Assembly: GCA_013153635.1 (NCBI GenBank)
Contig: JAADDZ010000007.1
Location: 1 to 64,000, forward strand
DNA from: Aquificota bacterium
GTDB taxonomy: Bacteria > Aquificota > Aquificia > Aquificales > Hydrogenothermaceae
DNA length: 64,000 nt
Direction: 5' to 3'
This document shows positions 1 to 64,000 of this stretch, one piece after another. Position 1 is the stretch's first letter. Each line of letters begins with the position of its first letter. The notes under the pieces were generated by a model. That model was not told the origin of the DNA, made no database searches, and was given only the letters and a program-made list of their open reading frames with translations. Made by a program: the position numbers and the translations under genes.

Positions 1-19
1 ACTATCAAAATACCACCAT

Positions 20-165
20 TAAACGGGTCTGTCAAGTTTTTAACTGAATCTATAAATATCAATAACTTAGCTATACACAGACCCTCAAAAATCACTAAAA
101 ACCCCTCTATGTCCTTATACAAATCGAAGGTCAAAATCGGCTAACCGTTGATAATAAACGGGTCT
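20..165. repeat. Direct repeat pair TAAACGGGTCT
   Basis: TAAACGGGTCT occurs at 20-30 and again at 155-165, with start points 135 bases apart. On the minus strand the copies read AGACCCGTTTA and follow TTGAC- and GGGACAATGTT-like words. An 11-base repeat with two G+C-rich positions clusters in otherwise AT-rich DNA, so it may be the end of an old mobile element or a binding-site pair. No matching transposase is visible. Confidence 0.4.
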
Positions 166-534
166 AACATTGTCCCAACTTCCAAGTTTAGTCTCAATTT
201 TGTATCAATAAGAAGGTTTTGTGGTTTGGTTAAATTCTTAATTGGTTTTGTTTTGATACTGTTTTGATTTTTGTTTTAATTGGGATTTTAATTTTCTATG
301 GTTGTGGTTTTATGAATTTATTCTTTGCATATAAAGGCTTAAAACTCTAACTTTATAAAGTTTTGCTTTTAAAATCTGATGGTTGTGTAATAGAAAAAAT
401 TTTATATTTGCATTTTCTCTATAAAAGATTCTTAAACTCTATCAGTTTAATCGTACATTGGATAGTTTTGTAATGACCATCTGAAAATTTCTGGATATAT
501 CTGTGTATATGCTTACAATGTCATTTATGGAAAT

Positions 535-582
535 TACGATACTCTCATATAGATTTGCTAATTTTTATATGATAGTGTCGTA
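535..582. repeat. Imperfect inverted repeat, 17-base arms
   Basis: Arm 535-551 and arm 566-582 are reverse complements at 15 of 17 positions around a 14-base loop. The right arm ends 20 bases before the TTG start of the broken ATPase gene. The perfect flanks are TACGATAC-like outside and CATATA/TATATG inside. There is no U-tract on the plus strand, so it is a weak terminator candidate. An operator, an mRNA leader hairpin or a MITE remnant is equally possible. Confidence 0.55.
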
Positions 583-601
583 TATTTAAAACAATACTTA
601 A

Positions 602-1801
602 TTGAAATTTGGGAAATATATTGGTGCTGAAGTGATAGAAGAAATTCTTTACAAATTTAATCCATGGTGGGAAGAAAGCTACCACCCAAATCTTATAGAT
701 AGACCAAAATATACAAAACCTTTACTGTCGTCCTTACAAAACCGTTACATTGAAATCTTTACCGGTCTTCACCGTATTGGAAAAACGTCCATAATGAAAA
801 TAATAATAGACAGGCTAATAAATCAGAAAAACATACCTTCACAGCATATTTTCTTTGTATCTTTAGACTTTTACAAAATAGAACATCTTAGTATATTAGA
901 CCTTGTGGAAGAGTATATGAAAATACACAAAATACCTTTTTCAAAAAAGTATTTATTTGTTTTTTGATGAGATAACTTACAAGAAAGATTTTCATGTCCA
1001 ACTAAAAAACATTTATGACCTTTATAACGCTAAGGTGTTCGTATCATCTTCTTCAGCTTCAGGTCTAAAAGACCAAAAAGCTTACCTTACAGGTAGACAC
1101 AGGATTACCGAAATCCTGCCACTAGATTTTGACGAATTTCTATCTTTTAGAAAGATAACCATAAAAAAAGCGGATAAACATCTATTAAAAGCCTACTTTG
1201 AGGAGTATATGGAAATCGGAGGAATTCCAGAGTACGTCCTTACACAGGAAATAGAATATCTAAAACAACTTGTAGATGACATAATTTATAAGGACATAAT
1301 AGCGATGCATAATATAAGGGAAAAAATACAGTAAAGGAGTTTTTTCTCCTTCTTATGGAAAGAGCTGGAAAACAGATAAGTCTAAATAAAATGGCAAAAA
1401 TACTTGGTATCAGTGTAGATACAGTAAAAAGGTTTTTTGGGTACTTCCTTGATACTTATATTATTTATGCTATTGAAAGATGTGGAAAATTAAACGAAAG
1501 ATTAAAATCACCAAAAAAAGTGTATGCTGGTGATGTGGGCATCAGGAATCTATTTACCGGTTTTAGAGATTTGGGAGCTATTTTTGAAAATCTAGTTTTC
1601 TTAAAGATAAAGAGTAAAAATCCCTGCTATGTTTTAGAAAATAGTACAGAGATAGATTTCTTAACAGAAGACAAAACACTTATAAAAGTAAAATACGAAA
1701 AGGAGTTAAATGAGAAACAGCTTCAGCTATTTAACAACTATCCTGCAAAGAGAAAAATAATAGTGGATACTTTTGAAAAGTACCTAAAGTTAAAAATTTA
1801 A
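602..1801 (+). pseudogene. AAA_14/DUF4143-type ATPase, two frameshifts
   Basis: Three adjoining reading frames (602-967, 957-1334, 1355-1801) join into one ATPase of about 400 residues. Frame one has a P-loop (GLHRIGKTS). The Walker B segment YLFV-FDEI straddles the first break, where removing one T from the T6 run near 960-965 restores it. Frame two has the sensor-like SSSSASGL and the LPLDFDEFL motif typical of these ATPases. The second break lies at the A6 run near 1321-1326, and adding one A gives a continuous reading into MERAGKQISLNKMAKILGIS, the winged-helix part. Frames one and three are in register, so the lesions compensate. The C-terminal nuclease-like motif reads EIDFL...LIKVKY, with Lys where the family usually has Glu. 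The start is TTG at 602. Family members are chromosomal ATPases of poorly known role. It may be a pseudogene or a sequencing artefact. Confidence 0.75.
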
Positions 1802-1807
1802 ATTACA

Positions 1808-3634
1808 TTACTTTATATTTAGCTCTTCTATTTTCTGTTTTAGTTCGTCTATAGTTATGTTTTCATCAACTCCGAGTATGTCAAGGAGTTTTTCTATTTT
1901 TATCCATTTTTTTAGTACCATGCCTTGGGTAAGAAGTTTTTTAAAAGGTTCATCTACTTTTGTCATATCTATATCGTTTAAGAATTTTGTGAAGAATCTA
2001 GCATATAATAGGTGTAATACGGCATGCTCTATTCCTCCTATATAAATGTCCACTGGTAACCAGTAATCAGCCTTTTCCTTGTCAAAAGGCTTTTTTTGGT
2101 TGTGGGGGTCACAGTATCTAAAAAAGTACCAAGAACTGTCAAAAAAAGTATCCATTGTATCGGTTTCTCTTTTGGCTGGGGAGTTACATCTAGGGCATGT
2201 AGTATTTACAAATTCTTCAAGTTTTTCTAGAGGATTTCCTATACCTGTGATTTGTATGTTCTCTGGTAGTACTACAGGTAGTTCTTCTTCTGGTACTGGT
2301 ACTGTTCCACATTTTGGACAGTATACTATCGGTATAGGAGTACCCCAGTATCTTTGTCTAGATACATTCCAGTCTCTAAGTCTGTAGTTTACTGTTTTGT
2401 ATCCATATCCTTTTTGTTCTATATACTGAATAATCTTTTCTTTTGCTTCTTGGGAAGAAAGTCCATTAAAGCCGTTGGAGTTTATCAGTATTCCTTCTCC
2501 TTCATAAGCTCCTTTTTCAAAATCCCATTCTTTGTCTACAGGCTTTATTACTGGTTTTATTGGGATACTGTATTCTTTTGCAAACTCCCAATCTCTTTGG
2601 TCATGTGCAGGAACAGCCATTATCGCTCCTGTTCCGTATCCCCAAAGTATGTAGTTTGCTACATAGATAGGTAGTCTTTCATTTGTTAATGGGTGTAGAG
2701 CATATAAACCTGTGAATACACCTTCTTTTTTCTCTATTATTCCTCTGTCCTTTGTAGAAATAGCTTTTACTCGATTTATAAACTCTATGACCTCATCTTC
2801 GTAATCTGTTCCTTTTACTAACTCTGGGATTAGAGGGTGTTCTGGAGCTACTGCGATAAATGTTACTCCAAATAGTGTGTCTGGTCTGGTGGTAAATACT
2901 TCTAGATTTTGGGTACTGTATTCTATTGGAAACTTTATAGTTGCTCCTACTGATTTTCCTATCCAGTTTTTCTGCATTGTGAGGACTGAAGAAGGCCAAT
3001 TTTTTTCAAGTTTTTTTAAGTCTTGGAGAAGTACTTCAGCATAATTTGTGATTTTTAAAAACCATGAAGGTATCTCTTTTTGTACAACCGGTGTATCACA
3101 TCTCCAACATCTTCCATCTATAACTTGTTCGTTTGCTAGTACTGTTTGGTCATGGGGACACCAATTTACTAATGCTGTCTTTCTGTATGCTATGCCTTTT
3201 TCATACATCTTTAAAAATATCCACTGATTCCATCTGTAGTATTCTGGATTACAAGTTGCGATTTCTCTACTCCAATCATATGAAAATCCTAACCTTTGTA
3301 ATTCTTTTTTCATGTATTGTATATTTTCATAAGTCCATTTTGCAGGGTGGATACCACTTTTTATAGCCGCATTTTCCGCTGGCATGCCAAAAGCGTCCCA
3401 CCCCATAGGGTGAAGGGTGTTTTTGCCTTTCATTTTAAAGTATCTATTTATGGCATCTCCTATTGCATAATTTCTAACGTGTCCCATATGTATCCTTCCT
3501 GATGGGTAAGGGAACATCTCTAGGACGTAATATTTCTGCTGGTCTTTTTCTTCTTCGGTTTTAAATAGATTAGCTTTTTCCCACTTTTGTAGTAATTCTT
3601 CTTCTATTTTTTTAAAATCATATTCAGCTGTCAC
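1808..3634 (-). CDS. leuS: Leucyl-tRNA synthetase, alpha subunit (split enzyme)
   Basis: Class I synthetase that charges tRNA-Leu. The 608 residues cover only the N-terminal two thirds of a normal bacterial LeuRS (about 800-870 aa). The HIGH-type motif lies in [16 protein letters not shown] (about residues 42-57). The CP1 editing domain shows [12 protein letters not shown] and [20 protein letters not shown]. The protein ends soon after LLTQGMVL, inside the leucine-specific insertion, so KMSKS and the anticodon-binding domain are absent. This matches the alpha chain of Aquifex LeuRS, whose beta chain is a separate gene, and no beta chain is in this window. The start is GTG with a strong AGGAGG ahead. 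The GTGA overlap with the upstream small gene implies translational coupling. Confidence 0.95.
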
Positions 3635-3837
3635 TGTTTCCTCCTTATTTGGGTTTGTGGATTTATTCCTAGATTCATAAGTATTTTATCAGGGATTAGC
3701 TCATCATCTTCAAAGTTTTCTAATATTTCTAGGTATATATTTGTAGTTATTTCTCCATATAGGTAACTGTTTTTTGTTAGATATTCTTGCAGTTCTTTTT
3801 TGGTTATTGATTTGTTTAATTTGGTTAGCTTGTCCAT
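3631..3837 (-). CDS. Small hypothetical protein coupled to leuS
   Basis: A 68-residue protein I do not recognise. It is mostly helical by eye ([30 protein letters not shown]) with a basic C-terminus (RRKQ). It starts with ATG after a GAGGT-type ribosome binding site, 11 bases downstream of argB. Its TGA stop shares bases with the GTG start of leuS. That tight placement between two real genes, rather than homology, is the reason for calling it. It could be a short regulator or chaperone of the split synthetase, or simply a conserved small ORF of the lineage. Confidence 0.65.
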
Positions 3838-3848
3838 AATATCTACCT

Positions 3849-4748
3849 CTAGGCTGTTATTTCTGTTCCTACTCCCTCTGATGTAAAAATTTCTAATAAA
3901 ACACAGTGAGGGATTCTTCCATCTAGTATGTGGGCTTTTTTTACTCCTTGCTGTAAAGCTTCTATTGTGGCTTTTACTTTTGGTATCATTCCACCGGTAA
4001 TAGTCCCTTCTTCTATCATACTTAGTATATTGGATATTTTTAGAGAAGATATTACTTGTCCATTTTTATCTTTTAGTCCTTCTATGTCTGTGAGAAAGAT
4101 TATCTTTTCTGCTTTTAAAGCTCCTGCTACAGAAGACGCAACAAAGTCAGCATTTATATTGTATGCGTTACCTTCTGTATCAAAACCTATAGGAGCTATT
4201 ATTGGAATATAGTTATCTTCTTCTAGATGTTTTAGGATTTGGGTATCTACGTACTCTACCTCTCCAACATGACCTAAATCTAGTAGTTCAGTAGGTCTAA
4301 AAGAACCCATCTCTTTAAAATATTCTTCAGCGTCTAATTTCCTAGCTTTTATTAGTCCTCCATCTTTTCCAGTGAGACCTACCGCTCTTATGTGACCTCC
4401 TGCATATTTATTTATAAGCATAACTATGGATTTATTAACTAATCCTCCTAAAACCATCTCTACTACGTCCATAGTTTCTTTTGGAGTTACTCTAAGACCT
4501 CCTACAAATTTGGACTCTAGACCCATTTTTTTTAGATATTCTCCTATTTGGGGACCTCCACCGTGAACGATAACTGGATTTATACCTAGATATTTGAGCA
4601 TAAGTATGTCTTGAGCAAAGGCTACCCGAAGGTCGTTTTTTGCCATAGCATTTCCGCCGTATTTTATAACAAAAGTTTTCCCTCTAAACTTTGTTATAAA
4701 AGGCAGAGATTCCATAAGTATTTCTGCTTTTTGCACAAATCTTTCCAT
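3849..4748 (-). CDS. argB: Acetylglutamate kinase
   Basis: Phosphorylates N-acetylglutamate in the second step of arginine synthesis, in the cytoplasm. At 299 residues it has the usual length of the amino-acid-kinase family. The N-terminal phosphate-binding stretch FVIKYGGNAM and the glycine-rich HGGGPQIGEYL are present, as are the acetylglutamate-binding segment (FVGGLRVTPKETMDVVEM) and the C-terminal ATP-site region TGGMIPKVKA. The start is ATG with GAGGG five bases upstream. It is the first gene of a short minus-strand run, argB - 68-aa gene - leuS. The arginine-inhibited type is usual in bacteria with a linear or cyclic pathway, and I cannot decide between them here. Confidence 0.96.
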   Translation of the reverse strand: MERFVQKAEILMESLPFITKFRGKTFVIKYGGNAMAKNDLRVAFAQDILMLKYLGINPVIVHGGGPQIGEYLKKMGLESKFVGGLRVTPKETMDVVEMVLGGLVNKSIVMLINKYAGGHIRAVGLTGKDGGLIKARKLDAEEYFKEMGSFRPTELLDLGHVGEVEYVDTQILKHLEEDNYIPIIAPIGFDTEGNAYNINADFVASSVAGALKAEKIIFLTDIEGLKDKNGQVISSLKISNILSMIEEGTITGGMIPKVKATIEALQQGVKKAHILDGRIPHCVLLEIFTSEGVGTEITA

Positions 4749-4795
4749 TTAAACCCTCAATTTAAAATGAGATAGTAGGTTATTTTTATTCTAAC

Positions 4796-4826
4796 AAAAG
4801 AAGAAAAAAGGGAAAGATACTCCCTT
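4796..4826 (-). terminator. Rho-independent terminator of hemN
   Basis: On the minus strand the stem AAGGGA/TCCCTT (4821-4826 with 4808-4813, 7-base loop) is followed by TTTTCTTCTTTT. The stem begins within the hemN stop codon. It separates hemN from argB, which therefore needs its own promoter in 4749-4795. Confidence 0.75.
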
Positions 4827-6210
4827 AAATAGCTTTTGAAAATTTTTGCTCTTTTTTGGCTTTTGTATATATATCGAAAATTACTGCTATGTTTCTTATG
4901 AGCAATCTACCTGCAGGAGTTACGTCTATCCTATCTGGGTAGATATTTATTAATCCATCTTGTTCTAGCTGTTTTAATTCTTCTAATTCTGATTTAAAGT
5001 ATTCGTCAAAATCTATATTGTATGCTCTTTGAATCTCATCTTTTATCAGTCTAAAATGACACATGAGTTTCATTATTACATCTCTTCTTATTATGTCATC
5101 TTCATTTAGGAGGACTCCTCTAGATATAGGTATGATGTTTTTATCTAAAGCGTTGTAGTAATCTCTTATCTTTTTGTAGTTTTGGGCATATACATCGTGT
5201 AACATACTTATAGAGGTTGCTCCAAACCCAAAAAGTTCTGCTCCTGCTTTTGTCGTGTATCCTTGAAAATTCCGATGTAATGTTCTCTCTCTTTGGGCTA
5301 CTGCTAACTCATCATTTGGTTTTGCAAAATGATCCATTCCAATAAATACGTAACCTGCGTTGGTTAACTTTTCTATAGTCATTTTTAGAATGTCTAGTTT
5401 TTCTTGGGCAGGGGGAAGAGCTTCTTCTATTATGTTTCTCTGTAAAGGTTTTAGCCAAGGGACATAAGCAAAGTTAAAGACAGCTATTCTGTCTGGATTT
5501 AGTTTTATTGTTTTTTCTACTGTGTCTGTAAATGTTTCTAGTGTCTGGTATGGCAGACCATAGATAAGGTCTATGTTCACACTCTCAAAACCTGCTTCTC
5601 TAGTCCATTTCATAATATTGAAAATCATATCTTCTGGCTGGATTCTGTTTACTGCCTTTTGTACTTTTGGGTCAAAATCTTGAATCCCAAAACTTAATCT
5701 GTTAAATCCAAGCTCTCTTAAGAAGAATATACCTTCTTTGTCTATGTATCTTGGGTCTATCTCTATGGATATTTCTGCATCTTTATCAAAATCAAAAAGC
5801 TGTTTTGATTTTTTGAAAAGGGATTCCATCTGATTTTTGTCCATATAGTTTGGAGTACCGCCACCCCAATGATACTGAACTACTTTTCGATTTTCATCTA
5901 AAAAGGACGATGTTTTCTCTAGTTCTTTGAATAGATACTCTAAATAAGGCTCTACCACTTCTTTTCTTCTAGAGATTATCACATTACAAGCACAAAAATG
6001 ACATGCAGATTCACAAAAAGGTATATGAAAATAAAGAGATAAAGGACTTTTTCTTTGATTTGACTCAACTACTTTTTGAGTAAAAATCTCATGGTTTACT
6101 TCTTGGGAGAACTCTGCGGCAGTAGGATAACTAGTATATCTTGGGGCTGGTTTATCGTATTTTTTGATTAGTTCCATATCAAACTTAACATCTTGGGGTA
6201 AAAAACTCAT
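4825..6210 (-). CDS. hemN: Oxygen-independent coproporphyrinogen III oxidase
   Basis: Radical-SAM enzyme that decarboxylates coproporphyrinogen III to protoporphyrinogen IX for haem synthesis without O2. The 461-residue length matches true HemN rather than the shorter HemW. The PAPRYTSYPTA segment near residue 26 and the cluster motif CESACHFCACNVI (CxxxCxxC plus the extra Cys of HemN) are visible. HWGGGTPNYM and RLSFGIQDFDPKVQKAVNR follow, both typical of the family. The start is ATG with GGAG upstream. The gene lies 78 bases after ttuA on the same strand. Haem made here would feed the bc1 complex encoded at 44831-47380. A terminator overlaps its stop codon. Confidence 0.95.
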   Translation of the reverse strand: MSFLPQDVKFDMELIKKYDKPAPRYTSYPTAAEFSQEVNHEIFTQKVVESNQRKSPLSLYFHIPFCESACHFCACNVIISRRKEVVEPYLEYLFKELEKTSSFLDENRKVVQYHWGGGTPNYMDKNQMESLFKKSKQLFDFDKDAEISIEIDPRYIDKEGIFFLRELGFNRLSFGIQDFDPKVQKAVNRIQPEDMIFNIMKWTREAGFESVNIDLIYGLPYQTLETFTDTVEKTIKLNPDRIAVFNFAYVPWLKPLQRNIIEEALPPAQEKLDILKMTIEKLTNAGYVFIGMDHFAKPNDELAVAQRERTLHRNFQGYTTKAGAELFGFGATSISMLHDVYAQNYKKIRDYYNALDKNIIPISRGVLLNEDDIIRRDVIMKLMCHFRLIKDEIQRAYNIDFDEYFKSELEELKQLEQDGLINIYPDRIDVTPAGRLLIRNIAVIFDIYTKAKKEQKFSKAI

Positions 6211-6288
6211 AACTTGACTCCTTCGTATTTAAAATTTTGCTCTTATTAAATATAAGAGCGTTGCAAACAATTTGCTATGAAAAAGATT

Positions 6289-7230
6289 TTACAATTTTGC
6301 TGGAGCTTTATGCAATTTCTGTTTTAGTTTGCAAATTCCACATATATCGTTAAATGAAGGCTCTTTGCATAAAATACACTGTTTTATAGCTTTTGTATCT
6401 TGGTTTTCTTGGTTAAGTAGTGGATATACTTTCTTTAAAAAACCTAGATAAAATCTAAGTTTTGACCCCGGAGACTGTTGCTCTATTTGAGACCATATCT
6501 CTTTGTATCTTATAGAAGACGCTCCTTGAGAAAATGGACATTCATACTCTATGTATTCAATGTTTGAAAATACTGCATAAAGAGCGCTCTCTTTTTCTGT
6601 CGTTTTACATAGAGGTTTAACCTTTTTTATAAAACCGTTTTCTTCTTTTAGTACTGGGTACTGTCTTTTTAGATAATCTATATCCCAACTTAGAGTGTTC
6701 CCAAATAGCACAGCTACTTCATCATCTAAGTTATGACCAGTAACTATAGTGCTATACCCTAGCTCTTTTGCTTTTTTGTTCATGTAGTACCTTTTTACAG
6801 AACCACAGGCAGAGCAAGCTGGTTTGTTAGCAGAGCTGTTTATTTGAGGTATAGTTCCTATTTCCTTTTCTAAGGTTACTATATGAAGCTTTCTTCGTAT
6901 CCTTTCTCCAAAGGAGAGAGATATTTCTTTAGAATCTTTAGAGTATTCCCCTATTCCAAGGTCTATGTATAGACCGTCAGCTTGGTATCCAAGCTTTATC
7001 AAAGCATTCCATAGGGATAAGCTGTCCTTACCACCAGAAACAGCTACAAGGATTTTATCTTCTTTTGAAAACATCTTGAACTCTTTGATGGTTTTTTCTA
7101 CTCTATTTTCAAACCAATTTATAAAATGCTCTTTGCACAAAGCTAATCTATGATGGGGCAAAAATACTACAGCTTTATCCTTTAGATTTTTTGATTTACA
7201 TATGGTACATCTAGTCCCTTTTTTTAACAT
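6289..7230 (-). CDS. ttuA: tRNA-5-methyluridine54 2-sulfurtransferase (TtuA type)
   Basis: TtcA/TtuA-family adenylating thiolase. In thermophiles TtuA makes 2-thioribothymidine at tRNA position 54, which raises tRNA melting temperature. Visible are an N-terminal zinc finger (C8, C11, C32, H35 region), the PP-loop VAVSGGKDSL at about 63-71, the CSAC pair at 139-142 with a third Cys in YECPF (the three FeS-cluster ligands of TtuA), TGHNLDDE, and a C-terminal zinc knuckle (CILC...CGIC). The 313-residue length is normal. TtcA has only the core and lacks both zinc fingers, so TtuA is preferred. The adjacent upstream gene encodes a sulfur carrier ending in Gly-Gly, which supports the call. Confidence 0.88.
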   Translation of the reverse strand: MLKKGTRCTICKSKNLKDKAVVFLPHHRLALCKEHFINWFENRVEKTIKEFKMFSKEDKILVAVSGGKDSLSLWNALIKLGYQADGLYIDLGIGEYSKDSKEISLSFGERIRRKLHIVTLEKEIGTIPQINSSANKPACSACGSVKRYYMNKKAKELGYSTIVTGHNLDDEVAVLFGNTLSWDIDYLKRQYPVLKEENGFIKKVKPLCKTTEKESALYAVFSNIEYIEYECPFSQGASSIRYKEIWSQIEQQSPGSKLRFYLGFLKKVYPLLNQENQDTKAIKQCILCKEPSFNDICGICKLKQKLHKAPAKL

Positions 7231-7268
7231 GTTAACTCCACATTTGAATTGAATTTGAACTAAATAAA

Positions 7269-7472
7269 TTATCCCCCAGAAATCGCATTAACAACCTTTA
7301 TGTCATCTGTTTCATTTATTAGCTCTTCTTCTGGTACAACCTCACCATTTTTAACAACAAAAGCATATTCAGAAGAAAGATTTAGAGCCTTTAGAATATC
7401 TAAAGCGGTAACCTTTTCTTTGTTTATATCTAACTCATAAAATTTTCCTCTGTATTTGACTTTTAGCTTCAT
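7269..7472 (-). CDS. ttuB: Ubiquitin-like sulfur carrier (TtuB/ThiS/MoaD fold)
   Basis: A 67-residue beta-grasp protein ending in NAISGG. The C-terminal Gly-Gly is what E1-like enzymes adenylate and convert to thiocarboxylate. The pattern YELDINKEKVTALDILKAL...VVPEEELINETDDIKVV is typical of ThiS/MoaD/TtuB. It lies 38 bases upstream of ttuA on the same strand, so the role as sulfur donor for tRNA U54 thiolation is inferred from context. Sequence alone does not exclude a ThiS-like role, but no thiamine gene is nearby. There is no strong ribosome binding site before the ATG. The gene is divergent from trmB, another tRNA modification gene. Confidence 0.82.
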   Translation of the reverse strand: MKLKVKYRGKFYELDINKEKVTALDILKALNLSSEYAFVVKNGEVVPEEELINETDDIKVVNAISGG

Positions 7473-7546
7473 CTTTTTTATACCGACAGTTTATTAACTA
7501 TAATATATTAATCTAATTTCTTAAATTTAGTACGGATTGGTAAAAA

Positions 7547-8449
7547 ATGTATCACTATTATATAAACTACAGAAATGCTAGTGAACCTCTAAACTTACCT
7601 AATCTTGAAGTAGAAATAGGTTTTGGGAAGGGAGATTTTTTGGTTAAGTTAGCTAGAGAATATCCAGATAAAAATTTTTTAGGTTTTGAGATTGCCGAGA
7701 TTTCTATAAAAAACCTCCTCAAAAAAGCAAAAAGAGAAAACTTAAAAAATCTAAAATGTGCAAACATAGATGCATTTTGGGGTTTTCAGCTACTACTAAA
7801 AGACAACTCTATTAGCCATATATACATAAACTATCCAGACCCTTTCCCAAAAAAAAGAGATATAAAAAGGAGGATAACCAGACAAGAAAGTCTATATATC
7901 TTTGCAAAAAAGTTAAAAAAGGGAAGTTTTATAGAGCTTCGTACAGACCACTATCCATTTATGAAATACACGATAGAACAAGCAAAAAAACTCCAATGTT
8001 TTGATATAAGATACAGTAAAATAAACCCAGATAAACCTATAACAAGGTATGAGGAGAAATGGTCAAAAATGGAAAAAACTCTCTACAAAGTAACTATGGA
8101 AAAGAAAAAAGAACCAATCTCAATGAAAATAAGAACTATAGAAAAGCTAAAACACCCATTTCCATTAAATCTTGAGAATATAGAGATTAACCCTTACAGA
8201 ATTGAAAACAAAAAATTTAAAATAAAAGACAACTTAAATATAACTTTTCATAAAGTATGGGAAAAAGAGGGTAGCTTCTTGATAGAAGCTGTTCTGTCAG
8301 AAGGCGGTTTTGTACAAAAATTTAGTATAATTATAAAGAAAAAAGAGGACTACTACATTTTTGATGTTTCTCCTTTTAGCGAAGTCCTAAAAACAAAAGG
8401 GATACAAGAGAGTATCACCTTTTTAGCTCAAAAAATCATAAAATCCTGA
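7547..8449 (+). CDS. trmB: tRNA (guanine-N7)-methyltransferase with C-terminal extension
   Basis: SAM-dependent enzyme that makes m7G46 in tRNA. The SAM site is LEVEIGFGKGDFLV and the catalytic signature is YINYPDPFPKKR. The C-terminal end of the core has TRYEEKWSKM, the T-x-Y-E motif of TrmB. The N-terminus is short: the core begins almost at once, without the 30-40 leading residues of E. coli TrmB. Roughly 100 residues follow the core (from about residue 195), lysine-rich and ending in FLAQKIIKS. Aquifex TrmB is known to have a comparable C-terminal region that stabilises the enzyme at high temperature. The start is ATG at 7547. An upstream TATAAT (7499-7504) may serve the divergent intergenic promoter. 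Confidence 0.93.
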   Translation: MYHYYINYRNASEPLNLPNLEVEIGFGKGDFLVKLAREYPDKNFLGFEIAEISIKNLLKKAKRENLKNLKCANIDAFWGFQLLLKDNSISHIYINYPDPFPKKRDIKRRITRQESLYIFAKKLKKGSFIELRTDHYPFMKYTIEQAKKLQCFDIRYSKINPDKPITRYEEKWSKMEKTLYKVTMEKKKEPISMKIRTIEKLKHPFPLNLENIEINPYRIENKKFKIKDNLNITFHKVWEKEGSFLIEAVLSEGGFVQKFSIIIKKKEDYYIFDVSPFSEVLKTKGIQESITFLAQKIIKS

Positions 8450-8462
8450 TAATAGTCATTAT
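8449..8462. promoter_or_regulatory. Inverted repeat, possible operator of the SOR gene
   Basis: ATAAT-AGTC-ATTAT forms a dyad beginning at the last base of trmB, about 57 bases before the superoxide reductase start. AT-rich dyads of this kind resemble Fur/PerR-type sites in general style but not in spacing. Assignment to a peroxide or iron regulator is only a guess from the downstream gene. Confidence 0.3.
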
Positions 8463-8519
8463 TTAGATAGAGCTTATTATGATATATTCAAACAAAAATA
8501 AAACTTAGGAGGTAAACCT

Positions 8520-8927
8520 ATGCCAAAAATAAACGAATACGTAGATATTTCCCAGATTGACAAAGAAGCAAAAAGGGACTTTATCGACAGACACTCTCCA
8601 TTTGTACATGTAGAAGATACACCTATCAAAGGGAAAAAATTAAAAGTAAAGGTAAAAGTCGGTGATGAGTACTGTCACCCAGATGACTTTGACCACTATA
8701 TAGCTTGGGTTCAGCTTTGGGACGGAGATACCTTCCTTGGGCAGGCTAACTTTGTTCCCGGAGTACAAGGTAACCAATGCTCTCAAGCAGAAGTAGACTT
8801 TTATATCGTACCTACAAAAAATAAACTAAAATTACAAGCAATGAGCTACTGTACAAAACACGGTCTTTGGCAAGGTCCTATAGTCGAGTTAGAAGTACAA
8901 GAAGCTGGAGAACCTGTAGGTGCATAA
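8520..8927 (+). CDS. Superoxide reductase (neelaredoxin type)
   Basis: One-iron enzyme that reduces superoxide to peroxide in the cytoplasm of anaerobes and microaerophiles. All five iron ligands of the Fe(His)4Cys site can be placed by comparison with Pyrococcus SOR: His25 (DRHSP), His53 and His59 (CHPDDFDHYI), Cys111 and His114 (SYCTKHGLW). It is the short class without the N-terminal rubredoxin-like desulforedoxin domain. The usual EKHxP loop, whose Lys helps attract and protonate superoxide, reads DRHSP here, so Lys is replaced by Arg. A strong AGGAGG precedes the ATG. The gene stands alone between an AT-rich dyad and a terminator. Confidence 0.9.
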   Translation: MPKINEYVDISQIDKEAKRDFIDRHSPFVHVEDTPIKGKKLKVKVKVGDEYCHPDDFDHYIAWVQLWDGDTFLGQANFVPGVQGNQCSQAEVDFYIVPTKNKLKLQAMSYCTKHGLWQGPIVELEVQEAGEPVGA

Positions 8928-8932
8928 CTCCT

Positions 8933-8957
8933 GTAGGCTCCTTTCTGGAGCCTACTT
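8933..8957 (+). terminator. Terminator hairpin after the SOR gene
   Basis: A perfect 9-base stem (GTAGGCTCC, 8933-8941, with GGAGCCTAC, 8947-8955) with loop TTTCT. It is followed by only two T residues, so termination efficiency is uncertain, but the position seven bases after the stop is right. Confidence 0.7.
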
Positions 8958-9044
8958 AACAAAATCTCTCTTTACTCTTCTTTTGATAATACCAATCTAT
9001 GGAATATAATATAGTTTAATTTATACAAGCCAGTGGAGGTCTAA

Positions 9045-10517
<1,473 letters not shown>

Positions 10518-10526
10518 AGGTAAAAA

Positions 10527-10886
10527 ATGGGAAAATTAACAAAATTTGATGTTCTCCTAGGACAAGAGCTAACAAACCTAGAAAGATTTATCATAAAAAG
10601 TCCCTTAGGTACTCCCGAATTTTGGAGCGAATGGCAGGCAAAAACAGGAGAAATCATAATAACAAAAGCGGCTATAAGAAAAGCGATAAAAACCCACAAA
10701 GAAAGACTTGGTGAAGAAGAGATAATAAAACTTTCAACTATGCTAGAAGCCTACAAAGAGATAGCATCATACTTAGAGTTACTAAGACAGACAGCTCTAA
10801 AAATAAAAGGTATAGACCCAGTAGGTTGGGATATTTTTGACGGTATAGAAGGGGAAAATGAAGGGGAAGACGACTTACCTTTTTAA
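10527..10886 (+). CDS. Unknown acidic-tailed protein with SSB-like C-terminus
   Basis: A 119-residue protein not recognised by family. Residues 1-95 look helical, with LTKFDVLLGQELTNLERFI and STMLEAYKEIASYLELLRQ. The last residues are EGENEGEDDLPF. An acidic run ending DDLPF is the classic tip of bacterial single-stranded-DNA-binding proteins, used to recruit repair and replication partners. No OB-fold signature is visible, so this is not SSB itself. It follows guaB by 9 bases with an AGAGGT site, and precedes topoisomerase I by 62 bases. A role in DNA metabolism is inferred from the tail and the neighbour, not demonstrated. Confidence 0.75.
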   Translation: MGKLTKFDVLLGQELTNLERFIIKSPLGTPEFWSEWQAKTGEIIITKAAIRKAIKTHKERLGEEEIIKLSTMLEAYKEIASYLELLRQTALKIKGIDPVGWDIFDGIEGENEGEDDLPF

Positions 10887-10948
10887 ATATTGAGAGCATT
10901 AAAAACTATATTATATTTAGCATAAAAGGAATTTAATCTGGAGAACCT

Positions 10949-12988
10949 ATGACAGAAAAAATAATAATCGTAGAAAGTCCCAAAAAAGCTAGAGAAATCC
11001 AAAAATTTTTAGGAAAAGGCTATACAGTAAAAGCCACAATAGGGCATTTTAAAGACTTACCAGAAAAAGAGATGGGCGTTGATTTAAAAACATTTGAACC
11101 ATCTTTTATAGTAAAATCAAAAAATCATAAAAAAATCCTGTCAGAAATAAAAAAATTAGCCAAGAAAGCTAAAGAAATCTATATAGCAACAGACCCAGAC
11201 AGAGAAGGGTATGCTATAGGATACTTTATGTTTCAAGAGCTAAAGAAAACAGCAAAAAACAAACCTATAAAAAGAGCAGAATTCCATGAAATAACCCAAA
11301 AGCATGTAAAAGATGTACTAAAAAAAGCACCAGAATTCGAAAAAACTAATACAGGACTGTTTAATGCTTTTCTTGGTAGAAGAGTTGGAGACAGAATAGT
11401 AGGTTATACCCTATCTCCTATAGCCTCTAAAGAGATTGGAGGAAGGTTCAGTGTAGGTAGAGTCCAGTCTCCAGCAGTGAGATTAATTGTAGAAAGAGAA
11501 GAAGAGATAAAAAACTTCAAACCAGAACCGTACTACGTTATATCTGCCCTTTTAGAAAAGGACAAAAAACATATATCTACTACATACAAGGAACAAAAAA
11601 TAAAAGACAAACAAAAAGCCCAGAAGATATATGAAGATATTAAAAAAGTAGGATACGCAGTAGTAAAAACAGTAGAAAAAAAACAGGTAAAACAGTCTCC
11701 AAAACCTCCATTTGTAACTTCTACATTGCAACAGACAGCAAACTCTGTATTAAAATTTGCTCCAGAAAGAACTATGATGTTAGCCCAAGACTTATTTGAA
11801 AATGGTTTGATAACTTATCATAGAACTGACAGTGTAAGAATCTCCGATGAAGCTATAAAAGGTATAAGGAAATTTATAAAAGAACAGATAGGAAAAGAGT
11901 ACTTACCTCCAAGAGCTAGAAAATACAAGAATAAAAACACCCAAGCAGATGCTCACGAAGCGATAAGGATAACAAATTTTGTAGATTTAAAAGCCCAAGA
12001 AAAATTATTGCAAGAAAAAGGTCTCTCTGAAGACCATCTAAAACTACTGAAACTTATCTATGAGAGAACATTAGCTAGTCAGATGAAAGACGCTATTTAT
12101 GATAGAACTACTGTGTTATTCGACATAAATAAACACCTATTTAAGACTACAGGGTCAGTTCTAACATTTGAAGGGTTCAAAAAGATATATAACCAAGAAC
12201 AAGAGCAACAAGACAACCTTTTGCCACCTTTAGAAGAAGGAGAAAAACTAAAAAAATTAGAAGAGAAATTAGAAGAAAAGTTTACAAAACCGCCACCAAG
12301 ATACACAGAGGGAAGCTTAGTAAAAAAACTAGAAGAATTAGGAATAGGAAGACCTTCAACGTATGCATCTATAATAAAAACTATAAAAGATAGAGGGTAT
12401 GTTACAAAACAGTCCGGTTCGTTAAGACCTACAGAAAACGCATATAATCTGATTAACTATCTACACAGGAGATACAACTGGGTAATTGATTATGATTTTA
12501 CAAGGAAGATGGAAGAATTTTTGGATAAAGTAGAAGAAAACAAAAAAAACTGGAAAGAGTTCGTAAAAGAGCTGTACAAAAAATCACAAAAAAAATCAGG
12601 TTCTTCTATATCTGAAAAGATGCGAAACTATGCACTAGACTTAGCAAAGAAACACCAAAAAGACATATCCAATATCATTGATAACCCTGAAAAGCTTAAA
12701 GAGTTTATAGATGAACACAAAGATACAAAACCAACAGAAAAACAGATAGCTTATGCAAAAGCTTTGTCAGAAAAGACAGGACTAGAACTGACAGAAGAGA
12801 CACTACAAGACAAAGAAAAAATAAAAAAATGGATAAACAAAGCAAAAAAAGAAGCTATGAAATATATCCAGCTTTCAGAAAAACAGAAAAAAGTTCTCAT
12901 ATCCCAAGGCAAAGAAGACCTCATAGACCAACCAGAAAAAGCTCTAAAATGGCTAAACACATACTTTAAAAAAAGGAAAAAAAGATAG
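10949..12988 (+). CDS. topA: Type IA DNA topoisomerase, divergent, without zinc fingers
   Basis: Relaxes negatively supercoiled DNA through a 5'-phosphotyrosine. The Toprim domain opens with IIIVESPKKAREIQKFLGKG and has DPDREGYAIGYF at 82-93, where the usual Glu after DREG is Tyr. The active-site Tyr290 lies in GLITYHRTDSVRIS, and FSVGRVQSPAVRLI and DAHEAIRIT are also present. The TYHRTDS form, with His after the Tyr, differs from the common TYMRTDS. The C-terminus has no Cys4 fingers. Instead about residues 555-679 hold three related helical units beginning SEKMRNYA, TEKQIAYA and SEKQKKVL. The length of 679 is short for TopA. It could be the housekeeping enzyme or a second, lineage-specific one. 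Confidence 0.9.
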   Translation: MTEKIIIVESPKKAREIQKFLGKGYTVKATIGHFKDLPEKEMGVDLKTFEPSFIVKSKNHKKILSEIKKLAKKAKEIYIATDPDREGYAIGYFMFQELKKTAKNKPIKRAEFHEITQKHVKDVLKKAPEFEKTNTGLFNAFLGRRVGDRIVGYTLSPIASKEIGGRFSVGRVQSPAVRLIVEREEEIKNFKPEPYYVISALLEKDKKHISTTYKEQKIKDKQKAQKIYEDIKKVGYAVVKTVEKKQVKQSPKPPFVTSTLQQTANSVLKFAPERTMMLAQDLFENGLITYHRTDSVRISDEAIKGIRKFIKEQIGKEYLPPRARKYKNKNTQADAHEAIRITNFVDLKAQEKLLQEKGLSEDHLKLLKLIYERTLASQMKDAIYDRTTVLFDINKHLFKTTGSVLTFEGFKKIYNQEQEQQDNLLPPLEEGEKLKKLEEKLEEKFTKPPPRYTEGSLVKKLEELGIGRPSTYASIIKTIKDRGYVTKQSGSLRPTENAYNLINYLHRRYNWVIDYDFTRKMEEFLDKVEENKKNWKEFVKELYKKSQKKSGSSISEKMRNYALDLAKKHQKDISNIIDNPEKLKEFIDEHKDTKPTEKQIAYAKALSEKTGLELTEETLQDKEKIKKWINKAKKEAMKYIQLSEKQKKVLISQGKEDLIDQPEKALKWLNTYFKKRKKR

Positions 12989-13008
12989 AAATCTTACAAA
13001 TTAAAAAG

Positions 13009-13031
13009 GCGGGTTGAGCGAGTCAACCCGC
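13009..13031 (+). terminator. GC-rich hairpin after topA
   Basis: GCGGGTTGA (13009-13017) pairs perfectly with TCAACCCGC (13023-13031) around the loop GCGAG. It is the most stable hairpin in this convergent gap and lies 20 bases past the topA stop. There is no T-tract; a purine-rich G-tract follows instead. It therefore may not be a classical intrinsic terminator. Confidence 0.55.
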
Positions 13032-13038
13032 AGGAAAT

Positions 13039-13057
13039 GGAGGGGGGAGGGAGGGGG
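13039..13057 (+). other. G-tract with quadruplex potential
   Basis: The plus strand reads GG-A-GGGGGG-A-GGG-A-GGGGG, that is sixteen G in nineteen bases, in a genome that is otherwise AT-rich. Two-layer quadruplexes fit easily, and a three-layer one needs a bulge. It directly follows the hairpin downstream of topA. The rest of the gap to 13168 is AT-rich with no gene seen. Confidence 0.6.
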
Positions 13058-13168
13058 ATGCATCTAAATCGCACTTTTACCTTTTAGGTGAGTATAATAT
13101 AATATTCAATTATTATAATAAAATGATATTCATCATAAAGATTATATTGTTATCAGATAAGGTTTTGG

Positions 13169-15880
13169 TTACATATGCTTTGTCTTATAGATAAATTTGT
13201 TCCTCACCTTTTCTCTCGTCTTTTGAATCTTATTCCACAAGACATCAGGTTTAAGACTAAAAGAGTGAGCAATTCTTGCAAAAGTCTTTGAGTTATACTT
13301 TAACTTTGACATAGGTTCTCCTTTTATCATTCTAAGCCTTGCTTCTATCTCCCTTAAAAAGACATAATCAGGAACTAAAGAACTATCACATCTAAAGAGA
13401 GCCTCTAATATATTCGTCTGTCTTAGTCTGTGTTTTAGTAGAAATAGCTCCACTAAAAACTCTATATCAGCGATACCTCCTTTACCTAGTTTAATATCTA
13501 TCTCGTCAGACCTTTCTTGAGCTAAACCCTCTAGCTTAAAACGCATCTCCAAAGCTGAATCTATAAATCTAGAATCTATATCTTTACCAAACAAAAACTC
13601 TTGTAAGATTTTTTCAAACTCTGTGTATATATCTTTGTCTCCAGTTATATATCTAGCTTTAGTCCATGCAAGTCTTTCCCATTCCCTAGCATCAAACTCA
13701 AAATACTCTTTGTAGTAGTTTATAGAAGGAGCTAACTCTCCAGAACGACCATACGGTCTAAGTCTTAAATCGATTTGGTACAGGTAACCAGAGGAGGTAG
13801 GTTTAGTTAAATCGTTTATAAGTTTTTGAGGGATTTGAAATTTTTCAAATTTTGATTTTTCATCTTTAAATACAAAAATAAGGTCTAAATCCGAGCCGAT
13901 ATTCATCTCTTTACTACCTAACTTACCTAACGCATATATGACAAAATCTTTTCCACCTTCATATTGGTAGAGTTTCTCTAATATAAAATCTGCAAGATTT
14001 GTTAAAATCTGATTTAGTTCTCTTAGTCTATCTAAGCCGTCTTTTTCATGAATCCTTGATAGGTATCTCAAGGTAGCAAGAACTTCTACTATCTTTTTTA
14101 ATTTTTTCAATTTCTCTACAAGGTTGTCTTGACGTATAAGGTTAAGTTCTTTTTCAAAATCTTCCTTTGTTTTTAAAATGTCCTCTACTCCAAATGCAAA
14201 ATCTAGTATTTCTGGGTCTTTAGATAATATGTCTGTAATATAGTCAGAGCTTTTTGTTATATTTAAGATAAACTCTACGAGCTTTCTATTTTGTTCTAAC
14301 GCAGAAGCAAAAATCCTAAGCATATTCCCTTCAACCATAAGTTTATAAAAATTAAGTAAAAAACTCTCTCTATCCTGAAAAGAACCAAGTTCTATCTCCA
14401 ATTCTGCAATAAATTCTAAAAATAAGTCTTTCCATGTACTACTCATAGATATATACTCTTTTGTAGTGAACATTTTTCTAATAAGGTTCAACGCCCACTT
14501 AGGTTCGGAAAAACCTAACTTTTTGAGATAATCGATAGCTTCTTCTTCCCCATGTCTTGTTAAAAGGTATTTTTGAATAGGAGAAAGTTGCTCTTCTATA
14601 GGAAGAACCGTTTCAAAAATCTCTTTTACTTTATCTTTATAAAAGGTTAATCGATGTAAAAATTCCTCCTTTGTCATTTTTAAATGATGAGCATAGTAAT
14701 CTGCATCTTTTAACTTTAACTTTTGAGTTTGAACACAATCTCTAATCTGGATAAGATGTTCTAGTCTTCTGTAAAACAGATAAGCTTCTTCCAAAAGCTC
14801 TACTTTCTCTTTTTCCAAAAGGTCAAGCTCTCTTATGTACCTTAGAGCTTTTAAGGTACTTCTCTCTCTTAGTTTAGGTATTTTGTGTCCGTATAATAAC
14901 TGAATTACTTGAACAGTAAATTCTATCTCTCTTATCCCTCCGTCCATCTTTTTTATATCAAGCTCTTCCTTTGACTTTCTTTTGGCATCTTCTTCTATCA
15001 ACCTTTTCATTTTTACAATCTCATCTATAACCTCAAACCCAACAATACTCCTATAAACAAAAGGCTCTATTATAGAAAGAAACTGGCTGTAAACCTCCTC
15101 TTTCCCTGCTGTATATCTAGCTTTTATAAGCATGTTTCTTTCCCATGTTCTTCCAACAGTCCAGTAATATATCTCTACGGCAGGAATACTATACGCTATA
15201 AACCCTTTTTTACCTTCTGGTCTTAAGTCTAAATCTACTATCCATGTTTGACCTTCTACATTTCTTTTTGTTAAATATCTAGTAGTTTGAGAAAAAACAT
15301 AATCGAAAAATTCCCGGTTAGTGATTCCTGATTTATCTGTTTTCCCCTCATCAGAGTAGAGATACATAACATCAACATCTGAATAATAATTTAATTCCTT
15401 ACCTCCTAGCTTTCCTAGAGAAACAACAACACCAAAAGCTTGATTTCCATTAGATTGATTTATAGGAGTGCCATATATCTTTTGAAATTTGCGATAGGCA
15501 CGTCTGTATGCAACTTCAAATGTAGCATCAGCAAGAAAAGAATATTCCTCCATAAGCTCCCAAAGAGGATGTACCTTTTTAATATCTTTTGCAACAATCC
15601 GTGAAAAATGCTTCATCTTAAAAAACGTTAATTCTCTTATAAATACTTCTTCATCAGGAATTTCCAATAGTTTAAGGGCTTGGGATACAAGTTTTTCTCT
15701 TTTGTAAAGAGGTTTATTTAGATTCTCATAGATATAATCCAACTGGTCTGTATGCCTAAATATAAAATCTGTGATACATTTAGAAACAGAGGATATATCC
15801 TTTAGAAGGTTCAATTTTTCTGAAGGTAAACTCTGTAGAAACTCTTTTTTTAAAGTTTCAAACTTTCCAAGATTTGCCAT
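13169..15880 (-). CDS. glnE: Bifunctional glutamine synthetase adenylyltransferase/deadenylase
   Basis: Adds and removes AMP on glutamine synthetase in response to PII/glutamine. The 903-residue length is typical, with two nucleotidyltransferase domains. The N-terminal (deadenylylating) one shows VVSLGKLGGKELNYYSDVDV. The C-terminal (adenylylating) one shows ALGKLGSKEMNIGSDLDLIF and TSSGYLYQIDLRLRPYGRSG. Both are followed by the GGIREIEFTVQ/GGIADIEFLVE signatures. It stands alone: the next plus-strand gene starts 90 bases upstream, divergently. No glnA, glnB or amtB lies in the window. The start is ATG at 15880. Confidence 0.95.
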   Translation of the reverse strand: MANLGKFETLKKEFLQSLPSEKLNLLKDISSVSKCITDFIFRHTDQLDYIYENLNKPLYKREKLVSQALKLLEIPDEEVFIRELTFFKMKHFSRIVAKDIKKVHPLWELMEEYSFLADATFEVAYRRAYRKFQKIYGTPINQSNGNQAFGVVVSLGKLGGKELNYYSDVDVMYLYSDEGKTDKSGITNREFFDYVFSQTTRYLTKRNVEGQTWIVDLDLRPEGKKGFIAYSIPAVEIYYWTVGRTWERNMLIKARYTAGKEEVYSQFLSIIEPFVYRSIVGFEVIDEIVKMKRLIEEDAKRKSKEELDIKKMDGGIREIEFTVQVIQLLYGHKIPKLRERSTLKALRYIRELDLLEKEKVELLEEAYLFYRRLEHLIQIRDCVQTQKLKLKDADYYAHHLKMTKEEFLHRLTFYKDKVKEIFETVLPIEEQLSPIQKYLLTRHGEEEAIDYLKKLGFSEPKWALNLIRKMFTTKEYISMSSTWKDLFLEFIAELEIELGSFQDRESFLLNFYKLMVEGNMLRIFASALEQNRKLVEFILNITKSSDYITDILSKDPEILDFAFGVEDILKTKEDFEKELNLIRQDNLVEKLKKLKKIVEVLATLRYLSRIHEKDGLDRLRELNQILTNLADFILEKLYQYEGGKDFVIYALGKLGSKEMNIGSDLDLIFVFKDEKSKFEKFQIPQKLINDLTKPTSSGYLYQIDLRLRPYGRSGELAPSINYYKEYFEFDAREWERLAWTKARYITGDKDIYTEFEKILQEFLFGKDIDSRFIDSALEMRFKLEGLAQERSDEIDIKLGKGGIADIEFLVELFLLKHRLRQTNILEALFRCDSSLVPDYVFLREIEARLRMIKGEPMSKLKYNSKTFARIAHSFSLKPDVLWNKIQKTREKVRNKFIYKTKHM

Positions 15881-15970
15881 ATTCTTTTCCTGACGAAATA
15901 TTCTATAATTAGTTAGATACTAAAAACTAAAATAATTATAACGTTATTTTTAGTTAGATTGGGGTAGTTT

Positions 15971-17071
15971 ATGAAAAAAAGCTTCTTGCTAATCTTGATA
16001 CTTTTTATAGTTTCGTGTGAAAACAGACAGGAAGATATTGCCAAAATAAACAAAAAACTAGACGAAATCTACCTCCACATAAAAAAAGAGAGATACGATA
16101 TAGAAAGACTCCAAGAACAAATCTCAAAAGTCGTAAGTGACATATATCCTATCGTTGTGACCATATTTACATACCAAAAAGAAGGTAAAGAAAAACTACA
16201 TAAAACCTTAAAATATTTTGAAGAGATAAACCCATTTGAAAGTGAATCTTTAGGCTCTGGATTTGTTATTAGAAAAGATAAAGAGAACCTATACATAGTA
16301 ACAAACGCTCACGTAATAGGAAAATCAAAAAAAATAATAATAAAGTTTTACAACGGCTATGAAACCCAAGCCCAGATACAAGGAATAGACCAAAAAACAG
16401 ACATTGCAGTATTAAAGGTCAAAAATACCGATATGATACGAAACATAAAACCTGCAAAATGTGGAACTATACAAGAGATGAAGATAGGTTACTTCGTTAT
16501 AGCCGCAGGAAGCCCATACAGTCTTGGACATACATTTACATTTGGAATAATATCTGCTCTTGGAAGAAACTTAGGTATATCAACATTTGAGAATTTTATA
16601 CAGACAGATGCGGCGATAAATCCGGGAGATTCAGGAGGTCCCCTTATAAATGTAAAAGGAGAAGTTATAGGAATGAATACAGCTATAATCCAAACAGGTC
16701 AAGGTATTGGATTTGCTATCCCTATAGATGTGGTAGTCTCTATCACTGACGAACTGATAAAACACAAAAAGATAATAAGAGGTTGGCTAGGCGTCCTAGT
16801 ACAAAATATACCCCACTACCTAAAAGAAAAATACAACCTAAGTCACGGAGTACTAATTATAAAGGTTTTTGACACAAGTCCAGCTCAAAAATCAGGTCTA
16901 GAAGTAGGAGACATTATACTTAGTTTAAATGGAAAAAACATAAAAAACGCTTCAAACTTAAAATATCTCATATCCCAGCTGAAACCGGGAGAAAATATAA
17001 CACTTCGTATCTTTAGGGAAGGTAAAATACTACAGATAAAAATAAATATAGAAAAATCGCCTACAGGATAA
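15971..17071 (+). CDS. DegS/HtrA-like serine protease lipoprotein
   Basis: Envelope quality-control protease. The signal ends FIVSC, so the mature protein starts with a lipidated Cys at about residue 15 and is membrane anchored. A short coiled coil (KINKKLDEIYLHIKKERYDI...) follows. The trypsin-like domain has all three catalytic residues: His in VTNAHVIGKS, Asp in KTDIAVLKV and Ser in NPGDSGGPL. A single PDZ domain fills the last 90 residues (GWLGVLVQN...SGLEVGDIILSLNG). One PDZ and membrane attachment resemble DegS, but a lipid anchor and coiled coil are not the E. coli layout. No anti-sigma factor gene is adjacent, so the sigma-E-like role is open. Confidence 0.88.
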   Translation: MKKSFLLILILFIVSCENRQEDIAKINKKLDEIYLHIKKERYDIERLQEQISKVVSDIYPIVVTIFTYQKEGKEKLHKTLKYFEEINPFESESLGSGFVIRKDKENLYIVTNAHVIGKSKKIIIKFYNGYETQAQIQGIDQKTDIAVLKVKNTDMIRNIKPAKCGTIQEMKIGYFVIAAGSPYSLGHTFTFGIISALGRNLGISTFENFIQTDAAINPGDSGGPLINVKGEVIGMNTAIIQTGQGIGFAIPIDVVVSITDELIKHKKIIRGWLGVLVQNIPHYLKEKYNLSHGVLIIKVFDTSPAQKSGLEVGDIILSLNGKNIKNASNLKYLISQLKPGENITLRIFREGKILQIKINIEKSPTG

Positions 17072-17089
17072 CTTTTATTAAAAATTTTT

Positions 17090-17109
17090 AACATTTCTTT
17101 AAAAATGTT
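17090..17109. promoter_or_regulatory. Inverted repeat upstream of the phosphate porin
   Basis: AACATTT (17090-17096) and AAATGTT (17103-17109) form a 7-6-7 dyad, 57 bases before the porin start codon. It might bind a regulator of the porin-pstS pair. It does not look like the direct-repeat E. coli Pho box. The surrounding run of A and T weakens the signal, and it might also act as a terminator for the protease gene. Confidence 0.3.
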
Positions 17110-17166
17110 TTAAAAAAAATTTGTTTTAATCATGAAGGACGAAGAATAATAAATTTGGAGGTATTA

Positions 17167-18426
17167 ATGAGAAAAAGAGTATCTTTACTATCAGGGCTAC
17201 TGCTCGTTTATACTAGCTTTGCTACAGATATAGACCTAAAAAAACATGCAACCGTTATAAACCAAGAATCTCCAGAATTCTTACTAGGAAAAGAAACCCT
17301 TCCAAATATAAAAATCCGTGCTTTTGATAACCCAGATATGTACATAAATTTAGGTATAAGACTCCAAGGAACATTTGAGAACTACAAAGTAGACTACACA
17401 GACCCTACAAAAAGTGATATAGACACGATGGACGCATATCTTAGAAGAATGAGATTAGAAGTAGGGGCAGGGTTTTCAAAAAAAGTGTCATTTACTATGG
17501 ATATAAGAAACGATAAAGCAAACTATCAAGACAAAGGAGAAGGTACCTTCAATGTAGGTGATGCATACTTAAAAATAAAAAAACCTTTTGAAAAACTGGG
17601 GTCACTCGTTAACTTCAAATTCTACAGAGCCAAAATAGATGTATCTAGAACAGAAACGGTAAAATCAGCATGGGTAGTTCATTATGACCGTCCTTACGTT
17701 GCAGATGAATCTGCCCAGTTTATCTCTCACAATAGGCGAGCAACCAACGCCCAAATATATGGAGATTGGAATAAAAAGATACATTATCAGCTTGCATTTG
17801 GGGACGCTGTATATTCAGGAAAATTCAAAGATGCTACAGAATACAAAGACTTAAAATCAGCAGGAGGAAGTATAATAGAACAAAGCTACTTTTATGGAGG
17901 GAAAATATTCATCTCTCCTTTCGACGGCTGGGAAGAGACCAAAAGAACAGAAACGTATTTTGGACATGGAAAGCATTTTGAAATAGGAGTAGGATACTGG
18001 ATAGTACCAAAGATAAAATACAAAGACCCTGCAAGCAACATACACGAGATAGATAGAACATTGATAAACTACGAGATGTCAGCTCACTATTACGGGTTTT
18101 TCGTTCAAGCAGAATATTTTGACTTTGATGGAGTTGTAAAAGACTGGATTACAAACCAAATAGGAACATCAAAAGGTTGGTATATCACTTTAGAACATGT
18201 TTTAAAGAACCTGTACTACATAGCCCCATTCATAAGACACGAGGAGTGGGACAGATGGGAAGGAGAAGGAGATTACACTCTAAAATCAGACATATACGGG
18301 ATAAATTGGTATCTAAGAGGAAACACCACAAAAGTGGGAATAGCTTATCAAAAAGATAAGTATGGACAAGAAATAGGGGATAAAAAAGTAACAAGAATAA
18401 AAGTAGTATCTCAATGGTTTTTCTAA
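17167..18426 (+). CDS. Phosphate-selective porin O/P family protein
   Basis: Outer-membrane channel. The start is placed at the ATG at 17167, because GGAGG lies at 17157-17161 and a longer reading from TTG at 17155 would run through that site. The signal peptide ends around TSFATD. The mature part begins with an OprP-like strand (PDMYINLGIRLQGTFENYKV) and has alternating aromatic strands throughout, ending in a C-terminal Phe (KVVSQWFF), as expected for BAM-dependent barrels. The DAYLRRMRLEVGAGF and FTMDIRNDKANYQD segments are typical of porin O/P. It is followed after 21 bases by pstS, which supports a phosphate role. Other anions cannot be excluded. Confidence 0.85.
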   Translation: MRKRVSLLSGLLLVYTSFATDIDLKKHATVINQESPEFLLGKETLPNIKIRAFDNPDMYINLGIRLQGTFENYKVDYTDPTKSDIDTMDAYLRRMRLEVGAGFSKKVSFTMDIRNDKANYQDKGEGTFNVGDAYLKIKKPFEKLGSLVNFKFYRAKIDVSRTETVKSAWVVHYDRPYVADESAQFISHNRRATNAQIYGDWNKKIHYQLAFGDAVYSGKFKDATEYKDLKSAGGSIIEQSYFYGGKIFISPFDGWEETKRTETYFGHGKHFEIGVGYWIVPKIKYKDPASNIHEIDRTLINYEMSAHYYGFFVQAEYFDFDGVVKDWITNQIGTSKGWYITLEHVLKNLYYIAPFIRHEEWDRWEGEGDYTLKSDIYGINWYLRGNTTKVGIAYQKDKYGQEIGDKKVTRIKVVSQWFF

Positions 18427-18447
18427 AAAGAAAAAGGAGGATAAAAG

Positions 18448-19461
18448 ATGAAAAAAAAGATACTCTCCCTTTTAGCTACATGCTTTATCACAGTACAAGC
18501 AATATCAGGAGAAACTATAAACGGTGCAGGTGCTACCTTTCCTTATCCTGTATATTCTGCATGGGCTTATATGTACTATAAACAAACAGGAATAAAAGTA
18601 AATTATCAATCTATAGGTTCTGGAGGAGGTGTTAGACAGATAAAAAATAGAACAGTAGATTTTGGAGCTTCTGATGCACCTTTAACTCCAAAAAAATTGA
18701 ACGAGTACAAACTCTACCAATTTCCAGCAATCATAGGTGGAGTTGTTCCTGTAGTAAATATCCCAAAAGTAAAACAAGGACAACTAAGACTAGACGCAGA
18801 TACCTTATGTAAAATCTATCTAGGAAAGATAAAATATTGGGACAATCCACAGCTCCAAAAACTAAATCCAGATATAAAACTTCCTCATAAAGAGATAGTA
18901 GTTATTCATAGGTCAGATGGTTCTGGAACTACAGCGATATTTACAAAGTATCTATATGAAACCTGTGAAGAATGGAGAAACACAGTAGGTTTTGGAAAAG
19001 CTGTAAAATGGCCTGTTGGGATAGGAGGAAAAGGTAACGAAGGAGTGGCAAACTATGTAAAGAGAATGAAATTCTCTATAGGATACGTTGAGTTTGCTTA
19101 TGCAAAACAAAATAGACTAAAGTACACATTACTTAAGAACTCTGCAGGAAATTTTGTCCCCCCTTCCATAGAAACATTTAGAGCCGCTGGTGCTACAGCA
19201 AACTTTGAGCCAGAAAAACATTTTTACCTTTGGATGGTAAATGCTCCCGGGAAAAATGCATGGCCTATAGCAGGAGCATCTTTTATACTTGAAGCTAGAG
19301 AGAGAACAAAAATAAACAAAAAAGTAAACAGGTTCTTCAAATGGGCTTTTGAAAATGGAGATCAGATAGCAATAAAACTAGATTACGTTCCTTTACCTCA
19401 AGAGCTAAAAGAAAAAATATATAAATATTGGAAAGAACATAACATATATCCTGAAAATTAG
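18448..19461 (+). CDS. pstS: Periplasmic phosphate-binding protein
   Basis: Captures phosphate for the PstSCAB ABC importer. It has a signal peptide (cleavage near VQAISGE), then the family opening INGAGATFPYPVYSAWA. The ligand loops SIGSGGGVRQI, DFGASDAPL and HRSDGSGTTAIFTKYL are all present. The 337-residue length is normal. A strong GGAGG precedes the ATG, 21 bases after the porin gene, so the two form an uptake pair. No pstC, pstA, pstB or phoU follows, and the next gene is mnmA. The permease must be encoded elsewhere. Confidence 0.95.
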   Translation: MKKKILSLLATCFITVQAISGETINGAGATFPYPVYSAWAYMYYKQTGIKVNYQSIGSGGGVRQIKNRTVDFGASDAPLTPKKLNEYKLYQFPAIIGGVVPVVNIPKVKQGQLRLDADTLCKIYLGKIKYWDNPQLQKLNPDIKLPHKEIVVIHRSDGSGTTAIFTKYLYETCEEWRNTVGFGKAVKWPVGIGGKGNEGVANYVKRMKFSIGYVEFAYAKQNRLKYTLLKNSAGNFVPPSIETFRAAGATANFEPEKHFYLWMVNAPGKNAWPIAGASFILEARERTKINKKVNRFFKWAFENGDQIAIKLDYVPLPQELKEKIYKYWKEHNIYPEN

Positions 19462-19518
19462 AAATTTTTAGAAAAAGGAATAAAATAAAAAAACTCAAAC
19501 TCTAATGGATATGAACAA

Positions 19519-20586
19519 GTGAAAGGAAAAGTAGCAGTTGGAATGAGCGGCGGAGTGGACAGTAGCGTCGCCGCTTTATTGCTTAAAGAGCAAGGATACG
19601 ATGTTATAGGAATTACCTTAAAGCTATCTAGTATAGATGTATGCTCTCAAGATTTACAGGTATGCTGTTCCCCTCAAGATGTAAAAGATGCAAAACAGGT
19701 AGCAAGTTACCTAGGCATAAAACATTACACCATAGATTGGGAAGACCTATTCAAAAGAGAAGTTATCCAAGATTTTGTCGATTCATACAGCAAAGGCTTA
19801 ACTCCGAATCCTTGTGTTGTATGTAACAAAAAGATAAAAACAGGAAGGCTCGCTAGATATGTAAATCTATTTTTAGGAGCAGACTATCTATCCACAGGAC
19901 ACTACATAAGAAAATCACAAATAGAAAAATTTTCTGTACTACAAAGAGGCATAGACCCAAAAAAAGACCAATCTTACTTTATGGCTCTTTTAGAACCTTC
20001 AGTAGTAGATTTATTACTATTCCCTCTTGGCAATTTTACAAAAAAACAGGTAAGAGAGATAGCCCAAAAGTATAGGCTTCCAGTATCATCAAAAAAAGAC
20101 AGCTTTGAGATATGTTTTACAGGAGGGAAAAGTCCTGCCGATTATCTAAATGAAAACAACCTTATCAACGAATCTTCGGGAAAGATAAGACATATATCAG
20201 GAATAAATCTTGGCATACACAAAGGGTTGTCCTATTACACTATAGGACAGAGGAGAGGATTAGGTATAAGATGGGAAAAGCCTCTTTATGTTATAGACAA
20301 GAACACAAAAGATAACACCTTATTAGTAGGAGAAGAAGAATTTTTACTTGTAGACAAAGTTACAGCTGTGAATATAAATCTATTCGTACCTAAAGAAAAA
20401 TGGAACTTGGAAAGAATCTATATCCAAGGAAGGTACAATCAAAAACCTATACCAGTAAAATCCATACAGATAGATAAGAACAAAATTGAAATATTTTTCG
20501 TAGAAAAACAGAAAAAGTTCTCTCCGGGTCAGATTCTTGCAGTATATCAAGAGGACAAACTGATAGCCGGAGGAACGATAGTTTAG
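19519..20586 (+). CDS. mnmA: tRNA-specific 2-thiouridylase MnmA
   Basis: Makes 2-thiouridine at the wobble position of Lys, Glu and Gln tRNAs. The PP-loop is [16 protein letters not shown]. The catalytic cysteines are in NPCVVCNKKIK and SFEICFTGG. YTIGQRRGLGI and DQSYFMALL are family signatures. The 355-residue length is normal. The start is GTG at 19519 with no clear Shine-Dalgarno. A five-codon reading frame (ATG at 19505) ends in a TGA that overlaps this GTG, so start choice or coupling is unusual. It ends exactly where the convergent next gene ends, with no spacer. Confidence 0.96.
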   Translation: MKGKVAVGMSGGVDSSVAALLLKEQGYDVIGITLKLSSIDVCSQDLQVCCSPQDVKDAKQVASYLGIKHYTIDWEDLFKREVIQDFVDSYSKGLTPNPCVVCNKKIKTGRLARYVNLFLGADYLSTGHYIRKSQIEKFSVLQRGIDPKKDQSYFMALLEPSVVDLLLFPLGNFTKKQVREIAQKYRLPVSSKKDSFEICFTGGKSPADYLNENNLINESSGKIRHISGINLGIHKGLSYYTIGQRRGLGIRWEKPLYVIDKNTKDNTLLVGEEEFLLVDKVTAVNINLFVPKEKWNLERIYIQGRYNQKPIPVKSIQIDKNKIEIFFVEKQKKFSPGQILAVYQEDKLIAGGTIV

Positions 20587-20889
20587 TTATATTTTTACAA
20601 CCATACAGGTAGTAGCTTTTTTTACACCATGTATAGAATGTATATCTCTTATAACAATTCTTCCTATTTCGTTTTGGTCTTCTCCTTCAAGGTACACGAT
20701 AATATCATATATCCCTGTAACAACATCAGCAGACTTAACATTCTCTATTCTAGATAGTTTTTCCAAAATAGTGGGAATTTCAGAAGGGTTGGCTTCAATT
20801 AATACATAAGCGGTAGCTTTATTTGTGATACCTATCTCCTTCAAAACTTCAGAAAAAGGTATAGGCTTTTCAGATAATCTTTCTTCCAT
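20587..20889 (-). CDS. Stand-alone Lrp/AsnC ligand-binding (RAM) domain
   Basis: A 100-residue protein containing only the effector-binding alpha-beta sandwich of Lrp/AsnC regulators, with no helix-turn-helix. The signature segments are ATAYVLIEANPSEIPTILEK, NVKSADVVTGIYDIIVYLEG and IRDIHSIHGVKKATTCMVV. About 20 extra N-terminal residues precede it (RLSEKPIPFSEVLKEIG). Such proteins oligomerise and bind amino acids in other organisms, but their targets are mostly unknown. It lies 15 bases downstream of a coiled-coil gene and after hslU on the same strand. Its stop abuts that of mnmA on the other strand. Confidence 0.85.
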   Translation of the reverse strand: MEERLSEKPIPFSEVLKEIGITNKATAYVLIEANPSEIPTILEKLSRIENVKSADVVTGIYDIIVYLEGEDQNEIGRIVIRDIHSIHGVKKATTCMVVKI

Positions 20890-20904
20890 TTTTCCACCTC
20901 TACA

Positions 20905-21135
20905 TTATTTTGATTTGAGACTTTTCTTTGCTCCTTCTAAAGCCCCTATTATAGTGTTTTCTATCACACTAAAAGCCTTTTTTATCGCCTGCTCTGTTTC
21001 GTCTATCAGCTCTACAAGCTTCTCTTTTGAGATTACTTCTTCTTCTTTTTCCTTAGGGACTTTTTTCTTTAATTCTTCTAACTCTTTTTTTAATCTCTCA
21101 ATCTCTTTTTTTAAATCTTCTTCTTTTTGAGGCAT
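20905..21135 (-). CDS. Small charged coiled-coil protein
   Basis: A 76-residue protein without recognised family. Residues 1-40 are an extreme Lys/Glu coiled coil (KKEIERLKKELEELKKK). The rest is an amphipathic helix with KAFSVIENTIIGALEGAKK, somewhat like the helical repeats of phasin-like or membrane-associated proteins. A strong AGGAGGG lies about ten bases before the ATG, and the gene begins 14 bases after the hslU stop, so it is probably a real operon member. No function is assigned. Confidence 0.7.
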   Translation of the reverse strand: MPQKEEDLKKEIERLKKELEELKKKVPKEKEEEVISKEKLVELIDETEQAIKKAFSVIENTIIGALEGAKKSLKSK

Positions 21136-21149
21136 AGCTTAATCCCTCC

Positions 21150-22490
21150 TTAAAGGATATATCTAGTTAAATCTTCACTTTGTAGTATACCTTCTAATTT
21201 AGCTTTTACTACTTTAGAATCAATAATTATTCTAGTTCCTTTCAAATCAGGAGCTTCAAAAGAGTAATCTTCCATGATTCTTTCCATTATAGTCAAAAGT
21301 CTCCTTGCTCCTATGTTTTCCGTTTTTTCATTTACTTCTTCTGCGATTTTTGCAATCTCTTCTATAGCATCATCGGTAAACTCTATATCTACCCCTTCTG
21401 TCTCCATCAAAGCCTTATACTGTTTTATTAGAGCATTTTTAGGAATCGTCAAAATCTTTACAAAATCATCTTTTGTAAGAGGCTCTAGTTCAACTCTTAT
21501 TGGAAATCTTCCTTGAAGTTCTGGAATAAGGTCAGAAGGTTTTGCTAGATGAAAAGCTCCTGCGGCTATAAATAAGATATGGTCTGTTTTGACAGGTCCG
21601 TACTTTGTGGATACTGTAGTACCTTCTACTATTGGAAGTAAGTCCCTTTGAACCCCTTCTCTAGATACATCTGGAGCAGACCCAGAAGATTTTCCAGCTA
21701 CTTTATCTATCTCATCAATAAACACTATCCCATAATTCTCTGCTCTATGTACCGCCTCTGATGAGACCTCGTCCATATCTACTAACTTCTCTGCTTCCTG
21801 TTGCTGTAAAATCTTGACAGCTTCTTTGACAGTAACCTTTCTCCTTTTCCTTTTACTTGGGGCAATACTAGAGAAAATATCTTTTAATTGACTTTCTATA
21901 TCTTCCATACCCGGAACAATAACCCCACCAACTACAGCTGGCTTTTCTTCTATTTCGATTTCTATCACTTTGTCGTCAATTTTGCCCTCGTTTAGCATCT
22001 GTCTAAATTTTTCTCTAGTTGGAGATTCTTCTTCAAACTCTGTTAATGTTCCATATTTTCTAACTTTGGTAGGAACAAGATAATCTAGGACTTTCTCTTG
22101 AGCGATTTTTTTTGCCTTTTCTTTTACTTCTTCTAATTTTTCAGCTTTTACCATTTTGAAAGATGCTTCTACCAACTCTCTAATGATAGACTCTACATCT
22201 CTACCTACATAACCTACTTCTGTAAACTTGGTCGCTTCCACCTTTATAAAGGGGGCTTTTACTAAAAGTGCTAATCTCCTTGCTATTTCTGTTTTCCCAA
22301 CCCCTGTTGGTCCAACCATTAGGATATTTTTAGGAATGACCTCATCTCTTAATTCTTCTGGAAGTTTCTGTCTTCTCCATCTATTCCTTAACGCTATTGA
22401 AACTGCCTTTTTAGCATCTTGCTGTCCAATAATATATTTGTCTAGCTCTAAAACTATCTGCTTTGGAGTTAAATTTTCTTGTATGTACAA
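21150..22490 (-). CDS. hslU: ATP-dependent protease ATPase subunit HslU
   Basis: Clp/Hsp100 unfoldase that feeds the HslV peptidase. It opens [20 protein letters not shown], then Walker [17 protein letters not shown] and the HslU box [20 protein letters not shown]. The I-domain insertion lies at about residues 110-240, Walker B in [13 protein letters not shown], and the protein ends in DLTRYIL, the C-terminal tail that inserts into HslV. The 446 residues are complete. The start is TTG with AGGAGG before it. No hslV is in the window, which is unusual because the pair is normally adjacent. A TTGAAA-16-TATAAT promoter lies upstream. Confidence 0.96.
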
Positions 22491-22535
22491 AATTACCTCC
22501 TGAAGAAATTTTGATAACTAGATTTTTATCTCTTA

Positions 22536-22563
22536 ATTATATTAATAATAGTACAAATTTCAA
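22536..22563 (-). promoter_or_regulatory. Probable sigma-70-type promoter of hslU
   Basis: Read on the minus strand, TTGAAA (22563-22558), a 16-base spacer and TATAAT (22541-22536) lie about 45 bases before the hslU start. The same hexamers and spacing recur before rnpB at 56165-56192. Confidence 0.55.
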
Positions 22564-22577
22564 ACCTATATTAAACC

Positions 22578-23519
22578 CTAGTTAGAGTTTATAAATTCTT
22601 TAGTTTTTATCATATTCGTTATAGTCTCATTTACAGGAACTTTTATACCTTTTTCATGAGCCAATCTAACTATAGCTCCATTTAAAGAATCTATTTCCAA
22701 TTTTTTACCGGATTTCAAGTCATAATACATAGAAGGATAATGTTTAGATGTGGGAGGAATCAATGTTTCATAAAAGTAACGCTTATAATCTTCTACAGTT
22801 TCCCAGTTTAATTTTATGTTATGCTCTTTTGCTACCCAAAATATCTCTTGGATAATATTATCCATTACTTCTCTTGTTTTCTCACAGCTTGCTAACTGAC
22901 CGTAAGTACACTCAAGAAGGGCACCTAGTGGGTTTAATGCACAGTTATACAAAATTTTGTCCCACAGAATTTTATACACATCTGTTGAGTATCTCGTTGG
23001 GATATGTGCTTGGTTGAGAACATCTACTAAGGTTTGTATATCTTCTTTTGGTATCTTCCCTTCTGGTTGTCCTATCACTACATCATCAGCTATTACAGTA
23101 ACTTCTGCGTGTCCTAACTCTAAGAGTTTTGCCCCAAATATAACCCGTGACAGCAAAGTCCTATCTTTCCCTATCTCTTGGGAAACTATCTCATAGTTCC
23201 CATATCCGTTTTGAGCTAGTAAAACCTTGGTATTCCCTTTTATATAAGGTTTTATCTGTCTTACTGCTGTTTTTGTATCGTAGGACTTTACAGTTAAGAT
23301 TATATAGTCTATATCTTCATTTATATCCATTAAAGAGGAAGTAACCTTGTCAAGTACAGCTCTATGCTCTCCCCATATGCCAGACACTTTAAAAGGTAAA
23401 TTCTGTAGTAAATGTTGGGTCTCTCTTTTTGTGATACCGTATACTGTATGTCCTTTTTCTTTTAAAAGAGTGGCAAATACTGTACCTAAAGCTCCTAACC
23501 CAAATACAGCAAATTTCAT
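22578..23519 (-). CDS. panE: 2-dehydropantoate 2-reductase (ketopantoate reductase)
   Basis: NADPH-dependent reduction of ketopantoate to pantoate for coenzyme A synthesis. The Rossmann start is KFAVFGLGALGTVFATLLKE. NADPH and substrate residues are visible in ILTVKSYDT, LLAQNGYGNYE and KILYNCALNPLGALL (the catalytic Lys of ApbA/PanE lies here), with the late SMYYDLKSGKKLEIDSLNGA signature. The start is taken as ATG at 23519, overlapping the thrC stop as TGATG; an in-frame GTG lies one codon upstream. The pairing with thrC indicates co-translation. The same CoA pathway also includes coaE at 41233-41841. Confidence 0.9.
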   Translation of the reverse strand: MKFAVFGLGALGTVFATLLKEKGHTVYGITKRETQHLLQNLPFKVSGIWGEHRAVLDKVTSSLMDINEDIDYIILTVKSYDTKTAVRQIKPYIKGNTKVLLAQNGYGNYEIVSQEIGKDRTLLSRVIFGAKLLELGHAEVTVIADDVVIGQPEGKIPKEDIQTLVDVLNQAHIPTRYSTDVYKILWDKILYNCALNPLGALLECTYGQLASCEKTREVMDNIIQEIFWVAKEHNIKLNWETVEDYKRYFYETLIPPTSKHYPSMYYDLKSGKKLEIDSLNGAIVRLAHEKGIKVPVNETITNMIKTKEFINSN

Positions 23520-24589
23520 CACTCTAAACCAAGGAATTTGGCTATCTCTTCTACATTAGGAGGCATCTCTATAGGTTTATCACTAGCTTTTATAACTGTG
23601 TCTGGGTCTTTTAAGCCATTTCCAGTTAAAGTACATACAATAGTTTCTCCACCTTTAAATAGACCTCTTCTTACAGACTTTATAACCCCAGCTATAGATG
23701 CGGCAGATGCAGGTTCACAAAATACACCCTCTGTTGATGCTACTAATCTATAAGCCTCTAATATCTCCTCATCAGAAACAGCATCTATAAAACCATTACT
23801 TTCTTTTGCTGATTGGAGGGCTGGTTGCCAGCTGTAAGGATTTCCTATTTTTATGGCGGTTGCTATTGTTTGGGGGTTTTTAATCGGAAACCCTTTAACA
23901 ATAGGAGCTGACCCTTCTGCCTGCCAGCCTATCATTCTTGGTAATTTTGAGATTTTTTGATTGGAGTAGTACTCTTTATAGCCTTTCCAGTACGCAGTTA
24001 TGTTACCAGCATTTCCTACAGGTATAAAGTGAAAATCTGGAGAGTTTTCTAAAACATCACAAACTTCAAAGGCGGCTGTTTTTTGCCCTTCTATTCTATA
24101 AGGATTAACAGAATTTACTATTTCTACTGGATATTTTTCCCCTATCTCTCTTACCACACTTAAAGCATCATCGAAATTACCCATTACAGCTATAATCTTA
24201 GCTCCATACACCATAGCTTGAGATAGTTTTCCCAATGCTACCGCACCCTTTGGTAATAGAACGTAAGCTTTCATTCCAGCTCTAGCCGCATATGCCGCCG
24301 CTGATGCAGAGGTGTTTCCTGTAGAAGCACAGATTACAGCTGTTTTTCCGTTTTCTTTTGCTTTAGAGATAGCTAGAGTCATACCTCTGTCTTTGAAAGA
24401 ACCTGTTGGGTTTAGACCTTCATATTTTAAAAAAATTTTTAAGTTGTAATTTGGAGCTACTTGTTTAGATAGATTTTTTGCATCTATCAAAGGGGTGTTA
24501 CCTTCGTGGAGAGTTACTACTGGCGTTTTTTCACTTACAGGTAGGTATTCTCTGTAAGCATTTATAATACCAGTCCATTTACAAATCAA
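23519..24589 (-). CDS. thrC: Threonine synthase
   Basis: PLP enzyme that converts O-phosphohomoserine to threonine. The PLP-lysine motif is NPTGSFKDRGMTLAI and the phosphate-binding segment is CASTGNTSASAAAYAARAGM. TVVLTGNG-like cofactor contacts are present as VCTLTGNGLKDP. The 356 residues fit the short bacterial/archaeal form. The start is TTG at 24589 with AGGAGG about nine bases upstream, which decides the start. It overlaps panE. The next gene upstream ends before a 48-base gap, so a promoter probably lies in 24590-24637. Confidence 0.94.
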   Translation of the reverse strand: MICKWTGIINAYREYLPVSEKTPVVTLHEGNTPLIDAKNLSKQVAPNYNLKIFLKYEGLNPTGSFKDRGMTLAISKAKENGKTAVICASTGNTSASAAAYAARAGMKAYVLLPKGAVALGKLSQAMVYGAKIIAVMGNFDDALSVVREIGEKYPVEIVNSVNPYRIEGQKTAAFEVCDVLENSPDFHFIPVGNAGNITAYWKGYKEYYSNQKISKLPRMIGWQAEGSAPIVKGFPIKNPQTIATAIKIGNPYSWQPALQSAKESNGFIDAVSDEEILEAYRLVASTEGVFCEPASAASIAGVIKSVRRGLFKGGETIVCTLTGNGLKDPDTVIKASDKPIEMPPNVEEIAKFLGLE

Positions 24590-24637
24590 AAGAAAAAGCC
24601 TCCTTTACTGGATAAGATTTATAATTATATCATCAAC

Positions 24638-25102
24638 TCAAAAGTAATATCTTATACCTAAAGAAGCATCTACAAAAAAGTCTGTCTCTGGATAGAAGTT
24701 CAAAGAAGGAGCAAACTCTAAAAATGTATCCAAAGGCATACTTGCAAATAGATAGGTTATTCCCAAAGGAATCCTAAAACCTATCTCATCTGAACCTTTG
24801 CCAAATTTGGCTCTTAGACCTATACCTGCATACAAGGGTATATCTCCTTTTAGTTCACTTTTTTGTGAAACTTTTTTCAAAATTCCATAGTTATGAATTA
24901 GATAGTTAAAGTGAAGGTAAAATCTATCTTCTCTAAATGACCAACCAGTGGCAAAATCCATAGCATTGTGTTTATCTATCCAATATTTTCCGGTAAGTCC
25001 TGTAGGTGTTCCTATAACGATACCAAGACCAAACTTGTTTGAAACAGCAAAAGAAAATGAGAACATAGATAGAAATAAAAATATAGACAGTAAAGTTTTC
25101 AT
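24638..25102 (-). CDS. Small outer-membrane beta-barrel protein, unknown
   Basis: A 154-residue exported protein with a clear signal peptide (cleavage near SFAVSN). The rest is made of short amphipathic strands: GIVIGTPTGLTGKYWID, FYLHFNYLIHNYGI, IPLYAGIGLRAKFG, FRIPLGITYLFA. It ends in Phe (GIRYYF), as outer-membrane barrels do. The IGTPTGLTGKYW opening is seen in many hypothetical small barrel proteins. No specific function can be given. It lies 11 bases downstream of the COG2836-type membrane protein gene, within a run of minus-strand genes. Confidence 0.7.
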   Translation of the reverse strand: MKTLLSIFLFLSMFSFSFAVSNKFGLGIVIGTPTGLTGKYWIDKHNAMDFATGWSFREDRFYLHFNYLIHNYGILKKVSQKSELKGDIPLYAGIGLRAKFGKGSDEIGFRIPLGITYLFASMPLDTFLEFAPSLNFYPETDFFVDASLGIRYYF

Positions 25103-25113
25103 ATGACCCTCCT

Positions 25114-25749
25114 TCAGTGATGGTGTCCTATACCAAGACCTCTTGCTATAGCAATAATACCAAAAACTATTATAATAATACCAGATAAACTAGCTAATCT
25201 TTTTCTAAGAGCGGGGGAAAATTTTTCAAACATAAAACTAGAAAACATCAATGCAGGAATTGTTCCTATCCCAAAGAAAAACATGACAATAGCTCCTTTT
25301 AAGGCATTTGCTTCAAACATAGCTTTTGTCAAAAATCCATAAACTAAAGGACAAGGCAAAAAACCATTGAACATTCCTAAAAAAAAAGGGTTTTTTCTAA
25401 ATTTTGACAGAATCTCTGCTATAGCTGTAAATATAACATCAAGTCCGGGAACCCCTTTCTCTTTTATATTTCCAAGAACTTGGAGTCCAAAAATTATCAT
25501 CATCACTCCTAAAAATATACTGAAGGCTTTTTGTAAAAACTGGAATTCCAAAGAATGAAAAAACATTCCTAGGTATCCTGCTACAAATCCTAAAAAGGTG
25601 TATGTAAATATACGCCCTGTATTGTACAGAATATTGCCTAAAATCCATGGCTTGTACTGAATTAATGGAGGTATGTAGCCACACATTCCTATACAGTGAT
25701 AAGAGCCTAAAAAACCAGCTAAACTAATGAGAAGATACTCCAGTACCAT
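25114..25749 (-). CDS. COG2836/TauE-like membrane protein (DsbD_2 type)
   Basis: Inner-membrane protein with about six transmembrane segments. Two Cys motifs mark the family: SYHCIGMCGYIPP near the N-terminus and GFLPCPLVYGFL in the middle, equivalent to the HCxGMCG and LPCGxVY motifs. Relatives are annotated as sulfite exporters, urease accessory proteins or heavy-metal transport proteins, and some act with copper or thiol chemistry during cytochrome oxidase assembly. The C-terminus is GLGIGHHH, a possible metal-binding tail. It directly abuts carB2 upstream. The function is therefore known only to family level. Confidence 0.8.
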   Translation of the reverse strand: MVLEYLLISLAGFLGSYHCIGMCGYIPPLIQYKPWILGNILYNTGRIFTYTFLGFVAGYLGMFFHSLEFQFLQKAFSIFLGVMMIIFGLQVLGNIKEKGVPGLDVIFTAIAEILSKFRKNPFFLGMFNGFLPCPLVYGFLTKAMFEANALKGAIVMFFFGIGTIPALMFSSFMFEKFSPALRKRLASLSGIIIIVFGIIAIARGLGIGHHH

Positions 25750-27333
25750 TTATAGTTCCTGTAAAGATACTACATTTATTCCTTTTTCTCTATAAGATTT
25801 TATCGCCTCTACAGCGGCTACAGCTCCTCTTATAGTGGTAAAGTATGGAATTTTATGTTCTACAGCGGCTCTTCTTATAAAGTAGGCGTCAGACCTTTCT
25901 CTTTTTCCTGAAGGTGTATTTATTATCATGTGAATTTCGCCGTTTCTTATCTTGTCTACTATGTTTGGTCTTTCTTCTGAAAGTTTGTTTACCTGAATGG
26001 CTTCAATACCATACTGTTTTAGAAATTGATATGTCCCTTTTGTTGCATATATAGTAAACCCAAGCTGTTTTAATTTTTTTGCAGGTTCTACTATAAGCGG
26101 CTTATCTTTATTGGCTACTGAAATAAATACATTTCCCTTTTGGGGAAGGACAGACCCTGCTCCAGCTTGAGCTTTCCAGAATGCTAACCCAAAGTCTTTG
26201 TCTATACCCATCACTTCGCCTGTAGATTTCATCTCTGGACCTAATAATGGGTCTACCTCTGGGAATCTATTCCATGGGAATACAACTTCTTTTATTGAAT
26301 ATCTGTTGAAATCAGAGGATACAAAATCTGATGCAGGGTGTTTATCTTTTATCTGAAATACTTCAGGGACTATCTCTCTTAGGGTTTTTCCTACCAAAAC
26401 CTTAGATGCTATCTTTGCAAGAGGATAACCTATGGATTTACTTACAAAAGGGACAGTTCTTGAGGCTCGGGGGTTAACTTCTATTATGAATATCTCATCA
26501 TTTTTTACAGCAAACTGAACATTCATGAGACCTTTTACGTTTAGGGCTACAGCTAATTTTTTGGTTTGGTCTTTTATCTCTTTTAAGATTTCATCTTTTA
26601 ATGTGTATGGAGGAATACAGGTTGCACTATCTCCAGAGTGTACTCCCACTTCTTCTATATGTTCCATCACAGCACCAACTAAAACATCTTTTCCATCTGC
26701 CACTGCGTCTACATCAAGCTCTATAGCATCTTCTATAAATCTATCTATGAGAAGAGGTTTATCTTCAGATACATAAACAGCTTCTTCCACATATTCTAAA
26801 AGCTCTCCTGTATCATGAACTAGCCTCATAGCCCTTCCTCCAAGTACATAGGAAGGTCTAACTAGAATTGGGTATCCTATTGTTTGTGCTATTTCTACTG
26901 CTTCTTCTTTGGAGTAAGCTATACCACTTTCAGGTTGACGAAGTTTTAGCTTTATGACTAGCTCTCTAAATCTTTCTCTATCTTCTGCAATATCTATACT
27001 CTCTGGAGATGTACCTAAGATATTTACTCCTTGTTCTTGAAGTGGGACTGCTAATTTTAATGGGGTTTGTCCCCCAAATTGAACTACTACTCCTATAGGA
27101 TTTTGAGCTTCTATTATGTTTAGAACATGTTCTAAAACGATAGGTTCAAAGAACAATTTGTCAGATGTGTCATAATCAGTTGAAACTGTTTCAGGGTTAC
27201 AGTTTACCATTAATGTTTCATATCCTTCTTCTTTGAGTGCCCATACGCAGTGGACACATGCATAGTCAAACTCTATCCCTTGACCTATTCTGTTTGGACC
27301 ACTTCCTAATATGATTACTCTACCTTTGTTCAA
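25750..27333 (-). CDS. carB: Carbamoyl-phosphate synthase large chain, C-terminal half
   Basis: Carries the second ATP-grasp synthetase unit and the allosteric MGS domain. The normal CarB is about 1070 residues; this protein has 527 and begins at the repeat start RVIILGSGPNRIGQGIEFDY. VRPSYVLGGRAMRLVHD and IEVNPRASRTVPFVSKSIG belong to the ATP-grasp. GEVMGIDKDFGLAFWKAQ marks the junction to the MGS domain, which ends NVVSLQEL. No other half is adjacent, so it is a true split gene, as in Aquifex (carB1/carB2) and some methanogens. The start is TTG with AGGAG seven bases before. It supplies carbamoyl phosphate for arginine and pyrimidines. Confidence 0.93.
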   Translation of the reverse strand: MNKGRVIILGSGPNRIGQGIEFDYACVHCVWALKEEGYETLMVNCNPETVSTDYDTSDKLFFEPIVLEHVLNIIEAQNPIGVVVQFGGQTPLKLAVPLQEQGVNILGTSPESIDIAEDRERFRELVIKLKLRQPESGIAYSKEEAVEIAQTIGYPILVRPSYVLGGRAMRLVHDTGELLEYVEEAVYVSEDKPLLIDRFIEDAIELDVDAVADGKDVLVGAVMEHIEEVGVHSGDSATCIPPYTLKDEILKEIKDQTKKLAVALNVKGLMNVQFAVKNDEIFIIEVNPRASRTVPFVSKSIGYPLAKIASKVLVGKTLREIVPEVFQIKDKHPASDFVSSDFNRYSIKEVVFPWNRFPEVDPLLGPEMKSTGEVMGIDKDFGLAFWKAQAGAGSVLPQKGNVFISVANKDKPLIVEPAKKLKQLGFTIYATKGTYQFLKQYGIEAIQVNKLSEERPNIVDKIRNGEIHMIINTPSGKRERSDAYFIRRAAVEHKIPYFTTIRGAVAAVEAIKSYREKGINVVSLQEL

Positions 27334-27380
27334 TAAGTTTACTCCTTTTTTGGAGATTTTATATATTTTATCAGAAGATT

Positions 27381-28301
27381 TTAGTTCAGGATTTTAAATC
27401 TTATCTGGTGTTTTATCTTTGTGTAAGGTTTTCCATCTATCTGTGCATATGGATATATAAAGTAGTTTAAAGGTGCAGAGGTTTGAGGAGGGTTAAGTAT
27501 AATATCTCTCCCTATAGAAAAGGCTACCCTGTAAGGGTCTAAATTACCAAAATAAAAATCTTTCTTTTTAGGGTTCTTGTCTGCTTCTGAAATATCTACG
27601 TATATCCATCTATCTTGATTCCAAAAACCAGCCCAGCAGTGATAACCTTTTAATATTCCTTCTTTTTTATCTATAGGTAAGGCAAAACCTATAACAAATA
27701 TAGCTGGAATACCTAAGTTCCTAGCTAATGTTATAAAATAGGTGTGAAAATCTGTACAGTTTCCTTTACATACCTCTTTTGCATAGAAAAAATCTCCTCT
27801 TCCCCAGCCGGGTACAGATTTATCATAGTCCAGTGTTTGCAAGGTATGATAATAAAGAGCTTTTGCTTTCTCTAAGGTGGTCTTTTTACCGTATATTACC
27901 TCTTGTGCAAGCTCTTTTATCTTGGGAGAGATTGGGATATATCTGGTTTCATTTAACGCTTTTTTAAGTAAGTACTGTCTTTGGTCTTTTATCTCTTGGG
28001 AGACTTCATACCTTCTTATCTTTAACTTTACTGAAATTTCTGCTTTGGTGGGATTCTTCACTGAAAGATACAGCATACGATTTTTGTATATAGGCTCTAT
28101 ATTTATAGAGTAGGGCAGTGGAGATTTTATATCTTCCATTAAGATTTTTTGAAAAGGGGTATTTTTAGGAAGGGGTACCCATATAGAAAGTACCCCTTTT
28201 TCCTGTGGAATTTCTACTTTGTACTCAAGTTCAAATTCTCTAAAAGATTCACTGTAAACAGTAGTTATTAAACTCAAAAAGATTATGAGTATTTTACTCA
28301 T
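27381..28301 (-). CDS. Exported transglutaminase-like protein
   Basis: Secreted protein with a papain-like transglutaminase core. The start is placed at the ATG at 28301 (MSKILIIFLSLITTVYS), which gives a clean signal peptide and an 8-base overlap with the upstream gene; a longer frame begins at 28325. The likely triad is Cys in CKGNCTDFHTYF, His in KGYHCWAGFW and Asp in WIYVDISEAD. The N-terminal part (WVPLPKNTPFQKI) is the beta-rich domain common in this family. Bacterial members are often proteases or amidases, or bind peptides. The substrate is unknown. The translational overlap with a Glu-His-Pro lipoprotein suggests that they work together in the periplasm. Confidence 0.83.
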   Translation of the reverse strand: MSKILIIFLSLITTVYSESFREFELEYKVEIPQEKGVLSIWVPLPKNTPFQKILMEDIKSPLPYSINIEPIYKNRMLYLSVKNPTKAEISVKLKIRRYEVSQEIKDQRQYLLKKALNETRYIPISPKIKELAQEVIYGKKTTLEKAKALYYHTLQTLDYDKSVPGWGRGDFFYAKEVCKGNCTDFHTYFITLARNLGIPAIFVIGFALPIDKKEGILKGYHCWAGFWNQDRWIYVDISEADKNPKKKDFYFGNLDPYRVAFSIGRDIILNPPQTSAPLNYFIYPYAQIDGKPYTKIKHQIRFKILN

Positions 28302-28773
28302 ATTTTCTTTGCCAGACTTCTCCAACTTTTACCCATACATAAAGGGGATTTCCATTTATTTTATGTACAGTTAAATCATAAACTTCTAAATTATCTGGTG
28401 TTTCTCCCTTCATAAAGAAATCCAAATCATACCTTGTACCGTCTTCTGCTATAAAGTCAGCACAGACAAAGTACGTATTGTTACCTATCGGAGATAACCT
28501 CTCTTTGTGTATTCTATCTAACTTCAGTTTTAACACTTTTTGGGTATTTGGGTCTTTGTATAGGAAATAACCATCTACATATTGACTTTTTATGTATTTT
28601 TCTGCGGCTAGAGCTATATCTTGGGTAGTTATCCTACTTTCTTTTTTCTCTTCTGGGTGTTCTGATGGGTGTTCTTGTTTTTCTGGGTGTTCTGACGGGT
28701 GTTCTGCTTGTTTTTGGCAACCATAGAAAAGTACCCCCATAGATAAAAAAGCCACTATAACATTTTTCTTCAT
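28294..28773 (-). CDS. Lipoprotein with Glu-His-Pro repeat
   Basis: A 159-residue protein with signal peptide and lipobox VLFYGC. After the Cys comes EHPSEHPEKQEHPSEHPEE, two copies of a ten-residue unit, giving four His in a very acidic stretch that may bind metal. The remaining 110 residues form a compact domain (ALAAEKYIKSQYVDGYFLY ... YDLDFFMKGETPDNLEVYDL ... YVWVKVGEVWQRKYE) that I do not recognise. It is translated just before the transglutaminase gene and overlaps it by 8 bases. A 50-base gap separates it from the pilin operon upstream. Confidence 0.75.
   Translation of the reverse strand: MKKNVIVAFLSMGVLFYGCQKQAEHPSEHPEKQEHPSEHPEEKKESRITTQDIALAAEKYIKSQYVDGYFLYKDPNTQKVLKLKLDRIHKERLSPIGNNTYFVCADFIAEDGTRYDLDFFMKGETPDNLEVYDLTVHKINGNPLYVWVKVGEVWQRKYE
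28651..28710. repeat. Tandem 30-base repeat inside the lipoprotein gene
   Basis: Units 28651-28680 and 28681-28710 are nearly identical: the first 24 to 25 bases differ at one site. They encode the duplicated EHPSEHPE segment. The near-identity suggests a recent duplication or slippage, so copy number may vary among strains. Confidence 0.8.
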
Positions 28774-28823
28774 TGAACCCTCCTTAGTTGATTTGATTAT
28801 TTATTTTAAATATACATACTAGA

Positions 28824-29267
28824 TTACTGTATTTCTACTACAAAGGTAATCTCTGCTTTTGTTTTATCCATATTCGTTGGAATAGAGATAACTTTTACAG
28901 AAAAAATCTCTGATGTAGCTGTAGCTTTGTAGCTAAGTAATTTCGCAGTGATTGTATAATCACCTAGATTTGAAAAGTCCTTTCCATCTATGTTCAGATT
29001 TATATCTGCAGGATACATTAAACCTGTATCTGTACATAAAACGACAGTTGTCCCATTTTTGCATTCTAAAGTTCCTTCTTTTATCTTGTTCAATATCACA
29101 AAAGATACTCCTTTTGCGGCTTCCAAAGCTGATGTATATATCTTTTTTTGCTTTGAGATAGTAGTTCCTCTTGTTAAAACGAAGAAAAAAGCGGCTACAA
29201 TTGTTATAGCTAATACACTAAGTAAGAGAGTTGTTAATAAAGCTATACCTTTGTTGTTATCTTTCAT
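28824..29267 (-). CDS. PilX-like minor pilin component
   Basis: Short protein with the PilX/PulK-type N-terminus GIALLTTLLLSVLAITIVAA, a single hydrophobic helix after a few charged residues. The start is taken as ATG at 29267, because the GTG two codons upstream overlaps the GAGG ribosome binding site. The rest is a small soluble domain with one Cys pair (ECKNGTTVVLC). It is the last gene of the minor-pilin operon, after pilW, pilV, fimT and pilY1. Such proteins prime type IV pilus assembly at the inner membrane and end at the pilus tip. Confidence 0.78.
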   Translation of the reverse strand: MKDNNKGIALLTTLLLSVLAITIVAAFFFVLTRGTTISKQKKIYTSALEAAKGVSFVILNKIKEGTLECKNGTTVVLCTDTGLMYPADINLNIDGKDFSNLGDYTITAKLLSYKATATSEIFSVKVISIPTNMDKTKAEITFVVEIQ

Positions 29268-29276
29268 AGACACACC

Positions 29277-30302
29277 TCATTTAGAAAGGTTCATTGGATT
29301 TACTGATATTTTAAATATCTTCCATCTATAGTACTGATAGTCAGTTCCAATAACAGATGGAAGGTCAAATTCCACCACTGTCCCTGTAGGTTCTTCTAAT
29401 GTTAGTTTTGTTTTTGGGAAGTTATATTTCGGGTCTTTTTTTCCTACCTGCATCAGTATGTATACATGTACCCTTTTTAAAGCTCTCATTATTTCACTAG
29501 CATCTACTACTCCATTGTTATTTATGTCTAAAAGGTTGTACTCTTGATACTCCATATCTGATATTCCGTCATTGTCAATATCTATGTCTACTAATATTTT
29601 AAAGTCTCCTACACATGAGATTACTGGGTATCCACCAGAACCAGATGTACCATCTATCCCCCTTATTAGATTTCTTGTATTTGGGTGACATGTATCATCA
29701 CTGCTAGTTAGTGCGATTTTGTACACAATACGATGGCAGTATATCTGGTTTTTGCAGTTGTCCATATTTGTTGTGTCCTGATATGGATAGGCTAGATATA
29801 CACGGTTGTTTGGACAGATACCGAATGTTCCTATATCTTCAAAATTTCCTGTAGAAGCATCTATAAATATGAGCTTGTTGTTCGTCTTATCAAATCGCTC
29901 ATCTATAAGCAAGGGTGGTGATGTAGGCCAATTGCCTGTGGAACAGTCTACAAATACCCAACCTAATTCGGTAGTATCTGCGTTATTTATCATAGACCTT
30001 ATAACAAGAACATTTCTAGGGAAATTCAAATCATCATCACAATTCGGAGGCAAAGGAAATGCATTTCCCCATCTCAAAGAAGGACATTCTTCTATACTTG
30101 AGATACCAAATCCTGCATGCTCTATATCGAGTCTTAGAAGCTCTAAACCTATGTTCTTTTCAAGTTCTGATTCTTGGTAGTATATCTCTGTTCTAGATTT
30201 TTTGAACAGGTTAGCGTATGTGTAGTATATGGCACCCATTATAATCGCCATAATAACCGTAGTTATTAAAAATTCTAAAATTGTGAAACCTTTGTTCTTC
30301 AT
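29277..30302 (-). CDS. PilW-like minor pilin with Ca-binding loops
   Basis: Class III pilin-like signal NKGFTILEFLITTVIMAI; prepilin peptidase would cut after the first Gly. The SELEKNIGLELLRLDIEHAG segment is typical of PilW. The soluble domain is Cys-rich. It contains two loops resembling EF-hand or dockerin sites: IDNDGISDMEYQE and INNNGVVDASEIM (Asp/Asn at positions 1, 3 and 5, acidic at 12). At 341 residues it is long for a minor pilin. It lies 10 bases after pilV. Calcium binding is inferred from the loops only. Confidence 0.8.
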   Translation of the reverse strand: MKNKGFTILEFLITTVIMAIIMGAIYYTYANLFKKSRTEIYYQESELEKNIGLELLRLDIEHAGFGISSIEECPSLRWGNAFPLPPNCDDDLNFPRNVLVIRSMINNADTTELGWVFVDCSTGNWPTSPPLLIDERFDKTNNKLIFIDASTGNFEDIGTFGICPNNRVYLAYPYQDTTNMDNCKNQIYCHRIVYKIALTSSDDTCHPNTRNLIRGIDGTSGSGGYPVISCVGDFKILVDIDIDNDGISDMEYQEYNLLDINNNGVVDASEIMRALKRVHVYILMQVGKKDPKYNFPKTKLTLEEPTGTVVEFDLPSVIGTDYQYYRWKIFKISVNPMNLSK

Positions 30303-30312
30303 TCTCTATCCT

Positions 30313-30720
30313 TTAGTAAGGGGTTATTAAAGTCTGGGCTTTGTATTTGTATTCTTTCCCTTTATGCTCCCAGCAAGCAGTAATTTCTACTTTTTTTACG
30401 CTTGCAGGTACTTCCTCTGTTATAACTTTTCCTATCTTAAATTCTACATAGTTACTTCTAACTTGTCTTTTAACTTTTTCTGTAGTGGTTGTACAATCTA
30501 TAGCTATAGGAAGTATGCTGTCAAAATCTCTGTTTCTATATTTTTCTAATTCTTGTTCTACTACTTTGACTGCTTCGTTTCTAATTTCATTTCTTGCAGA
30601 ATACTCATAAGCTTTCAAGAAAGCCCCTAGTAAACCAAGAAGAAGAAATGAAAATAAAAAAAGTGCTATTAACACTTCTAGTATTGTAAAACCTTTATCT
30701 TGTTTCACACACAGTACCAT
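30313..30720 (-). CDS. PilV-like minor pilin
   Basis: A 135-residue prepilin with KGFTILEVLIALFLFSFLLL, the N-terminal methylation motif with Glu at position 5. The AFLKAYEYSARNEIRNEA stretch resembles PilV/GspI. A good AGGAGTG lies six bases before the ATG at 30720, so that start is kept even though it overlaps the fimT coding end by 26 bases. An in-frame GTG four codons later is an alternative. It is co-transcribed with fimT and pilW, and the product is expected in the pilus initiation complex. Confidence 0.78.
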   Translation of the reverse strand: MVLCVKQDKGFTILEVLIALFLFSFLLLGLLGAFLKAYEYSARNEIRNEAVKVVEQELEKYRNRDFDSILPIAIDCTTTTEKVKRQVRSNYVEFKIGKVITEEVPASVKKVEITACWEHKGKEYKYKAQTLITPY

Positions 30721-31156
30721 TTATCACTCCTATTTTTGCTCTAAAGGTTGATAGTTTTATACACCCAAAAGCTCCTGTTATAGTATTTAATGGAAATATA
30801 GTGGTATTTGTCAATGTACCTCTACTTGAAATACTTATAGTGTATGAACCCATGTCGTAATTAAAAGTAATACACTGGATATTGCCTGTGTACAGGCTGT
30901 TGCAGTATGCATCTGTTGATTTACAAGATAGACACGCTTCATTACCGTTGATGGTTAATACTAGGTTTATCTTTTCGGTAAACGCTTTATTTCTTGCCAT
31001 GTTTATAAAAGAAGCTAGATTTCTTACATCTTTTTCTAAATAGTACTTAGCTCTCCATGTAGAAAATGTAGGTATGGCTATAGCAAAAATTATCGCTAAT
31101 ATTGCCAAAACTAAAACGATTTCTATCAAAGTAAAACCTTTTACTTTTCTAACCAT
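30695..31156 (-). CDS. FimT/GspH-like minor pilin
   Basis: A 153-residue prepilin: KGFTLIEIVLVLAILAIIFA, cleavage after Gly, Glu at mature position 5. The helix continues into IPTFSTWRAKYYLEKDVRNL and FINMARNKAFTEKIN, which is typical of FimT/GspH. Five Cys occur in the soluble part (CLSCKS, YCNSL, IQC, FGC) plus one near the end (TVCETR), so disulfides are likely. It overlaps pilY1 upstream by 16 bases and pilV downstream by 26 bases. Some FimT proteins bind DNA during uptake, which cannot be judged here. Confidence 0.8.
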   Translation of the reverse strand: MVRKVKGFTLIEIVLVLAILAIIFAIAIPTFSTWRAKYYLEKDVRNLASFINMARNKAFTEKINLVLTINGNEACLSCKSTDAYCNSLYTGNIQCITFNYDMGSYTISISSRGTLTNTTIFPLNTITGAFGCIKLSTFRAKIGVINGTVCETR

Positions 31157-34100
31157 AGTAAAATCCTCATATTTCCTACTTGAGATGGGGTGACTAATTT
31201 ACCCCCCGCCTCCCCGGGTATTCCGTATCCTATTTGTGTAGCTCTCCCCCCTTCCTGTGTAAAGTTCTCTTTAGCGTATTCCTCTATGTTTCCTCCAGAT
31301 AATTGTACTAGATATTTAAATGGCTTTAGCTGTATAGAAGCTCCTGAACATGTATTAACAGTTATACTTCCTCCAGTCGCACAGTTAAAAGCCCAAGACC
31401 TATTTTTACCTCCAAATCCACAAACATCTGCGGTAGGTATAGCTGTAGTAAAGAATACCGCTCCAAATGTACTTACAGTTAGGTCCGAAATATTTTTCTC
31501 TTTTAGAAATACCCCAACACTGTCGTCTAAGTCAAATCTCCACGCTCCTTGTAAGCTTGTTCCTACTTTATCACAGGATAAAGGAGATGAGTTAACAGAA
31601 GTGGCAGAGCTTATACTTGTAACTTCACAGTTATTATTAGCATCACAAATGAAAGGTATACCAAAAAGTGAGTTTATAGAAGATTCATCATCTCGTTTAT
31701 AAAAATATTTTCCTGTTCCTACATACACATAATTTTTTCCAAAACATGACATTGATTCTACTTTTGCTGTAACTGGATTATTTACTAAACTGAAGAATGA
31801 CGTGTCAAAGTCCCAATTAGCTGGATTTATATCCCCAGTCCATATTTTTACTACTCCTCCGCTTACTGTGGAATCTGTTTTGGTATATCCTAAGAATACA
31901 TAATCGGTCTGTCCATCTATATCTACATCTAACCCATCTGTAAATAATCTACCTCCAAAGGAGTTGTTTAAAGATGAGAAAGTGTACTGTCTTACCAAAG
32001 TCCCTGTTAACAAATCAAGTACAAACACAGATAAAGGTTTTGACGATAGACCTTCGTAACTAGTGGGACCAGATGCGAACATAACAAAATGTTTCCATAG
32101 AGTCCCTTCTTTTCTTTTTATGTAAGCAGGTCCAGAGTAGCTAAAACCTAAATCTTTACTGCTAAACTCCCATAGAAAAACTGGGTTATAAGGGTCTGTT
32201 ATATCGAGGGCAAAATATGAAGACAAACCTACACAAGTAGGGCTTGTAGGGTCAGAGCAGGTATCTATAGGAGGTTTGATACAGTCAGCCTCTCCTGATG
32301 AACAACCACAACCTCCACCTAATCTAAATCCTCCTATAATGACCTTTTTATCTGTCTCTCCATTTCCGTCAGTGTCTAAATCGATTGTATAAGGAGTTAA
32401 ATCTATCATATATAGATGACAGTAATCTGGGTCTGCAAGGTACCTCAAGTAGGGCATAACATTTTTAGGTATAAACGCCCATATCTCTTTTCCTAGGTTT
32501 TCTCCAGTACCACATACACCGTTTGCTTTGTCGCATAGTACAGCTACCGTTGTTCCTGTTTGTTTTTCGATGTATCCAGATAGGAAGGCATGAAGCATTC
32601 CATCATTTGCACCGATGAAGGTCACTGAAAAATCACCGTAATTAACAACTATCGGAGTAGAATAAACTATATCGGCTAATTTCCATACATTACCATCTGC
32701 CAATGTTCTACTTCTACAACCAGCAATATCTTCTCCTCTAATGTAAGAAATAAGCTTGTCATAATCAGGATTTCCATCGATGTCTAGTAGACAACTTGGG
32801 AATTGAGTAGAGCTATTACCTAACAAGGAGTCAAACTCTAATTTGTTCCCTATGTCAAAAGATTTCATAGCTCCGGTTTCTGATATGCCATAGATATTCC
32901 TATCTACGGCTCTAGTTTTTGCTAATTCTTCTCCAGCGTCCCATAGATAGTTAACTTCATCGAGAGAATTATAAGTAGTAGCTACGGTTGTAGGATTTCC
33001 ATCAATATCACTCTCATATGCATCAATGTATAGTTTTCCATCTAAATCTATATTAAAGTCTAGAATATAATCACCAGTAATATCTAAACTCCAGTTATTG
33101 TTAGTATCTTCTCTGATGTTCTGTGCTTTTTGTGTATTTAGAAACCAGTACTGATATAGATGTCCTATCCATGTCAAAGATACTGTCCCAAATTTTTTCT
33201 CTGGATAGAAGGTTGCTTGGGATACAGTTGCTCCTTCCTTTCTTCTTTCTGCAAGGACTGAAACAGATGTTCCAGAAGATACCCTTTTTAATATATCTCC
33301 AATGAATTTTAGTAGTGCGTTTTTTATCTCTGTTGCATTTTGGGCTCCAAAGAAAGTATCTGGTTCACCATTACCATCTGCGTCCCAATCTGGATAAGAT
33401 GGTGGTAAAGGCGTACAACCACTTCCTCTACCAAAACCGCAATCGTCCATATAGCAGTCTTTCCATGGGTACTGCGCTCCACTACCGTTCCATAGAGTAC
33501 CATCTGTATCAGTACCATAAGGCCATGTAAATACGGAAGAGTCAAAAGAGCCATAAACAGAGACATTCTTTAGGGACTGTTCTCCTGTCCCTCCTAAAAA
33601 CATACCTAACGCATAAAGTCTGTCGACTTTTATATCAAAACTCAATCCACTTAAACTAGTTTCTGTTCTTAGAGCCTGTGAATGCATCAGGTAAGCAGGT
33701 ACTACTGGGTCTGAAGAGTTAAACTCATATCCATCTTCTATACTACAAGATGCACCTCCATAAACATTTGTGTTCCACTGTCCATCTGAAGCTAATATCA
33801 CATAATTTTTGGCACAAGGAACTTTTTCACAGTTGCTTCTATTGGCATCACATACGTAGATAGGGTCTCTATACAAAGTTGAAGATGTAGATAACTCAAA
33901 ATCATTGTTTATATTATGCTCATCACTTTGTTTAAAGTAATCGTAAGCCTCCCACATAGATGCGGCTGAAGGAGTTCTATCATTTGGAACAGTGTAGTTT
34001 ACAATTCTTTTTAAGAAGGTATAAGGACGAGTAGCATCAGCATCATTATCTACAGAACCATCGTGAAGGTAATCTCCAATATAAATCTTTTCAGGTCTTA

Positions 34101-34764
34101 AGATATAACCTCCACTGAAAAATAACGCTCCAAATCTTGGTTTGACTCTTTGGGATTCTAGTATTTGGAGTATTCCATTTATTCTTTCTTTTGGAACTTC
34201 TACTTTTTCATTCATAGAAGTTTCTAGCACACAGGTACTACCAGTACAGCTTATATCAGGGTCACAATTAGGGTCGCTAACACTAGAACAACCTTGAGGT
34301 CTACCTCCGGTTATCGCCCATCTTAACAAGTCTATACGAGACATCAATAGAAAGTTCAAACAAGAACCTTTATAGTTACCGGGATTATCGTAAACTCCTC
34401 TCCAGCTTTTGGGACATGGGTCTACAGAGGTTGATGTTGTTTCTTGCCAGAGACATGATGAATAGTTAGAACTGTTACAACCTCCTATCAATGTATACAC
34501 TTTATCAGGAACAAAGTATCCTTCTTCGGTTCCTGTATATGTCCAACCACAACCAGACGAGTTTTCACACCAGCCTTCTTTGTTAGAATCTGGGTTGTAC
34601 GCACTCCAATCCATAGAACCACTAACGTCTATCAAAAGTAAGATGTTAGGTTTTATGCTGTCAGTAGATAAAAAAGGAGGTGTGGCACAGTAGTCAACCA
34701 TTTCAGCTTTTACTGTATAGCTAAAAAGAGCGAGAATAAATAAAAATGCAATCCTTTTAATCAT
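31141..34764 (-). CDS. PilY1-like pilus tip protein with VWA domain
   Basis: A 1207-residue exported protein. The signal peptide ends near SYTVKAE. A von Willebrand A domain carries the MIDAS motif LLIDVSGSMDW, followed by a long Cys-rich variable part. The C-terminal half is the PilY1/PilC beta-propeller (VVNYGDFSVTFIGANDGMLH, EIWAFIPKNVMPYL, VIIGGFRLGGG). Acidic loops such as DTDGNGETD, DADGNGEPD and DIDGQTDYVF resemble the Ca site of Pseudomonas PilY1. PilY1 controls pilus extension, adhesion and surface sensing. The start codon shares ATGA with the stop of the upstream small gene. It lies at the head of the minor-pilin operon, the usual place. Confidence 0.9.
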   Translation of the reverse strand: MIKRIAFLFILALFSYTVKAEMVDYCATPPFLSTDSIKPNILLLIDVSGSMDWSAYNPDSNKEGWCENSSGCGWTYTGTEEGYFVPDKVYTLIGGCNSSNYSSCLWQETTSTSVDPCPKSWRGVYDNPGNYKGSCLNFLLMSRIDLLRWAITGGRPQGCSSVSDPNCDPDISCTGSTCVLETSMNEKVEVPKERINGILQILESQRVKPRFGALFFSGGYILRPEKIYIGDYLHDGSVDNDADATRPYTFLKRIVNYTVPNDRTPSAASMWEAYDYFKQSDEHNINNDFELSTSSTLYRDPIYVCDANRSNCEKVPCAKNYVILASDGQWNTNVYGGASCSIEDGYEFNSSDPVVPAYLMHSQALRTETSLSGLSFDIKVDRLYALGMFLGGTGEQSLKNVSVYGSFDSSVFTWPYGTDTDGTLWNGSGAQYPWKDCYMDDCGFGRGSGCTPLPPSYPDWDADGNGEPDTFFGAQNATEIKNALLKFIGDILKRVSSGTSVSVLAERRKEGATVSQATFYPEKKFGTVSLTWIGHLYQYWFLNTQKAQNIREDTNNNWSLDITGDYILDFNIDLDGKLYIDAYESDIDGNPTTVATTYNSLDEVNYLWDAGEELAKTRAVDRNIYGISETGAMKSFDIGNKLEFDSLLGNSSTQFPSCLLDIDGNPDYDKLISYIRGEDIAGCRSRTLADGNVWKLADIVYSTPIVVNYGDFSVTFIGANDGMLHAFLSGYIEKQTGTTVAVLCDKANGVCGTGENLGKEIWAFIPKNVMPYLRYLADPDYCHLYMIDLTPYTIDLDTDGNGETDKKVIIGGFRLGGGCGCSSGEADCIKPPIDTCSDPTSPTCVGLSSYFALDITDPYNPVFLWEFSSKDLGFSYSGPAYIKRKEGTLWKHFVMFASGPTSYEGLSSKPLSVFVLDLLTGTLVRQYTFSSLNNSFGGRLFTDGLDVDIDGQTDYVFLGYTKTDSTVSGGVVKIWTGDINPANWDFDTSFFSLVNNPVTAKVESMSCFGKNYVYVGTGKYFYKRDDESSINSLFGIPFICDANNNCEVTSISSATSVNSSPLSCDKVGTSLQGAWRFDLDDSVGVFLKEKNISDLTVSTFGAVFFTTAIPTADVCGFGGKNRSWAFNCATGGSITVNTCSGASIQLKPFKYLVQLSGGNIEEYAKENFTQEGGRATQIGYGIPGEAGGKLVTPSQVGNMRILLWLEK

Positions 34765-35036
34765 TTGACTTCCTCTATTTCAAGGATTTTTCCATTACAA
34801 CTTCTATCTATTTCGGCTTTAAAAATGATTCTTTTTCCTTTTTCTATTTTGTAAGTTATTGATTTTTTTATCTTGAACTTCCTAAGACCTACACAGCCTT
34901 CATTGAATACGAGAATAGATACATAACCATTAGAAAGATTTTTTACTTTTCCTTCTAACTTTTTTATTACAGCATAACTATAGGTGAAAAAGCCTAGTAT
35001 CACCGTAGCTAAGAAAGAGATAAAAAATTTTCCCAT
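34761..35036 (-). CDS. Small exported protein heading the pilus operon
   Basis: The start is set at the ATG at 35036 (MGKFFISFLATVILGFFTYS), preceded by GGTGG; an in-frame upstream start at 35069 would put lysines before the signal. The mature part is about 70 residues with NLSNGYVSILVFNEGCVGLRK and CNGKILEIEEVK, including one Cys pair, and looks like a small beta domain. It overlaps pilY1 by four bases. I do not recognise the family. A periplasmic helper of PilY1 is possible, purely from position. Confidence 0.65.
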   Translation of the reverse strand: MGKFFISFLATVILGFFTYSYAVIKKLEGKVKNLSNGYVSILVFNEGCVGLRKFKIKKSITYKIEKGKRIIFKAEIDRSCNGKILEIEEVK

Positions 35037-35103
35037 CTTACCACCCTTTTTTTTTATGTTTATATACAAATATTAACCTTTTTGTAAAAAAATCGTGAAA
35101 ATT

Positions 35104-38100
35104 TTATATTTTTACTAAATCCCCTTTCCATAGAAGTGCTAATTTAAATTCTATCTTCCTATGTGGGAATATTTTTTCTACCGCTTTTTTATAATATTCT
35201 TTTTGTACTTTATAAGTGTCTATTATAGACTGTAACTGCTCTTTTGTTTCATATCTGTTCGTTTTATAGTCTAATATTATAACTTTTTCTTCTTTTTCAT
35301 ATAAGAGGTCTAATCTCCCTTCTACAAAAAAATCTTTCTCTTTTATTACAAACGGCATCTCTTTTGCTAATATTTTAGACTGTTTCAACTCTTTTAATAT
35401 GTTTGATTTTTGGAATATATCAAAAATCTTTAAAGCATTTTTCGAGACTTCTTTTTTTAGAGTTTTAGGGATAGTGTTTATTTTCTCTTTTAACAGAATT
35501 TGAGCTTTTTTAAAGGAATATTCTAAGATGTCTATTTCTTCTAATATTTCATGGACTAATATTCCTATGTACAAAGAGGCTTGCTTATCTATCTCTTTTT
35601 TTTCTTGTTTATATATGAATTGATTTTGCATAGCTTGTGTAACGCTGATAAATTTTTGAGTTTCAAAAGCTTTTTTATACATATTTGACAGTTCTTTTTC
35701 TATCTTTTGGATTTTTTGGAGTTCTTTTTTTAGGTTTTTTTCTAAAGCTTTTGGGGTAGGGGTCGTTTTTTGTGGTACAGGTTCTATTTTTGTGATAATT
35801 TCTTCTTCTATAAATGTACTCTGTGCAGGAAGAGCTTTTTTTAATAAGTTTTCAAAACTATGGTGGTTACTTTTTGATAAAGGTGAACTCTTTATAAAGA
35901 TTAATTTTTCTTCAGCCCTTGTTACTGCAACATAGAAGAGCCTTTTTAGTTCGTCTTGGATTTTTTCTTTTAGAGCTTGTTCTACTTCGTCTAATTTGGA
36001 ACTTCTTGCTTTTTTTAGATTCAAAAGGGGTGTTTGATTGTGTATGTGGATATTATTTAGTTTTATACTGTTTGGTCTTAGAGAAATAAGAGGAATGATT
36101 ACGATTTTGCTTTGTAGACCTTTTGCCTTGTGCATAGTTAAAAGCTGAACCGCTTTCTGATTGGAGGTAGTGGGTATTTCTACTTTTGCTGTTTTACAAA
36201 AGAGAATAAACTCTCTTAGGGAATAATTTTTCATTGATAGTTTTTGGGATATTCTTTTTAAATATTCAATATTTAAAAGCTTTTGCTCTTTATCTTTACT
36301 AGATGCAAAGACCTCTAATAGGTTTGTGTTTTGTAGAAGCTTATCTATTATTTCTTCTGGAGTTAGGTCATATCTGTACTCTATCAGATATTTTAAAAAG
36401 TCAAAGAGAGAAGTTTTTATCTTTTGTATGTCTAGGCTTTCTCTATATTCATATAGTTCTTTGTCTGTTAAGAAAAATAACGGAGATTTTAATAGATTTA
36501 GAAGGGATAGTTTACTGTGAGGTGTCTCTATAAATTCTAAAATGTGTATTATCTGTTTTATCTGGGGTTGGTCAAATAGATTTTCATTTGAGTAAGCATT
36601 TACAGGTATTTTATAATGCTGAAATATTTTTAAAAATAGATTCAGGTCTTCATTTGTTCTAAATAGAATCATAATATCTTGAGGACTATTTCCTTCTTTT
36701 ATTAGATTATCTACTAGATATGCGCAAAATTTTGCTTCTGTAAGTTTGATATGTTCTGTGCTTTGTTTTTCGCTATGTTTTATATGAAAGAGTTTTATTA
36801 AACTCTCTTTTTGATTTTTTTTGGATTGTAAAGGTTGCCTATATTTTGGGGAGATGTGAGACAAAATAGCGTCTGTTGTAAAAGCTTGATTAAAAAATTC
36901 TGTAAGTTTTGGAGAACTTCTGTAGTTTTTGTTTAGGGTAACTTCTTTGAAGGGCTGTTTTTGTACAAAATCTAGATATGCGTCAAGGTCTGCATCTCTC
37001 CATGTGTATATACACTGTTTTGGGTCTCCAAATATGTAGAGGTTATCTGTGAGTAATTTTTCTAGTATTTTTATCTGGTAGCTGTCTGTATCTTGGAATT
37101 CGTCTACGAATATGTATTTGAATTTTTGTTTTATCTCTTTTTGGATTTTTGGGTTTTCCAAGAGTTTTAAGGTTTTCTGTAGAATGTCATTAAAATCTAT
37201 TTTTCTTTGTTCTTTTTTTTCTTTTTCTACAAACTCTAAAAATGAAAGAAATCTATCTAACAATAAATTGGCATTATAGTTTAATGTTTCTTTTTTTAAA
37301 AGTTGTGTGAGTTTACCTATTTGTTTATCAAGTTTTTCTATAGGTTCTAGGTAATGTTTTAAGATTTTGGCTGATTTTTTGTCTTTTGGTCTTTTAAACA
37401 GAAAGCTTTTATAGAAAAACACTGTCTTTGGCTCATTTGTAGGAAGCTCTGTATAGTTACCTTCTTTTAATAGTTTTTCTATTTGGTATGGAGAATTTCT
37501 AAAAATTTCATTTTCGTATCTAAACTCTTTTAAGAAGTCTCCATACTTTTTAAATAGGTACTCTAGTTTTTCTTCAAGGTTTTTGACTGTATCTTCTATA
37601 AGTCTCTTGTTCAGTTTAATTCTACTTTCTTTTATTTTTAGTCTATTTTTGTATAGAAGGAAGAGATTTGTTTTTATTTGGGTTTGATTGTATATCCTTG
37701 CTAGTTCTATCCATATGTCTTTGTTTTTTGTATAGTCCTCTTCTATCCATTTTTCGAAGGCTCTTTCTAGAAATAAGTCTATATCTTCTGCTAGTATCTC
37801 ATATGAGTTATCTATCAATGATTCTTTTGGGTAGTTTTTTAATATTCGAAAAAAAATGCTATGAAAAGTTCCTATATAACTGTCTGAACTAAAAAATATT
37901 TCTTTGTGTATTTTGAGTCTCTCTTGCTGGGTTTTTGCTAGGTTTAGCTCTTGCTTTAACTGATTTAGTATCCTTGTTTTTAGCTCTAAGCTTGCTTTTT
38001 CTGTAAAAGTTAGTATGAGTAAGTCTTTTAGTGAGATGTTTTCTTTTTTTAGAATCTGTATTACCTTGTGTATAAGGTGGTATGTTTTGCCTGTACCTGC

Positions 38101-38127
38101 TGATGCGATGTAGTGCGTATTTGGCAT
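35104..38127 (-). CDS. AddA/RecB-like UvrD helicase-nuclease
   Basis: A 1007-residue superfamily 1 helicase with C-terminal RecB-type nuclease, for double-strand break end processing. Motif I is IASAGTGKTYHL, Ia LTFTEKASLELKTR, II FVDEFQDTDSYQ, III FGDPKQCIYTWRDAD, IV LNKNYRSSPKLTEFF, V LLTMHKAKGLQSKIV and VI FYVAVTRAEEKLIF. The nuclease has EGRLDLLYEKEE and ILDYKTNR, with catalytic Asp and Lys. The length is shorter than E. coli RecB (1180) and close to AddA-like forms. No addB or recC partner is in the window. It follows guaA by 10 bases on the same strand. Confidence 0.87.
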   Translation of the reverse strand: MPNTHYIASAGTGKTYHLIHKVIQILKKENISLKDLLILTFTEKASLELKTRILNQLKQELNLAKTQQERLKIHKEIFFSSDSYIGTFHSIFFRILKNYPKESLIDNSYEILAEDIDLFLERAFEKWIEEDYTKNKDIWIELARIYNQTQIKTNLFLLYKNRLKIKESRIKLNKRLIEDTVKNLEEKLEYLFKKYGDFLKEFRYENEIFRNSPYQIEKLLKEGNYTELPTNEPKTVFFYKSFLFKRPKDKKSAKILKHYLEPIEKLDKQIGKLTQLLKKETLNYNANLLLDRFLSFLEFVEKEKKEQRKIDFNDILQKTLKLLENPKIQKEIKQKFKYIFVDEFQDTDSYQIKILEKLLTDNLYIFGDPKQCIYTWRDADLDAYLDFVQKQPFKEVTLNKNYRSSPKLTEFFNQAFTTDAILSHISPKYRQPLQSKKNQKESLIKLFHIKHSEKQSTEHIKLTEAKFCAYLVDNLIKEGNSPQDIMILFRTNEDLNLFLKIFQHYKIPVNAYSNENLFDQPQIKQIIHILEFIETPHSKLSLLNLLKSPLFFLTDKELYEYRESLDIQKIKTSLFDFLKYLIEYRYDLTPEEIIDKLLQNTNLLEVFASSKDKEQKLLNIEYLKRISQKLSMKNYSLREFILFCKTAKVEIPTTSNQKAVQLLTMHKAKGLQSKIVIIPLISLRPNSIKLNNIHIHNQTPLLNLKKARSSKLDEVEQALKEKIQDELKRLFYVAVTRAEEKLIFIKSSPLSKSNHHSFENLLKKALPAQSTFIEEEIITKIEPVPQKTTPTPKALEKNLKKELQKIQKIEKELSNMYKKAFETQKFISVTQAMQNQFIYKQEKKEIDKQASLYIGILVHEILEEIDILEYSFKKAQILLKEKINTIPKTLKKEVSKNALKIFDIFQKSNILKELKQSKILAKEMPFVIKEKDFFVEGRLDLLYEKEEKVIILDYKTNRYETKEQLQSIIDTYKVQKEYYKKAVEKIFPHRKIEFKLALLWKGDLVKI

Positions 38128-38137
38128 AATGTATCCT

Positions 38138-39676
38138 TTATTCCCATTCTATAGTTCCCGGAGGCTTTGAGGTTATATCATATACGACTCTATTTATCCC
38201 TTGGACTTCATTTATGATTCTTCTCATTATGTTATCCATTACACTATAAGGTAATCTTGCCCAATCTGCAGTCATACCATCTACACTCTCTACTGCTCTA
38301 ACTGCTATAACTTTTTCATAGGTTCTGTAATCTCCCATAACTCCTACTGTATGTATAGGTAACAAAACTGCAAAAGCCTGCCAAAGTTCTCTGTAAAGAC
38401 CGGCTTTTTTTATCTCCTCTATCACTATAGCATCAGCCTCTCTTAGGGTCTCTAAGTCTTCTTCGTTTACTTCTCCTATTATTCTTATCGCGAGACCGGG
38501 ACCGGGGAAGGGGTGACGATAAACTATCTCTTCTGGAAGACCTAACTCTTTTCCTAATTCTCTCACTTCATCTTTGAACAGCTCTCTAAGAGGTTCTATC
38601 AGTTTTAAATTCATTTTTTCAGGTAGACCACCAACATTATGGTGAGTTTTTATTACAGAAGAGGGACCTTTTACAGAGACACTCTCTATAACATCTGGGT
38701 ATAGTGTTCCTTGTACCAAGAACTCAACATCTGGAATCTTTTTTGCCTCTTCTTCAAAAATCTCTATAAATAGATTTCCTATTATCTTTCTTTTTTGTTC
38801 TGGGTCTGTAACACCTCTTAGAGCTTTTAGGAATCTTTCTTTAGCGTCTACTACAATTAAAGGTATATGGAAATTATCCCTAAATGTTTTCTCTACTTTT
38901 TCTCTCTCTCCCTTTCTAAGGAGTCCATTGTCTACAAATATACAGGTTAGATTATCTCCAATAGCGTTGTGGACTAGTACTGCGGCGACTGAAGAGTCAA
39001 CTCCCCCTGACAATGCACATATCGCCTTTTTGTCTCCTACTTGTTTTCTTATCTCTATCTCTTTTTCCATTAAAAATCTGCCCATTGTCCAGTCTTGCTC
39101 ACAACCGCATATCTGTACTGCGAAGTTTTTTAGAATGTCTTTTCCTAGATATGTGTGAGAAACTTCTGGGTGAAATTGAACTCCCCATATCTTTCTCTCT
39201 TTGTTTTTTATAGATGCGTAAGGTGCATTGAACGTCCTTGCTATAGTTTTAAAACCTTCTGGGAGTTCTTCGACTCTATCAGCGTGGCTCATCCAAACAT
39301 GGATATAGTTTGGTATATTGTAAAACAGATCTTCATGGTCTAATATTTCTAGCTCTGCTCTTCCATATTCATGTTTTTCTGCTTTAGTTACTTTTCCTCC
39401 AAAATGGTCTACTATTAGCTGAAGCCCATAACATATACCAAGTATCGGAAGACCTAAGTCAAAAATTCTCGGGTCTGGTTTTGGTGCATCTGGCTCATAA
39501 ACAGATGCAGGTCCACCAGAGAGTATAATACCTTTTGGTTTATGTTTTCTTATTTCTTCTACTGGTGCGTTAAAAGGAAGAATCTCACTGTATACATGGC
39601 TTTCTCTGATTCTTCTGGCTATAAGCTGTGTATATTGAGACCCAAAATCTAAGATAACTATACCTTGATGTTCCAA
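38138..39676 (-). CDS. guaA: GMP synthase (glutamine-hydrolysing)
   Basis: Converts XMP to GMP with glutamine. The N-terminal class I amidotransferase has the nucleophile Cys82 in GICYGLQLI and the His/Glu pair in [10 protein letters not shown]. The PP-loop synthetase domain has [15 protein letters not shown]. The dimerisation domain carries [17 protein letters not shown] and ends [15 protein letters not shown], the standard C-terminus. The 512-residue length is normal. Its substrate comes from guaB at 9051-10517, which is not linked to it. The start is ATG at 39676. It lies 49 bases after nuoF and 10 bases before the helicase gene. Confidence 0.97.
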
Positions 39677-39725
39677 ATTTTTCTCCTGTGAAATGTTTTG
39701 AAATATTATAACTTAGGCTGATATG

Positions 39726-41021
39726 TTATTTAAAACATATGTTTGAAAAACAGTGTTTGTTTATATGAGCTTCAAATTCCTCAGGGAATTTTTGTAGGGC
39801 GTCTACTACTGCTTGAGGGGCAGAGTACCCAAGACCACAGATAGAACCTATTGGTATGTTTTTAGCTAGATGTCTTAGATACTTTATATCTTCTTGTTCT
39901 GCTGTGCCTTTTTGAAATTTTTTTAGTAGATTGTGCATTTCGTAAGTACCTATTCTACATGGAGTACACTTTCCACAACTTTCATGGTGAAAAAAGTTAG
40001 ATATTACTATTAGGGAGTCTATGATACAGTCTGTTTCGTCAAGTACTATAACTGTTCCTGTACCTCCAAAACCTTTTGGGGAGTAGTCCATGGGAGTATC
40101 TAAATCATTTTCATCATATACCCCTAAAGCTCCTGAAAATACTGCTTTAAATTTTTTACCGTCTTTAATTCCTCCAGCCATATCTATAAGTTCTCTTAAT
40201 GTTATGTCCATTGTGGATTCATAGACGCCGGGTCTATTTACTTTACCACTTATTGGGAAGAGTTTAGGACCATAAAATCCTGAAGGACCTATGTTCATAA
40301 AGTAGCTTTCATAGGTAACGATGATAGGTATGTTAGATAGAGTTTCTACGTTGTTCACAACGGTTGGTCTTCCAAAAAGTCCAACTTGGGCTGGATATGG
40401 GGGTCTTAGTCTTGGGTGTCCTCTTTTTCCTTCTAGACTCTCTATAAGTGCTGTTTCTTCTCCGCATATGTAAGCTCCTGCTCCTCTGTACACATAAATC
40501 TCTAACGAAAAATCTGTACCTAGAATATTTTTTCCTAGATAACCTTTATCTTTTGCTTGAGCTATAGCGTTTTCTAAAATCCTATATCCGGCAGGATATT
40601 CTCCTCTTATATAGATAAATGCTTCTTTTACTCCAAGAGCGTAAGCAGATATAGTGATTCCTTCTAAAAGAAGGTGGGGGTCTCTTTCTATTATTATTCT
40701 ATCTTTGAAAGTTCCCGGCTCTGATTCGTCTGCATTACATATAAGATACCTAGGGGGCGGATTCATCAGAGCGAATCTCCATTTTTTTCCTGTAGGGAAA
40801 CCAGCACCCCCTCTACCTCTAAGGGTACTTTCTTCTACTAGGGTAACTATGTCTTCTGGTGTTAACCTAAGGAGTGCCTTTTTTAGTGCAGAGTATCCTC
40901 CTGTATTGACATATTCTTCTAGGGTTGTTGTTCTATTTTCTTTTGCTCTTCTAAGAAGAAGGTTCACTCTACTTTCTACATGTATCTCTGGAAGATGTGG
41001 TATAGGTTCTTGTACTACCAT
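39726..41021 (-). CDS. nuoF: NADH-quinone oxidoreductase subunit F
   Basis: FMN- and NADH-binding subunit of complex I or a related dehydrogenase module. The NADH site is RGRGGAGFPTGKKWRF. The FMN site region shows YLICNADESEPGTFKDR and YVYRGAGAYICGEETALIES. The 4Fe-4S (N3) ligands are in SCGKCTPCRIGTYE plus a later Cys in GSICGLG. The 431 residues are full length. Neither nuoE nor nuoG is adjacent; instead a 66-residue BFD-type [2Fe-2S] protein gene lies 14 bases upstream. NuoF homologues also occur in NAD-reducing hydrogenases and formate dehydrogenases, so the host complex is not certain. Confidence 0.9.
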   Translation of the reverse strand: MVVQEPIPHLPEIHVESRVNLLLRRAKENRTTTLEEYVNTGGYSALKKALLRLTPEDIVTLVEESTLRGRGGAGFPTGKKWRFALMNPPPRYLICNADESEPGTFKDRIIIERDPHLLLEGITISAYALGVKEAFIYIRGEYPAGYRILENAIAQAKDKGYLGKNILGTDFSLEIYVYRGAGAYICGEETALIESLEGKRGHPRLRPPYPAQVGLFGRPTVVNNVETLSNIPIIVTYESYFMNIGPSGFYGPKLFPISGKVNRPGVYESTMDITLRELIDMAGGIKDGKKFKAVFSGALGVYDENDLDTPMDYSPKGFGGTGTVIVLDETDCIIDSLIVISNFFHHESCGKCTPCRIGTYEMHNLLKKFQKGTAEQEDIKYLRHLAKNIPIGSICGLGYSAPQAVVDALQKFPEEFEAHINKHCFSNICFK

Positions 41022-41035
41022 TTTGAACTCCGAAT

Positions 41036-41236
41036 CTATTTTATAAGTTCTTCTAGATGTACAGCTCTTTCTCCATATATATCATACTTTTTTGATACAC
41101 ACATTTTACATATAGTCCCAGCCTTTGTATATGACTGTATCTCTTCTATGGAAGCTATTCCTTGTTCTACTATTTTTAGAATCTCTTTTAGGGAGATTTT
41201 TAAACATTCACACACTATCACTTCTTCGTACATCAT
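41036..41236 (-). CDS. BFD-like [2Fe-2S]-binding protein
   Basis: A 66-residue protein made of the Fer2_BFD fold. Four Cys are placed as in bacterioferritin-associated ferredoxin and NirB/NasB central domains: VCEC near the N-terminus and AGTICKMC in the second half. The helical segment LKEILKIVEQGIASIEEIQ fits the fold. Its ATG lies within the last bases of coaE (4-base overlap), and it precedes nuoF by 14 bases. An electron-transfer or assembly role with NuoF is inferred from this arrangement. It is not long enough to be NuoE. Confidence 0.83.
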   Translation of the reverse strand: MMYEEVIVCECLKISLKEILKIVEQGIASIEEIQSYTKAGTICKMCVSKKYDIYGERAVHLEELIK

Positions 41237-41841
41237 ATACAGTCCTTTTTGGTTTTTTCTTTTAATATTTTATAAGTATCTGCTACTTTTTTCTTTAGTT
41301 CTTCTAGGGTATCTGTATTTTCTATTAATATATCTGCATATCTTTTCTTTTTTTCTATGTCCATTTGGGAGTTTATCCTTGCCAGTGCTTCATCTTTTGA
41401 CATGCCTTTTTGTATTAATCTTTTTAGTTGTAATTCTTTTGGAGCGTAAACAAGTATGATTAAATCATAATTTTTGTAAGAACCTGTCTCTATCATGAGG
41501 GGAACTTCTGCTACTGCTACAGCACAAGGGTCTTTTTTCTGTATTTCTTCGAAAAAGTGATTTAATGTTTTGAACACTTCTGGGTGAAGTATGTTTTCTA
41601 GCTTTTTTTTCTTATTAGGGTCTGAAAAGATAATTTGTGCAAGCTTTTTTTTGTCTATCTTTTTGTTGCTGATAACTTCTTTGCCAAATTCTTTTTCTAT
41701 TTTTGTGATTATTGGTGGCTCTGTTAATAGGTGGTGAACTATATTATCTGCATCTATCGTATAGGCTCCAAGTTCGTTTAACAAATTTTTTACTGTAGAT
41801 TTTCCTGTACCTATTGAGCCTGTAAGTCCTATTTTTAACAT
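41233..41841 (-). CDS. coaE: Dephospho-CoA kinase
   Basis: Last step of coenzyme A synthesis. Walker A is IGLTGSIGTGKSTVKNLL at the N-terminus. DADNIVHHLL, VAEVPLMIETGSYKNYDLII and the LID-like QLKRLIQKGMSKDEALARI are family signatures. The 202-residue length is normal. It starts with ATG, 8 bases after the alaS stop, and overlaps the BFD gene by four bases. It is thus the second gene of an operon running alaS-coaE-BFD-nuoF. Confidence 0.95.
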   Translation of the reverse strand: MLKIGLTGSIGTGKSTVKNLLNELGAYTIDADNIVHHLLTEPPIITKIEKEFGKEVISNKKIDKKKLAQIIFSDPNKKKKLENILHPEVFKTLNHFFEEIQKKDPCAVAVAEVPLMIETGSYKNYDLIILVYAPKELQLKRLIQKGMSKDEALARINSQMDIEKKKRYADILIENTDTLEELKKKVADTYKILKEKTKKDCI

Positions 41842-41849
41842 CGTTTTGG

Positions 41850-44501
<2,652 letters not shown>

Positions 44502-44529
44502 TTAAACGATTTGTTTTAGCATCTTTAAA

Positions 44530-44742
44530 TTATAATATGTCAACAGTAGCATTAATAATATATCTCCAATAGGAAGATTTAAAGGGGGGTTGGACTTTTC
44601 TATTAGAGTTACTTATATACCTTTGAGGTATGCTTTTGAAGCTAATAAATATTATTGCAGTTTTTTTCTTTTTAATAGATTTAAGGAATAACTCTTCTTC
44701 AGAAGGTTTATCTACGAATTTGATAGTTTGTTCAAATTTCAT
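44530..44742 (-). CDS. Doubtful 70-residue ORF
   Basis: The N-terminal half (KFEQTIKFVDKPSEEELFLK) looks protein-like, while the C-terminal half (RKVQPPFKSSYWRYIINATV) does not. There is no ribosome binding site close to the ATG; an AGGAGA lies about 30 bases upstream. It may be the remnant of a gene, or chance. It covers the palindrome at 44617-44631, which argues for non-coding use of that DNA. Confidence 0.2.
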   Translation of the reverse strand: MKFEQTIKFVDKPSEEELFLKSIKKKKTAIIFISFKSIPQRYISNSNRKVQPPFKSSYWRYIINATVDIL

Positions 44743-44798
44743 AGTATTAAATATTTTAGCAGAAAAATTACCTATCTCCTGAAAACAAAAGAATCTTT

Positions 44799-44826
44799 TT
44801 AGAGAAAAGGCGGTCTTCCACCGCCT
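44799..44826 (-). terminator. Rho-independent terminator of petABC
   Basis: On the minus strand AGGCGGT-GGAAG-ACCGCCT forms a 7-base GC-rich stem (44826-44820 with 44814-44808), followed by TTTCTCT. It lies 5 bases beyond the petC stop and closes the bc1 operon. Confidence 0.85.
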
Positions 44827-44830
44827 CTAT

Positions 44831-45664
44831 CTAATGGATATTTTTCCAGATTTTTCTTTTCCAAGCGTATGTAAGAACTACACCGATGAACATATAGATT
44901 AACACCCAAATACCTATCTTTTTTCTCTGCTCTTTGTATGGGTCTGCTATCTTATCTAAGTATGCTACCAAAGTTTCTGTTGCTTCTTTGGTTAGCCCTA
45001 GTCTAGGCATAGTAGTTCCCGGTAGCAATACTTGGGGATTGTTTATAAAAGTTATTAGATACTCATGTTCCTTTGCTCTTCCCATTAGGGATAGGTCTGG
45101 AGGAATTTTTCCAAGATATATCTTTAGATGTTCTTGGCTTGTTTCAGCAGGAATCTTCTGATATTTTACGCTGTGACATCTTGTACATGCATCATGGAGA
45201 ATCTCCTTTCCTGTAAGCTCCTTTTTTGCTGTACTTTTTAGATATGCGATGATGTTCCCTATCTGGTCATTGGTCAGGTATCCCATAGGAGGCATAGCAA
45301 ATTTTGGGTTTTTCGTAGCTGTTTGAGGGTCTCTTATGAAGTTGGCTAAAAAATGGGACTCTATAATAGTGGCTACATTGGATAAATCAGGAGGAACTAC
45401 ATGAAACGAAAGCTCTGCTGTTTTTTTATCCATTCCTGCTTCTATACCATCAGCTTTTAGGCTGTGGCAAGAAGAACAGTTCGCTTTAAAAAGCTCTCTT
45501 CCCTTCTTTGGGTCTCCTACTGGCTCAAATTTAGGTAAATCTAGATAGCTAAAATCAGGAGGAGGTATCGTCCCATGCATAACATGTTTTGCATAAGGTT
45601 CAATGCCTATATAACCTACTAGAACTATTACTACTAAGACAGCTAATATTTTTAGTTCTTTCAT
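44831..45664 (-). CDS. petC: Di-haem cytochrome c subunit of bc1 complex
   Basis: Membrane-anchored c-type cytochrome. It has two CxxCH sites, CSSCHS and CTRCHS, each in a cytochrome-c-like domain with downstream Met candidates (FAMPPMGYLT, TTMPRLGLT). An N-terminal hydrophobic segment (ILAVLVVIVLVGYIGI) and a C-terminal one (IGIWVLIYMFIGVVLTYAW) hold it in the membrane. Duplicated di-haem subunits replace the classical cytochrome c1 in Aquificales and Epsilonproteobacteria. It follows cytochrome b with a 4-base overlap and is closed by a terminator. It passes electrons from the Rieske protein to soluble cytochromes or oxidase. Confidence 0.92.
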   Translation of the reverse strand: MKELKILAVLVVIVLVGYIGIEPYAKHVMHGTIPPPDFSYLDLPKFEPVGDPKKGRELFKANCSSCHSLKADGIEAGMDKKTAELSFHVVPPDLSNVATIIESHFLANFIRDPQTATKNPKFAMPPMGYLTNDQIGNIIAYLKSTAKKELTGKEILHDACTRCHSVKYQKIPAETSQEHLKIYLGKIPPDLSLMGRAKEHEYLITFINNPQVLLPGTTMPRLGLTKEATETLVAYLDKIADPYKEQRKKIGIWVLIYMFIGVVLTYAWKRKIWKNIH

Positions 45665-46851
45665 TGTTTATCGCCCCCACGTTCTAACTGTTTTCTTTCT
45701 ATTTTAGATATGATTGGTAGAGAAAGGAAAAATCCAAAAAACACAATAGAACCGATTAAGCCAAGCCAAGCATAAAGACCTGTAGGTGGTAATTTTCCTA
45801 GTACAGTTAAAAATACAAAATCTATAACAAAAATCCAAAATGCGATTTGGAACAAGGGTCTGTGTTTTCCACTTACGATTGGAGACCTGTCTAACCACGG
45901 TAAAAACATAGCTATAAACATACTAAGGACAAAAGCTATCAAACCTAAATTTTGGCTAAAGAAAAATCCTCTTAATACTTCATAAAAGGCTAAAAAGTAC
46001 CATTCTGGATATATATGTGGAGGGGTTTGAAGCTTGTCAGCTGGTATGAAGTTTATAGGGTCCATAGCAAACTCATAATGGAAAAACACTAGAAAGAAGA
46101 AAAATGTTAAAAATACAGTCATCACAAAAAACTCTTTTGCCATGAAAACTGGCCAAAAAGGTATACCTTTTTTCTTTTTTTCTTCCTTTGGTATAGGTTC
46201 TCCATCTTCATTATTACTTCCAACGATTCTAACTGCATAAAGGTGAATTGCAGTAAACACGATGAGTAACAGAGGTAAAAATACTACGTGAAGAGCGAAA
46301 AATCTCGTCAAGGTTGGGTCTTCAACTATAAAGTGTCCTCTAATCCATATAACAAGGTCTGGTCCAATAACAGGAATCTTTTCAAATAGAGTTGTTATCG
46401 TCTGCGCCGCCCAGTAAGACATCTGTCCCCATGGGAGAAGATAACCTGTAAAAGCTGTAGCAGACATAAGTATAAATAGGATATAACCTGTTATCCATAC
46501 TATCTCTCTTGGGGGTTTGTAAGAGCCGTAATATATACCGCGAGCCATGTGAATAAAAAGTACCAAAAACATAATACTCGCACCAACTGCATGAACATGA
46601 CGGAAAATCCAACCAAAAGCAACGTCCATCATTATCGTTTTGTTTACGCTGTCAAAAGCGAGGTTTGCATCAGGTTTGTAGTACATAAGTAAAAATAGTC
46701 CGCTAATTATCAAAATAACTAGCATAAGAACAATAAGAACTCCAAAACTCCAAAGGAAGTTTATGTTTTTAGGTACATAATACTCTGTCATCATTATTCT
46801 AATGAGCTGTCTAATGGCAAGTCTTTCATCTAACCAATCTATGAATCTCAT
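45661..46851 (-). CDS. petB: Cytochrome b of bc1 complex
   Basis: Eight-helix quinol-oxidising core subunit, 396 residues, not split into b6 and subunit IV. Haem ligands lie in WIFRHVHAVGAS and IHMARG (helix B) and in FFALHVVFLPL and AIHLYAVRIVG (helix D). The Qo-site motif is HIYPEWYFLAFYEVLRG. The LPWGQMSYWAAQ stretch is typical of the cd region. It starts with ATG, 13 bases after the Rieske gene, and overlaps petC by four bases. The complex links the quinone pool to cytochrome c in the inner membrane. Confidence 0.95.
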   Translation of the reverse strand: MRFIDWLDERLAIRQLIRIMMTEYYVPKNINFLWSFGVLIVLMLVILIISGLFLLMYYKPDANLAFDSVNKTIMMDVAFGWIFRHVHAVGASIMFLVLFIHMARGIYYGSYKPPREIVWITGYILFILMSATAFTGYLLPWGQMSYWAAQTITTLFEKIPVIGPDLVIWIRGHFIVEDPTLTRFFALHVVFLPLLLIVFTAIHLYAVRIVGSNNEDGEPIPKEEKKKKGIPFWPVFMAKEFFVMTVFLTFFFFLVFFHYEFAMDPINFIPADKLQTPPHIYPEWYFLAFYEVLRGFFFSQNLGLIAFVLSMFIAMFLPWLDRSPIVSGKHRPLFQIAFWIFVIDFVFLTVLGKLPPTGLYAWLGLIGSIVFFGFFLSLPIISKIERKQLERGGDKQ

Positions 46852-46864
46852 CTTCCCCTCCTTG

Positions 46865-47380
46865 CTATGAAATCATCTTTTTATATTCTGGTCCTTCTTC
46901 TCCAAGTACTATCACAGTACCCTCTAACTTAAAAGGAGGAATATCTAAAGGTCTAGGAGGTGGTCCAAATATGTTTATACCACAAGCATCATATTCCCCA
47001 CCGTGACAGGGACAGTGCCAGATTTTCCTATCAGCTTCCCAGTTCGGAATACAACCTAGATGAGTACAAACCCCAATAACTACCGTATATTTTCCAGCAA
47101 TCGTCCTTTCTGGGCATTGAGCCATATCTTGGGTTTTGTGGAGAATAAATATAGGTTTTCCTCTCCATGAGATAACTTTTAGTTCTCCGGGTTTTACTTG
47201 AGCTAAATCAAATTTTACAGTTGCCTGTGCTAAAACTTCTGGTAAAGGCTCCCATGTCTTGTACATAGCATAAAGAGTGTACCCGACTCCCACTGTAGCC
47301 CATGCACCCATAGCATACAAAAGAAAATCTCTTCGGGACATTCCTTGGCTGTTTTCCTCCATTCTTTCTTCGTTTTCCAT
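46865..47380 (-). CDS. petA: Rieske iron-sulfur protein of bc1 complex
   Basis: The [2Fe-2S] subunit, with ligands in CTHLGCIPNW and CPCHGGEYD. The N-terminus has a twin-arginine motif (MSRRDFLLYAMG) before a hydrophobic helix, so folding and Tat export with the cluster in place are expected. The 171-residue length is normal. The GPPPRPLDIPPFKL tail after the second ligand loop is the proline loop of the family. It is the first gene of petABC. A perfect 9-3-9 inverted repeat lies 21 bases before the ATG. A GGAGG-type site precedes the start. Confidence 0.94.
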   Translation of the reverse strand: MENEERMEENSQGMSRRDFLLYAMGAWATVGVGYTLYAMYKTWEPLPEVLAQATVKFDLAQVKPGELKVISWRGKPIFILHKTQDMAQCPERTIAGKYTVVIGVCTHLGCIPNWEADRKIWHCPCHGGEYDACGINIFGPPPRPLDIPPFKLEGTVIVLGEEGPEYKKMIS

Positions 47381-47400
47381 TGAAGCCTCCCTATAGAAAT

Positions 47401-47421
47401 ATGATTTTTGGTAAAAATCAT
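47401..47421. promoter_or_regulatory. Perfect inverted repeat before petABC
   Basis: ATGATTTTT-GGT-AAAAATCAT is a perfect 9-3-9 dyad. It lies in the divergent region between petA and the MlaF-type gene, close to the petA ribosome binding site, and is followed by a related AAAAATGAT. Its symmetry and position fit an operator for petABC or an mRNA hairpin controlling petA. No regulator can be named. Confidence 0.5.
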
Positions 47422-47529
47422 AAAAATGATAACAAATAACTATCGTATTTTCATCGTTAGTGTTTACTTTTTAGTTTTAAATTTTAAATAGATGTATTTT
47501 ATCTAAATTCTGATAAAATTTGATTAGGA

Positions 47530-48336
47530 ATGAAGAAAAAAATTATAGTCAAAAATCTTACAAAAAAGTTTGGTGATAAAGTAGTACTGGACAACATTTC
47601 CTTTGAGGTATATGAAAACGAAGTTTTTGTATTGATGGGAGGAAGTGGTAGTGGTAAAAGTACTACTATAAAACATATTATCGGTCTTTTAAAGCCTACT
47701 TCAGGTCAGATTATCATAGATGGGGTAGACATAACAAAACTGAAAAAAAGTGAATTAATGGAATTTAGAAAAAAGATGGGCTATCTATTCCAAGAGGGAG
47801 CATTATTTGACAGTCTAAAAGTATGGGAAAACGTAGGTTTTTACTATTTAGAAAATACAAAAATGCCAAAAAAAGAGATATATCTCCTAGCTCAAAAAAA
47901 GTTAGCCTTAGTAGGTTTAAAAGGTATAGAAGAGCTGTATCCATCTCAATTATCTGGAGGAATGAAAAAAAGAGTAGCCCTTGCTAGAGCGATAGCAACT
48001 GACCCGCAGATAGTTCTCTATGATGAACCTAGTTCTGGATTAGACCCAGTTACAACGGCAGTGATTGATGAACTAATCTTATCGTTGAAAAGGAGATTAG
48101 GGGTTACCTCTATAGTAGTAACTCACGATTTACAGAGTGCTTTTTATATAGCAGATAGAATAGCCATGATACATAAAGGTAGGATTCACGCTATTGGAAC
48201 ACCAGAGGAAATCAAGAATAACCCTGACCCGGTAGTTCAGCAATTCATAAATAGAAAGCCTGTAGGTCCTATAACAGAGGATTTTATCAAAAATCTAGAA
48301 AATCTTGACGAAATAGAATCAAAAGAGCATATTTAA
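47530..48336 (+). CDS. MlaF-type ABC transporter ATP-binding protein
   Basis: ATPase of the lipid-trafficking Mla/Ttg2 class. Walker A is GGSGSGKSTTIKHIIGLL, the Q-loop lies in MGYLFQEGALFDSLKV, the signature is QLSGGMKKRVALARAIA and Walker B is IVLYDEPSSGLDP with the H-loop VVTHDL. The FQEGALFDSL segment after the Q-loop is characteristic of MlaF. The C-terminal GTPEEIKNNPDPVVQQFI also matches. The 268-residue length is normal. No mlaE or mlaD follows, so the permease partners are elsewhere. The ATG at 47530 has a weak AGGA just before it. Confidence 0.85.
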   Translation: MKKKIIVKNLTKKFGDKVVLDNISFEVYENEVFVLMGGSGSGKSTTIKHIIGLLKPTSGQIIIDGVDITKLKKSELMEFRKKMGYLFQEGALFDSLKVWENVGFYYLENTKMPKKEIYLLAQKKLALVGLKGIEELYPSQLSGGMKKRVALARAIATDPQIVLYDEPSSGLDPVTTAVIDELILSLKRRLGVTSIVVTHDLQSAFYIADRIAMIHKGRIHAIGTPEEIKNNPDPVVQQFINRKPVGPITEDFIKNLENLDEIESKEHI

Positions 48337-48395
48337 AAATAGATTCTAAGCATTATATATCAAAACTGCTGTTTTTCTATATGGAGGTGGAGGCA

Positions 48396-49970
48396 ATGAA
48401 CAAACTATTAACAGCTTTATTTACTATACCTACCGCTATATTTATCGCTTCGTGTAGTGGAGGAGGTGGTGATAACGATAATGATAATTATAATACTAAT
48501 CCTGACTATAACACAAATACTAACTACAATGATAATTATAATAACAACAACCAAATCACTGGTTATGAAAGCTACCTGTTTTTTGGAAATTCTATGTATT
48601 ATGTGGACCCTACAAAAACTCCTGTAACTGTTCAAGAGCTAACACAAGAGCCTATACAAAATACCTACTTAGTACTAGCGGTTGAAAATTATGACCCTGC
48701 AACAAACAGTTATGAAGGTCTCCATAAGAGATACATACTCTATATATCTAATGGAAAAATATACAAAGCCAATGCCAAAGTCTCATTAGGAACACCTGTA
48801 CCTGAACAGGTTTCTAACATCTCTGATGGGTGTGAATTTGTAGATACTTTCGACGAACCATTACACCCTGACGACTCTTATGCGGTTATAGAGAGAGGTG
48901 GGGTTGATGGAAACTGTCTTACAGAAGGAGATAACACATACTCTTTGATAAAAGTTAGCATGGGTTCTACAGATAGCCCAATAGACCTTACAGGTAAAAA
49001 TATTATAGATGCATTTTCGCATCAAGAAACAGAAATGATAGAGGGCTTTTTAGTATTAGAGACCAACACGCTAAAAGCCTGTGATGAAACTTTAAACAAC
49101 TGTATAGACTTAAAGACAGGTGTTAACAATGTACAGATGATAGGAAAATACGATATGGATACACCTAAATACCTTATAGATATAGATGGAAATCTATATG
49201 TATATGATGGCAGTACAGAAGAATTATCATCAAGTCCTGTATATACTGGATTTGATGCAGATGGTTTCTTATTTGATAAGTATGCTCTATATTTTTACAA
49301 AAATACAGGTACAGTTAAAAAACTATCCTTTCTTAACTGGGGTATAACTGATATATATACCTCGACTGATTACATACAAGATATATACCAAACAAGTGAC
49401 TACATAATAGTTATTATCTCTAATAACACTCTTCCTACTTACACATGGAAAGCTGTATCAAAAACAGGAACAGAAGTTAAAACTATAGATAGTTCTACTT
49501 ATCTATATGATAGTGTATCAACAGGAAACAAGTTCTTCTATACGAAAGTATCAACCTTAGGAGTGAACTACTGCTACTGGATAGATGGAGCTAACACTTC
49601 CACTTGTAGCGGTACACAGGGATACTTGGCAGGAGGTTCTGTAGCAACAGATGCCTCTTTAAAATACGATAAGGAAGAGATTATAGACCATATCCTCGTT
49701 GTAGAAGGGTGTCAGCTTTCTCTATCTGCATGTACCGGAGGTACTGTAAAATTTATAAGAACCGCTGATTTAAATAAAATCACAATAGGAGATTTACCTT
49801 CAGATGGTTTTTCTTTCTCTGCTATTGGAATAGGTAGATACTCTCTTGGTACTATAAATATCCCAACAAATACTGCCTCCCAGACAGATATTATGTTTGT
49901 GGACTTAGGAACACCTTACCTGCAAAAAATTACAAATACACCTGACAAGAGTGAACTGATATTTTTCTAA
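48396..49970 (+). CDS. Asn/Asp/Tyr-rich lipoprotein, unknown
   Basis: The start is set at the ATG at 48396, preceded by GGAGG; a frame beginning at 48381 starts inside the ribosome binding site. The lipobox is FIASC, followed by SGGGG and then about 35 residues of almost only Asn, Asp, Tyr and Thr (NDNDNYNTNPDYNTNTNYND...), a flexible stalk. The remaining 470 residues look like a repetitive beta structure with segments of the kind YLFFGNSMYYVD, YILYISNGKIYKA and LIDIDGNLYVYD, suggestive of a propeller. Several Cys pairs occur (CDETLNNC, CQLSLSAC). I do not recognise the family. Its stop overlaps the stop of the convergent next gene. Confidence 0.72.
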   Translation: MNKLLTALFTIPTAIFIASCSGGGGDNDNDNYNTNPDYNTNTNYNDNYNNNNQITGYESYLFFGNSMYYVDPTKTPVTVQELTQEPIQNTYLVLAVENYDPATNSYEGLHKRYILYISNGKIYKANAKVSLGTPVPEQVSNISDGCEFVDTFDEPLHPDDSYAVIERGGVDGNCLTEGDNTYSLIKVSMGSTDSPIDLTGKNIIDAFSHQETEMIEGFLVLETNTLKACDETLNNCIDLKTGVNNVQMIGKYDMDTPKYLIDIDGNLYVYDGSTEELSSSPVYTGFDADGFLFDKYALYFYKNTGTVKKLSFLNWGITDIYTSTDYIQDIYQTSDYIIVIISNNTLPTYTWKAVSKTGTEVKTIDSSTYLYDSVSTGNKFFYTKVSTLGVNYCYWIDGANTSTCSGTQGYLAGGSVATDASLKYDKEEIIDHILVVEGCQLSLSACTGGTVKFIRTADLNKITIGDLPSDGFSFSAIGIGRYSLGTINIPTNTASQTDIMFVDLGTPYLQKITNTPDKSELIFF

Positions 49971-50875
49971 AATTCAAAATCTAGCTCGTTGTATATCTTG
50001 TATATGTTTTGATTGTGGAACTCTTTAAACATAGGGAACTTTTTGTATTCTATATCTTGTAACTTTTTCTTTATCTCATCGTAAAACAGACCTTCATCTT
50101 TCATCTTTGCTATCTGTGTTCTTAAAAAAGAGATATATTGATAAGTAAAATCAATTGCCTTTTTATCTAGTGGATAATTATGTCCTGCAAAAATTTTATC
50201 TATATCCATCTTTTCCAAATCTTTTAAAACTTTTAGCCAGCCTTTACTACTAGCATTAGAATCTCCCACAAAAGGAATCCTTTTATAAAAAACAAGGTCT
50301 CCCACAAATATAAACTTCCTGTCTGGCATATATACCACTATATCTGTGTTCGTATGTGCTGGAGTCATAGAGATAACCTTAAAAGATTTATCTCCTGTAG
50401 AGATAGTAATCTCATCTCTTACAGTAAAATCAGGGGGAGTTAACTTTACATTTTTGAAAAGATTTTTAAATCTTCTTTTAAAGTTTTCCAAAGCTTCCAT
50501 AGCTTGACCAGACTCATAAAACTTTTTTAGGTTTTTGTGAGCTATTACATAAGCTCCCTCTTTTTTAAACTCTGAAGCCCCATACCAATGGTCTAAGTGA
50601 TAATGTGTTACTATCAGATATTTAATCGGGACATTTTTTTCTTTCTTTAAAAGAGATATAAACTCTCTAGCTAGTTCAGGGGTTGACAAAGAATCTATAA
50701 CCACCCAACCATCTTTTACAAAGATACCATAAGCGTTAGATATAAAACCTCTATTTTTTTCAGAAGGTAGACCATCATAACCTCTAACCATATAAATATC
50801 CTTATCTACTTTTTCTAACTGCATACCATACGAAAACGATAAAATAAAAACCACCAAAATTACTAAAAATCTCAT
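49967..50875 (-). CDS. Exported metallo-beta-lactamase-fold hydrolase
   Basis: Periplasmic MBL-fold protein with a signal peptide (ILSFSYG). The metal motif is THYHLDHWYGA (His91, His93, Asp95, His96), with later ligands in PAHTNTDIVV, VGDLVF and FAGHNYP. The architecture resembles SoxH or quinoprotein-associated zinc hydrolases rather than beta-lactamases. The C-terminus is a helical extension (FLRTQIAKMKDEGLFYDEI ...) ending in LDFEF. No sox gene is nearby, so a link to sulfur oxidation is only a possibility. It is divergent from thrS, and its stop overlaps that of the lipoprotein gene. Confidence 0.83.
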   Translation of the reverse strand: MRFLVILVVFILSFSYGMQLEKVDKDIYMVRGYDGLPSEKNRGFISNAYGIFVKDGWVVIDSLSTPELAREFISLLKKEKNVPIKYLIVTHYHLDHWYGASEFKKEGAYVIAHKNLKKFYESGQAMEALENFKRRFKNLFKNVKLTPPDFTVRDEITISTGDKSFKVISMTPAHTNTDIVVYMPDRKFIFVGDLVFYKRIPFVGDSNASSKGWLKVLKDLEKMDIDKIFAGHNYPLDKKAIDFTYQYISFLRTQIAKMKDEGLFYDEIKKKLQDIEYKKFPMFKEFHNQNIYKIYNELDFEF

Positions 50876-50982
50876 CTTTATCCTCCAAAACTAGCTGATA
50901 CTCTTTAATATACAATTTGTGCAAATAAAATCATCGAACTATCTTATAATAGTTTAAAATCAGCTATAAAAAGAGGAGGAAA

Positions 50983-52938
50983 ATGATAAAGCTAAATATA
51001 GAAGGTTTTGGCGAATACGAATTTGAAGATGGGATAACATTAAAAGAGATAATACAAGCATTAAAACCAGAACATAAAAAACTCCAAAAAAAAGAGAAAG
51101 AAATCGTAGGAGGAAAATTAGACACCCAGATTATAGACTTTCACACCCCAATAAAAAAGAGTGGAACACTCAAATTCATAACAAAAAAAGACCCGGAAAG
51201 TTTAGAAATACTAAGACACAGTTTGGCTCACATATTAGCACAAGCCTTAAAAGAACTCTATGGAGATAAAAATGTCCATTTAGGGATAGGACCCACCACA
51301 GAACACGGCTTTTATTATGATATAGAGGTAGAAGGAAAAAAAATCACAGAGGAGGATTTACCATTAATAGAAGAAAAAATGAAAGAAATAATAAAAACAG
51401 ATTACCAAATCACAAGAAAGGAACTACCTAGAGAAGAAGCGTTACACTTTTTTGAGGAAAAAAAAGAAATCTACAAACTAGATATAATAAGACACCTTAT
51501 CCCCGAAGGAGAACCTGTCTCTATATACGCACAAGGGGACTTTGTAGACTTATGTAGAGGTCCTCACCTACCTACCACAGGTACCGCACCTTTTGCATTT
51601 AAATTAATCTCTGTAGCTGGAGCTTACTGGAGAGGTAAAGAGGGAAATCCTATGTTGCAGAGAATATATGGCGTTGCCTTCTGGACTGAAAAAGAGCTAA
51701 AAAAATATCTAAACATGCTAGAAGAAGCAAAGAAAAGAGACCATAGAAAGATTGGAAAAGAGCTAGAACTATTCATAATAGATGAAGATGTAGGAGGAGG
51801 TTTAGCTCTATGGCTTCCAAAAGGAGCTATCTTGAGAAAAGAAATAGAAGATTACTGGAAAGAAGAACATACAAAAAGAGGGTATCAGCTCGTATACACA
51901 CCTCATATAGGGAAAGAAAAACTATGGCAGACTAGCGGACATGTAGATTTTTATAGAGAGAGCATGTTCCCTGAAATGCAGATAGAAGAAGAAGGATATT
52001 TTGTAAAACCTATGAACTGTCCTTTCCATGTAGAGATATACAAATCAAAGCATAGAAGTTACAGAGAACTCCCTATAAAACTTGCAGAGCTAGGAACTGT
52101 ATATAGATACGAGAGAAGTGGTGTTCTACATGGACTTATGAGAGTTAGAGGATTTACCCAAGATGATGCTCATATAATATGTACAGAAGAACAAGTAGAA
52201 AAAGAGATTAGAGATGTTTTACACCTTGCCCTTGATACTCTTAGAGCCTTTGGATTTGAAGACTTCAAAATATACCTATCAACAAGACCTGAAAAATATG
52301 TAGGTGACGAAAAGATGTGGGAATTGGCTACAGATTCTCTAAAAAAAGCTATAGAGAGTACAGGTCTAGAATATGAGATAGATGAAGGAGGAGGAGCTTT
52401 CTATGGTCCAAAGATAGATGTAAAAATAAAAGATGCCATAGGAAGACTCTGGCAGTGTTCAACAATTCAGTTTGATTTTAACCTACCAGAAAGATTCGAT
52501 ATGTACTATATAGGAGAGGACAATAAAAGACACAGACCTTATATGATACATAGAGCGATTTTTGGTTCTATAGAGAGATTTATAGGAGTTCTTATAGAAC
52601 ATTATGCCGGTTTACTACCTCTTTGGCTATCCCCTGTCCAAGCAAAAATAATCCCAATATCTGATGTACACGTTAAATACGCCCAAGAAGTACAAAATCA
52701 GCTTAAAAATGCTGGTATAAGAGTAGAAGTAGATGACAGAAATGAAAGAATGAACAAAAAAATAAGAGATGCAGAACTAGAAAAAGTCCCATATATGCTG
52801 ATAGTCGGAGATAAAGAATGGCAAACAGGTACAATCTCTGTTAGAACAAAGAAAAAAGGAAACATAGGTATCATGACGATTCAAGAATTTAAAGACAGAG
52901 CATTAAAAAATATAAAAGAAAAAACTATCGAAATCTAA
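50983..52938 (+). CDS. thrS: Threonyl-tRNA synthetase
   Basis: Class II synthetase charging tRNA-Thr. The order is N-terminal TGS domain (residues 1-60), editing domain with HSLAHILAQALKELYGD and FVDLCRGPHLPTTG, then the catalytic core with MNCPFHVEIYKSKHRSYREL (zinc Cys) and RVRGFTQDDAHIIC. The anticodon domain is at the C-terminus (LLPLWLSPVQAKIIPI). All 651 residues are present. A strong GAGGAGG precedes the ATG. A TATAAT at 50945-50950 could be the -10 element, but no good -35 was found. A lipoprotein gene follows after 13 bases. Confidence 0.97.
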   Translation: MIKLNIEGFGEYEFEDGITLKEIIQALKPEHKKLQKKEKEIVGGKLDTQIIDFHTPIKKSGTLKFITKKDPESLEILRHSLAHILAQALKELYGDKNVHLGIGPTTEHGFYYDIEVEGKKITEEDLPLIEEKMKEIIKTDYQITRKELPREEALHFFEEKKEIYKLDIIRHLIPEGEPVSIYAQGDFVDLCRGPHLPTTGTAPFAFKLISVAGAYWRGKEGNPMLQRIYGVAFWTEKELKKYLNMLEEAKKRDHRKIGKELELFIIDEDVGGGLALWLPKGAILRKEIEDYWKEEHTKRGYQLVYTPHIGKEKLWQTSGHVDFYRESMFPEMQIEEEGYFVKPMNCPFHVEIYKSKHRSYRELPIKLAELGTVYRYERSGVLHGLMRVRGFTQDDAHIICTEEQVEKEIRDVLHLALDTLRAFGFEDFKIYLSTRPEKYVGDEKMWELATDSLKKAIESTGLEYEIDEGGGAFYGPKIDVKIKDAIGRLWQCSTIQFDFNLPERFDMYYIGEDNKRHRPYMIHRAIFGSIERFIGVLIEHYAGLLPLWLSPVQAKIIPISDVHVKYAQEVQNQLKNAGIRVEVDDRNERMNKKIRDAELEKVPYMLIVGDKEWQTGTISVRTKKKGNIGIMTIQEFKDRALKNIKEKTIEI

Positions 52939-52951
52939 CTAGGAGGAATTT

Positions 52952-53383
52952 ATGAAAAAATTAAAATATCTAGTACTCTTGTTTTTAACAGTCTTTTTTA
53001 TATCTTGTCAAGAACTGCCACCAGAAGCGTTTCTTATCGAAAAGTACAAAATCACAGGAACAGTTGATATAGACCCAAAGATAAAAGACAAATGCACAGA
53101 AGGTACACTATACATCATAGTCAGACAAGGAGCATCTATACAGCCTTTAGCAGTAAAAAAATACTCAAAATTAGAATTCCCAAAAGAATTCAAAGTTCTA
53201 CCTTCAGATGTTCTGATGGAGAACAGAATAGAAGAGTTTTTTGAAGGAGACCTAATCATAATGGCAAGAATCTCAAAATCAGGCTCACCTATGCCCCAAA
53301 AAGGAGACTGTGAATCTCCAGCCGTTATGATAAACCCCGGAGAAAAAAATGTAAAACTGACAATAAACTCTATAAAGGAATAA
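52952..53383 (+). CDS. Small lipoprotein, unknown
   Basis: A 143-residue protein with a signal peptide and lipobox FFISC. The mature part (KYKITGTVDIDPKIKDKC ... LYIIVRQGASIQPLAVKK ... GDLIIMARISKSGSP ... VKLTINSIKE) reads like a single beta-sandwich with one Cys pair. It resembles small c-type biogenesis or NlpE-like beta domains only in style, and no family is assigned. It has an AGGAGG site, 13 bases after thrS, and cinA starts 1 base after its stop, so it is an operon member. Confidence 0.7.
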   Translation: MKKLKYLVLLFLTVFFISCQELPPEAFLIEKYKITGTVDIDPKIKDKCTEGTLYIIVRQGASIQPLAVKKYSKLEFPKEFKVLPSDVLMENRIEEFFEGDLIIMARISKSGSPMPQKGDCESPAVMINPGEKNVKLTINSIKE

Positions 53384-53384
53384 A

Positions 53385-54566
53385 ATGAAAGGGTTTATAG
53401 TAGTAACTGGGACAGAATTTGTAGATGGGATAAAACCTGAAAAAAACAGTCTACACATAGCAAGAGAATCTCTCCAAAGAGGAATAGAAATAATAGGTAT
53501 ATGTAAAACCCCTGACGATATATACAGGATAGAACAATCAATAAGGTACGCCCTAGACAAAGCAGATATTGTTTTTGTTACAGGAGGATTAGGTGCAACC
53601 TCTGATGACCTAACAAGAGAAGCTATACAAGAAGCCATAGGAGTCCAACTTATATACGACAAAGAGTGGTTAGAAAAATTAAAAAAAGAAAAAGGGAAAG
53701 ATATAACAGAAAAAATAAAAAAACTTGCCAAAATACCATACGGAGCAGTAAAAATCGAAAACCCTGTAGGAAGTGCTGTAGGATTTTTAAAAGTACTAGA
53801 AAACAAAGTAATAGTAGCCCTCCCGGGGATACCTTCAGAACTAAAAGCGATGTTACCTATAGTGTTCGAAAAGCTAAACTTAAAAGAAAAAACAAAAAAA
53901 ATCCATATATTTAGAACATTTGGACTATCAGAGATAGAGATAGACAACTTGCTATCAGACATAGACAATATATATCTAAACACTACCCCAAAAGGAGTAG
54001 ACATATTTTTAAAAGCAAAGAATCAAGAAACATTTCAAAAAAAGATAGAAACAATAAAAAAGCGGCTGAACATCTATATCTATGCAGAAGGTAACACAGA
54101 AATGGAAGAAGTAGTAGGAAAGCTCCTAAAAGAACACCAAAAAACTATATCCACAGCTGAATCATCAACGGGAGGTCTTATAGCCTCCAGACTGATAAAT
54201 GTACCCGGTTCATCTTCTTACGTGATAGGAGGTATAGTTGCATACTCCAACGAAGCAAAAATAGAGATACTCAAAATAAACCCTGAACATATACAAAACT
54301 ATGGAGCTGTAAGTGAAATAGTTGCAGAGCAGATGGCAAAAGGAGTAAAGAACCTTACAAAAACAGACCTAGCCTTAAGCGATACAGGAATAGCTGGACC
54401 CACAGGAGGTACAAAAGACAAACCTATAGGACTACATTACATTGGTTTTGCAACTGAAAAACAGACCAAAGTGTACAAAGAAGTTTTCAAAGGAGATAGA
54501 AACGACATAAGAATGCAAGTCTCCCAATATGCACTAAACTTAGTAAGACTCTACTTAACAAAATGA
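53385..54566 (+). CDS. cinA: CinA-like protein (NMN amidohydrolase)
   Basis: Two-domain protein. The N-terminal MoCF/MoeA-like domain has VTGGLGATSDDLTREA and VALPGIPSELKAML; relatives have ADP-ribose pyrophosphatase activity. The C-terminal domain has TISTAESSTGGLIASRL and ALSDTGIAGPTGGT, the nicotinamide mononucleotide deamidase signature with its catalytic Ser. The start differs from most CinA: MKGFIVVTGTEFVDGIKPEKN, where the usual text is ..IGTELLLGQI.N.. . The 393 residues are near normal. It overlaps lpxK by four bases. Confidence 0.9.
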   Translation: MKGFIVVTGTEFVDGIKPEKNSLHIARESLQRGIEIIGICKTPDDIYRIEQSIRYALDKADIVFVTGGLGATSDDLTREAIQEAIGVQLIYDKEWLEKLKKEKGKDITEKIKKLAKIPYGAVKIENPVGSAVGFLKVLENKVIVALPGIPSELKAMLPIVFEKLNLKEKTKKIHIFRTFGLSEIEIDNLLSDIDNIYLNTTPKGVDIFLKAKNQETFQKKIETIKKRLNIYIYAEGNTEMEEVVGKLLKEHQKTISTAESSTGGLIASRLINVPGSSSYVIGGIVAYSNEAKIEILKINPEHIQNYGAVSEIVAEQMAKGVKNLTKTDLALSDTGIAGPTGGTKDKPIGLHYIGFATEKQTKVYKEVFKGDRNDIRMQVSQYALNLVRLYLTK

Positions 54567-55570
54567 AGATAATTTTATGGACTCTTTCAAAAATCTACGG
54601 TTTTTTAGCAACTAGCAGACGATTTTTTTATGAAAACGGACTTATCCCTCAAAAAAAACTACCTATTCCAGTAATTTCAATAGGAAACCTATCTGTAGGA
54701 GGAACAGGAAAAACACCTATAACTATATTCACAGCAAAAGCCTTACAAAAAAAAGGCTTCAAAGTCTGCGTTTTATCTAGAGGATACAAACGAAAATCCC
54801 AAGAACTGATAATAGCCCAAGACACCAACAACATCTCATATGAAGATGTAGGAGATGAACCTTACATAATGCTAAAACAGAACATACCCATTGCAGTACA
54901 CAAAGACAGATACAAAGCAGGCGTAGAAGCATTAAAAAAGATAAAACCTGATATATTCATTCTAGACGATGGCTTTCAACACTACCAGTTGTACAAAGAT
55001 ATAGACAACCTAGTTACAGATGCCACCAAACCATTCTGGGAAGACCAACTCCTACCCCTAGGAAGATTAAGAGAACCACCGTCTTTCTCCATGTATGCAG
55101 ATAGTATAATAATCACAAGACTCCATCTACTAAAAGAACAAAGACAAAAAGAAATACTTGAACAAGCAAAGAAATTTAACAAACCTGTCTTCATAGCAAG
55201 AGAAAAAATAGAGAAAATCCTAGACCCATTTTCAAACACCTACCCTCTTGAAATTCTAAAAGGAAAAAAGGTTACCGTATTCGCAGGACTAGGGAACAAT
55301 ACCCAATTTTTTGAAACAGTAAAAAAACTGTCCCAAAAATATGACTTTAGTATTGAAGAATTTATATCCTTCCCAGACCACTATGACTACAAAAACTTTA
55401 AACCAAAAAAAGAACGTATCTACTTAACAACAGAAAAAGATATAATTAAAATAAAAGAGAAAAATGTATTTGCCCTAAACTACGAAATAGATATAGACAA
55501 GGATTACGAAGAATTAATTTTAAATAAAATTAAAAAGAGGGAACAAAATGCAAGAAAAACACCCGTTTGA
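54563..55570 (+). CDS. lpxK: Tetraacyldisaccharide 4'-kinase
   Basis: Phosphorylates the lipid A precursor at the 4' position, at the inner-membrane face. The P-loop SIGNLSVGGTGKTPITIF is present, as are KVCVLSRGYKRKS, the catalytic DDGFQHYQLYKDID and GRLREPPSFSMYADSIIIT. The late ISFPDHYDYKNF is also family-typical. The N-terminal IILWTLSKIYGFLATSRRFFY is the membrane-associated helix. The 335-residue length is normal. It shows that the organism makes lipid A, so it is a true Gram-negative. It overlaps cinA and scpA on either side (23 bases with scpA). Confidence 0.94.
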   Translation: MKIILWTLSKIYGFLATSRRFFYENGLIPQKKLPIPVISIGNLSVGGTGKTPITIFTAKALQKKGFKVCVLSRGYKRKSQELIIAQDTNNISYEDVGDEPYIMLKQNIPIAVHKDRYKAGVEALKKIKPDIFILDDGFQHYQLYKDIDNLVTDATKPFWEDQLLPLGRLREPPSFSMYADSIIITRLHLLKEQRQKEILEQAKKFNKPVFIAREKIEKILDPFSNTYPLEILKGKKVTVFAGLGNNTQFFETVKKLSQKYDFSIEEFISFPDHYDYKNFKPKKERIYLTTEKDIIKIKEKNVFALNYEIDIDKDYEELILNKIKKREQNARKTPV

Positions 55571-56168
55571 TATAGTTTTAAAATTAGTTATAAATGGAGA
55601 GATAGACCCGTGGAATGTAGATATAGTCCAACTAGCTGACAAATTTCTCCAAGAGATTAAAAAGATGCATCTTCCAGATTTGAGATTAGCTTCAAAAGCC
55701 CTTTATGCGGCGGCACTTCTCCTAAAAATGAAAGCACAAGCCCTAGATTTAGAAGAAGAGACAGAAGAAGAAAAGATAAAAAGAAAAAAGATATTTGGAA
55801 TAAAACGCTTTTATACAATAGAAGAGATAGCACATGTCCTAAAAAAGCATATATCCCCAGTAATAGAATTCAAACCAAAACCCCAAAGAAAACCTAGAAA
55901 ACCATACATAAGAAAAAAAAGAAAAACTATAGAGATACCTCTTTTTAAGAACTCTTTAGAAGACGCTATAAAACTGTTAGAAGAAGAGTTAGATAAAATA
56001 GACACAAAAATAAAACTGTCCCAGCTAGACTATCCAAACAAAACCCAAGCTTTCGTCGCTCTCTTGTTCTTAAACTATGAAAAAAAGGTAAAACTATCAC
56101 AAAAAAAACCTTTTGATGAGATTTTGATAGAACCTTACAAAGAAAACCTAAAAAAATTTGTCGCTTGA
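55548..56168 (+). CDS. scpA: Segregation and condensation protein A
   Basis: Kleisin subunit of the SMC-ScpAB chromosome condensin. The N-terminal part FDIVLKLVINGEIDPWNVDIVQLADKFL is the SMC-binding signature, followed by ASKALYAAALLLKMKAQAL. The C-terminal winged helix is YPNKTQAFVALLFLNYEKKVKLSQKKPFDEILI. The 206 residues are somewhat short against 230-260, with a lysine-rich linker (PKPQRKPRKPYIRKKRK). scpB is not adjacent. The coding start lies inside the end of lpxK. Its stop codon overlaps the -35 region of the rnpB promoter. Confidence 0.93.
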   Translation: MQEKHPFDIVLKLVINGEIDPWNVDIVQLADKFLQEIKKMHLPDLRLASKALYAAALLLKMKAQALDLEEETEEEKIKRKKIFGIKRFYTIEEIAHVLKKHISPVIEFKPKPQRKPRKPYIRKKRKTIEIPLFKNSLEDAIKLLEEELDKIDTKIKLSQLDYPNKTQAFVALLFLNYEKKVKLSQKKPFDEILIEPYKENLKKFVA

Positions 56169-56192
56169 AAAATTTGAGTAAAGTAATATAAT
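56165..56192 (+). promoter_or_regulatory. Promoter of rnpB
   Basis: TTGAAA (56165-56170), a 16-base spacer and TATAAT (56187-56192). The predicted RNA starts at 56199, six bases after the -10 element. The -35 hexamer contains the scpA stop codon. It is the best promoter match in the window, and gives rnpB its own start inside an otherwise co-directional gene run. Confidence 0.8.
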
Positions 56193-56198
56193 ATTTTT

Positions 56199-56565
56199 GC
56201 CGTAGCTCTCTGGTAGGTTGCAAGAGACTAGGTTCTCTTGAGGAAAGTCCGGACTCCAAAGGGCAGGGAGCTGTCGAAAGACAGGTGGGGGAAACCTCAC
56301 GGAAAGGACCACAGAGAACAGACCGCCGTTTTTGGATACAGACCTAAGGTAGAGATACCAAGTGACTGTATCTGAAAACGGTAAGGGTGAAACGGTAGGG
56401 TAAGAGCCTACCAGCATAACCGGTGACGGTTATGGCTAGGTAACCCCCTCCCGGAGCAATCCCAAATAGGAAGGCGCTTGAGGGTTGCCCGCCTGATGCC
56501 TTCGGGTAGGGAGCTAAGATAAATGACCTACTTCAACAGAATCCGGCTTATAAGGGAGCTACGGC
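56199..56565 (+). ncRNA. rnpB: RNase P RNA (bacterial type A), lacking P18
   Basis: Catalytic RNA for tRNA 5'-end maturation. The ends pair as P1: GCCGTAGCTC at 56199 with GAGCTACGGC at 56565. Universal blocks are GAGGAAAGTCCGGACTCC near the 5' end and ACAGAATCCGGCTTAT near the 3' end, which form P4 and its neighbours, with a GGTAACCCCCTCCCGGAGCAA segment in the middle. At 56504-56530 the strand runs GGGTAGGGAGCTAAGATAAA straight into ATGACC, without the hairpin (P18) that E. coli has here. Loss of P18 is known for Aquificales RNase P RNAs. The RNA is strikingly GC-rich against the AT-rich surroundings, as expected for a thermophile. The ends are set by the P1 pairing and may be off by a few bases. 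Confidence 0.95.
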
Positions 56566-56587
56566 AATAAAATTAATGTGAAAAAAG

Positions 56588-57361
56588 ATGAAATTTTTCG
56601 TATTTACAATATTTCCCCAATTTTTCGAAGGCTTTAAAAATACAGGGATAATATCCAAAGCAATAGAAAAAAAGAAAATATCTATAGAAGCTATAAACCT
56701 TAGACAGTTTACTACAGACAAACATAGAACTGTAGACGATGCAGTATACGGTGGCGGACCCGGAATGCTCCTAAAACCAGAGCCTATATATAGAGCCTAC
56801 GAAAAACTATTAGAAAAAGGGAACAAACCATATGTCCTTATAACAGAACCTTGGGGTAGAAAATTTGACCAAAAATTTGCAAACGAACTAGCCCAAAAAG
56901 ATGAGATTCTTATAATCTGTGGTAGATACGAAGGGGTAGACGAAAGAGTAAAAGATATAGTTGATGAAGAAGTATCCATAGGAGATTTTGTACTTTCTGG
57001 AGGAGAACCAGCCGCAGTTGTAATAATGGACGCCGTTGCAAGGCTTGTCCCTGATGTAGTTGGAGATAAGCAAAGCTTAGAGGTTGACTCTTTTTCTGAA
57101 GGATTATTGGGATACCCTAATTATACAAGACCTGAAGAGTTCAAAGGTAAAAAAGTCCCAAAGGTGTTAACATCAGGTAACCATAAACTTATAAAAATAT
57201 GGAGAAGATGGAAACAGCTAGAAAACACTTTAAACAAAAGACCAGACCTCCTAAAATCTTCTAAACTGTCCCAAGAAGATAAAGACATGCTAAAAGCTAT
57301 AAAAGAAGGGATTGAATTTGATAGATTTATAGAACAAAGTAGTATAATAAAGAATATCTAA
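56588..57361 (+). CDS. trmD: tRNA (guanine-N1)-methyltransferase
   Basis: SPOUT methyltransferase making m1G37, which prevents frameshifting. It opens FFVFTIFPQFFEGFKNTGII. The trefoil-knot SAM site has ICGRYEGVDERVKDIVDEE and SIGDFVLSGGEPAAVVIMD. DDAVYGGGPGMLLKPEPI and GLLGYPNYTRPEEF are further signatures. The 257-residue length is normal. It starts 22 bases after the RNase P RNA, so rnpB and trmD may share a transcript. The usual neighbours rimM, rplS and rpsP are missing here. Confidence 0.95.
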   Translation: MKFFVFTIFPQFFEGFKNTGIISKAIEKKKISIEAINLRQFTTDKHRTVDDAVYGGGPGMLLKPEPIYRAYEKLLEKGNKPYVLITEPWGRKFDQKFANELAQKDEILIICGRYEGVDERVKDIVDEEVSIGDFVLSGGEPAAVVIMDAVARLVPDVVGDKQSLEVDSFSEGLLGYPNYTRPEEFKGKKVPKVLTSGNHKLIKIWRRWKQLENTLNKRPDLLKSSKLSQEDKDMLKAIKEGIEFDRFIEQSSIIKNI

Positions 57362-57376
57362 ACAAAGGAGTTAACC

Positions 57377-57718
57377 TTGCTAGGTATACAATCTCCACCT
57401 GTGGATATTCTTGAAGAGCATGACAGATACATAGTGTTTGTAGACCTACCCGGCGTTCAGCCTCAAGATATATCCATATATGGAGATGAAAAAAGTCTAA
57501 CCTTAGAAGGTTACAGAAACATAATACATACAAGAAAGTTCATATATATAGAAAGATTTTCAGGAAAATTTATAAGGAAATTGTCCTTCAAAGAGTTCAT
57601 AAATTTGAACAAAGCTAAAGCCTCTTTGGAAAATGGCGTTTTAACCATAGAGATTCCAAAAGCAAGAAATGAATTTATTATAGATACAGCAGTAATAAAA
57701 ATAACACTACGGAGGTAA
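57377..57718 (+). CDS. Small heat-shock protein (Hsp20/alpha-crystallin)
   Basis: A 113-residue chaperone reduced almost to the alpha-crystallin domain. The N-terminal arm is only about 10 residues (MLGIQSPPVD) before ILEEHDRYIVFVDLPGVQPQDI. The strands with LTLEGYRN and FIRKLSFKEFINLNKAKASLENGVLTIEIPK follow. The end carries an I-x-I-like motif (AVIKITLRR). The start is TTG at 57377 after AAAGGAG. It precedes lon by three bases, so refolding and degradation are co-expressed. The short N-arm may limit the size of its oligomers. Confidence 0.88.
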   Translation: MLGIQSPPVDILEEHDRYIVFVDLPGVQPQDISIYGDEKSLTLEGYRNIIHTRKFIYIERFSGKFIRKLSFKEFINLNKAKASLENGVLTIEIPKARNEFIIDTAVIKITLRR

Positions 57719-57721
57719 TAG

Positions 57722-60130
57722 ATGTCGCTACTAGATTACGAAGAAGAAATGGAATTACCTAAAGAATATCCACTACTTCCTGTAAGAGATTTAGTTTTAT
57801 TTCCTTATATGGTTTTCCCTATTTTTGTAGGAAGACCATTCTCTATAAAAGCTGTAGAAGAAGCAATAGAAGCAAACGATAGATATATTTTTATAGCTAT
57901 GCAAAAGGACAAAGATATTGATGAACCAAAAGAAGACGACCTTTACAAGGTAGGTACAGTTGCCACTATACTGCGTATGATGAGATTAGAAGATAATAGA
58001 GTAAAAGTCTTAGTTCAAGGGGTAGCCAGAGGAAAAATAAAAAAAATGTACAAAGAAGGGGATTTGTACAAAGTAGAAGTTGAACTTATAGAAGAGCCAA
58101 AAGAAATCGAAGACAATATAGAAGTAGAGGCTTTAATCCATTCGATAAAAGACCTCCTAGACAAAGCGATAACTCTTGGGAAACAGATAGTACCAGACCT
58201 TGTAGAGATTATAAAATCTGTAGAAGAACCGGGAAAGCTAGCTGACCTCGTTGCATCTATACTAGACATAAAACCAGAAGAAGCCCAAAAATTGCTAGAA
58301 ATCACAAACCCAGTGGAGAGACTAAGAGAAGTCCATAACCTCTTTTTAAAAGAGATTGGGATACTAGAGATACAGTACAAAATCCGTATCGCCGCAAGAG
58401 AGTCTATGGAAAAAGACCAAAAAGAATATTTTCTTAGACAGCAGATAAAAGCTATTCAAGAAGAGCTAGGAGAGTTAGACGAGAAAAAAGAAGAGATAGA
58501 AACCTACAGAAAAAAGATAGAAGAGTCTGGAATGCCTCCAGAGGTTAGAGAAGAAGCAGAAAAACAACTAAAAAGACTAGAGAAGATGCACCCTGATTCA
58601 GCAGAAGCCGCAGTGATAAGAACTTATCTAGACTGGTTAGTGGAGTTACCTTGGAATAAAAGGACAAAAGATAAATTAGACTTAACTAGAGCAAAAAAAA
58701 TCTTAGATGAAGACCATTATGACTTAGAAAAAGTCAAAGAAAGGATTTTAGAATATCTTGCTGTACAAAAATTAAAAAAAGGCAAAGGTATAAAAGGACC
58801 TATCCTGTGTTTTGTTGGACCTCCCGGTGTTGGAAAAACGTCATTAGGCAAATCTATCGCAAAAGCACTTGGTAGAAGATTTGCAAGAATCTCCCTTGGA
58901 GGGATAAGAGACGAAGCAGAGATTAGAGGACACAGAAGAACATATGTAGGAGCTATGCCCGGTAGAATTATCCAAGCTATAAAGCAAGCTGGAACCAAAA
59001 ATCCAGTTATCATGTTAGATGAGGTAGACAAGATAGGTATGGACTTTAGAGGAGACCCAGCCTCCGCTCTACTTGAAGTATTAGACCCAGAACAAAACAA
59101 AAATTTTGTAGATTTGTACCTAGGAGTTCCTTTTGACCTTTCTGAAGTTATGTTTATATGTACTGCCAATAGGATAGATACAATACCAAGACCTTTACTT
59201 GATAGAATGGAAGTAATAAGAATACCCGGATATTCTGAAGAAGAAAAACTATACATAGCAAAAAACTACCTCATACCAAGACAGTTGAAAGAAAATGGAT
59301 TAAAGCCTTCTGATGTCGAGTTTACCGACCCTGCAATAAGATTCATTATTAGAGGTTATACAAGAGAGGCAGGTGTAAGGAGCCTAGAAAGACAGATAGG
59401 AGCTGTTTTAAGAAAAATAGCAAAAGAGATAGCCCTAAAAGGGAAAAAGAAAAAGTACAGAATCACCAAAAATACTGTTAGAAAATTTTTAGGAGCTCCT
59501 ATATACATGCCTGAAAAAGAAAAACATGATGAGATAGGAGTTGTAACAGGACTGGCATGGACAGAAACAGGTGGAGAAATAATGAAAATAGAAGCTACAA
59601 GAATGCCGGGCAAAGGACAATTAATATTAACAGGCTCTTTAGGTGATGTTATGAAAGAGTCAGCTATGGCCGCTTTATCTTATGTAAAATCAAAAACTAT
59701 AGATTACGGTTTAGACCCAGAGGAGTTTTCAAGATACGACATACATGTACATGTACCAGCTGGAGCTATACCTAAAGACGGTCCTTCAGCAGGCATAGCT
59801 ATAGCCACCGCTATATTTTCTCTATTTGCCCAGTTACCTGTTAGAGCAGATGTTGCAATGACTGGAGAAATAACATTAAGAGGTCATGTTCTTCCAGTAG
59901 GAGGTCTTAAAGAAAAGATATTAGCCGCAAAAAGAGCAGACATAAATACAGTGATACTACCAAAAGGAAACAAAGAAGAAGTGATGGAAGATTTGCCAGC
60001 TTTTGTTAAAAAATCTATGAATCTAGTATTTGTGGAACACATGGAAGAGGTTCTTCCTATAGCTATTAAAGGTTTTGACAAGTTAAAAAAGAAGAAAAAA
60101 AAGAAAAGAATCTCCAAAAAAGCAGTCTAA
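57722..60130 (+). CDS. lon: ATP-dependent protease Lon
   Basis: Serine-lysine AAA+ protease for misfolded and regulatory proteins. The LAN domain begins [19 protein letters not shown]. Walker A is [20 protein letters not shown]. The proteolytic Ser is in [14 protein letters not shown], and the Lys is in [13 protein letters not shown]. The 802-residue length is normal for LonA. It ends with a run of lysines ([16 protein letters not shown]), longer than usual. GGAGG precedes the ATG. A bidirectional terminator overlaps its stop codon. Together with hsp20 it forms a protein quality-control unit. Confidence 0.97.
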
Positions 60131-60143
60131 AAGGACTGCTTTT
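60118..60143. terminator. Bidirectional terminator between lon and lipoprotein
   Basis: AAAAGCAGTC (60118-60127) pairs perfectly with GACTGCTTTT (60134-60143) around TAAAAG. Flanking A and T runs give U-tracts in both directions. The lon stop codon lies in the loop, and the convergent gene ends at 60142. Confidence 0.85.
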
Positions 60144-60858
60144 AATATATTTTATACAAGCCTGTGTTTTCTTTTACATTTAGAAGAATGTACTTTTCAT
60201 ATTTATAGGATTCTAGTCTGCCAACTTTTTGTATTATTACAAATTTTAGTCCGTATATTCCTTCCTTTTTTACCTTGATAGGAAAGTTTACAGTTGTTGA
60301 TTTGCTGTTTGTTAAATCTATAAAAGTACTAGGATAATCTGTTTCTATATCTTTTGAGAAAGACTTATCAGGTAAAGAGAGTTTACTTTTTAAAAGAAGA
60401 TAGACTTGTGATGACTTTGTCGTTGTAAATGAAAAATTTATATCTACTTTGCTACCTGTTTTTAATGGACTGCCTATAGCTATATCTATCTTTAGAGGTG
60501 GGGGCAGATTTTCTCTAAGAAGGTCTAAAGCCGCATTTATCACTGATAGTATTTCTTTATCTTTTTTAGCTATACCTTCTAGATACTCTACTGTATCAGA
60601 TACAGAGTCGTTTTTTATTGAAATGTCTGTGAGTGCCAGTACTGCCTGCTCTTTTAATTTTGGGTCTTTACTAGTAGAGATTACATCTTTTAATAGCTTT
60701 ATATTTTCATTTTTTGGATTTGCTTTTAATTTTTTAATATCTTCTACTGAAAGCTGGGGCGGTTGATTTTCTTTATTATCTGCTGATGAGCCTCCACCTG
60801 AACAACCAATAAAAAATGCTATTAACAAAATTACACAAAAATATTTTAAGTATCTCAT
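60142..60858 (-). CDS. Lipoprotein, unknown, partner of the metalloprotease
   Basis: A 238-residue protein with signal peptide and lipobox FFIGC followed by SGGGSS. The first half is helical and HEAT-like (SVEDIKKLKANPKNENIKLL, LKEQAVLALTDISIKN, DTVEYLEGIAKKDKEILSV). The second half is a beta domain (KIDIAIGSPLKTGSKVDINF ... GIYGLKFVIIQKVGRL). I know no family for it. It starts 12 bases after the stop of the large metalloprotease with a GAGGTG site, so the two are one operon. The terminator at 60118-60143 closes it. Confidence 0.72.
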   Translation of the reverse strand: MRYLKYFCVILLIAFFIGCSGGGSSADNKENQPPQLSVEDIKKLKANPKNENIKLLKDVISTSKDPKLKEQAVLALTDISIKNDSVSDTVEYLEGIAKKDKEILSVINAALDLLRENLPPPLKIDIAIGSPLKTGSKVDINFSFTTTKSSQVYLLLKSKLSLPDKSFSKDIETDYPSTFIDLTNSKSTTVNFPIKVKKEGIYGLKFVIIQKVGRLESYKYEKYILLNVKENTGLYKIY

Positions 60859-60870
60859 AACATCACCTCA

Positions 60871-63800
60871 CTATTCACAAGTTATGTTTAGCTGTATCAT
60901 TATCGGGTCTATAAGAGTTTCTTCTGGTCTTCCTGAAAATCTGTTTTTCCATGCGTGTATAAATTCACATAAATCTGGAGCATCTAGAAAATTATCAAGC
61001 TCTTTGTCAAAAATCTGTAAAATTACTCTTGCAGAGGAACTAGAAGCATCACTTATGTTATCAAAACTCTCATTTAGGGATTGTATGTATATAGGATTGT
61101 TAAATTCATCTACCAAATCCCACAGAAAAGCCTGAACTACACCTTCTACACCTTCATGGATTTTTTCTGCGCTACATATAGCTTGCGGAGTTTCCAACCA
61201 TACAAAACTATTAGAAAACCCACGAAAAGTTAATCTATCACGGTTGTTTACAGCAAGATATATAGCAAAAAACTCTGCAATCCCCTCAAACCATGCAAAT
61301 TCTTCATTTTCATTTATGAATGTAGGAATTGCTTCTCCTGCGGCTACGAAAGGCATCGCAAGGACATCTAAAACATCTTCAGGAGGTTCTAAATCAATTG
61401 CAGTTGCATCAAAACAAAAACTATGAGAGGACAATGCCCAGTCATTTTGACTTATATCTTCTGAAAGATGGTGTGTGTATTCGTGTAATATGGTAAGGTC
61501 ATCATAACTGTAACTTGAGTCCATATATATCTCACCAAAAATAGGGTTTGTCCAAGCAGTTCCAGTGAAGTTAACAGGTCCCGTATCTGGAAACGCAACA
61601 CTGACTTTTGTTATTGGGTCATCTTCTGTAGGGTCTCGGTTAACATCTACCCATTCCCTCATAAGAAGTATGTTTTCTGCAAAATCGAAATAGGCAGAAT
61701 AGTTATCCATTTCTCTTTCATCACTGCTAAACTCTATCCAACATAGTCCTGCATCTGTTTCTCTTGCTTGCCCTTCTACCCATACTGTATCATCTTCATC
61801 TCTCCCTATAATGATATTTCCTAAATCGTAACCTCTTCCTTCTGGAATGATAGAGGGAGCTTCTTCTTTAACATTTATCTCTCCTGTCCAGCTTACATAT
61901 TCATTACAGCCATCAAAATCCTTTTCAACTTCTACCGCATAATTACCTGCTTTGATTATGAGAGTTATGTTTTTTAGTTTACCTAGATTTATACTTACTG
62001 CACCTACATCTAAAACTGTATCTGTATTGAACAATCTCTCTGGTAAAAAGAATGCAAAATCACCTTGATTATCAGTAAGGGTTTTTCCATACAACCTAGT
62101 TAACTTATTTTTGAATGCTTTTAGAGCAGTCTCAAAGAGAAAATAAGGATTATTTTCATTTTCAAAAGTAAACTTAAGATAGAGTTTGGTAAGTCTAACT
62201 GGTCTATCTGTAGGTGTACTGGTTGAATAATCTTTGTATAAGAATTTTCCTTTAATTCCTACGTATCCACATGGAAAACACACTCCTCCACAATCTACAT
62301 TTTCTTCATCTTGATTCTTTATACCATCATTACAGGTGGGAGGTTGGCAGGCTCCATCTTTACAGGCACCTTCACAGAGTATATCTTCTTCAAATAGATT
62401 ACAGTCCCCTATTCCCTGTCTTAAGAAATATTCGTGGATAGTTCTATTATCTTTACAGTAATCTTCTAACTGGATAACTTCAGTTAGAGAATCAGGAGAT
62501 TTTGCAAGAACAAATCCCTTCTGCTCTAAATTTTTTCCTCCATCACTTTCATAACACCGACAAACACCAAATTCACATGCAAGATTGCAGTTTACTTCAT
62601 GTACCTGTAGTATATATTTACCCTCGTCATCTATACCTATGCAGGAAAATTCATATAGAGTCTGATTGTCCTTACATTCCTCTGATATAGCTGGATTATC
62701 TGTATCTCCAAATGAGATTAAAAAGGGATACTCTCTCCTTATTAATTCTAACGTCTGTTCTGATAAAAGTCTCGCTTCTACTGTTGAGCCAACAAAAATA
62801 TTAAATCCACCATCATCTTCTATAGCACAGTTACACTTTCCATTGGAACACCCATCGGGACAAGAATATGTCTTGGATACGATTCCTCTTTCTCTGTCGC
62901 ACATCACTTCTCTTAAGGTATTTTCATCTATACACTCATCTACATATTCATTAGAGCATGAATGTTCCCCTATACATATGCTTCTTCCCATAAAGGAATC
63001 TGTACTCACAAATACAGCTTCAGAATAAGCTTTTCCTCTTATAAAGGGGTTACCTTGGTCAAATTCTCTACAACCACAGCCAGAGTTATCTATAAAACTG
63101 TATATCATTGAGTAGTAATCAGAAGGTTCTTCAAAAGCTACAGTCTCACATACAAATGAGATTCTCTGTTCTGCGTATGACGGACAGTCTGAATATGCAT
63201 TACACGTATCACATTCATCGCCTACTCCATCTGAATCAGAATCAAGTTGGGAGGGGTTTGGTACCTCTGGGCAGTTATCTACCACATTTGCTATACCATC
63301 TCCATCATCATCTCCAAACATATAATTTTCCATCTCTGGGCTTATAGCAGGAACATCTACCGTTTCATTAAACTTTAGGTCTTCATTAAAAGCTCTAACT
63401 CCAACAGATGGCTGGGTCTGGGTGGTAAAACTATCACTACATTTTGATTGATTAAAACATCTCTTTCTAAGATTACTATCTACCCATATCTCTATGAGAG
63501 ATATATCTTTGCCTGTTTTATCATTTACAGTTACATCAACCTTTACTGTTTCTCCAACAGCTGGTTTTTGGGGGTTCATACTAAAATCAATCTCTATTAG
63601 AGATGTTTTGTTTTTTATATCAGGACAGCCGTCAGTATCTTCCCAGTTATTGTAATTTTCAGCTTCTAAGGGACATTGGTCGTTATCATCTATTATTCCA
63701 TCTCCATCAGAGTCAGGTTCACATAGGTCTCCTATACCATCTTTATCTGTATCTAGTTGGTCTTCATTAGATATGTATGGGCAGTTATCACACGCATCTC

Positions 63801-64000
63801 CAAGAGAATCATTATCACTGTTCTTCTGCTGTGGGTTATGTACATATGGACAGTTGTCCAAAGAATCTTCGATACCGTCATTATCACTATCGATGGTTTT
63901 CCTTGCAACATTAAAACTACAGGCTACCCAGTCTATACTATCTATAAATTCTGTGTTTGATGATGGCTCATAAATATGAATTGCAGGCCATACCTTGTAA
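60871..64000 (-). CDS. Large secreted TSP3-repeat protein with HExxH domain (5' end cut)
   Basis: The reading frame is open to the window edge (upstream text FNVARKTIDSDNDGIEDS), so the first visible start-like codon, a TTG at 63861, is internal. At least 1042 residues are visible. The N-terminal part has thrombospondin type 3 Ca repeats (DNDSLGDACDNCP, DTDKDGIGDLCEPD, DSDGDGIIDDNDQCP, DGDGIANVVDNCP, DSDSDGVGDECDTC). A long Cys-rich part contains NQDEENVDCGGVCFPCG, a motif of surface proteins. Near the C-terminus lies HEYTHHLSEDI (61468-61485), a zinc-protease HExxH, with a candidate third ligand about 62-66 residues on in WFEGIAEFFA. It is followed by the lipoprotein gene. The substrate is unknown. 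Confidence 0.82.
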   Translation of the reverse strand, partial: YKVWPAIHIYEPSSNTEFIDSIDWVACSFNVARKTIDSDNDGIEDSLDNCPYVHNPQQKNSDNDSLGDACDNCPYISNEDQLDTDKDGIGDLCEPDSDGDGIIDDNDQCPLEAENYNNWEDTDGCPDIKNKTSLIEIDFSMNPQKPAVGETVKVDVTVNDKTGKDISLIEIWVDSNLRKRCFNQSKCSDSFTTQTQPSVGVRAFNEDLKFNETVDVPAISPEMENYMFGDDDGDGIANVVDNCPEVPNPSQLDSDSDGVGDECDTCNAYSDCPSYAEQRISFVCETVAFEEPSDYYSMIYSFIDNSGCGCREFDQGNPFIRGKAYSEAVFVSTDSFMGRSICIGEHSCSNEYVDECIDENTLREVMCDRERGIVSKTYSCPDGCSNGKCNCAIEDDGGFNIFVGSTVEARLLSEQTLELIRREYPFLISFGDTDNPAISEECKDNQTLYEFSCIGIDDEGKYILQVHEVNCNLACEFGVCRCYESDGGKNLEQKGFVLAKSPDSLTEVIQLEDYCKDNRTIHEYFLRQGIGDCNLFEEDILCEGACKDGACQPPTCNDGIKNQDEENVDCGGVCFPCGYVGIKGKFLYKDYSTSTPTDRPVRLTKLYLKFTFENENNPYFLFETALKAFKNKLTRLYGKTLTDNQGDFAFFLPERLFNTDTVLDVGAVSINLGKLKNITLIIKAGNYAVEVEKDFDGCNEYVSWTGEINVKEEAPSIIPEGRGYDLGNIIIGRDEDDTVWVEGQARETDAGLCWIEFSSDEREMDNYSAYFDFAENILLMREWVDVNRDPTEDDPITKVSVAFPDTGPVNFTGTAWTNPIFGEIYMDSSYSYDDLTILHEYTHHLSEDISQNDWALSSHSFCFDATAIDLEPPEDVLDVLAMPFVAAGEAIPTFINENEEFAWFEGIAEFFAIYLAVNNRDRLTFRGFSNSFVWLETPQAICSAEKIHEGVEGVVQAFLWDLVDEFNNPIYIQSLNESFDNISDASSSSARVILQIFDKELDNFLDAPDLCEFIHAWKNRFSGRPEETLIDPIMIQLNITCE

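Follow-up and report, generated by a model that had tools for sequence, protein, structure and literature searches.

A forward-strand open reading frame at 10527-10886 of the window (the whole stretch of DNA analysed, 64,000 nucleotides) begins with ATG and encodes a protein of 119 aa. Its translated C-terminus is EGENEGEDDLPF, and the last residues before the stop read ...FDGIEGENEGEDDLPF. The gene lies between guaB, which ends at 10517, and topA, which starts at 10949 on the same strand; the gap of 62 bases to topA given in an earlier, sequence-only reading of this DNA is correct. The features of the locus are as follows.

9051-10517, + strand: guaB (IMP dehydrogenase; Pfam IMPDH), the upstream neighbour, 9 bases away and adjacent to the family gene in 32/88 loci
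10516-10521, + strand: AGAGGT, a likely ribosome-binding site, from the sequence and the upstream bases of 58 homologues
10527-10886, + strand: the gene of the studied family, 119 aa, stop included in the coordinates, with homologues
10542-10583, + strand: predicted helix 1 (residues 6-19), in the AlphaFold model and also in an Aquificaceae-like member
10584-10613, + strand: loop (residues 20-29), with K24 nearly invariant and P26 invariant in the alignment
10614-10694, + strand: predicted helix 2 (residues 30-56), beginning with the invariant F32, W33, W36 and Q37 (alignment, AlphaFold)
10713-10805, + strand: predicted helix 3 (residues 63-93), with Y82 and L83 invariant (alignment, AlphaFold)
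10845-10883, + strand: predicted disordered acidic tail (residues 107-119; pLDDT <50 at 107-118), acidic in 92/92 members
10869-10883, + strand: DDLPF tip, similar to the SSB C-terminal tip (sequence, genome pattern scan, selection)
10890-10917, + strand: promoter-like TTGAGA-16-TATATT (10/12; motif scan) between the family gene and topA, of a class whose number of sites in the region is at chance level
10949-12988, + strand: topA (Pfam Topoisom_bac/Toprim), the downstream neighbour in the window's genus only

GAGG-type sites such as AGAGGT precede most of the 58 homologues compared. Members from g16 and f3 (L056, L058, L051-L055) have no GAGG-type site before the ATG; the g16 start codons have a TATAAT-like box about 6 bases ahead of them, suggesting leaderless transcripts.

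The ORF is real and not a chance frame, because homologues are present in 58 of 61 related genomes and, across the phylum, in 104 of 136. The latter came from the profile search that the sequence-only reading had proposed, here built from 38 members: all matches fall within the order Aquificales (104 of its 112 genomes) and none in the 24 others. Seven of the eight order genomes without a match are at 55-78% completeness and one (G050) is at 95%. The gene is nearly always single copy, and two of the 104 matches (G095, G101) are partial. By name, the homologue records belong to Hydrogenothermaceae, Persephonella, Sulfurihydrogenibium, Thermocrinis and Aquificaceae; the window's own genome belongs to Hydrogenothermaceae, a family of Aquificales. 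The scan beyond the phylum consisted of one peptide pattern, so absence there is weakly tested. One record titled Acidobacteria bacterium (RFFP01000015.1, L149, 98,060 bases) contains this Aquificales-only gene; its title is probably wrong.

Library searches did not place the family. The window protein matched no family in Pfam (best E 0.018; 15.6 bits, where the cut-off is 27) and none in NCBIfam, and its best E in PHROGs was 0.16. The 38 members gave scattered weak matches to Pfam and NCBIfam, mostly confined to a single member, the strongest in Pfam having E 0.00041. A PDB sequence search found no relative (best E 1). A viral origin was rejected: tblastn against 50,697 phage records gave no match, an IMG/VR scan gave no relative, and the viral structure library held no match at E <=0.001. 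A role as replacement for RNA polymerase omega was likewise rejected, PF01192 being present in 127/136 genomes, the window's own included. No paper on the family was among those listed by the literature searches; signature-protein papers on Aquificae of the 2013 type may include the gene as order-specific. The gene is thus a real member of an unnamed, order-specific family undescribed in the libraries searched (Pfam, NCBIfam, PHROGs). It is nearly universal in its deep-branching order and has no described function.

Structure prediction supports the earlier impression, formed by eye, that the protein has no OB fold. The AlphaFold model, based on 38 sequences, is all-helical (helices 6-19, 30-56 and 63-93; mean pLDDT 87.3) with a tail disordered from about residue 107, and the model of an Aquificaceae-like member shows the same fold (H6-19, H30-56, H61-91; pLDDT 85.3). 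PF00436 (SSB) gave no match in the window protein at E up to 10. The protein is therefore predicted to be a confident three-helix bundle with a disordered tail, and not a normal SSB with an OB fold. Residues L18, P26, F32, W33, W36, Q37, A49, Y82, L83 and G95 are invariant in the alignment; judged by position along the helices, with coordinates uninspected, they would cluster around the end of the bundle where the tail exits. Foldseek searches of PDB structures with the two models gave no match at E <=0.001, and the best VIA-align Z score was 8.6, a level that the tool calls common among helical bundles. The structures listed by these searches were all set aside as common helical arrangements. 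For the window model Foldseek gave 14-3-3, GINS and further helical proteins (E near 1), and for the second model dust-mite allergens (E 0.2-0.7); VIA-align gave hairpins of histidine kinases, arms of seryl-tRNA synthetase and UvsY (Z 7-8.6).

Gene neighbourhoods were counted at 88 of 92 loci; 6 duplicate loci were dropped, and in 4 the ORF caller had masked the family gene. The neighbours were pgk (49), guaB (32), trpC (29), a thioredoxin-like gene (13), truD (5), aroK (5) and topA (3), names other than guaB and topA having been assigned by eye from conserved sequence, with no family search. The position of the gene next to topA had led to the idea that its product recruits, or is a partner or regulator of, topoisomerase. 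The short same-strand gap favours this, and topA is adjacent also in both other genomes of the window's genus. These are the only three such loci, however, against the far commoner pgk, guaB, trpC and thioredoxin-like neighbours, and the promoter-like site (of a class counted at chance level) separates the two genes. The topoisomerase link is unsupported because topA is adjacent at 3 of 88 loci only; a functional partnership is extremely improbable, and TopA is not favoured as a docking partner.

Among 92 distinct sequences (fragment L144 excluded), every C-terminal tail is acidic, with at least 5 D/E within the last 14 residues and one basic residue in total. The last residue is F in 62 and one of F/L/I/V/M in 87. 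The commonest end is DF (31/92); PF occurs in 17 and is absent from 75. A tip of the form (D/E)-hydrophobic-x-(F/L) is found in 65/92 members against 15/554 background ORFs of the same loci, and the stricter (D/E)-hydrophobic-x-F in 55/92 against 3/554, counts that are not independent since the members are related. DLPF, DMPF, DISF, EIEF, DLDF, DFDF and DLLF can, in our reading, be taken as variants of one tip, which SSB DIPF also fits.

Codon comparisons further indicate that this tail is under strong selection. In the 12 sequences of the DLPF clade, to which the window protein belongs, the last 8 codons have a pN of 0.008 and a pS of 0.76, compared with 0.097 and 0.73 for the core; in 16 Aquificaceae-like sequences the last 9 codons have 0.030 and 0.80, compared with 0.185 and 0.79. 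Nonsynonymous divergence of the tail is thus 12-fold below the core in the window's own clade and 6-fold below it in the Aquificaceae-like clade. Because tail pN is this low although synonymous sites in the DLPF clade are near saturation, the tail is functional, and chance or mere acidic composition is an unlikely explanation. By this measure constraint on the protein is strongest in the tail, which, being better conserved than the fold, is marked as the feature to test. The picture of an undescribed non-OB protein with an SSB-like C-terminus thus holds up. The expected conservation of the DDLPF end itself fails family-wide, given the 75 of 92 members without PF, and stands within the DLPF clade.

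A disordered acidic tail with a terminal aromatic under selection is found in most clades and lost in g18, whose members end GGV, GGT, GGM, GGQ or EG. Other members that have lost the hydrophobic end finish in EEES or TDFDP. Members from g8 have drifted to EEEF, EEEI or EEES, with their own SSB unchanged, and across g8 and g6 the last residue shifts among F, I and S, with the SSB tip kept (PF, or PW in G014). The tree of 92 rows computed without the tail has few columns, and its deep branches are weak.

The likeness of the DDLPF end to the acidic SSB C-terminal peptide, pointed out in the sequence-only reading, is borne out in the window's own genome, where SSB is a separate gene whose product ends SSDEDIPF. 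The pattern (D/E)(D/E)-hydrophobic-P-F-stop gave 5 raw DNA matches in this genome against 2 for the reversed pattern. Two of the five are real C-termini, the window ORF and SSB, the sole such proteins encoded there; of the other three, one has a TGG codon instead of a stop, one is antisense to an aconitase-like ORF and one is antisense to glnE. These results would fit a mimic of the SSB tail that docks on RecO, PriA, RecJ, RecG and similar proteins instead of SSB, as a decoy or adaptor: the two tips, EDDLPF and DEDIPF, are alike, the tip is kept in the DLPF clade, and the genome has a RecO ORF, whose product typically uses the SSB tip. (Beside recO and a ychF-like gene, at 2215-3393 of contig C25 (L246), lies an ORF that by eye resembles a family A DNA polymerase domain.)

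Comparison across the order argues against mimicry for the family at large. In the 75 genomes with both proteins (a truncated SSB in G062 was dropped, and the best-scoring SSB was taken where there were several), PF ends 63 SSBs and 16 family proteins. Co-variation with SSB tails was not found in the 21 genera compared: within-genus similarity was 11.76 against a permuted mean of 11.94, and a fraction of 0.61 of 10,000 permutations equalled or exceeded the observed value, so that tails are no more alike within a genus than between genera. In the Aquificaceae-like clade the conserved family tail DDEDIDLDF is unlike its own SSB tip, EDDEIPF. Two members end DISF, reminiscent of ssb-113 in E. coli, a Pro-to-Ser substitution that weakens partner binding (PMC10164576). 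Taken together, the absence of PF from 75 of 92 members, the DISF tips and the lack of tracking with the SSB tail leave SSB-pocket binding possible for the DLPF clade only. Mimicry of the SSB tail is accordingly an unlikely account of the protein, and a pocket shared with the SSB tip is unlikely even in that clade.

The survey also turned up unusual SSB proteins. In all seven g12 genomes (family f3), with one SSB match per genome, SSB has DDFDILL or DDLIL at its end in place of a terminal Pro-Phe (L094 in G040, L101 in G044, L102 in G048, L110 in G038, L114 in G042, L115 in G050 and L117 in G046): a tip regarded as almost universal has changed throughout this genus. The resemblance in g12 between the family tail DDLDDLLF and the SSB tail DDLDDFDILL concerns a single lineage and proves nothing. 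Single SSBs with odd tips end DEDIPW (L086, G014), SDDDVPL (L085, G011), NDEDIVF (L099, G041) and GDEGLNF (L244, G093), and one has no acidic hydrophobic tip (NEIDFNNDS; L243, G088). In three g8 genomes (L062/L022 in G021, L063/L029 in G025, L064/L031 in G016) SSB lies about 7.4 kb from the family gene on the same contig; in a further g8 genome, G009, the two are far apart.

Tail conservation and the chemistry of the SSB C-terminus (SSB-Ct) suggest that the tail may act as a C-terminal docking peptide. The explanation we put forward, with about an even chance of being right, is a helical protein confined to this order whose Phe-terminated acidic peptide docks on a partner. The compact bundle would combine a short helix 1 with a long helical hairpin (helices 2 and 3). 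Some 25 flexible residues would follow it, strongly acidic towards the end and mostly closing with (D/E)-hydrophobic-x-Phe-COOH. On the partner, a hydrophobic pocket bordered by a basic lip would take up the side chain and carboxylate of the terminal Phe, and the tail Asp/Glu residues would run along a basic ridge, in the manner of SSB-Ct, so that the docked tail keeps the bundle beside the partner. For the SSB tip itself, PMC10164576 describes a pocket for Phe, a basic lip for the carboxylate and a basic ridge for Asp, and section 3.2 of PMC10143822 reports that the acidic half and the DIPF half both add affinity. In the window's clade, the DLPF tip may be near enough to SSB DIPF or DVPF to enter some SSB-tip pockets; in the rest of the order, with DLDF/DFDF or DLLF tips, the pocket is probably another or a drifted one.

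Docking is supported by the two models, both of which show a confidently predicted helical core with a disordered tail. Strong constraint would likewise be expected of an autoinhibitory or solubility tail, which weighs against it, as do the loss of the hydrophobic end in some members (g18, EEES, TDFDP) and the drift of the last residue in g8 and g6. A rather improbable extension is that Aquificales possess a second, SSB-independent hub peptide that recruits genome-maintenance enzymes, with Persephonella-like tips having converged on the SSB tip so as to share or compete for its pockets. If the tail does bind SSB-tip pockets, SSB would not be the sole protein in a bacterial cell to use them, which would matter for the sharing of SSB-tip enzymes and for inhibitors modelled on that tip.

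The charge distribution is consistent with a different role: RNA or DNA would be bound by the helical core, which is mildly basic, and the tail would compete with them for that surface as an acidic nucleic-acid mimic. Acidic tails of SSB, T4 gp32 and T7 gp2.5 are reported to compete for the nucleic-acid surface in this manner. The core has a median net charge of +3 (range -2 to +18, 75 members) and the tail of -7, and acidity is the sole tail feature kept in all 92 members. Acidity alone, however, does not explain why a terminal Phe is preferred and why the last 8-9 residues are nearly unchanged, and neither the window protein nor the 38 members matched a nucleic-acid-binding family above cut-off. 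Such autoinhibition is on balance doubtful.

The tail could also set protein half-life if the terminal LPF were read by ClpXP. In some Streptococcus mutans strains a C-terminal LPF is a ClpXP degradation signal, but PMC5143411 also describes it as unrecognised in E. coli, S. gordonii and other S. mutans strains, and lists LDF among the altered motifs that impede degradation. A degron is highly improbable for a family in which DF, and not PF, is the commonest end.

Among known systems, T7 gp2.5 is an OB-fold ssDNA-binding protein whose acidic tail carries an essential terminal Phe with no preceding Pro. The DLDF type of the family shares the acidic tail and the terminal Phe without Pro; the difference lies in the OB fold, and no sequence relation to the family was seen, the phage search being empty. 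An acidic gp2.5 tail with a terminal Phe is also named in a title cited in PMC9917605. The LPF signal of S. mutans SsbA and SsbB resembles the window protein in its C-terminal DDLPF, and differs in being strain-limited and carried on SSBs (PMC5143411), whereas the studied family is mostly without LPF. SSB-Ct (DFDDDIPF in E. coli) differs in scaffold, the family protein being a predicted three-helix bundle with no OB fold or PF00436 match, and in that PF is not kept across the family (17/92). The likeness to SSB-Ct lies in the disordered acidic stretch and, in the window's clade, in the D-hydrophobic-P-F-COOH end.
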